DNA from: a virus
IMG/VR virus record: IMGVR_UViG_3300035698_013895
Coordinates: 1 to 27,571 of that record
Length of the DNA: 27,571 nucleotides
Reading direction: 5' to 3' (one strand)
Shown: piece after piece, positions 1-27,571 of the stretch
Layout of the letters: each line of letters begins with the position of its first letter
How positions within the stretch are numbered: position 1 is the first letter of the stretch
Translations under genes and position numbers: made by a program
Notes under the pieces: generated by a model
What the model saw: only the letters and a program-made list of their open reading frames with translations
Told to the model about the DNA's origin: nothing
Databases searched by the model: none

Positions 1-365
1 ACTGTAAAAACCGCCTCATTATCAAAAGCTGAAGGTGAAAACGCAGGAATAGCGCCAATAATTCCGGTCAAGTCCCCGGTAAAACGAATAACCCGGAAAT
101 AGCTTGCGCTGGTAGTGGCTCCTGCGATTATGACCTTATCGTCAAAGGTGGTGGCACTGTCCACATTCAAGACCTCGCCTTTTGTAGCCGTAACCAGGTC
201 AATATCAGTAGCCGCTTCCCATGCGGCAAGTGATGAGTAATCACACTCCCCGCCCGCGCAATAAGAGCTTGAATTATAATCAGTCGGCAATGCCCGGCTT
301 GTTGCCGACCATGCCGGGCCGCTTAAGGCCAGCATTACCATAAATATAATAAGGAGTTTTTTCAT
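1..365 (-). CDS. Secreted beta-helix/tailspike-like protein, N-terminal part
   Basis: The 3' end lies outside the window, so only about 121 residues are visible. The start at 365 has a strong Shine-Dalgarno (GGAGGTG, six bases upstream) and shares ATGA with the end of the upstream gene. The protein begins with a clear Sec signal peptide (MKKLLIIFMVMLALSGPAWSA). The mature part soon shows a DYSSLAAWEAA motif, which is typical of the first turn of right-handed beta-helix proteins such as pectate-lyase-like domains and tailspikes, followed by short beta-rich segments. Two cysteines flank the motif (CAGGEC). A role as an exported beta-helix carbohydrate-binding or degrading protein is an inference from this motif alone; the catalytic part is not visible. 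It was too short and truncated to be judged by length. Confidence 0.75.
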   Translation of the reverse strand, partial: MKKLLIIFMVMLALSGPAWSATSRALPTDYNSSSYCAGGECDYSSLAAWEAATDIDLVTATKGEVLNVDSATTFDDKVIIAGATTSASYFRVIRFTGDLTGIIGAIPAFSPSAFDNEAVFT

Positions 366-952
366 TTGCTCACCTCCACGGCCACCGCGCTTAACGATGG
401 CTTCTTGACGTATTCTTTTTTATACTTGTCATAAAGTTCGGCATCCGTGTCAGTGTCAACTGCCTGTGCCTTATAAAAAGGCTGATAGTTCTTGATTGCC
501 GGGTTTGCAAGTTTCGTGAGGTCCGCAGCCGGAGCAATGAGGGCCTTTATTTTCTCCATGCTCATATCAAATTTGCGGGACTTGATAATCTCAGAGGGCT
601 TTGTGAGTGTGGGAGGCTTATCGTCCTTATAAAGAGGCTTTGTGAGCTTATCCGCTTCTTTAGCCGTGAGGCCAGTAAGCGGAATAATGGCAAAGCACTC
701 ACGCTCTTTCTTGCCCCATTTCCAGCCCTTTGACCGGACTGCTATAATATCCCCCGGCTTGGCTCTTTTCTCCCCAGGAGCAAACTCGTAGCGCATCACA
801 AGCGCTTCCCAATCCGCAGGCTTATCAACTATCTCTAAGTCCTGCGCCCGTGCATGGCCAGGGATACAAAAAAACCAAACGAGCCAGAACATACCAAGGA
901 GAATAGCCCAAAAGGTCACGCCTGCAAGAAGTGATTTCGATTTTTCGGTCAT
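362..952 (-). CDS. Membrane-anchored or exported protein of unknown function
   Basis: The gene encodes 196 residues from an ATG at 952 preceded by AAGGAG. Residues about 8-30 form one strong hydrophobic segment (LLAGVTFWAILLGMFWLVWF), followed by GHARAQ, so it is either an uncleaved N-terminal anchor or a signal peptide cut near ARAQ. The remainder is soluble, Lys-rich and Asp/Glu-rich, with no catalytic motif that I recognise. It lies between two genes whose products also carry export signals, and its stop overlaps the next start by four bases, so the three form one translational unit. A periplasmic or envelope-facing role is inferred from the export signal. No function is assigned. Confidence 0.8.
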   Translation of the reverse strand: MTEKSKSLLAGVTFWAILLGMFWLVWFFCIPGHARAQDLEIVDKPADWEALVMRYEFAPGEKRAKPGDIIAVRSKGWKWGKKERECFAIIPLTGLTAKEADKLTKPLYKDDKPPTLTKPSEIIKSRKFDMSMEKIKALIAPAADLTKLANPAIKNYQPFYKAQAVDTDTDAELYDKYKKEYVKKPSLSAVAVEVSK

Positions 953-963
953 GAGACAACTCC

Positions 964-1809
964 TTATTTCCTGATAATTGCTACAGGCTTGATTTCAACA
1001 ACAACCTCTGCCGCCGCTGTTTCCACAAGCAATATCCGCATTAATTCGCAAGGCACAGGAGTAATCTTTACAAATTCATTTAAGCTTGAGGTGACACCCG
1101 TGATAAGGTCATCAGCGTCAACGACTGTCGCCGGTTCAATCCAGGTGGTCCCGCCATCATTACTGACCTGATAAGTCCCGGTGTAAGTCCCTGAGCCGGT
1201 CGCCGTGCATTGAAAGGCAAAATACCCGGCGCTTCCCATCTGCGACAAATCCCAACCGGCATCAGAAATCTGTGTCCCGCTATAGTCACCACTGGCGGCG
1301 ATGGTCACGGCGATGGTCGGAAGCTCCATGATTTGCCAACCAATAGAGCCACAAGCGCCAATTTCCTTATCCTTTGACCGCACAACATATGCGGTGGGAG
1401 TAATTGACGAACTGTTTGCGACCTCTGCAATAAGGATTCGGTATTCTTTGCAGACAGGCGCGTCAAAGGGGATATTTACCCATCCATCAGAATTGGGGCC
1501 ACTGGTGGAAGTCCAATTATAAATTAATGAGGCCATCCCCTGGACTCTTGAAAAATTAGTTCCGTCAGGGCTAACCTCAAGATATACCTCCCCGACACCG
1601 GAGCCGGTGACATCGCCCTGGAAAATAACGCAAGGTGCGTCATTGTGGGGATTTTTAAATAGCATAGTTGAGGTGTTGCTGTAAGTGTGCCCCGCACTGA
1701 TGGCTGTTGTCCCGTCCATCATGGCTCTAATTTCAGGGTTTCCAGCCCACGCAGGCGAACAGAAAAGAAATAAAACAAAAAGGGTAATCAAGCATTTCAG
1801 GGTTTTCAC
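964..1809 (-). CDS. Secreted beta-sandwich protein with internal duplication
   Basis: I place the start at a GTG (1809), giving 281 residues. AAGGAGG lies six bases upstream and the first residues form a classic Sec signal (VKTLKCLITLFVLFLFCSPAWA). The open frame continues upstream to 2127, but that extension is not protein-like and runs antisense to another candidate gene. The mature protein looks like two related beta-rich domains: the first contains EVSPDGTNFSRV and later VCKEYRILIAEVA, the second contains QVSNDGGTTWIEP and PCELMRILLVETAA. Five cysteines in the mature part fit an oxidising compartment. The VSPDGTNF-type strand is common in phage appendage and cell-surface domains. It is probably an exported appendage or adhesion protein; the specific function is unknown. 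Confidence 0.8.
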   Translation of the reverse strand: MKTLKCLITLFVLFLFCSPAWAGNPEIRAMMDGTTAISAGHTYSNTSTMLFKNPHNDAPCVIFQGDVTGSGVGEVYLEVSPDGTNFSRVQGMASLIYNWTSTSGPNSDGWVNIPFDAPVCKEYRILIAEVANSSSITPTAYVVRSKDKEIGACGSIGWQIMELPTIAVTIAASGDYSGTQISDAGWDLSQMGSAGYFAFQCTATGSGTYTGTYQVSNDGGTTWIEPATVVDADDLITGVTSSLNEFVKITPVPCELMRILLVETAAAEVVVEIKPVAIIRK

Positions 1810-1821
1810 AGGAGGCCTCCT
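1810..1821. repeat. Perfect 12-bp palindrome over a ribosome binding site
   Basis: AGGAGGCCTCCT is a perfect palindrome. On the minus strand it is the Shine-Dalgarno of the GTG-started gene at 1809. Its right end touches the -35 element of the plus-strand promoter at 1821. It has no loop, so it is more likely a protein site or a coincidence of the SD sequence than an RNA hairpin. Confidence 0.4.
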
Positions 1822-1850
1822 TGACTTTGGGTAATAGTTCTTGTTATTAT
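1821..1850 (+). promoter_or_regulatory. Sigma70-type promoter for the plus-strand membrane gene
   Basis: TTGACT (1821-1826) and TATTAT (1845-1850) each match the consensus at 5 of 6 positions and are separated by 18 bp. The expected transcription start is about 1856-1857, which coincides with the ATG at 1856, so the message would be leaderless. It faces away from the surrounding late genes. The elements were identified by eye only. Confidence 0.5.
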
Positions 1851-1855
1851 TGGGC

Positions 1856-2191
1856 ATGAAATTTCTTTTTGATAAAAGGTTTAAGACCGCTTGGTATTTT
1901 GGAACATATATTTCAGCCTCATCCGTTGCCATGGCAATTAGAGGTGAAAGCGGAAGCACAAGCGCCTTTGACATGGCCCTTATGGGCTTTGGTATCGGAT
2001 TCGGATTTGTCGGTGCTGTCACTCTCATTTTATGGGGCATGGAAATCATTGACCACCATCTCTTACGTCTGCAACGGCAGTCGCGCCCGCACCTATGGCC
2101 AGTACGCGTAATAGCTGCCGCGTCCATTTCTCTCTTCCCGGCGATAGCTGTCTTAGCCGTCTTATTGCCTGGTTCCCCTTGGGAGATATGA
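1856..2191 (+). CDS. Candidate lone plus-strand small membrane protein
   Basis: This 111-residue frame is the only convincing plus-strand gene candidate in the leftward structural block. It has three hydrophobic segments: roughly residues 12-26 (WYFGTYISASSVAMA), 40-60 (MALMGFGIGFGFVGAVTLILW) and 84-106. It starts with a basic MKFLFDKRFKTAW stretch. There is no Shine-Dalgarno, but a near-consensus promoter ends six bases before the ATG, so it could be read as a leaderless message. Its last 146 bases are antisense to the 3' end of the gene at 2046-4205, so the third hydrophobic segment may be an artefact of antisense composition. It could be a holin-like or superinfection-exclusion protein; the size and segments fit, but nothing is specific. 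It is a moron candidate. Confidence 0.5.
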   Translation: MKFLFDKRFKTAWYFGTYISASSVAMAIRGESGSTSAFDMALMGFGIGFGFVGAVTLILWGMEIIDHHLLRLQRQSRPHLWPVRVIAAASISLFPAIAVLAVLLPGSPWEI

Positions 2192-4205
2192 TTGCTTGGG
2201 CAAGATTGTCAAGATATTTTGGCGCTCCCAGGTCTTCAAGCCTTACCGCTCCCTCCTTTGGTGCTAATTTTGCAGAAGTGGCTCTAAGGACTTTTGCCAT
2301 TTTACCACCTGCTTTGCGCTTAAGGTCCTCATAGCCAATTTGCTTAAAGGTAGTATCACTATTCACGTCAATCATTTTCCTTACAACGTCTAGAACCTCG
2401 GTCAAGTCTTCAAGCGCCCTGTATTGTTTGGGATTTAAGGCGGCCTTCATCTTCTGTTTTTTGAACGGAGAGCCAAAAACTTTCTTTTTCCATCCGAGGA
2501 TTTCACCAACGCCGCGTTCGGTGGCGTCCTGCTTACTCAAAACATCTAGCAAATGGACCTTGACTATCCCCTCCCAGGCTTCCGGGTCAACCGCTTCAAC
2601 CATTTTTCTTGCTCTATATATATGTTGTGGATATGCCGAGGCGCTCCCGAAAATAGCGCTATGAGCCTTGATCATGTTATCGCCTTCAAGATTTGCGGCC
2701 TTGCCAAAAGCGGTCTTTTTAAAGCGGTCTATGGGGTCTGTTAGTTTTTCAAACACAGTAGCCGCCCTAGTATATTCTCCATCAGAGGCTTTTCCTAGTG
2801 CCTTTTTTAGATCGTCTGTGATCTGAGCGACATCACTATTGATAAACTTTTCAGAACTATATTTAGGATTACGTTTAAAAAAAGTATCAAGCTCTATTTT
2901 TACCTGATGGAGATGATCGGCTCTATCTTTTGCCATGTTAACTTTTGCGGCATTAATGACATCTGCCCCCGCGCCTTCCATGGGAGCATAGAATTTATTT
3001 TCAATCCGATCAAGGGCTTTCCATCTTGCCGACCCATGGCCCGCTTTATCTTTAAGATAGGCAATTCTTTTTAATGCGTTGGCTGTATCCACAGGCCTTG
3101 CTGTGCTTAAAGCCTTTCTATACATCGGGCTTGCTGCTTTTTCCCTTGCACTTTCTAACTGGGTTAGCCTTTTTTGAGAAGCCTTGACAAGACGCTTTGA
3201 GCCTTCTTCAACCGATTTGACCATAGGGGCCATGTCGTTTAAAACCGCCGCATATGGCGAATTTTGAATCTGTGGGAGCCTGATTGCTTCTTCCCATGCC
3301 GCCGTTCTATTTTGGGACGCCCCAGGAACGCCACGAGTGATTTTATATATAAACTGTAGAGTCGGGGACTTAAACGCTTCTGCCTCGGTCAAGTCGATTC
3401 CGACCTTCTGCCCCTTGGCTACAAGTTCAGCCGCCGCGAGCGGTGAGGACATAGCGCCGAACCTCATATCTTTTACCGCTACCTCTCCGACAACGCCAGG
3501 AGCCGTAACAGCCTGCGCTATTTTGTTTCCCAGGACTGTTGCGCCACGGGCTACGCCTTCAGAAGCCGCACCAACGCCAAAGGCCGCGCCATAATCAACA
3601 AGATCGTCAAAAGGGTCTGAGGTTTCACCATATACGCTTTCTGCAACTTTCTTTCTGATGCTTTCCCCGGCTACAGAGCCAAGCCCGGACATGAGAGTTC
3701 CCACAAAAGGACCACCGACAGCGCCGCCAAGCGAACCAAGAATCGTTTCAGGTGCCCGTGGCCCTGTTATTTCGCCAAGCATTTTTTTGCCGGTGTAATC
3801 GTCAACCTTACGCCACCTGTTATCGTCTCCCTGGTAAATTATATTGTCGCCCTGAAGCTTGACTTTTCCAAGAGCCTGTTCAATGGGTAAGTCTGGGTAA
3901 AGCCTTTGTGCAAATACTTTGCGCTTGATGAAAGGGTCGTCAGACCACCCGGCGCTCCTGAAGTCTGAAACAGATGGAGTTACGCCACCCTTTGAAAATT
4001 CAGGATTTTCAATATCTTTTCGGCCCATTGGCCCGGTGGCAAAGGGAACAGACATCATAGGGTCAACAATAGCCTCTTGCGCTGGCTTGGGTGTAGTTTT
4101 TTTGGGCGAAAGCAGGTTATCGGCTATATGGTCAAATTTGCCTTTAGGAGAGGCTGTCTTTTTGCCTGAAAGCAAGTTGTCTGCCACAAAATCAAAGTCA
4201 CCCAT
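2046..4205 (-). CDS. Large internal/ejection-type virion protein
   Basis: The product has 719 residues and starts one base after the upstream stop. The N-terminus holds a duplicated motif with a 20-residue period: FDFVADNLLSGKK at residues 4-16 and FDHIADNLLSPKK at 24-36. A Gly/Ala-rich segment around residues 140-225 (GGAVGGPFVGTLMSGLGSVAG and similar) could insert into a membrane. The rest is long, charged and probably helical, with many Lys/Glu/Ala residues. Position (last of three ejection-type genes after the tail genes), size and composition match the internal virion or DNA-injection proteins of short-tailed phages, which leave the head and help DNA cross the envelope. I see no lysozyme or transglycosylase catalytic motif. 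The function is inferred from context. Confidence 0.75.
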   Translation of the reverse strand: MGDFDFVADNLLSGKKTASPKGKFDHIADNLLSPKKTTPKPAQEAIVDPMMSVPFATGPMGRKDIENPEFSKGGVTPSVSDFRSAGWSDDPFIKRKVFAQRLYPDLPIEQALGKVKLQGDNIIYQGDDNRWRKVDDYTGKKMLGEITGPRAPETILGSLGGAVGGPFVGTLMSGLGSVAGESIRKKVAESVYGETSDPFDDLVDYGAAFGVGAASEGVARGATVLGNKIAQAVTAPGVVGEVAVKDMRFGAMSSPLAAAELVAKGQKVGIDLTEAEAFKSPTLQFIYKITRGVPGASQNRTAAWEEAIRLPQIQNSPYAAVLNDMAPMVKSVEEGSKRLVKASQKRLTQLESAREKAASPMYRKALSTARPVDTANALKRIAYLKDKAGHGSARWKALDRIENKFYAPMEGAGADVINAAKVNMAKDRADHLHQVKIELDTFFKRNPKYSSEKFINSDVAQITDDLKKALGKASDGEYTRAATVFEKLTDPIDRFKKTAFGKAANLEGDNMIKAHSAIFGSASAYPQHIYRARKMVEAVDPEAWEGIVKVHLLDVLSKQDATERGVGEILGWKKKVFGSPFKKQKMKAALNPKQYRALEDLTEVLDVVRKMIDVNSDTTFKQIGYEDLKRKAGGKMAKVLRATSAKLAPKEGAVRLEDLGAPKYLDNLAQAIISPKGNQAIRRLRQLSPGREKWTRQLLRVLAIGAGATAVADVRDGGQ

Positions 4206-4206
4206 A

Positions 4207-5469
4207 TTATTTCACCAGTCCAAACTCGTTAGAGAGTCTTGAATCAATAATTTCTGTCGCGTCTTGTTTCCTGATGCCTGGATTTGCCTTTAAGACTTCA
4301 GCGCCTATTTCGTTTGCCCTACGCCGCATTATGGTGGGCATGGTCGCATAATCAATATCCATCGGATTATAGCCATGTATTTTTGCATATACCAATTTAG
4401 CAGATATCAACCTTGTAACTTCGTCCATCCTCTCTAATTTCTCAAGAAATCCAGTCGCGCTATCATCCAACGTTGGCATAACTTTTTTAAACCTTTTTTC
4501 TTCATGTTCGCTAATAGCCGCGCCCGACAGAGCATTAAGATACATGCTAAGGCTTTCATTGACGCCAGAAGAAAACCGCATAAACTCAGCATACTTTTGT
4601 TGTTCCGCGGGTGGCAAAGTCATCCCTGCCTTTTCCTTTAATTCGCTAATCTTGGCACCAATTTGGCCAGCCCATGTTAAAAAGGCAGGGTCTTTAAAGT
4701 CTTTTCTTATAGCGCTATAGCGCTGCCGCGCGTCTGAGGCCTCTATCAACTGCTTCTCAATGGTCGTTTGTGCCCCCCTGGTCATGTCGCCAGCCGCGCC
4801 GCCTGAGCCACCTTCCGTTAAAAGAACCTCTCCAAAATTTAAGTTACCATCCTTGTCAAGACGGGCTTGGAAACCTTTTGATTTTGCGATTTTATTCTTT
4901 TTTACTATCGCCTGATCGATTAGCTTTCTGTTTTCTGTGCCGGGGGCATAATTTTCTCTGTTCCGCATCAGCACTTCAATGGGGGCGATTATCTCCTTGA
5001 TGTAGTTGTCTTTTTTTATCTTGCCCTCTATGGCAAGTCTCTTCGGATCATCTTTTGGCAAACCCTCGATATATTCTAAATTTCTGACAATTTCAGAAGG
5101 GCTTGGCGGCTTTTGCGCTATTTGCCCGCCGCTTGCCACTTGCTTATTTCCTGCGCCGAATCTCGTTTGCCCAGGTGAAAGGGTGTATTCCCCGGCTCCG
5201 GCCTGTGGAAGCTGCGCCCCAACCTGAGTCAACATAGCAAGCGCTTGTGGGTCACGCACGCCTGAAGTCAACAGCATTTTCATAAAGTCAGCCTGCGTCA
5301 TGCTTGAAGGGTCTTGGCCCTGCAACTGATCCATGAAGCCGCTAACCTGATTTTTAGTGTAACTTTCCTGCTGCCCTCTTTGCTGAGCGCCGAACAGGTT
5401 GTTTACGGTCGAGGCCACACCCTGATATGGGTTAGGTCTGTTCTGTCCCTGAAACGATATCACCGGCAT
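4207..5469 (-). CDS. Internal virion/ejection-type protein
   Basis: The product has 420 residues and starts with GGAGGG upstream of the ATG at 5469. The N-terminal 110 residues are Gln/Gly/Ser-rich and of low complexity (for example QDPSSMTQADFMKMLLTSG). From about residue 130 it is a long charged helical region with likely coiled coil, including GIRKQDATEIIDSRL near the C-terminus. There are no catalytic motifs or membrane segments. It sits in the middle of the three-gene block downstream of the tail genes, where P22- and T7-like phages keep their ejection proteins. This assignment rests on position and composition rather than on a recognised domain. Confidence 0.7.
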   Translation of the reverse strand: MPVISFQGQNRPNPYQGVASTVNNLFGAQQRGQQESYTKNQVSGFMDQLQGQDPSSMTQADFMKMLLTSGVRDPQALAMLTQVGAQLPQAGAGEYTLSPGQTRFGAGNKQVASGGQIAQKPPSPSEIVRNLEYIEGLPKDDPKRLAIEGKIKKDNYIKEIIAPIEVLMRNRENYAPGTENRKLIDQAIVKKNKIAKSKGFQARLDKDGNLNFGEVLLTEGGSGGAAGDMTRGAQTTIEKQLIEASDARQRYSAIRKDFKDPAFLTWAGQIGAKISELKEKAGMTLPPAEQQKYAEFMRFSSGVNESLSMYLNALSGAAISEHEEKRFKKVMPTLDDSATGFLEKLERMDEVTRLISAKLVYAKIHGYNPMDIDYATMPTIMRRRANEIGAEVLKANPGIRKQDATEIIDSRLSNEFGLVK

Positions 5470-5480
5470 ATTAAACCCTC

Positions 5481-6431
5481 CTAATAGATGTACTCTGATC
5501 CGTAGCCGCCAGCAGTGCCAGGAGTGTACTCTATGCCAGCACCACCACCTGTGCCAGCTCCACCACCTGTGCCAGCTCCACCACCACTCCCGATATCGGA
5601 CTGAGAGCCATCGGAAGGAGTTAACCCGCCTCCACCGCCTCCGCCGCCTCCACCGCCGAATGACATACCCTTAAACATGTTGCCCAACTCACCGAACAGG
5701 CCCCCGGTGGACTGTGGTCCCTGCACAATGGGCGAAATAGGCTGAACACCCATAACAGAGCCGAACATCTGCAACCATGGGTTATTGTATGCCTGTCCCT
5801 GGGTCCATTCTTCTTGTGCGCCCGTGAGTCCTGCCTGTTCGATACCTCTCTGCAAATTACCGGCCCCTTGCTCTACGTTAAGCCCTGACGTCATAAGGTT
5901 AGCGAGAGTGGGCGCTGCTGTTAGTTGCCGGTTTAAATGCCCCTGCTGTCCCTGAAAAAGCATATTCGCAAGCTGGCTTGTCAAGTCAGTTGAAAGATTC
6001 CTGCCGCTTTCGGCTATGGCCCTATTAGCCGCGCTGGACCTCCCGGCGTTCTGCCCTATGAAATTTTCACGCACACCGGGCAAGATATTCTGTTCCCAAT
6101 TCTGCATAGCCGGGTCAACGAACATCTCTTGCCATGCGTCCCGTTCCGTTTCCGGGTTCCATTCGCCAAACATATTCTGCAAGGCCCCTTGAGCGCCTGC
6201 GGTCTGCCCTGAGAACTGCCCGGCGTTGCCCATGAAAGAATCAAGCATGGGGTTACTCCCGGCGTATCTCTGACCTGAATAAGGGTCAACGCCCTCATCG
6301 TTAATGCTGGCCCACACATGCTGCCCTAAAGCGTTCAACAGGTTATTTTGAGTAGCTGAATAAGTAGTGGTTTCTCCTACCTGTTTAGCGTCTGAACTGC
6401 TCCCGAATAAACTGTCACTAATCCCGCCCAT
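5481..6431 (-). CDS. Gly-rich virion/DNA-transfer-like protein
   Basis: The product has 316 residues. The start at 6431 has a strong SD (GGAGGTGG), and the first 14 bases overlap the end of the preceding gene. Residues 1-240 are Gln/Asn/Ala-rich and contain a block (FIGQNAGRSSAANRAIAESGRNL) of the kind seen in internal or DNA-transfer proteins of short-tailed phages. The C-terminus is a linker of 11 consecutive glycines, then a repeated GTGGGA unit, ending in a Tyr/Gly-rich tail. The Gly-rich tail suggests a flexible tether. It is probably the first of three ejection-related proteins. This is inferred from neighbourhood and composition. Confidence 0.7.
   Translation of the reverse strand: MGGISDSLFGSSSDAKQVGETTTYSATQNNLLNALGQHVWASINDEGVDPYSGQRYAGSNPMLDSFMGNAGQFSGQTAGAQGALQNMFGEWNPETERDAWQEMFVDPAMQNWEQNILPGVRENFIGQNAGRSSAANRAIAESGRNLSTDLTSQLANMLFQGQQGHLNRQLTAAPTLANLMTSGLNVEQGAGNLQRGIEQAGLTGAQEEWTQGQAYNNPWLQMFGSVMGVQPISPIVQGPQSTGGLFGELGNMFKGMSFGGGGGGGGGGGLTPSDGSQSDIGSGGGAGTGGGAGTGGGAGIEYTPGTAGGYGSEYIY
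5535..5588. repeat. 18-bp tandem repeat in a Gly-rich coding region
   Basis: Two full copies and one partial copy of an 18-bp unit (GCCAGCTCCACCACCTGT on the plus strand, with one A/T difference) encode the GTGGGA hexapeptide repeat near the C-terminus of the 5481-6431 product. Because 18 is a multiple of three, copy-number change would keep the frame. Confidence 0.8.
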
Positions 6432-6852
6432 TTTCCACCTCCAAGACTTTAAACCCGGACTCTACAGCCCCGGCGCTTTTAAATGCTTCAGGAATAACCG
6501 TTAAAAATCGCAAGCCCCTAAGATTATATTTTTCAATAATTTTCCATAAAATGCCTTTGGTTTCATGGGTTATGCCGCGCTTTTGATATTCCGGCGAAAT
6601 CGACAGTGCTGTAATGAAAAGCCATGAATCCAAAGGATTATAATTTGCAAGCAAGAACCCTTGAACAGTGCTGGCCTTGTCCACGAAAACCCCGGCAATG
6701 CAACAAGGATTCCGCATAATTAACGGCCCCATCTCATAGAAAACATCAACATTCCATTCTTTCGGCTTTATCTGCTCTACAAGCCTCCGAGGAATGAGGT
6801 TAATATCATTAATCGGTACAAATTTAAGGCCAGTGCCCTTTTTAGACGTCAT
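6418..6852 (-). CDS. GNAT-like acetyltransferase-family protein
   Basis: The product has 144 residues from the ATG at 6852. An in-frame ATG at 6861 would add three residues, but AGGG then directly abuts the codon, whereas for 6852 it is about nine bases away. The middle contains LSISPEYQKRG, which matches motif A of the GNAT fold (V-x-P-x-[YF]-[QR]-[KG]-x-G, the acetyl-CoA pyrophosphate loop), followed by a helix and a final FKVLEVENGRD strand. GNAT enzymes transfer acetyl groups from acetyl-CoA to amines. The substrate is unknown. Genes of this size and fold occur among tail genes of short-tailed phages, where they may modify a virion or host protein. The fold is moderately sure and the activity unproven. 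Confidence 0.65.
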   Translation of the reverse strand: MTSKKGTGLKFVPINDINLIPRRLVEQIKPKEWNVDVFYEMGPLIMRNPCCIAGVFVDKASTVQGFLLANYNPLDSWLFITALSISPEYQKRGITHETKGILWKIIEKYNLRGLRFLTVIPEAFKSAGAVESGFKVLEVENGRD

Positions 6853-7009
6853 TGCGTCCATCCCTGTTGAGGTTCACTGCGTTTGCTATTTCTGCATACA
6901 TCTTTTCGAGATCAACCTTGAGCCGTTTGATATATGTCATGGCCTCTGTCAATGTTTTTGGGTTTTTGCCCACTTCCGGCAATCTTTTTGTTTGCGGTAG
7001 TTTAGCCAT
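6842..7009 (-). CDS. Small coiled-coil-like protein, 55 residues
   Basis: This short gene encodes MAKLPQTKRLPEVGKNPKTL and then a helical stretch (EAMTYIKRLKVDLEKMYAEI) before a stop at 6842. The start overlaps the end of the upstream nozzle gene by eight bases (ATGGCTAA), and its own end overlaps the GNAT-like gene by 11 bases, so it is embedded in a translationally coupled row. A GAGG lies nine bases upstream of the ATG. The helical heptad pattern suggests an oligomeric or chaperone-like role near the tail or ejection proteins. I do not recognise the family. Confidence 0.75.
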   Translation of the reverse strand: MAKLPQTKRLPEVGKNPKTLTEAMTYIKRLKVDLEKMYAEIANAVNLNRDGRNDV

Positions 7010-8537
7010 TGGCAATCCTCCCGGCAGGTTTAAACCACGGCATTATACCATGGATTTTCACTGCGCCCGCCGCATTGGTCAAACTGAATCTGTGACTCGC
7101 CGCCACATTATTGACGTAAATTCTAACCCATGCTTTTTCACCGTCCTGGTCAAAGTCAATGGTTTCTGACGAATAGGATGCTGGTTCAAAGTCCATAAAT
7201 AAATTCACGGTGACTTCAACGCCTGAAACTGGTTCGATAAGAAAGTCGATATATCCAAGCCTGGACTTTACGCCCTGAGTTTTATATGGATTCCAGCGGC
7301 CCGATATGACAGAAAGGCTTATCTCTGCTGAATCGTCCACCGCGCCCTCGTTTAATTCATAAACTTTACCATCAGAGGCCCCGCCCAAAAGAACAGGATA
7401 GCCCGCCTGTGTGGTCGCCTCATCCCATGCCCGGTTAGCCTCTTCCCATGTGCCGGTCATTGTCGCCCATGTCAACGTGGCGCTCTGTGTTGTCGCTCCA
7501 AGGCATGTCATGGGCATGTCTATAGTTGCCCATGCTCCGGTTTCGTAATCCCACACAAGAGCCTTGTCGGGGCTTGTCTCGCCCATGGATGGGTATAAAA
7601 CCCAGGCTTGCCGTGATTCTTCAACTATCAGCCCAAAACATTTATTGATACTTTCGGCGTTCCAGTCTAAAACCGCGTCCGGTATTCTCTGATCGATTCT
7701 GACCACGCCTGAACCGTCTGACTGGACCATGCCTGTCTTGCCCAGGGCAAAAGAACGTCCCCGGATTTCCATGACTGTCTTTCCGGCGATTGCTCCGTAT
7801 TCTGTTGAAATGCGGTCTAAGACAAAAGGTGTGGTGGAATCCCCGGTGTATCTGAAAAGCCATGCTGAGTTGCTACACCAAATAATTATATTGTCGCCAA
7901 GATACCCAACACCCTTTATCCATTCAGAGGTGGGCAAATCAATATAACCGCCCTGGCCTGCTGCTTCCTCCCAGTCTGTAGTGTCTCCAGCCTTGCACCA
8001 TCTTGCTCTCTGAGGGTATGCCGTGCCGTCCTCTGTTGTGCTGAAAAGTATCACGCGCTCTTTCTGAACGAGAGTAAACCAACATGCTGTTAATTGGTTG
8101 CTTGTGTCTCCGTTCAGGTCAACTTTAACGTAGCCAGCAGTCGTGCCGTCAAAATATCTCAAGCGGTCGTTTCCGTTCGCCATATATATTTTACCGTCAT
8201 AATTTACCCATGAAATTAGATTATCCGCGTCCCCGGTCCATATATCCGAGCCGTCCAGGTCCGTTATAGAACCGCCTGAATATTCATAAAGACGCTTAGT
8301 ATCGGCCACGAGTAGCGTTTTTGTGCCGTCTGATTCGACAAAATCCATCAGCCCGACAATGGGGTTGCCTGCCCCGGTGTCTGTAAAATCAATGTATCCG
8401 CGCCGTTTTTGCAGCACACCATCACGCAAAAAAGCATTGTGGAGTTCTGAATATGCGTCATGGGGCAAAAGCCAAGGCTCAATGTCAAGCTCAAGGCCTG
8501 TTTTCATCCCCGCAACTAAAAAAGGAGTGTAAGGCAT
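7002..8537 (-). CDS. Beta-propeller tail nozzle protein (T7 gp12 / P22 gp10-like)
   Basis: The product has 511 residues and starts at 8537, overlapping the upstream stop by one base (TAATG). The sequence is a chain of beta-strands with repeated blades that end in patterns such as KTLLVADTKRLYEYSGG, GKIYMANGNDRLRYFDG and KALVWDYETGAWATIDMP. This is characteristic of the propeller that forms the tail nozzle or stabilisation ring of short-tailed phages. It is expected to be hexameric, attached below the adaptor ring, closing the channel and carrying the fibres. Context agrees: the tail fibre gene is immediately upstream, and the adaptor gene lies slightly further upstream. The C-terminal 120 residues form a separate beta-rich domain. 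Confidence 0.85.
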   Translation of the reverse strand: MPYTPFLVAGMKTGLELDIEPWLLPHDAYSELHNAFLRDGVLQKRRGYIDFTDTGAGNPIVGLMDFVESDGTKTLLVADTKRLYEYSGGSITDLDGSDIWTGDADNLISWVNYDGKIYMANGNDRLRYFDGTTAGYVKVDLNGDTSNQLTACWFTLVQKERVILFSTTEDGTAYPQRARWCKAGDTTDWEEAAGQGGYIDLPTSEWIKGVGYLGDNIIIWCSNSAWLFRYTGDSTTPFVLDRISTEYGAIAGKTVMEIRGRSFALGKTGMVQSDGSGVVRIDQRIPDAVLDWNAESINKCFGLIVEESRQAWVLYPSMGETSPDKALVWDYETGAWATIDMPMTCLGATTQSATLTWATMTGTWEEANRAWDEATTQAGYPVLLGGASDGKVYELNEGAVDDSAEISLSVISGRWNPYKTQGVKSRLGYIDFLIEPVSGVEVTVNLFMDFEPASYSSETIDFDQDGEKAWVRIYVNNVAASHRFSLTNAAGAVKIHGIMPWFKPAGRIANG

Positions 8538-9697
8538 TATTCAAACCTTCCGGCTAAATCCTCGTAGCCTTCAATGGACCATGTAAGTGTGCCATTGCCA
8601 CCGATTGATCTAATTCGGAACTGCCCGCTTGTGTTGGTCTGGATTCTGACATTACCCTGTGCAAGCATCCCTGCCGCGCCTGTCCCGACCTGCGTATTTG
8701 AATTTGTCGCTGCAATATCTGTCTGGTTGAGGCTGGAAAACCTTATTCTGTTGCCGCCTGTTGAGCCTACTATCCCCGCGTTAATTATTGCAAGGACTGT
8801 TACGCCTGTCGGAGTCTTGGTAGTCGTTGCGGTTTGGGCGGTGTTGACTATTGGATAAAATGAATCAGCTTCAGCAACGGGAGAATCCCAAAGGAACAAG
8901 GCCCCGTGCTGAGAAAAGCCCAAAATGTTCTGGCTGCCATCCGTCAGGACAGAGCCGAGCCTTTTATATTTTGTGTAGTCGGTAGCGTCTACAAGAAGAT
9001 TTGTGGCCGTCAATGACGTATCAAATCCAGCATCAACAGCCCCGGTAGTAGGATTTTTTATGAGAAATACATGGTACCATGTTATATTGGCAAGGCTTAT
9101 TCCTGTTGGGAAGCCGCCCGCCCCGGTTCCGGCTGTCCATCCGGCATCAATCCTCTTTGTCATAGCGGTCGATAATGAGATTCTTGCGTCAAAGCTGGCC
9201 GCAAGCCTGGCCCCGATAGATATAGTAATATCATGGTCAGAATCTCCCGCCGCGTTGGAAAGAACACAGCCAAACTCAACGCCACCTGTCGCAAGCTGAG
9301 TATCAATCCCCGTTAAATGGGCGGATATCGAATCATCGGCGGCGGTGTAATTTATAGCCGTGTGGTCTGCAAACAGGCCGCCATCATCTGAAATCTGAAC
9401 AACATTGCCGTCTTCATCTTCCCAATGGAGTTCAACCTTTGCGCTTACATCCTTGGTGTAAACAAATCCCTTATTCGCCACATTAGCCGGGTCCGCAGAC
9501 TGTGGCGCATTAAAGGTAATTTTGTCATGCTCTCCGTGGTCCGCGTCAGTCCCGGCGATTACGAAATAATGGTCTTTCGCCATCCTTTCCCGGATATCAA
9601 CTTTCAATTCTCTTATCCGGTCATCACCTTCTGAGATATTATCGCCTGCGGCAGGGGTCGCCTCGAATGCCGCGTTCCAAGTCTGTGTATAAGCCAT
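8537..9697 (-). CDS. Tail fibre protein
   Basis: The product has 386 residues. The N-terminal 45 residues (MAYTQTWNAAF, then GDNISEGDDRIRELKVDIRERMAKDH) match the common N-terminal segment of phage tail fibre proteins that begins with a short helix and a D-R-I-R-E-L-K-x-x-I-x-E-R block. The rest is Gly/Ala/Thr/Asp-rich and beta-like, as expected for a trimeric fibre shaft and tip. The C-terminal region ends in NGTLTWSIEGYEDLAGRFE, resembling a receptor-binding tip or trimerisation domain. Unlike its two secreted neighbours it has no signal peptide. Host-range determination is inferred from family role. Confidence 0.8.
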   Translation of the reverse strand: MAYTQTWNAAFEATPAAGDNISEGDDRIRELKVDIRERMAKDHYFVIAGTDADHGEHDKITFNAPQSADPANVANKGFVYTKDVSAKVELHWEDEDGNVVQISDDGGLFADHTAINYTAADDSISAHLTGIDTQLATGGVEFGCVLSNAAGDSDHDITISIGARLAASFDARISLSTAMTKRIDAGWTAGTGAGGFPTGISLANITWYHVFLIKNPTTGAVDAGFDTSLTATNLLVDATDYTKYKRLGSVLTDGSQNILGFSQHGALFLWDSPVAEADSFYPIVNTAQTATTTKTPTGVTVLAIINAGIVGSTGGNRIRFSSLNQTDIAATNSNTQVGTGAAGMLAQGNVRIQTNTSGQFRIRSIGGNGTLTWSIEGYEDLAGRFE

Positions 9698-9709
9698 TAT
9701 TTAACCTCT

Positions 9710-10894
9710 TTATGGTCCTATTGATTTAATAAACCAACTCACGCCATCGGATATAATTGTGATTGCATCCCATTGGGCCGCAAAGGCATATGTGGCCGAT
9801 CCATCAATGGTTTCAGCCCCGGAGCCGTCAACGGTCACAGGGTTAGTGATATCAATGCATTTAACCGTAAGCTCCTTGCCAGTAATGCCCACAGCCGTTG
9901 GAAGCATAACGGTAAGGGTCGTTGCTGAAGCATCGGCTAAGACCACGCAATCAAGAGTGGTGGCCGTATAGTCTGCCGTTTTGGTGGATAGAGCGATAAA
10001 GGGTCCACCGGCATCCGATATTATATCCCATGTGGTTGTGGAGGTCGCCTGTAAAGTAACGGCCCGCCTGCCAAAAAGGATAACGGATGCTTGCGCGTCA
10101 ATAGTCCCGGTTCCTACTGCCTTGACCGTGATGGGATGTGGTACATCAGTGAAATAATCCTCATCACCCCAGCATTTAATAGTGACAATATCGCCTTCTC
10201 TTGGCGCAAAAAGCGTTATCGTAAACGCACCATAAGTTGAATTAGCTCTTACAGTTTCAACGCCTTTAGGTAAGGAAAGATTACTAGTTACGCCAAGTGC
10301 AGTTTGTGAGCGAGATAGCCCCGTTCTTTGCCAGTCATCAGAGCCAGAAGTGTATGTAACAGTGTCACCCTTCCTTAAATATGTAGTCTTAGTTCCACCG
10401 ATAACTGAATACGTATAATTTGTGCCTTCCGAGACGCACACTACATTCACAGTCCTGTCATCAAGCCCGGTGGCATCATAAAGCGTAACAACAACATTGC
10501 CTACAGACATAGCACCATAAATTAAGACAGTGCCGATATCGGTAGCAACGGTATAATCAGCCAATATTGATTTGGAATCATTATAAATTATAAAATCATC
10601 ATACGTTATGAGAGAAGACGCCCCGCTGTTTGAGGTGTCCTGGATTATCAAGGTGTCATCTGTCGCAGATACGGCTACTGTTGGCAAAACGCCCGCCGCC
10701 GCGTCAAGGATATCGTCAAGCTCAATTTTTCTTGCTCCGCTATCCGTAGTGGTCACTGCTGAATAATCCTCTATTAAAAAAAGATCATTCGCCGCAGTTG
10801 TCCCCATTGCAGGAAGCTCATCCAGCCGTTTCGCCATTGCCGGAGAACAGACCAAAAAAGACAGCAAGAAGAATACCAATATTTTTTTATGCAT
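9710..10894 (-). CDS. Secreted fibre-like protein with three repeated beta modules
   Basis: I choose the ATG at 10894 (394 residues): GAGG lies nine bases upstream, and the start overlaps the previous stop by eight bases (ATGCATAA). ATGs at 10915 and 10909 have poorer spacing. The protein opens with a Sec signal (MHKKILVFFLLSFLVCSPAMA). The mature part contains three related modules of about 95 residues. They begin near ILADYTVATDIGTVLI, near RANSTYGAFTITL and near TADYTATTLDCVVL, and end in DDWQRTG, TTWDIISD and GVSWFIKS. The last one (LPTAVGITGKELTVKCID, then VDGSGAETIDG) is the type found at the tips of phage tail fibres. A fibre-like sequence behind an export signal is unusual. Confidence 0.8.
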   Translation of the reverse strand: MHKKILVFFLLSFLVCSPAMAKRLDELPAMGTTAANDLFLIEDYSAVTTTDSGARKIELDDILDAAAGVLPTVAVSATDDTLIIQDTSNSGASSLITYDDFIIYNDSKSILADYTVATDIGTVLIYGAMSVGNVVVTLYDATGLDDRTVNVVCVSEGTNYTYSVIGGTKTTYLRKGDTVTYTSGSDDWQRTGLSRSQTALGVTSNLSLPKGVETVRANSTYGAFTITLFAPREGDIVTIKCWGDEDYFTDVPHPITVKAVGTGTIDAQASVILFGRRAVTLQATSTTTWDIISDAGGPFIALSTKTADYTATTLDCVVLADASATTLTVMLPTAVGITGKELTVKCIDITNPVTVDGSGAETIDGSATYAFAAQWDAITIISDGVSWFIKSIGP

Positions 10895-11111
10895 CGATAA
10901 AATCCTCATCGTCATTGCCTTCTATATAGTCTCCCGATGTGTCTGCGGAGATATAAAGGTCATTGCAAAGTTTTATTTCAGCAATATCCGCAGCCGCAGT
11001 AAAACCGCCTGTTGTCAGGCTGGCTGCGGTGAAAGAATCCTCTGCCGGGGTATTCTCGGTAAAAGAATCCTCTTCAATTAATGTCGTTGTAAAACAATCC
11101 GTCAAGGCCAT
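10887..11111 (-). CDS. Small acidic protein with decapeptide repeats
   Basis: The product has 74 residues with GAGG eight bases before the ATG. Four imperfect ten-residue units follow one another: DCFTTTLIEE, DSFTENTPAE, DSFTAASLTT and GGFTAAADIA. After them comes an acidic tail ending in YIEGNDDEDFIDA. It has almost no basic residues. It lies between the adaptor gene and the secreted fibre-like gene and is coupled to the latter by overlap. I do not recognise a family. The phenylalanine spaced every ten residues suggests a repetitive beta or solenoid strand, but this is speculation. Confidence 0.7.
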   Translation of the reverse strand: MALTDCFTTTLIEEDSFTENTPAEDSFTAASLTTGGFTAAADIAEIKLCNDLYISADTSGDYIEGNDDEDFIDA

Positions 11112-11113
11112 GG

Positions 11114-11767
11114 TTAAAACCTCGGTGTTGTCCTTGTGCCTATTGGCACTTGATTAAGCCCGCGCCTGGCAATCGAATTGACGTGGAAAGTATAAAGGTC
11201 TTTCAGCCTGTCGGCTTCTTCATCCTCGCCGCCTTCCTGTAAAATTTCAATTGCGGCCCCATAAGCGATAACCGGCCCCCACTTTGAGGAAAGAGGGCCA
11301 AGGTTCGCGTTTGTTAGAGCGTCAGGCCTTTTCTTGCCGTCAAATTTCAGGGTATAGGAATCATCTGGAAGCGGTCTTAAATAAATAGCCCGGCCCCATA
11401 TCAGCAAGCCCGTAGGCTGCTCTCTGTCATCGTCTGTCTCGTAAGACCTTGGATATGTGTTGAAAAAAACCGTTCTGTCGGTGTAAATACTAAGCCCATA
11501 AACGTCATCGTCAGAATCGGTTAAGGTCGCCTGCCCTTCAATGTTCAGAATGCTTTCTGGAAGGCCATAAGTTCCGGTGTCCGTGACTGTTATTCCGATT
11601 GAAAATTCCGTCAAAAGTTCAGGCAAAAGCCCGACCTCGTCGGGAAAAACATTCTGGTAATACTGGTTGATGTGATCCTGCAAAGAGCTATCCGACAGAG
11701 CGCCGGTGCTTTGACGCCCTGCCAGTTGGCGCACCTTGGTTTTTATGTCTGCAAGGGTCCAGTCCAT
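11114..11767 (-). CDS. Tail adaptor / head-tail connector protein (gp11/gp4-like)
   Basis: The product has 217 residues and begins MDWTLADIKTKVRQLAG, followed by a helical N-terminus (SLQDHINQYYQNVFPDEV), a central beta region (GTYGLPESILNIEG and the strands after it) and a final helix bundle (GAAIEILQEGGEDEEADRLKDLYTFHVNSIARR). This order is that of the phage adaptor family related to T7 tail tubular protein A and P22 gp4, which binds below the portal in 12 copies and seals the connector. Location a few genes from capsid and portal and near the nozzle gene supports this. The LPLP-type loop (YLRPLPDDSYTL) is also typical. Confidence 0.8.
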   Translation of the reverse strand: MDWTLADIKTKVRQLAGRQSTGALSDSSLQDHINQYYQNVFPDEVGLLPELLTEFSIGITVTDTGTYGLPESILNIEGQATLTDSDDDVYGLSIYTDRTVFFNTYPRSYETDDDREQPTGLLIWGRAIYLRPLPDDSYTLKFDGKKRPDALTNANLGPLSSKWGPVIAYGAAIEILQEGGEDEEADRLKDLYTFHVNSIARRGLNQVPIGTRTTPRF

Positions 11768-11769
11768 TT

Positions 11770-12444
11770 TTATCTGGTCCTTTTCACCCTGGACGTGCCG
11801 CCAGTGTTTGTCATCGTTGCGGGAAATCCGCTAAACCATGTGCCATCGTTTGTGTAAGCGTCCGTGACATTTGCAGCGTTAAGTTCCGTGGTCGCCGGGG
11901 TGAAAGCTCCATCTGTCTTGATTATAGTTACATATCCCATCCTGGCATGATCCGCACCGGGGAGAGGAAGCCCCGCCACAGCCGCAGAAACGGGAGTGTA
12001 ACCAGTGGCGTTATCATCAGCCGCAATACAATCGATAGTGCCGTTCGTGCCGATATCAAAAGCAAAAGCCCCATATAAAGACTGAGGGATTACCGTTGTC
12101 GGGGTCAAGTCTGTTCCGTCAACAGCCGCACTTTCATATTTTGTGCCATTAATAGAATAGGCGAAAGCGCCATTCTGCACCTGAGTTACAAGGGTGGCAA
12201 TGGCAAGGGCTGTCTCGGAGATGGTATAATCTCCAAGAAAAACTGCTCTGAAGGTTGCGTAATCTGAAATTGACTCGTCCTGAGTGGCGTTAATTTCTTC
12301 AATTTCCTCATAAAGGTTATTGAGAAGCCTCACAAGCCGCTGCGGACTCTGAATAGTTGACTGGTCAATGGGATACTGCTCTGCAAGGGCAGGAGCCGTC
12401 ATGCAAAGGAATATTGCCAAGAACATTATAAAAAGTTTTTTCAT
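11770..12444 (-). CDS. Secreted protein of unknown function in the virion cluster
   Basis: The product has 224 residues and starts within the ATGA overlap with the upstream gene. It has a textbook Sec signal (MKKLFIMFLAIFLCMTAPALA, cut after ALA). The mature part starts with a helical segment (RLVRLLNNLYEEIEEINATQD) that could trimerise, then a beta-rich Thr/Ala/Gly region ending TNTGGTSRVKRTR. The helix-plus-beta layout resembles an appendage protein, but the export signal argues for a periplasmic or surface location. The family is not recognised. Confidence 0.8.
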   Translation of the reverse strand: MKKLFIMFLAIFLCMTAPALAEQYPIDQSTIQSPQRLVRLLNNLYEEIEEINATQDESISDYATFRAVFLGDYTISETALAIATLVTQVQNGAFAYSINGTKYESAAVDGTDLTPTTVIPQSLYGAFAFDIGTNGTIDCIAADDNATGYTPVSAAVAGLPLPGADHARMGYVTIIKTDGAFTPATTELNAANVTDAYTNDGTWFSGFPATMTNTGGTSRVKRTR

Positions 12445-12770
12445 TTTGCCTCCGTTTTAGCTTTTGCCGGGGCCGAAGCAGGATATGCCATAAAACGATT
12501 TCTAAAACCGACTATCTCGTTATATGGCGTGTTTGTTTTAGGGTCATTCACCATCTCATAAATGGGGATTGACAGCTCATTCAAATGATCCATCACTTTC
12601 TGAGGCATCTCATATTCAAAATTGCTCACAAAGGGGCCGAATTTACGCCCTTCATAATTGAACCTCAATTCAGGTGATTTTTCCTTCTCGTTCCCCGGAT
12701 TCTCTAAGTTTAGAAACTTGCAGAAAACCGAGGGGCCAAGGTCCACTTTTTTTCTTTTGCGTGGGGCCAT
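12441..12770 (-). CDS. Hypothetical protein in the head-tail gene cluster
   Basis: The product has 109 residues with GGGAG seven bases before the ATG. The N-terminus is very basic (MAPRKRKKVD), the centre contains FVSNFEYEMPQKVMDHLNELSIPIYEMV, and the C-terminus is Ala/Lys-rich (PASAPAKAKTEAK). There is no signal peptide or membrane segment. It follows the hairpin at 12795-12814 and is translationally coupled to the next gene. Small proteins of this kind between capsid and adaptor genes occur in N4-gp56-type phages, but no role is known to me. Confidence 0.75.
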   Translation of the reverse strand: MAPRKRKKVDLGPSVFCKFLNLENPGNEKEKSPELRFNYEGRKFGPFVSNFEYEMPQKVMDHLNELSIPIYEMVNDPKTNTPYNEIVGFRNRFMAYPASAPAKAKTEAK

Positions 12771-12794
12771 AGTAGCTCTCCCTCATCTTAAAGG

Positions 12795-12814
12795 GGGGAG
12801 GCCGGAGCCTCCCC
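12795..12814 (-). terminator. Strong hairpin downstream of the capsid genes
   Basis: On the minus strand an 8-bp perfect stem (GGGGAGGC/GCCTCCCC) encloses the tetraloop UCCG closed by C-G, a member of the very stable UNCG class. It starts seven bases after the stop of the 12822-13241 gene. The following bases (CCTTTAAG) are not a proper U-tract, so it is more likely a partial terminator, processing barrier or mRNA stabiliser for the abundant capsid message than a full terminator. Confidence 0.6.
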
Positions 12815-12821
12815 GGTTAGT

Positions 12822-13241
12822 TTAAGCGTTAATGTCGCCATGGTCCACATCACGTTCGTCGTTAGGGCCGAAAGCAATATAATAAACTTCATCGCCGTCA
12901 TCCATGAACGCTGCGGATATGGTCACGCCCTGCCCGCCGGTCACGCGCACGGGGTCTGTGTCGCTGTCTTCCGTGCCGGTATCAACTGCGGTGGTGTCGT
13001 ACTCCGCAACATAACCGCCTGAACCGTTTTTGACAGGGCTGTCGATGTCATCCCCACCATCATTGTTCAGCTTGTAATACCAAATTTCCTTCGAATCTCC
13101 CATCTCTGCCCACCATTCCAACGTTATTACCTCTGTGTCTGCGGCATTAACGTTGGTGATCCTGATATAAGCAGGCACGAAACCGAGGTTTAAATTTACA
13201 TCTGCTCCATCTGCTTCAAAATGTCCTGTTCTGGTTCCCAT
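12822..13241 (-). CDS. Head-associated (decoration-like) protein
   Basis: The product has 139 residues. The SD is strong (AAGGAGGAGG). It is acidic and beta-rich (ADVNLNLGFVPAYIRITNVNAA, then VITLEWWAEMGDSKEIWYYK and GGQGVTISAAFMDDGDEVYYIAFG). It follows the major capsid gene directly, with a 12-base gap. Small acidic beta proteins at this position are often capsid decoration or head-fibre proteins, but I see no family-specific motif, so this is a positional inference. Confidence 0.7.
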   Translation of the reverse strand: MGTRTGHFEADGADVNLNLGFVPAYIRITNVNAADTEVITLEWWAEMGDSKEIWYYKLNNDGGDDIDSPVKNGSGGYVAEYDTTAVDTGTEDSDTDPVRVTGGQGVTISAAFMDDGDEVYYIAFGPNDERDVDHGDINA

Positions 13242-13253
13242 GGTTCCTCCTCC

Positions 13254-14195
13254 TTATGCCGTGTGAGTGACTTTGAGGATGTGCATAAACTCGTCATTGA
13301 GAATACGGGCCACATGCCACATCTTCCAGCCGCTTGTTGCTCTCTGATCCAAGGGGTCTTCTGTCCCGCCAGAACCAAAAGGTTTAATGATATTTGAAGC
13401 CGCGCCGCCCGAAATCTCTGTTTCGGCATAAGCCTCTTTTCCGATGATGGGCAGGGAATAAATGTCGCTTGCAACATATCCCACTGAAGTCAAAACCCAC
13501 CGAACATTCTTGGTTGAACCCCATTCCGGCTCCATCGCAACTGAAGGATTGGGATATTCAGCCACGGGCATAAAACCGGAAACGTCTTCAAGGTCATCAA
13601 TGAGGTCAGTGTCGATAATGCCCCAAAATGCCCGCCTGATGGGTGCCGTGCCAACCCCGGTCCCGCCTTTGATATCGGGAGTGAACATTTTAGCATTATA
13701 GCCAAGAAGCGAGACAACAACGCCGTTGATATCGCCCTGCGTTATCTCCGTTGGAGTTTCGCTATTGCTGCCCCCGGAAGCGTTGGTGCTGGAAGCGCAA
13801 GCCGCTATGATATCACGGGTCAGCTGGTCCTTTGTCTGGCCCATGTTCTGACCGAGAAGGTCGCCCGCCTCATTAAGAGCGTTACATTCAACCGTCAGGT
13901 CAACAACGTCCGTAATATGGACATAATTGCCGTACTGGCTGACTCTTGCGGTCAAGTCGGTCTTGGAAAGCCTTTCACCGGTAGGGGTGACGCCCTCAAC
14001 GATAGGGGTCGAAGCCACGGTGAGAAGGGAAAAGCGGCGAAACTTGATGGTGTCGCCGCTATTTTTAGGGATATTTCTTTTCTGTGCAAAAAGCCCATGG
14101 ACAAGCTCAGGCCTTGCAGCCACAAGCAAAACGCGGTCATAATACACGCGTACTGCCGGGTCCACCTGGGTTGTGGTCGTTAAATTGTCGGCCAT
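13254..14195 (-). CDS. Major capsid protein, N4-gp56 family
   Basis: The product has 313 residues with AGGAGG eight bases before the ATG. It matches the N4-gp56 major capsid family: the N-terminus MADNLTTTTQVDPAVRVYYDR, the segment FAQKRNIPKNSGDTIKFRRFSLL, the ITDVVDLTVECNALNEAGDLLGQNMGQTKDQLTRDII block and an AYAETEISGG-type segment before the C-terminus. It forms the icosahedral shell with an HK97-like fold. It lies directly downstream of the scaffold-like gene, as usual. Length is within the normal range for the shorter members. Confidence 0.9.
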   Translation of the reverse strand: MADNLTTTTQVDPAVRVYYDRVLLVAARPELVHGLFAQKRNIPKNSGDTIKFRRFSLLTVASTPIVEGVTPTGERLSKTDLTARVSQYGNYVHITDVVDLTVECNALNEAGDLLGQNMGQTKDQLTRDIIAACASSTNASGGSNSETPTEITQGDINGVVVSLLGYNAKMFTPDIKGGTGVGTAPIRRAFWGIIDTDLIDDLEDVSGFMPVAEYPNPSVAMEPEWGSTKNVRWVLTSVGYVASDIYSLPIIGKEAYAETEISGGAASNIIKPFGSGGTEDPLDQRATSGWKMWHVARILNDEFMHILKVTHTA

Positions 14196-14234
14196 TTCTG
14201 GTCCTCCTGTTATCAGAAGGCCCGGCCACGCTCA

Positions 14235-15083
14235 TTAATACTGACGATTCTTTTCCCTCGCTTTGGCGAAATCCTCATCTGACATATTGGCATACTGATC
14301 GGCAAGAGAAATGGGGTTTTGTGCCCCGCCGCCTCCTGGCCCACCTGGTTTCGACGCATTGTTTAAAATCACGTCAAGCTGTTTCTGCCAATCTGCCACA
14401 TTAGGAAGTTCCGCGCCTGCTGCTGGCCCTGGTTGACCTGTTTCTGGTGTGCCCGTTGCCACTAACTGTGAAGCCAGTGCAAGAGCCGCCTGAACAGGGT
14501 TGGGGCTGCTTGAAATCGTCTGAGCTAAAGCCGGATGTTTCTGAATAATCGGGGTTAGGTTAGTTATCTGCTCCATAGCCCCAGGAGTCGAAACCAGCGT
14601 CAAAATGTTCTTAATGGCGTTGCCCATAGAGGCTATCTGCTGCCCCTGAGAATCAAACGCCTTCTTGACCTGTCCAGCCTCAAGCAAGGTATCATCTGCG
14701 ATACCTTCAAAGATATTGTTTTGAGGTGCGGTCTGAATAGGAAGCGGAGACGGAGCCGCATGGGGATAGGGATTATACCCGTTTCCCTGCTGGAAAGAAT
14801 TGAAATTTGCAGGATTATTCCTGATCTTTTCAAGCTCTTCCGTTTTGACCTTTGCCTTCGCCTGATAATCCTCCCGCATTGCCTGAACAACTGAAAGAGG
14901 GACCGATGGGTCTATCTTGGTCCCGTCTGACGCTGGTGCGTCCGCTTTAGCCTCGAACTTCCCGTCAGGGGTACGAGACTGCGGTGACTCCTGTGTTCCT
15001 TCCCCGGCGGCGGGAAGACTAACGCCCGATGTGTCAGCGGCGGCCTGACTTGTCTCTACGCCCGTGTTGACTGGTTCGGCCAT
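14235..15083 (-). CDS. Scaffold-like capsid assembly protein
   Basis: The product has 282 residues with AAGGA seven bases upstream. The composition is typical of scaffolds: an N-terminal disordered Ala/Ser/Thr/Pro/Glu-rich region, a short charged coil (REDYQAKAKVKTEELEKIRNN, residues about 70-90), a Gln/Asn/Pro-rich middle, a Gly-rich linker (GGPGGGG) and a short charged C-terminal helix (YANMSDEDFAKAREKNRQY) of the kind that docks on the capsid protein. It lies immediately upstream of the capsid gene. No protease motif is visible. Confidence 0.75.
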   Translation of the reverse strand: MAEPVNTGVETSQAAADTSGVSLPAAGEGTQESPQSRTPDGKFEAKADAPASDGTKIDPSVPLSVVQAMREDYQAKAKVKTEELEKIRNNPANFNSFQQGNGYNPYPHAAPSPLPIQTAPQNNIFEGIADDTLLEAGQVKKAFDSQGQQIASMGNAIKNILTLVSTPGAMEQITNLTPIIQKHPALAQTISSSPNPVQAALALASQLVATGTPETGQPGPAAGAELPNVADWQKQLDVILNNASKPGGPGGGGAQNPISLADQYANMSDEDFAKAREKNRQY

Positions 15084-15150
15084 GTCAAGTTCCTTTTCGC
15101 CCTATGCGGTCAGGGTATCACCCCAAAACCACGCCCGGCGGCGGCATCAG

Positions 15151-15525
15151 TTAATGGATTAATGGCATACCCTTGGCGGCCTCTGCCACTTCGGGCACTA
15201 TTTCACCCTCTGACATATTTGGAGCGTCAAGGGGCAGAACCCACAAGCGCTTCATCATGCCTTTTTTGTTATTAACATAAAAACAGATAGTTCCAAGCAT
15301 CTTGTACGGACACTGGCTTGTGAGTGACAAGGTAGTCTTGATTATTGTTGGGTCTGTAGGCATCGGCTTAGTGTGGGCAAGAATCCAATAAGGGTCCGAT
15401 CTATGCTGATTATTGTAAACTATCCCCGTTAAAGTCTCCCGTAAGTCCTCGCTCATGCCCTGGCGTAAAAGGCCGGTGGTCATGGCTGAGTCCTTGCCGA
15501 ATCCGTCCATCAAGATTGTTGTCAT
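15151..15525 (-). CDS. Hypothetical protein between portal and scaffold
   Basis: The product has 124 residues and starts in the ATGA overlap with the portal gene. It contains LRETLTGIVYNNQHRSDPYWILAHTKP and TIKTTLSLTSQCPYKMLGTICFYVNNKKG-type beta segments, then LWVLPLDAPN. It is not membrane-bound and has no known catalytic motif. The gene order portal, this protein, scaffold, capsid suggests a head-assembly role, but the family is not recognised. A 67-base gap with no gene separates it from the scaffold-like gene. Confidence 0.75.
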   Translation of the reverse strand: MTTILMDGFGKDSAMTTGLLRQGMSEDLRETLTGIVYNNQHRSDPYWILAHTKPMPTDPTIIKTTLSLTSQCPYKMLGTICFYVNNKKGMMKRLWVLPLDAPNMSEGEIVPEVAEAAKGMPLIH

Positions 15526-17456
15526 GCGCTGCCCTCTATTTTCATTTTATCAAGCTCAAACTGCCTGTCCCTATCCACCCTATTTGTTATGAACTGAAGC
15601 GCCTGAAGAAGCTTGGCCTCTTTTATCCCGGCGATCTCAGCCGCGCCTTTGATCTTATTAAGTTGTGCGCTGGAAGCATTTTCCATCGCCTGGGTTTTAT
15701 TCTTCTGAGTGTTCGCCTGTTTTTCATCAATATCAGACTTAATTAACTGAGCATTAAGGAGTTGCATTTGCTGGACAAGTTGCTGATTCTGTTTGTTCTG
15801 ATCTGCTGTTTTCTGTATCGATTCCATAAGCTCCTTCTTGTTTTGCAAATTCGACTGCTCAACAAGGAAGCTGTCAGGGATAGGCACGCCAAGCCCCCGG
15901 AGATGCAAGGCCTCGGAAAACGCCGCCTGCCTTTGGGTGTCGGAAAAAACGCCCTCGGTTGGTACGCAATCGTATTTCATAAAATCACCGGTGTAAAACT
16001 CCTGAACTGGCTTTTCGCCTAAGATTCTTTCAATCTTTGCGGGCTGATAATTGTTCTGGATTATCTTGATAAGTATGTTCCCTAGAAGTTTTTTGCTCAA
16101 CCTGTAATTATCAAAAAGGTCTTGGAGAACCACCAGGCCTTGAGCCTGTCGCATTTTGGCAAGCATCCCGGCCACCTGGATATCGTTGCCTTCCACACTC
16201 CCAAGTAACTCAGCATTCGCCCCCGGTATCTCCATAATATCCCTGTCAAGGATCTCCGCAAACTGGAAAAATCCCTGCGGAATATTCGCAGGCTGTTGCT
16301 TTGTGGGGTCTGGACGGCCTTTCGGCTTCCAAATAACCTTACCTTGCCCGGACTGGTAAAGGGCCTGTGGATTGACCACGCCGTCCTCTTCCGCAATATA
16401 TCCACTGTTTATTTGCGAGTCCATCAAGTCAAGTGTCTGGCTTCGGCGCTTATTTATCTCTGTCTGAGGGTCGCGCATACACCGGACAATGCCCTGAAGT
16501 CTATATTCAGCCTGGTCATATTCAGGATCAAAGAACCCGATAATCGGAACAAAAGGATATTCATATTCAAGCCCGCTTGGGTCCGTGCCGTGATAAACCA
16601 CTTGGCCCTCAACCATCTGCACAAGCTCGATACATGCCCGGTCCTGGCTGATGATCTTTACATTATCGGGCATGAGCGGGAGATATTCTTTCAATCTCTT
16701 CTTGCTGCCGCCCCATTCCTTCATCTCGCCAGTGGCAATATCCACAAGGACATTGACAGTCTTACTCGCCCGCTTCCAGAACCAGTCCATCCGGTAAAGG
16801 TCGCCACGGCTGACATTTGACACTATAGGGCCATCAGAGTATTTGCTGTCGCCATCACCGCCAGGGGAAACGTCATCAATGATAGATTTATTCTTGCCTG
16901 GTAAAACCGCCTTTGCCATATCCTTTGTTAGATATTCTCGGATAGTCACAAAAGCACAGTCTGAAAGATCGCGCTCCTGGAAATTAGGATCAAGCATAAA
17001 ACGATTGTGGGGCCAGCGCCTAAGCTTTATATCGCCGTTGACAATATCCTGTGAATAATCTATGTGGGGTCCGACAAGATTAATCCCGGTCTTGAGCATT
17101 CCCGAAAATGCGTTGCTCATCGTGTTATAGGCGTTCATGGCTTGCATCTGCCAAAGGAGAATAGCGCTCCACTGATCTGCGCCTTCCTGGTCTGAACCCT
17201 CTATCGGGTCACACTTGAGAGACAGCCGGTTCTTGCGCTGATACCCCTCAACCAGCTTAACAACCCTGCGAATCTTATTGAACGAAAGCGCTTCCCGGCC
17301 CTGTTGCCTGAGGTACGACTTGTCCGTATCGCTCCACTGGTCGCCAAGGAAATATTGCATATCAACCTTGGCCTCTCCCAGAAAGGCGGCCCAGTGGCTG
17401 TATGCCATATCGTAAGCATCTTCAAACTCTTTTTTAAGACCGTTAAAATCTGGCAT
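15522..17456 (-). CDS. Portal protein (P22-like)
   Basis: The product has 644 residues. It begins after the terminase stop with GGAG upstream. The N-terminal half contains WAAFLGEAKVDMQYFLGDQW, the ALSFNKIRRVVKLVEGYQRKNR segment, and DPEYDQAEYRLQGIVRCMRDPQTEINKRRSQ, all typical of portal proteins of P22-type short-tailed phages. The C-terminal 120 residues are a long Gln/Lys-rich helix (barrel/crown region), including KKELMESIQKTADQNKQNQQLVQQMQLL. It is expected to form a dodecamer at one capsid vertex through which DNA is packaged and ejected. Position directly after the large terminase is as expected. Confidence 0.88.
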   Translation of the reverse strand: MPDFNGLKKEFEDAYDMAYSHWAAFLGEAKVDMQYFLGDQWSDTDKSYLRQQGREALSFNKIRRVVKLVEGYQRKNRLSLKCDPIEGSDQEGADQWSAILLWQMQAMNAYNTMSNAFSGMLKTGINLVGPHIDYSQDIVNGDIKLRRWPHNRFMLDPNFQERDLSDCAFVTIREYLTKDMAKAVLPGKNKSIIDDVSPGGDGDSKYSDGPIVSNVSRGDLYRMDWFWKRASKTVNVLVDIATGEMKEWGGSKKRLKEYLPLMPDNVKIISQDRACIELVQMVEGQVVYHGTDPSGLEYEYPFVPIIGFFDPEYDQAEYRLQGIVRCMRDPQTEINKRRSQTLDLMDSQINSGYIAEEDGVVNPQALYQSGQGKVIWKPKGRPDPTKQQPANIPQGFFQFAEILDRDIMEIPGANAELLGSVEGNDIQVAGMLAKMRQAQGLVVLQDLFDNYRLSKKLLGNILIKIIQNNYQPAKIERILGEKPVQEFYTGDFMKYDCVPTEGVFSDTQRQAAFSEALHLRGLGVPIPDSFLVEQSNLQNKKELMESIQKTADQNKQNQQLVQQMQLLNAQLIKSDIDEKQANTQKNKTQAMENASSAQLNKIKGAAEIAGIKEAKLLQALQFITNRVDRDRQFELDKMKIEGSA

Positions 17457-18764
17457 TTATCTTGCTCCTGGTGGTCCGTATTGTCTGTATAAGCTATCTG
17501 CCGCGCTTGAGGTCAGGCCGCCACTATTGGTAACGCAAAGATCACGACCAACGGCCAAATATCTGAACCCATCTGCCGGGTGACTCGCCCAATCGTGCAG
17601 GGGTCTTGAAGAAAAAACCTTGTGTTTTTCGTCAAAAATCCGGCGATAAGCAAGCAAGGCATTCAGCCCGCCCTTGCATTTCTTTTTGTCAAACCAGCAT
17701 AGCGGGAGAACCATTCTAACCGAATCAATCCCATGCATTAGTGGAATATTTGGGCACACTTCAAAATTTAACCCCATCCCACGGGCAAGCTCAATCCGGC
17801 TTTTGCCGGTGGATAACTCCCGGACTCTAATATCATGTGGCGCTATGTGAGTACCGTATATGTACCCCTTATCTTTGAGCATATGCACATAATGGTCAAG
17901 GCCCTGGCTGTAATCCTCATGAAAATCGATTACTCTGACATCGCCAGAACCCGACTGTTGAAAAAACCAAATCACCATAGAGTCATTAACGCCTAAGTCC
18001 CAGGCAGTGTGAACCAGCATGGCGGGGTCATAAGGTACGTCAGTAATGCGGCCATCTTTCTCTATTTTTTCAAGCTGCTTAGCGTAAAAAGAACCCACCA
18101 TACCCGCCGCAAAAGAACAGTAATATTCCTGCTTGATAAGGGCCTCTTCCATGCCCTCCTCTCTTTCTTCCTGGATGTCTTGCTCAGAGACAACGCCGGT
18201 ATCAGCAACGGTCAAAAGACTACAAAACCACCTAGGGTTGTCTTTTGCCATTTGATACATTTTGTGACCGTGATTCTTACCACGGGGAGTGTAATTAAAT
18301 ATCGCCCATCCACCATTTTCTTTTAAAATCGGCCTAATAAAATCCCAAACTTGTGGATCCTGAAGCGAATACTCGGAGAATACGCAACCTATTGGATTTG
18401 TACCCATGATCGAATCATAATTATCAGTCCCGACAATCTGAATAATTGAGCCGTTTGTCAGCGTCAATTTCATTTCATCATTACGCCGCTTAGTAATAAT
18501 TTCAGGCGGTACATGATCCAAGAAAGGAAAGCCGTCTTTGTCTATATTGTCCCATAGCGCCCTGCGGCCCTGGTTGTAGGATGGATAAAAATAATAATAG
18601 ACTCCAGTTTTTTTTACAGCTTGCGTAACTAAAATATTAAAACACGTTTTATCTTTGCCGCTGCGCCGATTCCACACAAGATTAAGCCGCCGCACGCCAT
18701 TATCCATAGCCGCAAAAGGCGGGAGCTGGTACTTTCTCGGTGTGAATTTATACGGAAATCTCAT
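17457..18764 (-). CDS. terL: Terminase large subunit
   Basis: The product has 435 residues and starts in the ATGA overlap with the small subunit gene. The ATPase domain shows a Walker A (WNRRSGKDKT, residues 31-40), a Walker B (CVFSE, 127-131) and a coupling motif (NYTPRGK, 157-163). The nuclease domain shows the acidic residues of an RNase H fold: D256 in HTAWDLGVND, D311 in APHDIRVRE, and D398 in SHPADGFRYL. The enzyme cuts concatemeric DNA and drives it through the portal. It lacks the DEAD-like DE pair at Walker B (SE instead), which occurs in some terminases. Size and order are typical. Confidence 0.92.
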   Translation of the reverse strand: MRFPYKFTPRKYQLPPFAAMDNGVRRLNLVWNRRSGKDKTCFNILVTQAVKKTGVYYYFYPSYNQGRRALWDNIDKDGFPFLDHVPPEIITKRRNDEMKLTLTNGSIIQIVGTDNYDSIMGTNPIGCVFSEYSLQDPQVWDFIRPILKENGGWAIFNYTPRGKNHGHKMYQMAKDNPRWFCSLLTVADTGVVSEQDIQEEREEGMEEALIKQEYYCSFAAGMVGSFYAKQLEKIEKDGRITDVPYDPAMLVHTAWDLGVNDSMVIWFFQQSGSGDVRVIDFHEDYSQGLDHYVHMLKDKGYIYGTHIAPHDIRVRELSTGKSRIELARGMGLNFEVCPNIPLMHGIDSVRMVLPLCWFDKKKCKGGLNALLAYRRIFDEKHKVFSSRPLHDWASHPADGFRYLAVGRDLCVTNSGGLTSSAADSLYRQYGPPGAR

Positions 18765-19168
18765 TCGTCAAGAGCCTTTGAAAAATCAACAATTTCAATA
18801 TCAAATTTGACTTTACCGGCAACCTCTTGTTTTTGCCGCTCCATGAACTTTTCTTGCTTGTTCCCCTTGAGAAGAAAAATCAAAAGCGTATCAGAATATT
18901 TTTGAACAGCGCCGCAAACATCGCCACGATGAAAAACAGGCTCTTCAACGCCATGCACAGCCCGATTCCATGCGGCCTCCTCTAAAGAGTCGCAAGCCTC
19001 GGCAACTGCTTCTTCCCAGGCTGCGGCAAACTTTTTATTTCTTGCTCTTTTTGTATAGACCTGGTGGCGTTCAAGCCCTGCGGCATGAGCTGATAGAGTT
19101 ACATTCCCTGACCTTGTAAGAGCCTCTAAAAAGGCTTTATCTTTTTTAGGTGTCGTTTTTGTGGACAA
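18761..19168 (-). CDS. terS: Terminase small subunit
   Basis: I choose a TTG start at 19168 (135 residues). A perfect SD (TAAGGAGG) lies five bases upstream, and further upstream the frame runs through a probable promoter. The N-terminal part (KTTPKKDKAFLEALTRSGNVTLSAHAAGLERHQVYTKRARNKKF, cited in pieces) has the helix-turn-helix form of small terminases that recognise the packaging site. The middle (FAAAWEEAVAEACDSLEEAAWNRAV) is a helical oligomerisation region. The C-terminus probably contacts the large subunit, whose gene overlaps the stop by four bases. Confidence 0.85.
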   Translation of the reverse strand: MSTKTTPKKDKAFLEALTRSGNVTLSAHAAGLERHQVYTKRARNKKFAAAWEEAVAEACDSLEEAAWNRAVHGVEEPVFHRGDVCGAVQKYSDTLLIFLLKGNKQEKFMERQKQEVAGKVKFDIEIVDFSKALDE

Positions 19169-19202
19169 GAGGACCTCCTTATAAATTAAAAATCCTTTAT
19201 TT

Positions 19203-19232
19203 CTCATACCATTGCATAAATGCATTTGTCAA
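19203..19232 (-). promoter_or_regulatory. Probable late promoter upstream of the terminase genes
   Basis: On the minus strand, TTGACA (19232-19227, exact consensus) and TATGAG (19208-19203, 4 of 6) are separated by 18 bp. Transcription would start about 19196, giving a leader of about 30 bases before the TTG of terS. The stop codon of the 51-residue gene lies inside the -35 box. A palindrome fills the spacer (see next entry). Identified by eye. Confidence 0.55.
19213..19224. promoter_or_regulatory. Palindromic operator candidate in the late promoter
   Basis: TGCATAAATGCA forms a 5-bp inverted repeat (TGCAT/ATGCA) separated by two bases, located entirely between the -35 and -10 elements. This is where a repressor or an activator would act on late transcription. 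No identical copy was noticed elsewhere in the window. Confidence 0.4.
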
Positions 19233-19384
19233 GAGGAAGTCACAAGTCGCATGAAAGCGGCGATTTGTTTCCAAATCTCTTTTCCTTTGCCCTCTTTATG
19301 TTTTTCTGTAGTTTTCCTTTTTTCGAGAACGATAGTATTGTAGGTGTCAAAATCGACAGCATACTTTTTATTTACCGTCAACAT
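19229..19384 (-). CDS. Small protein, 51 residues, DUF-like
   Basis: The short gene encodes MLTVNKKYAVDFDTYNTIVL followed by a very basic middle and ends IWKQIAAFMRLVTSS. AAGGGGG lies seven to eight bases before the ATG. The pattern YAVDFDTYNTIVLEKRK, then a W-K-x-I segment, resembles small phage proteins annotated only as hypothetical that describe a beta-hairpin plus W motif. Its 3' end lies inside the late promoter. Function unknown. Confidence 0.65.
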   Translation of the reverse strand: MLTVNKKYAVDFDTYNTIVLEKRKTTEKHKEGKGKEIWKQIAAFMRLVTSS

Positions 19385-19396
19385 AGGTCTGCCCCC

Positions 19397-19693
19397 TTAT
19401 TTATAAATTATATCCCCTGGGGCATACCCTTGATTAAGTTGAGCCTGCCGCATTTTCTCCACACAGAGCTTGTCCTCTTCTGTTTCCTCTGGCGGCCTCC
19501 CCTCTGCCTGTCTGATAATATCAGCCCTTGCCTTTTCAGCTTCTTCTTTGGTGCCAAAATCAAAAGAATATTCCTTACCTTTCAGACAAAGACATACAAA
19601 ATACCCGGTTGAATACGAACTTTTTTTAACCTTGCTCACGAATTCAATATCCCCAACAAGTTTCTGGTTGAACCATTGGCCTTGGATTTCCAT
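19397..19693 (-). CDS. Hypothetical small protein, 98 residues
   Basis: I place the start at 19693, where AAGGG lies about seven bases upstream. The frame remains open to 19786, but that part overlaps another gene and looks non-coding. The product begins MEIQGQWFNQKLVGDIEFVS and has a central beta segment (YFVCLCLKGKEYSFDFGTKEEAEKARADI) that resembles a small AP2-like or WGR-like beta-sheet plus helix, then a charged tail (PPEETEEDKLCVEKMRQAQ). A DNA-binding fold is possible but not shown. Function unknown. Confidence 0.65.
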   Translation of the reverse strand: MEIQGQWFNQKLVGDIEFVSKVKKSSYSTGYFVCLCLKGKEYSFDFGTKEEAEKARADIIRQAEGRPPEETEEDKLCVEKMRQAQLNQGYAPGDIIYK

Positions 19694-19694
19694 T

Positions 19695-19856
19695 TCATTT
19701 CCCTTTCTTTTTATTTTGAAGTTCTTGCCACAACGAAAAGTTTTCTCTCCTTTGCCGGTCCCTGAGTTCTTTTTCGGCGTATTCAATTTCTGTCTTAAGA
19801 TTCTGGATTCTCACTCTAAGTTCCAACGTTCCAAGTTTTTTAAGATATTTTTCCAT
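19695..19856 (-). CDS. Small coiled-coil protein, 53 residues
   Basis: The short gene begins MEKYLKKLGTLELRVRIQNL and continues as one charged helix (KTEIEYAEKELRDRQRRENF). AAGGAG lies six bases before the ATG and covers the stop of the RusA gene. The stop overlaps the start of the next gene (positions 19691-19697), so translation is coupled. A continuous heptad-like pattern predicts a coiled coil. No family is recognised. Confidence 0.75.
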   Translation of the reverse strand: MEKYLKKLGTLELRVRIQNLKTEIEYAEKELRDRQRRENFSLWQELQNKKKGK

Positions 19857-19868
19857 TTTGGACTCCTT

Positions 19869-20303
19869 TTACCACTCCAAAAAGATTAAAGTCCTTGGAC
19901 TGCTACCATCGGCATAGCCCTTGACCGCCCTTATCGTTGTGACCTGGCTATCATCATGGTATATTTCGCCATTCATAACGTCTTTGACAAATTTGATAAG
20001 GTTGTCAAGGTCCGGCTTTTTCGTATGGTCTTTTGGTGCTGTTGGTTTGAGCTTATCCTTATTTTTACCTGTCCCATAATGACCCTTTGGCCTGGGCATA
20101 TAAAAAAAAGCTACCATTGCAACGGCTACGCCACTGGGAATCGGCTCATGGTTTTTCACCTGTTGTCTGATTTCAAACAGGAATTTTCCCTCTGCGGTTT
20201 CTTGTTCCCCTGTTTTGTAGGTCCGCACAAACTTTCCTACTCTGGCAAATCTGACCCTGGCCTTTGCTATTGGAGTTCCTGTTATTTTTAAGCTCAATCT
20301 CAT
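19869..20303 (-). CDS. rusA: RusA-family Holliday junction resolvase
   Basis: The product has 144 residues with AGGAG eight bases before the ATG. It has the RusA signature: an N-terminal G-x-P-I-A-K-A-R strand (residues 9-16), then KKPDLDNLIKFVKDVMNG (95-112) and YHDDSQVTTIRAVKGY (115-130). D98, D100 and the D117/D118 pair fit the metal-binding acidic residues. The dimeric enzyme cuts Holliday junctions and branched DNA, here likely resolving replication/recombination intermediates before packaging. It is placed between SSB and the packaging genes, as in many lambdoid phages. Length is close to the family norm of about 120 residues. Confidence 0.9.
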   Translation of the reverse strand: MRLSLKITGTPIAKARVRFARVGKFVRTYKTGEQETAEGKFLFEIRQQVKNHEPIPSGVAVAMVAFFYMPRPKGHYGTGKNKDKLKPTAPKDHTKKPDLDNLIKFVKDVMNGEIYHDDSQVTTIRAVKGYADGSSPRTLIFLEW

Positions 20304-20318
20304 GCTGTTTTCTCCTAA

Positions 20319-20777
20319 CTAAAAGGGTATTTCTACGTCATCCTCTGCGTTTACGTCCGGTTCAGGAGATTTTTTCTCCTGGCTAGCCGCAAAACCACCT
20401 TGGCCTTGCTGATTGCCGCCATATCCACTCTGGTTCGGCCTATCCCCTTGACGTACGCTTTCCTTTGGTCCGAGCATTTGCATTGAATATGCAATTATCT
20501 CAGTAGTATATCTTTTATTTCCGTCTTTGTCCTCCCACTGGCTTGTCTGGATTCTTCCCTCGATATAAACCTGTTTCCCCTTGTGGAGATATTTCCCGCA
20601 AACTTCAGCCAGCTTGCCAAAGGCCTTTATCCTGTGCCACTCCGTCCGCTCCTCGTCTTTGACCTTTTCCGTTGTCGCTATGCTGAAATTGCAAATTGCA
20701 AGCCCGGCACTGGTAAATCTGGTTTCAGGATTACGCCCAAGGTTGCCGATTAAAATTGCCTTATTTACCGCTGCCAT
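20319..20777 (-). CDS. ssb: Single-stranded DNA-binding protein
   Basis: The product has 152 residues with AAGGAG upstream. Residues 1-105 form the OB-fold: KAILIGNLGRNPETRFTSAG, then NFSIATTE, EWHRIKAFGKLAE and YIEGRIQTSQWEDKDGNKRY. A Gly/Gln-rich linker follows, then the acidic tip DDVEIPF, close to the DDDIPF tail that binds bacterial repair and replication partners. It coats single-stranded DNA during replication and supports RecT-type annealing. It sits between the Cys-rich protein and RusA. Confidence 0.93.
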   Translation of the reverse strand: MAAVNKAILIGNLGRNPETRFTSAGLAICNFSIATTEKVKDEERTEWHRIKAFGKLAEVCGKYLHKGKQVYIEGRIQTSQWEDKDGNKRYTTEIIAYSMQMLGPKESVRQGDRPNQSGYGGNQQGQGGFAASQEKKSPEPDVNAEDDVEIPF

Positions 20778-21027
20778 AATTTCTCCTTTTTTTCTTAATT
20801 CGTGTTTGCCATTTTAAAGCCTGGGTTCTGAGGCCGTTGCGGTCCTCTGTTTTTTTAAGCCTTTTCGCTGCAACGCAAAATTCACATGCCAGGCAGTAAC
20901 TAAAATCATGCTGTTTTGAAACTCGACCGCCCGAAATGCCCCAACATCCTATAAAGAGGCTTTCGTTTATTGGATGGGGATATGTGCAAAAATATGGGAC
21001 ACATTCAAAATATTCCTGTCTATCCAT
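20761..21027 (-). CDS. Cys-rich small protein, possible zinc finger
   Basis: The product has 88 residues from the ATG at 21027, chosen because GAGG lies six bases upstream. A GTG/ATG further upstream would extend the frame into the dnaB gene. Cysteines at 9, 14, 28, 45, 48 and 51 (the last three as CLACEFC) suggest a metal-binding fold. The C-terminal 25 residues are very basic (RIKKKRRNYGSGK). It lies between dnaB and ssb with a one-base gap and a 17-base overlap, suggesting a role in DNA metabolism. No specific family is recognised. Confidence 0.7.
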   Translation of the reverse strand: MDRQEYFECVPYFCTYPHPINESLFIGCWGISGGRVSKQHDFSYCLACEFCVAAKRLKKTEDRNGLRTQALKWQTRIKKKRRNYGSGK

Positions 21028-21028
21028 G

Positions 21029-22357
21029 CTAATCCTCCCCGTGTGCAGGCGTTTCAAATGTTTGCGTTTTCTTCATCCAGTATAAGCCGATCTTTGCTAT
21101 TTCGCCGTTGCGTTGCTTGGCTAATATCAGTTCTGCATTTTTGGGGTCTGCACCTGAATCATAAACAATATCCCGGTAAAGAAATAAAATTACATCTGCG
21201 TCTTGCTCAAGAGAGCCTGAATCTCTCAAATCTGCCATGCGGGGCCGTTTATCTGGCCGGTCCTCCACTTTTCGGTTTAGCTGAGATAATGCCACGACTG
21301 GCACGTTCAGTTCTTTTGCCATGTTCTTTAGCCCGGCGCTGATTTCAGTCACCTCGTTCACTTTTTTGCGGAATCGTTCGGCCCTGATTAATTGCAGATA
21401 ATCAATAATAACCATATCAAGGCCCTCTTTCTTTTTCACAGCCCGCGCTCTTCTTGCTATTTCCATCATCTTCAATCCGCCGGTGTCGTCAATAAAGATC
21501 GGCCAGTCTGCTATTTGCTCGTATGCCTCTGTGATTTTATAAATGTTGTCATCATTCAAGGGGCCATTTCTCAAGAGCATTGAATTAACCCCGCTTTCGA
21601 TGGCAAAAAAACGATTGACCAGTTGCTCCTTGCTCATCTCCATCGAAAAAATCATGGTCCTTGAACCATTCCTCTTGGCCGCATTTCTGGCAATGTTCAA
21701 GGCCATGGCTGTTTTTCCCATGCTCGGACGTGCTGCCAATAGGATAAAATCTGAAGGCTGAAGCCCCCCCGTAAGACCGTCCAGCATAAAAAGACCTGTC
21801 TTGACACCATCCTTTGACTCTTTGCCAATTAGCGCCTCATAAGTGTCCATCTGGGCAACGGCTAAAGTATTAATGCACTCGTAGGTCTGGGTTTGTGACG
21901 TGTGTTCTATGCCTATAATGCGCTTTTGGAAGGTATCAAGTAGTTCCTCTGACTCCGTTGCATGGTCGTAACAGGCTTCCGTTGCTCTCTGACATTGCGC
22001 TATTATTTCACGTTTGAGGGCATGCCCTTTAATAATTTGCATATGAGCATCAAGGCTTGTGGATATCGGGATGTCTGAGCAAAGCCGAGCCAAGGCCAGG
22101 TACCCGCCTACCTCATCAAATTTACCATTTTTTTTGAGCTGGTCCGATGCCGTCAAAAGATCAAGGGGTTTCCCCGCTTTGTAGAGCTGCGATAACGCAC
22201 CAAAAATAGTGGCATGGCTGCTTGGGTAAAAGTCGCCTGCCGCCAAAGTATCAAATATTTTACCAGCTACCACAGAATTGATAAGTAGGGAGGCTAATAT
22301 TGATTCCTCTATCTCAAGATTTTGAGGAGGTATTTTTATAAGGCTTGGATCATTCAT
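21029..22357 (-). CDS. dnaB: Replicative DNA helicase, DnaB family
   Basis: The product has 442 residues and starts in the ATGA overlap with the initiator gene. The N-terminal domain (residues 1-150) begins with PPQNLEIEESILASLL, typical of DnaB. The RecA-like motor has Walker A ARPSMGKTA (209-217), Walker B MVIIDYLQLI (315-324), and the ALSQLNRKVEDRPDKRPRMADLRDSG segment (356-381). The hexameric helicase unwinds the fork. No separate loader gene is seen, so the upstream initiator may load it or host proteins may do so. The final residues FETPAHGED resemble other phage DnaB ends. Confidence 0.95.
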   Translation of the reverse strand: MNDPSLIKIPPQNLEIEESILASLLINSVVAGKIFDTLAAGDFYPSSHATIFGALSQLYKAGKPLDLLTASDQLKKNGKFDEVGGYLALARLCSDIPISTSLDAHMQIIKGHALKREIIAQCQRATEACYDHATESEELLDTFQKRIIGIEHTSQTQTYECINTLAVAQMDTYEALIGKESKDGVKTGLFMLDGLTGGLQPSDFILLAARPSMGKTAMALNIARNAAKRNGSRTMIFSMEMSKEQLVNRFFAIESGVNSMLLRNGPLNDDNIYKITEAYEQIADWPIFIDDTGGLKMMEIARRARAVKKKEGLDMVIIDYLQLIRAERFRKKVNEVTEISAGLKNMAKELNVPVVALSQLNRKVEDRPDKRPRMADLRDSGSLEQDADVILFLYRDIVYDSGADPKNAELILAKQRNGEIAKIGLYWMKKTQTFETPAHGED

Positions 22358-23034
22358 GAGTATAAATCCTTTAGGCCTTCAGGAGTTAAGACTTCTGGAG
22401 TTGGTGGCATATCTTTCTGGTTAAATTTAATTTCATTTGTAAGCCACCGTTGCCATGCAGCATACCAGCTTTTAAACTTATTTCCTTTTGCCCGATGAAA
22501 AAGCAAAAAGGATTCTGTCAGATATGGGATATCCCCGGTATAGCCTTTAGAGGCCGCATATTTTTTCATTTCATCTGTGACCGGGTAGCTTTTTGGAGCA
22601 ATAGTATTCTTCTTAGAAACTTCTTTACCTTCTTGTATGTGTCCTTTGGTTGTCCTTTGGTTGTCCTTTGGTTGTCCTCCTGCCTGTCCTTCTTGCTTAT
22701 TGTTGCCTTGGTAAGTATCATAATTTATTATAGTTATTATAGAATAATGGGTGTCACTTTGGATGTCCAGATTTTGAGCTTTTTTTAATTTTTCTATCAA
22801 ATTGCGAACCGTGGATGGTTTCATCTTTAATTTTTTAGCGGCTGCTTTTCTTCCAAATATAAATTGTCCGCGCTTTAAAAACACCTCGGTTGTTCCCCTG
22901 CCTGTTTTAACAGAGGTCCATCCATCTTTCCATTGTGCCCTCATCAGACACCACGTCCAAACTTTCCAAAGTTTCTCACTCTGAAAGGCCTGAGAGTCTA
23001 TACTCTTGCGATATAATTTTATGAAGTCACCCAA
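22354..23034 (-). CDS. Phage replication initiator (O-like, winged helix)
   Basis: The product has 226 residues. The start is a TTG at 23034 with GAGG seven bases upstream. The N-terminal domain contains LWKVWTWCLMRAQWKDG and then a winged-helix region (GQFIFGRKAAAKKLKMKPSTVRNLIEKLKK, residues about 56-85), a common layout of phage replication initiators. After a linker (about 111-145) the C-terminal part includes ESFLLFHRAKGNKFKSWYAAWQRWL, a segment also seen in such proteins and likely to contact the helicase. The linker and the end of the winged-helix region also carry the iterons and AT-rich tract described separately, as lambda O carries ori. It is followed directly by dnaB. Confidence 0.85.
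   Translation of the reverse strand: MGDFIKLYRKSIDSQAFQSEKLWKVWTWCLMRAQWKDGWTSVKTGRGTTEVFLKRGQFIFGRKAAAKKLKMKPSTVRNLIEKLKKAQNLDIQSDTHYSIITIINYDTYQGNNKQEGQAGGQPKDNQRTTKGHIQEGKEVSKKNTIAPKSYPVTDEMKKYAASKGYTGDIPYLTESFLLFHRAKGNKFKSWYAAWQRWLTNEIKFNQKDMPPTPEVLTPEGLKDLYS
22641..22673. repeat. Three 11-bp origin iterons
   Basis: The 11-bp unit GTCCTTTGGTT is repeated three times without a mismatch, followed by a partial unit (GTCCT) at 22674. As 11 is not a multiple of three, each copy is read in a different frame (residues 121-132 of the initiator), so the repetition is kept at DNA level and not as a peptide repeat. This suggests binding sites for the initiator protein. Confidence 0.8.
22641..22748. 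other. Probable origin of replication inside the initiator gene
   Basis: Three iterons (22641-22673) are followed 42 bases later by a 33-base segment (22716-22748) with only three G/C bases, containing a direct 9-bp repeat (TTATTATAG at 22725-22733 and 22734-22742). Iterons next to an AT-rich unwinding element within the initiator gene is the arrangement of lambda ori inside gene O. The function as origin is inferred, not shown. Confidence 0.65.
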
Positions 23035-23056
23035 TCAAAGGCCTCAATAAATAAAA

Positions 23057-23124
23057 ATTCCCTGGATATGTCCCAACGCTACAACACGTTGCCTGGGCGT
23101 TGCCGCTTCAGGTATCCAGGGAAT
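23057..23124 (-). terminator. Long hairpin before the replication operon (attenuator candidate)
   Basis: ATTCCCTGGATA (23057-23068) and TATCCAGGGAAT (23113-23124) form a perfect 12-bp stem around a 44-base interior. The interior holds further stems: CAACGC (23074-23079) with GCGTTG (23097-23102), and CAAC with GTTG (82-85 and 88-91 of the 23000 range). Read on the minus strand the outer stem is followed by TTTTTATTTATT, as in an intrinsic terminator. It ends only 22 bases before the initiator start, so it could control read-through from the cro-like promoter into the replication genes. Confidence 0.55.
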
Positions 23125-23140
23125 AAATGAATTTTGATTT

Positions 23141-23216
23141 GTGGTTTACAGAGCATTGTCGTATCTCCAAACGGTTGTAGTGTAACGGACACCCAAACCA
23201 CTAATACAGGCTGTAA
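23141..23216. repeat. Second set of interleaved inverted repeats
   Basis: GTGGTTT (23141-23147) pairs with AAACCAC (23195-23201), and TTACAG (23146-23151) pairs with CTGTAA (23211-23216). In between, GTGT and ACAC form a short hairpin around AACGG (23180-23192 region). The two outer pairings exclude each other, as expected for an RNA switch, or they may be protein-binding sites. The right part lies in the last codons of the zinc-ribbon gene. Confidence 0.45.
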
Positions 23217-23497
23217 GAATTATCAAATATTATCGCCTCAAATAACTCTTTGGTAGTCTCGTAAAAAGCTTTGCCCTCGCCTAAGATTTCGTGTTGTGTT
23301 TCTTCTGAATAGAGCGAGATTTTGTTCAAGCAATCGACACATATAAAAGGAGCAAGGCCGTTTTTATTAAGAGGCCCGCTATATTTATAATGCCTTGTTC
23401 TCTCGTGTTTTATGCCGCAAGTCGGACAATAGGAGGGAGTTATAAAAAGCCCCCGAGAATTTTTCTTATATTTCAACTGTCTTTTTTGTTTCGCCAT
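23201..23497 (-). CDS. Zinc-ribbon small protein
   Basis: The product has 98 residues from the ATG at 23497, chosen because AAGG lies six bases upstream and MAKQKRQLKYKK is protein-like. The open frame upstream is GC-rich and non-coding in character. Two CxxC pairs, CPTC (24-27) and CVDC (53-56), indicate a zinc ribbon. The N-terminus is very basic, which fits DNA or RNA binding. The C-terminal 40 residues are acidic and helical. It is the second gene after the cro-like gene, the position of lambda cII, so a regulatory role is plausible, but the sequence is not related to cII. Confidence 0.7.
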   Translation of the reverse strand: MAKQKRQLKYKKNSRGLFITPSYCPTCGIKHERTRHYKYSGPLNKNGLAPFICVDCLNKISLYSEETQHEILGEGKAFYETTKELFEAIIFDNSYSLY

Positions 23498-23512
23498 AAA
23501 GACCTTAAATTT

Positions 23513-23591
23513 ACCCGGCAGGACCGCGCACCACGGCCAAGTAGAAACGGCCCCGCCGGGTTTCCGTGGAGGTATGGAATTGACCACGGAA
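23513..23591 (-). repeat. Two hairpins between the cro-like and zinc-ribbon genes
   Basis: TTCCGTGG (23562-23569) and CCACGGAA (23584-23591) form an 8-bp stem with a 14-base loop directly after the cro-like stop codon. ACCCGGC (23513-23519) and GCCGGGT (23555-23561) form a 7-bp stem around a 35-base GC-rich interior. Neither is followed by a U-tract, so they are more likely mRNA-structure elements than terminators. No gene is seen in 23498-23592. Confidence 0.5.
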
Positions 23592-23592
23592 G

Positions 23593-23793
23593 TTAGACGG
23601 AATCGTCCAGCCCCAGGAGTTCTGCGGCCCGAATCCAGCCGTCAGTCTCCTTCTGAATTTTCTTTGATAGGCGAGGTGAGACTGATTTTTTCCCGGCAAG
23701 CAGCATGGATATAAACCCCTGACTACAGCCGAAATTCTTAGCCGCCTGAGCCTGCGTTAATTTCTTTACTTTGAGATATTCTTTTAGTTTCAT
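23593..23793 (-). CDS. Cro-like HTH transcriptional regulator
   Basis: The product has 66 residues from the ATG at 23793. The frame is open further upstream to 23865, but that part overlaps the promoters. The helix-turn-helix spans roughly residues 12-34 (LTQAQAAKNFGCSQGFISMLL), with the Q-A-x-A-A and S-Q-x-x-I-S pattern of the Cro/YdaS type, and the protein ends in a short helix (WIRAAELLGLDD). The size matches Cro rather than a full CI with cleavable C-terminal domain. No Shine-Dalgarno is present; the predicted transcript starts at the ATG, so it is probably leaderless. It likely binds the palindromes at 23803 and 23865 and controls both arms. Confidence 0.85.
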   Translation of the reverse strand: MKLKEYLKVKKLTQAQAAKNFGCSQGFISMLLAGKKSVSPRLSKKIQKETDGWIRAAELLGLDDSV

Positions 23794-23800
23794 GAGGCTA

Positions 23801-23829
23801 ACATTACTCCAAGTTATTAACTCTGTCAA
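23801..23829 (-). promoter_or_regulatory. Leftward promoter of the cro-like gene (leaderless)
   Basis: On the minus strand a perfect TTGACA (23829-23824) is followed after 17 bp by TAATGT (23806-23801, 3 of 6). The expected start of transcription (about 23794) lies at or one base before the ATG at 23793. This explains the absence of a ribosome binding site for the cro-like gene. The weak -10 suggests dependence on regulation. Confidence 0.55.
23803..23817. promoter_or_regulatory. Operator-like palindrome at the leftward promoter
   Basis: ATTACTCCAAGTTAT shares 10 of 15 positions with the palindrome at 23865-23879, including the half sites ATTAC and GT(T/A)AT. It covers the -10 region of the leftward promoter, so binding would repress the cro-like gene itself. 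A further 5-bp inverted repeat (AGTTA-T-TAACT, 23812-23822) overlaps it. Confidence 0.5.
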
Positions 23830-23852
23830 TAGTGCCCTCCTTAAAATAGGGC

Positions 23853-23881
23853 TTGACTTTCTCAATTACCGCCGGTAATAT
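23853..23881 (+). promoter_or_regulatory. Rightward early promoter of the recombination operon
   Basis: TTGACT (23853-23858) and TAATAT (23876-23881) are separated by 17 bp. Transcription would start near 23888 and give a leader of about 40 bases, including a small hairpin, before the strong AAGGAG and ATG at 23929. A perfect palindrome lies in the spacer. Confidence 0.6.
23865..23879. promoter_or_regulatory. Perfect palindromic operator in the rightward promoter
   Basis: ATTACC-GCC-GGTAAT is a perfect 6-3-6 inverted repeat that fills the spacer and overlaps the -10 element. It is the best operator candidate for the 66-residue HTH regulator. A weaker relative lies at 23803-23817, and a 5-bp inverted repeat (GCCCT/AGGGC, 23834-23852) lies between the two promoters. 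Confidence 0.65.
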
Positions 23882-23894
23882 CAATAGCACATCA

Positions 23895-23908
23895 GCCATG
23901 AAAATGGC
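23895..23908 (+). promoter_or_regulatory. Leader hairpin with GNRA loop
   Basis: GCCAT-GAAA-ATGGC forms a 5-bp stem with a GAAA tetraloop in the leader of the rightward operon. It also contains a five-codon reading frame (ATGAAAATGGCGTAA, 23898-23912) ending shortly before the ribosome binding site of the first gene. It may tune mRNA stability or translation. Confidence 0.4.
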
Positions 23909-23928
23909 GTAACTAAAAGGAGAAAATA

Positions 23929-24222
23929 ATGACAGAGCCAGTGCCGGGATTAGACGGATTTAACGGAGTTGAAGTTGCTATCGGGAAGTTTTGGGTTTGG
24001 ATAGTTTCACCCGAAATTGAGATGCACGATGTTCTTGAAGGCCCGGTTGTCGTTCGGCAGATACCTGAAATCTATTTTGATTTCATGCTGCTGATTGACG
24101 AAGATATTACAGAAATGCCGTCAGGGACTTTGCGGACGGTAACGGAAAAGGAAAGGGATGCTGTCGTTGACCATCCCGACTTCACCGATACCGTCATCAA
24201 GGCGATGGAGGCGGCGGAATGA
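23929..24222 (+). CDS. Acidic small early protein, first gene of the rightward operon
   Basis: The product has 97 residues. AAAGGAG lies seven to eight bases before the ATG. It is strongly acidic, with many Asp/Glu and few Lys/Arg, and beta-rich in the middle (GVEVAIGKFWVWIVSP, then GPVVVRQIPEIYFDFMLLIDED), followed by a C-terminal helix (DTVIKAMEAAE). No family is recognised. As the first gene behind the operator-controlled early promoter it is a candidate host-takeover or anti-defence factor; the acidity would allow DNA mimicry. Both ideas are inference. Confidence 0.8.
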   Translation: MTEPVPGLDGFNGVEVAIGKFWVWIVSPEIEMHDVLEGPVVVRQIPEIYFDFMLLIDEDITEMPSGTLRTVTEKERDAVVDHPDFTDTVIKAMEAAE

Positions 24223-24791
24223 TACTGACAACCTCATTGCAGCTTTGCAAAAAGAATGGAGCCTGCGAATATTATTTTAATAGGGCACTTGCTCTCGCAA
24301 AAGAACGAGGAATTGCCATGGCAACGCCGGTACCAATTATTGACCTCGTCGGGGTGTTACCCATTGAGGCTGTTGTATGGACGCTCCAGGCAACGCCCAA
24401 AAAACAGCGGGAAGTCGCTATAAAAACAGCACTGCTTTTTGCCTGCGACTGTGCCGAACATGTCCTGCCTATTTTGGAAGAAGAATTTCCAACTGACAAC
24501 AGGCCCCGTAAAGCCATTGAGACAGCGAGGCTATTTTTAAAGGGCAAGGTAACTTTACAAGAGTTTAAAGCTGCCCTCTATGGTGCCGCTCTTCCCGCTG
24601 CTACCTATGCCGCCGCACATGCCAGTGCCGCCGCCGCCTATGCGGCACATGCTGTCGCCGATGCCGCATGTGCAGATGTAACCGATGCAACCTTCGCTGC
24701 CGCCCTTGCCGCCGTCGTCGCCTATTCTGACTATAAGGGCGAGTGGCAAGAGAATAAACTCAAGGAATATCTTGGAGGGAAAACGGAATGA
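24219..24791 (+). CDS. Ala-rich protein, 'putative immunity protein'-type
   Basis: The product has 190 residues with GGAGG upstream and an ATGA overlap with the previous stop. After a helical N-terminal half it contains CAEHVLPILEEEFPTDNRPRKAIETARLFLKGKVT (residues 78-112, cited in parts), then a long Ala-rich stretch of YAAAHA, AYAAHA and ADAA units (129-167), and a charged C-terminal helix. This arrangement (the D-x-R-P-x-K-A-I-E-x-A-R block followed by Ala/Tyr/Asp repeats) is known from a family labelled putative immunity protein, frequent in phages and bacteria, with no settled function. The Ala-rich part probably forms a repeat helical bundle. Confidence 0.75.
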   Translation: MILTTSLQLCKKNGACEYYFNRALALAKERGIAMATPVPIIDLVGVLPIEAVVWTLQATPKKQREVAIKTALLFACDCAEHVLPILEEEFPTDNRPRKAIETARLFLKGKVTLQEFKAALYGAALPAATYAAAHASAAAAYAAHAVADAACADVTDATFAAALAAVVAYSDYKGEWQENKLKEYLGGKTE

Positions 24792-24922
24792 TTGACCTTT
24801 TCAACGAATACCGAGGCCCTATCATGGCAGGTGCGCTTTTCATAATCGTTTACTTTGGTGTCTGGCGCTTAGGGATTAAGACCATGCTGGACGAAATAAA
24901 AGAAATGGAGAAACGGAAATGA
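24788..24922 (+). CDS. Small single-span membrane protein, 44 residues
   Basis: The gene begins in the ATGA overlap with the previous stop and ends in the ATGA overlap with the exonuclease gene, so it is tightly coupled. The product is MIDLFNEYRGPIMAGALFII and then VYFGVWRLGIKTMLDEIKEM plus EKRK. One membrane segment (residues about 11-28) is followed by a charged helix. It has GGAGGGAAAC upstream as ribosome binding site. Function unknown; small membrane proteins in early operons can affect host envelope processes. Confidence 0.8.
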   Translation: MIDLFNEYRGPIMAGALFIIVYFGVWRLGIKTMLDEIKEMEKRK

Positions 24923-25641
24923 AGCCTGGAATTTATGAAAACCTGCCATTCAAGGAATATCTCGAAATAAAGGCCGTAAGCAAATCCAGGCTTGCCGACT
25001 TTGCCGAAAGCCCCGCCCACAGCCAAAAGGCCAAGCCAGAAACAACGGCTATGAAAACCGGGCGCGAGTTTCACCATGCGGTCCTTGAGCCTAAAAAATA
25101 TATTGAAAAATCGGTCAGTGCTGCCGAAAGGAGGAAGCTCGAAATTGCTGTAGCCTCCATCAAGGCCCATGCGAATTGGCCCTTTTTTGATAGTTGCCTG
25201 AAGGAAGTATCAATCTTTTGGGAACACCCCATGCTTGGCCTCTGTAAAATGCGAGCGGATATGATTGACACTGAAAAACGAATTATTGTTGATCTTAAAA
25301 AATCAGCAATAAGGGAGTTTGCAGACCTTCCCGCCACTATTTATAAAAGGAAATATCACTGGCAGGCTGAGTTTTATAATCAAGGAGCCGGTGAAATAAT
25401 CCCAGGAGAGGCCCCGTTCACGTTTTTCTTGCTCTTTGCCGAATGGACTTCGAGCGCTCCATCATTTACCGCCTTTGGGCGCGTTTCTGGCGACTTGCTC
25501 ATAAAGGCAAGGCGTGAGCTTGACGCGATCGTTCCTGATTACCTTAAGTGCGTAGAAGACGATTACTGGCCTGGCCCCTATGATCCCGAACGTGGGCAAG
25601 GAAATTTTATAGAATTTTACCCGCCCGCTTGGGCAAAATAA
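24919..25641 (+). CDS. Exonuclease, RecE/PD-(D/E)XK family
   Basis: The product has 240 residues with GGAG eight bases upstream. The N-terminus (GIYENLPFKEYLEIKAVSKSRLADF) is typical of the phage RecE-like (DUF3799/PDDEXK) nucleases. Visible catalytic elements are H52 (GREFHHAVL), D114 (MRADMID), D125-x-K127 (IIVDLKKS) and the YHWQAEFYNQG motif (146-156). The enzyme degrades 5' ends of double-stranded DNA and hands the 3' strand to the annealing protein encoded next. The gene pair is equivalent to lambda exo/bet or Rac recE/recT. Length is that of the C-terminal nuclease domain of RecE. Confidence 0.9.
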   Translation: MKPGIYENLPFKEYLEIKAVSKSRLADFAESPAHSQKAKPETTAMKTGREFHHAVLEPKKYIEKSVSAAERRKLEIAVASIKAHANWPFFDSCLKEVSIFWEHPMLGLCKMRADMIDTEKRIIVDLKKSAIREFADLPATIYKRKYHWQAEFYNQGAGEIIPGEAPFTFFLLFAEWTSSAPSFTAFGRVSGDLLIKARRELDAIVPDYLKCVEDDYWPGPYDPERGQGNFIEFYPPAWAK

Positions 25642-25653
25642 AGGAGTAAGTTT

Positions 25654-26847
25654 ATGGAAAAGTTACCGACCGTTAATAAAAATAGAGGTGTGTCGCTTTT
25701 TTTTGATGTCGCAAAGTTTAAACATGCCCATCAAGTAGCCGATCTTCTGAGCAATTCAAGCCTTGTTCCAGACCATTTCAGGAATAATTTAGGCAACTGC
25801 TTAATTGCCCTTAATTTTGCAGATCGGGTTGAACTTGACCCCTATATGGTTATGCAAAATATGTATGTAGTTCACGGCAGGCCCGGCATTGAGGCAAAGC
25901 TTGTGATTGCGCTGGTTAATAAATCAAGACAGTTTTCTCCGTTGCAATTCAAGTTGTCAGGTGAAGGCATGAACCGCAAATGTATATGCTGCGCCAAACG
26001 CAAGGACACCGGAGAAAAATGCGAACAAACCGTAACAATGCAGATGGCAGAGGCCGAGGGCTGGATAAATAAAAAAGGGAGCAAATGGCAAACTATGCCT
26101 GACCTTATGTTGCAATATCGTAGCGCTACTTTTTTTGCTAGGCTTTATTGCCCAGAAGCAATCCTTGGCTTTCAAACAAGCGAGGAAATACACGACTTTG
26201 TTGATGTGACGCCAAATAGCAACGGCGTTTATGAGCAGAAAACCTCTACTGAACTTAATGCAGCCCTTGAAAAAGAGAGCCAGGTCTCCAGGCCTAAAGT
26301 TCCAGAACGGCAGAACGAAAACCCTTTCGATAATATACAAGGATGGGAGGAACTGGACTTTGGCGGCCTGAAAGCATTTTATCTCAATAATGAAAGGCAT
26401 TTTGAAACGGCCAGCTCCGTAGCCACTACGAATTTCAAAGCCAAAATGGGCACACTCCGTCAGAATGCGGAGGAAAGCAACCCCGCCAAAAATCCTTTTG
26501 ACAATCCAAAAAACTGGAGGGGCCTTCGAAAAGCCGGGCTTTCAACCTTTTATTATGAGAGCAAGCACTTTTTTGAAACTGCCAGCCCTGAGAACAAAAC
26601 TGAATTTATCGCCAAGTGGGAACGGGTTTATGGCAAAGAAGAACCGTTTCCCGATGAAGGCCTCGTTTCTGACGAGCCGCCCCAGGAGCAGGAAGAAGAA
26701 GTTGGCGTTATCTTCTGTTCCAAATATGGCAAACGCAGAAGTTTAGCTTATTGCCAAAATGATTGTTATGAATTTGCAGAATGCAAATATCGCAATCCAC
26801 CGGAAACTGATATGCCCCAGGACGAACCAAGCGGCCCCCCGGAATAG
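25654..26847 (+). CDS. RecT-like annealing protein with duplicated C-terminal module
   Basis: The product has 397 residues with AAAGGAG upstream. Residues 15-185 are RecT-like: NNLGNCLIALNFADRVELDPYMVMQNMYVVHGRPGI, then MPDLMLQYRSATFFARLYCPEAILGFQTSEEIHD, cited in parts. This protein anneals single-stranded DNA made by the neighbouring exonuclease. A Cys cluster (C110, C112, C113, C123) is inserted in the core. The C-terminus is unusual: two related modules beginning with NPFDN (223 and 280) each of about 45 residues with W-x-x-L, F-Y and H-F-E-T-A-S segments, then an acidic linker and a four-Cys motif (C355, C367, C371, C377). At 397 residues it is longer than ordinary RecT. Confidence 0.85.
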   Translation: MEKLPTVNKNRGVSLFFDVAKFKHAHQVADLLSNSSLVPDHFRNNLGNCLIALNFADRVELDPYMVMQNMYVVHGRPGIEAKLVIALVNKSRQFSPLQFKLSGEGMNRKCICCAKRKDTGEKCEQTVTMQMAEAEGWINKKGSKWQTMPDLMLQYRSATFFARLYCPEAILGFQTSEEIHDFVDVTPNSNGVYEQKTSTELNAALEKESQVSRPKVPERQNENPFDNIQGWEELDFGGLKAFYLNNERHFETASSVATTNFKAKMGTLRQNAEESNPAKNPFDNPKNWRGLRKAGLSTFYYESKHFFETASPENKTEFIAKWERVYGKEEPFPDEGLVSDEPPQEQEEEVGVIFCSKYGKRRSLAYCQNDCYEFAECKYRNPPETDMPQDEPSGPPE

Positions 26848-26849
26848 AT

Positions 26850-27101
26850 ATGCCAACAATAAAAAGACCAGTTGAGCGCGTGTGCCATGAATGCCATTAT
26901 TACGCGCTTGAAAATGGGAGCCGGGTTAAAATCCCGGTTCCCGATACAGCCGGGCCGCCATTTTGCCATTATTACAATAAATGGTTTTTGAATGCTTACG
27001 ATACCGAAGAAGAAGGCTGGACGTGTCCAAGGAAAAGAACATGCTCTTCTTGGGTTGAAAAGGAATATACGAAAAATGGCGAACGAATTATATCTTGGTA
27101 A
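26850..27101 (+). CDS. Cys-rich small protein
   Basis: The product has 83 residues. The ATG follows the RecT-like stop by three bases, with only a weak GGAA upstream, so it is probably translationally coupled. Cysteines at 12, 15, 39, 59 and 65 (CHEC, FCHYY, CPRKRTC) suggest zinc binding. The Cys spacing resembles the last segment of the preceding RecT-like protein (C-x11-C-x3-C-x5-C) only loosely. No family is recognised; a role as partner of the recombination proteins is suggested by position. Confidence 0.7.
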   Translation: MPTIKRPVERVCHECHYYALENGSRVKIPVPDTAGPPFCHYYNKWFLNAYDTEEEGWTCPRKRTCSSWVEKEYTKNGERIISW

Positions 27102-27128
27102 CATGCACTGGCCGAGTTTGACCGCCCA

Positions 27129-27296
27129 CCTGCCGGGCTTATCACCCGGCTTAATCCCGCCCCCACTTTGCGCCCAGAACCCACAGGCTGGCAACCTGGG
27201 GCGTAACGGCGGCGGGAAATAAAACCATCCACCCCGGCCCGGCCCTGAAACTGTGGAAGAGGCGAGGCACGATGCGGAGAACATCGGGGCCGGGGG
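27129..27296 (+). ncRNA. GC-rich stretch with serial hairpins, candidate structured RNA
   Basis: No convincing gene is seen in 27102-27326, although short frames exist. The stretch is much richer in G/C than its neighbours and contains three successive inverted repeats: GCCGGG/CCCGGC (27132-27137 and 27145-27150), CCCGCC/GGCGGG (27156-27161 and 27213-27218, with an inner CGCCC/GGGCG stem), and CCCCGGCCC/GGGCCGGGG (27232-27240 and 27287-27295). There is no U-tract. It could be a structured RNA within the early transcript. The call is tentative. Confidence 0.4.
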
Positions 27297-27326
27297 ATTT
27301 AGCCAAGAGGATGAAAGGACTGAAGG

Positions 27327-27571
27327 ATGAAAATTGAAGAAAGTACACAAATAACTATAAGGCAGGTCAGGGAAATCATTCATGCATTAGGCGGCAAACT
27401 TGAGCATGATACATATCGTAATTATTTCAATACCAGCGAATCATGCCCATCATGGGAAGACCTCGTAAGCAAGGGGCTTGCATCCAAATCAGATAAAAGC
27501 TCTGAATTTGGTGGAATATATTACCATGTGACGGAGGACGCAATAACAGAATTGACAGGGTTATTTTTACG
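27327..27571 (+). CDS. Hypothetical phage protein, 5' part
   Basis: The frame starts at the ATG at 27327, with AAAGG eight bases upstream, and is open to the right edge (about 81 residues seen). It begins MKIEESTQITIRQVREIIHA and includes KLEHDTYRNYFNTSESCP, then WEDLVSKGLASK and GGIYYHVTEDAITEL. The RNYF, LVxxGLA and YxVT elements match a widespread small phage protein family with winged-helix-like pattern and unknown function. It is truncated by the window. Confidence 0.75.
   Translation, partial: MKIEESTQITIRQVREIIHALGGKLEHDTYRNYFNTSESCPSWEDLVSKGLASKSDKSSEFGGIYYHVTEDAITELTGLFL

Follow-up and report, generated by a model that had tools for sequence, protein, structure and literature searches.

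The stretch of DNA analyzed here, referred to as the window, is a virus record of 27,571 bases in which the genes up to about 23.9 kb lie mostly on the minus strand. They are arranged in the order of structural genes with a P22-like portal, a RusA Holliday-junction resolvase (19869–20303, minus strand; Pfam RusA, E = 1.3e-24), a single-strand binding protein (SSB; 20319–20777, minus strand; Pfam SSB, E = 1.3e-36), a DnaB-like replicative helicase (21029–22357, minus strand; Pfam DnaB_C, E = 3.9e-97; phrog_19, E = 1.3e-104) and, with the helicase gene directly downstream of it, the gene for a 226-aa protein that begins with a TTG start codon (22354–23034, minus strand). Just upstream of this gene, at 23057–23124, is a perfect inverted repeat (12/12 nt) made from ATTCCCTGGATA and TATCCAGGGAAT, 44 nt apart, which belongs to no Rfam family; an Rfam search gave no match. 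An alanine-rich repetitive protein (AAYAAHA... / AAYSAYSAA...) is encoded nearby on the plus strand (24219–24791) and has a counterpart on another contig, L001 (3381–4190, minus strand; relatives are referred to by L numbers), with which it shares a PR-AI/SI-A motif and which is likewise encoded close to the initiator. Exonuclease VIII-like (DUF3799) and RecT-type annealing genes (24919–26847, plus strand) form a recombination module that lies on the opposite strand and points away from the replication operon.

The 226-aa protein is assigned as a DnaD-like helicase loader, or replisome organizer, by its match to phrog_2514, which spans residues 1–208 (E = 7.6e-30), and its gene contains the candidate origin described below. 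The same PHROG profile matches all 44 members of homologue set A5, and 22 of the 44 also match phrog_345, “replication initiation O-like”. No Pfam model matched the window protein at its cut-off, nor did any NCBIfam model. The canonical DnaD C-terminal domain (TIGR01446 / Pfam DnaB_2) is present in the relatives L004 and L011 and absent from the window protein, and “DnaD-like” is therefore used here only as the name of the PHROG. A profile built from the homologues has weak similarity to DnaD (8ojj, E = 0.28).

AlphaFold2 modeling predicts a confident winged helix (pLDDT block means of 85–98 for residues 11–110), which places a winged-helix DNA-binding domain in codons 1–109 (22708–23034, minus strand), with helices at residues 62–69 and 73–85 and wing strands at 89–93 and 98–102. 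The C-terminal part is predicted to be helical with lower confidence. Between these two more confident parts, residues 117–136 and 140–146 have pLDDT values below 50 and are predicted to be disordered; they coincide with the codons of the repeat array and of the conserved element 3' of it. Comparison with viral fold models returned replisome organizers and lambda O-type domains, including the O protein of Escherichia phage ECP1 (TMt 0.81) and a GpO N-terminal protein. The resemblance to O-protein domains agrees with the analogy to lambda that had been drawn in a first-pass annotation of this DNA. A search of the PDB with the model gave nothing at E ≤ 0.001; the plasmid initiator 4pt7, a RepA_N protein (PMC7145576), was found at E = 0.14.

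Inside this helicase-loader gene is an array of 11-bp direct repeats, which the first-pass annotation had described as an iteron-type array embedded in an initiator gene, with three exact copies in tandem. Both descriptions hold: GTCCTTTGGTT occurs exactly at 22641–22651, 22652–22662 and 22663–22673 and, within one mismatch, nowhere else in the window. The perfect tandem run extends over 22640–22678, or 3.5 copies. Read on the coding (minus) strand, the array consists of a degenerate copy, GGACAGGCAGGA, three copies of GGACAACCAAA and then GGACACATACAAGAAGGTAAAGAAGT. The degenerate iteron (22678–22689) precedes the first perfect copy at a spacing of 12 bp, and the relative L016 shows the same readable 12-11-11 spacing. 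Iterons 1 (22667–22677), 2 (22656–22666) and 3 (22645–22655) are read in codon phases 0, 2 and 1, respectively, and the array ends in a half iteron, GGACA (22640–22644, minus strand), that merges into the conserved 3' element, an arrangement seen in the phase-locking of aligned homologues. Two single near-iterons, each with one mismatch, lie outside the array: GGACATCCAAA (22758–22768, minus strand), which has the same orientation and may be a coding coincidence, being part of the peptide LDIQS, and GGACACCCAAA (23187–23197, plus strand), which lies in the intergenic stretch ahead of the initiator gene and may be an operator or a chance match. By chance, 0.66 matches with at most one mismatch are expected in the whole window. 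No second array was found in the 27.6 kb.

The 11-bp repeat is neither a chance occurrence nor accounted for by the encoded protein. The run of period-11 identity is 28 bases long, while the longest run at any period from 6 to 30 in 60 Markov-simulated windows was 12. When codons were redrawn synonymously to give the same amino acids, none of 20,000 redraws reached a period-11 run of 28, the maximum being 18. Since 11 is not a multiple of three, the copies are read in differing codon phases, and the repeat thus brings no gain to the peptide, which across the three copies reads QPKDNQRTTKG and is poorly conserved. The proposal that selection acts on the DNA, and not on the linker, is supported. 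A different kind of repeat is found at 5534–5585, where 2.9 copies of an 18-bp tandem repeat are in codon phase and, in contrast to the 11-bp array, code for a peptide repeat, in the glycine-rich C-terminus of the open reading frame at 5481–6431.

A repeat in one gene alone could represent recent slippage, and relatives were therefore examined. Searches of phages, viral contigs and genomes yielded 76 dereplicated homologues, of which 74 were long enough for a test of period; the homologue scan used a three-sequence profile, a nine-sequence profile being too diverged. The best period was 11 in 45 of the 74, the next commonest being 9, in six, and the period-11 score exceeded that of synonymous-codon permutations at p ≤ 0.01 in 47. 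Nearly all of these 47 significant arrays start at nt 309–382 of the gene, right behind a conserved V-I-T-I-x-N-W-x-x-Y-Q strand. The remaining 27 homologues miss p ≤ 0.01 for period 11, and in some of them the spacing is instead 12 or 23 bp or the copies are degenerate. At the array site of L014, L015, L135, L133 and L183, a spacing of 12 bp or 23 bp (11 + 12) replaces that of 11. The units themselves vary widely (CCAAACACCAA, CAACAAATCAA, GAACAGCTACC, CGGACAACAGA and others); when they are aligned to a fixed point, a loose core emerges, with A at 87–90% and C at 78–85% at two core positions, followed by a variable tail. The first-pass annotation had named a vanished 11-bp periodicity in close relatives as an outcome that would speak against it, but in the relatives the period persists and it is the unit that changes.

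Nearly every relative has a family element, ACACAWACAAGAATGTAAAGAATG, immediately 3' of the array. In 60 homologues, it is matched at 16 or more of 24 positions and is in a fixed phase with the array, whereas the best match in shuffled linkers is usually 13–15. The window version, ACACATACAAGAAGGTAAAGAAGT (22619–22642, minus strand), agrees with the family consensus at 21 of 24 positions, compared with 17.2 expected from synonymous choice (p = 0.002), and by its conservation, synonymous codon choice and the family scan it is a candidate unwinding or helicase-loading site. The usual reading of the element is TNKNVKN, but other frames are used in the window, L119, L083, L135, L085 and others. 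In L085, synonymous choice likewise favors the consensus (p = 0.0017), while some other out-of-frame members are not significant. Since 48 of 57 copies of the element share one codon frame, selection at the protein level may contribute in that common frame.

A plain-DNA scan of viral contigs for the element returned at least 120 stretches, and the following figures are taken from the 80 exact matches listed. All 80 follow a repeat, with a period of 11 (64 matches), 22 (10), 23 (three) or 12 (three), and 77 of the 80 lie in a recognized homologue. The core of the element, ACACAWACAAGAATG, has an exact match in eight of ten records searched whole, once in each. One exception is L193. On this relative, an 11.9-kb fragment that does not include an initiator gene, three copies of TTGACATCAAT and the element are found in a non-coding gap between structural genes (reverse-complement positions about 2605–2715), possibly representing a second, extragenic origin. 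DnaD is associated with a single-strand TnnT motif (PMC10201434), and from its sequence the T-rich strand opposite the 3' element could supply TnnT sites.

The first-pass annotation had considered the 11-bp unit a new iteron specificity, but the exact window unit is found in tandem in three other viral contigs, L274, L275 and L276. The winged helices of L274 and L275 are 46% and 54% identical to that of the window, and all three agree in the recognition helix, ST[VI]RN, and in the wing, D[ST]H[YF]S. L016 and L093 are closer to the window overall (63% and 60%), yet differ in both recognition helix and unit. This pattern is what co-evolution of a binder and its site predicts and is suggestive of it, although few sequences are involved. 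An uncorrected Mantel test between winged helix and unit gave rho = 0.50 (p = 0.0005), which mostly represents shared ancestry, and per-residue coupling between winged helix and unit with relatedness controlled did not reach significance (0.245, where the 95% level of the null is 0.248). In L276, the identical three-copy GGACAACCAAA array lies behind the N-terminal domain of an initiator from another family (8079–8954, plus strand). The L276 contig is GC-rich, and GAATGC/GAATAC-like repeats come after its array.

Repeats inside the genes of replication proteins are known from several systems. The organizers of the lactococcal phages Tuc2009 and TP901-1 are reported to bind repeats in their own genes, and these serve as ori (PMC8965321). 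As in the window, the repeats of Tuc2009 (orf16), r1t (orf11) and TP901-1 (orf13) lie inside a DnaD-like organizer gene just past the N-terminal domain. In Tuc2009 and the lactococcal phage r1t, repeats of 11 bp (CAACCAAATGA; TGGAACCGAAA) precede purine/AT-rich repeats of 15 bp, but these two phages have proteins of other families (phrog_5708 and phrog_1163), and their 3' repeats are of 15 bp, not 9 bp; in TP901-1, the repeats are of 15 bp instead of 11. ORF20 of Staphylococcus phage 80alpha is not complemented in trans, and ORF20–21 drive plasmid replication (PMC5499656). The 80alpha record annotates a rep_origin, and this origin, like that proposed for the window, is embedded in the initiator gene, which drives plasmid replication together with its loader; however, its repeats are about 30 bp apart without an 11-bp array, and it uses the host helicase where the window phage has its own DnaB. 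The gene examined as a tested relative, ORF15 of phi11, has no 11-bp array. That the embedded origins of 80alpha and TP901-1 are experimentally established and yet lack 11-bp arrays counts against the model proposed below.

In lambda, iterons and an AT-rich region lie inside gene O and are bound by the N-terminal domain of the O protein. The lambda iterons are longer, about 18–19 bp, and imperfectly palindromic; thus, lambda ori and the window share in-gene repeats with an AT-rich region, but the window units are 11 bp long and asymmetric. In SPP1, gp38 binds direct repeats beside an AT-rich unwinding element, and oriL lies in gene 38 (PMC6316719). The window has the same layout of direct repeats and AT-rich element within an organizer gene, and the extragenic array of L193 parallels SPP1 oriR, whereas the window has its single array. 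Among plasmids, pSK41 has its Rep boxes inside rep, where the N-terminal winged helix binds them and the origin-coding central region serves as a linker; RepA_N domains resemble DnaD (PMC5703833). The window array likewise lies in the linker-coding part of its gene, but the repeat architecture differs, and a RepA_N replicon was rejected, there being no Pfam RepA_N match and only the fold match to 4pt7 noted above. A Rep_3-type replicon, which combines a Rep_3 initiator with extragenic iterons about 22 bp long (PMC5703833), was also rejected on the Pfam search and the positions of the repeats in the window.

The segment at 22619–22689 is very probably the replication origin of the window phage, located in its own initiator gene. 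This in-gene layout is already known from other phages, and the window is a further case. The analysis establishes the array, its constraint at the DNA level, its conserved position together with the 3' element in many phages, the predicted fold and the operon, while binding, unwinding, helicase delivery and the origin function in this particular phage are inferred. The encoded winged-helix protein, as modeled, is the likely binder of the array. Its N-terminal domain would bind the 11-bp iterons, and as 11 bp corresponds to one helical turn, successive protomers would face almost the same side of the double helix. The resulting ordered oligomer would open or capture the AT-rich element, whose place right at the 3' end of the array is fixed, and the C-terminal part would then deliver its expected cargo, the phage DnaB encoded next door. 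Because the array codes for a disordered interdomain linker, its DNA is free to vary without harm to the protein. Of the genome-level signals, the cumulative GC-skew minimum is at 23,897, exactly at the switch in gene orientation and hence confounded, in a window that is maybe incomplete. The exact DnaA box TTATNCACA occurs in the window at 9684, 13280 and 17050 only, and none is near the array.

A different arrangement of the same in-gene origin would have unwinding take place on the 5' side of the array. The first-pass annotation had described the repeats as leading into an AT-rich tract with a doubled motif and had taken this tract as part of the origin. The tract (22716–22748, minus strand) is indeed 30/33 A/T and carries two tandem copies of TTATTATAG (22725–22742), but it does not follow directly, as 42 bases (22674–22715) lie in between. 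Unwinding here, with the near-iteron at 22758–22768 flanking the tract on its far side, is a real but rather unlikely prospect. The tract is the most AT-rich stretch of the gene and exceeds synonymous expectation (p = 0.018). However, it codes for the conserved winged-helix strand YSIITIINYD (SIITIINYDTYQ), and across the family the 5' side is barely enriched in A/T (67%, against 63% for the gene) while the 3' side reaches 76% and is the higher of the two in 42 of 53 cases. Conservation in both sequence and phase is seen only for the element on the 3' side of the array. As the AT tract occupies the side with less conservation and is part of the code for a conserved strand of the protein, the 3' element is the better candidate for unwinding and loading, and the tract was not retained as the principal origin element. 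The 3' stretch of the window itself is just about 65% A/T, so this assignment rests on conservation. A helper role of the AT tract as an auxiliary unwinding tract is possible, given that no part of the gene is more AT-rich.

Other explanations do away with an origin at this site. Winged-helix domains are commonly found in repressors, and the array might be an operator through which the protein controls its own operon, with the origin elsewhere. The intergenic near-iteron at 23187–23197 would fit such a role, but the main array is some 350 bp into the gene and not at a promoter, and the array and element accompany a helicase-loader gene in 77 of the 80 matches listed. In analogous phages, in-gene repeats were the origin where tested (PMC8965321, PMC5499656). 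Operator function as the sole explanation is thus improbable, although it could be an additional function of the array. Even less credence is given to a low-complexity linker born by slippage without any function in the DNA: slippage can create tandem repeats, and the linker is predicted to be disordered and is poorly conserved, but the 11-bp period shifts the frame at each copy, leaving a peptide that is not repetitive; moreover, the same period is found with different sequences at one site in many phages, and the phase-locked 3' element is kept across codon frames and, once, outside any gene. Phage pac sites can sit inside genes, and the L193 array is among structural genes; nevertheless, a packaging or recombination site is likewise highly improbable, as the window array is not in a terminase gene but in a gene of the helicase-loader family, beside those for the helicase, SSB and RusA.

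The reading of 22619–22689 as an in-gene origin can be extended beyond the window. There is probably a widespread modular origin, in which a winged-helix loader gene is combined with fast-changing 11-bp iterons phase-locked to ACACAWACAAGAATGTAAAGAATG, in phages of Bacillota, Desulfobacterota, Bacteroidota and others. Specificity would diversify by joint changes in the unit and the recognition helix, with the loading element kept constant. No description of the shared element was found in the literature searched, many subscription papers, including the review by Weigel and Seitz, being outside reach, and the family-wide anatomy may be undescribed. A few model phages have supplied the in-gene origins known so far; here, one anatomy is recognizable from sequence alone in viruses of very different hosts. 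An 11-bp array joined to a fixed, 24-bp AT-rich element makes a practical search for phage origins in metagenomes possible, and the matched pairs of initiator and iteron offer a natural series in which to follow the evolution of winged-helix specificity. The fixed element, in turn, gives a testable prediction of the place where the helicase would be loaded.
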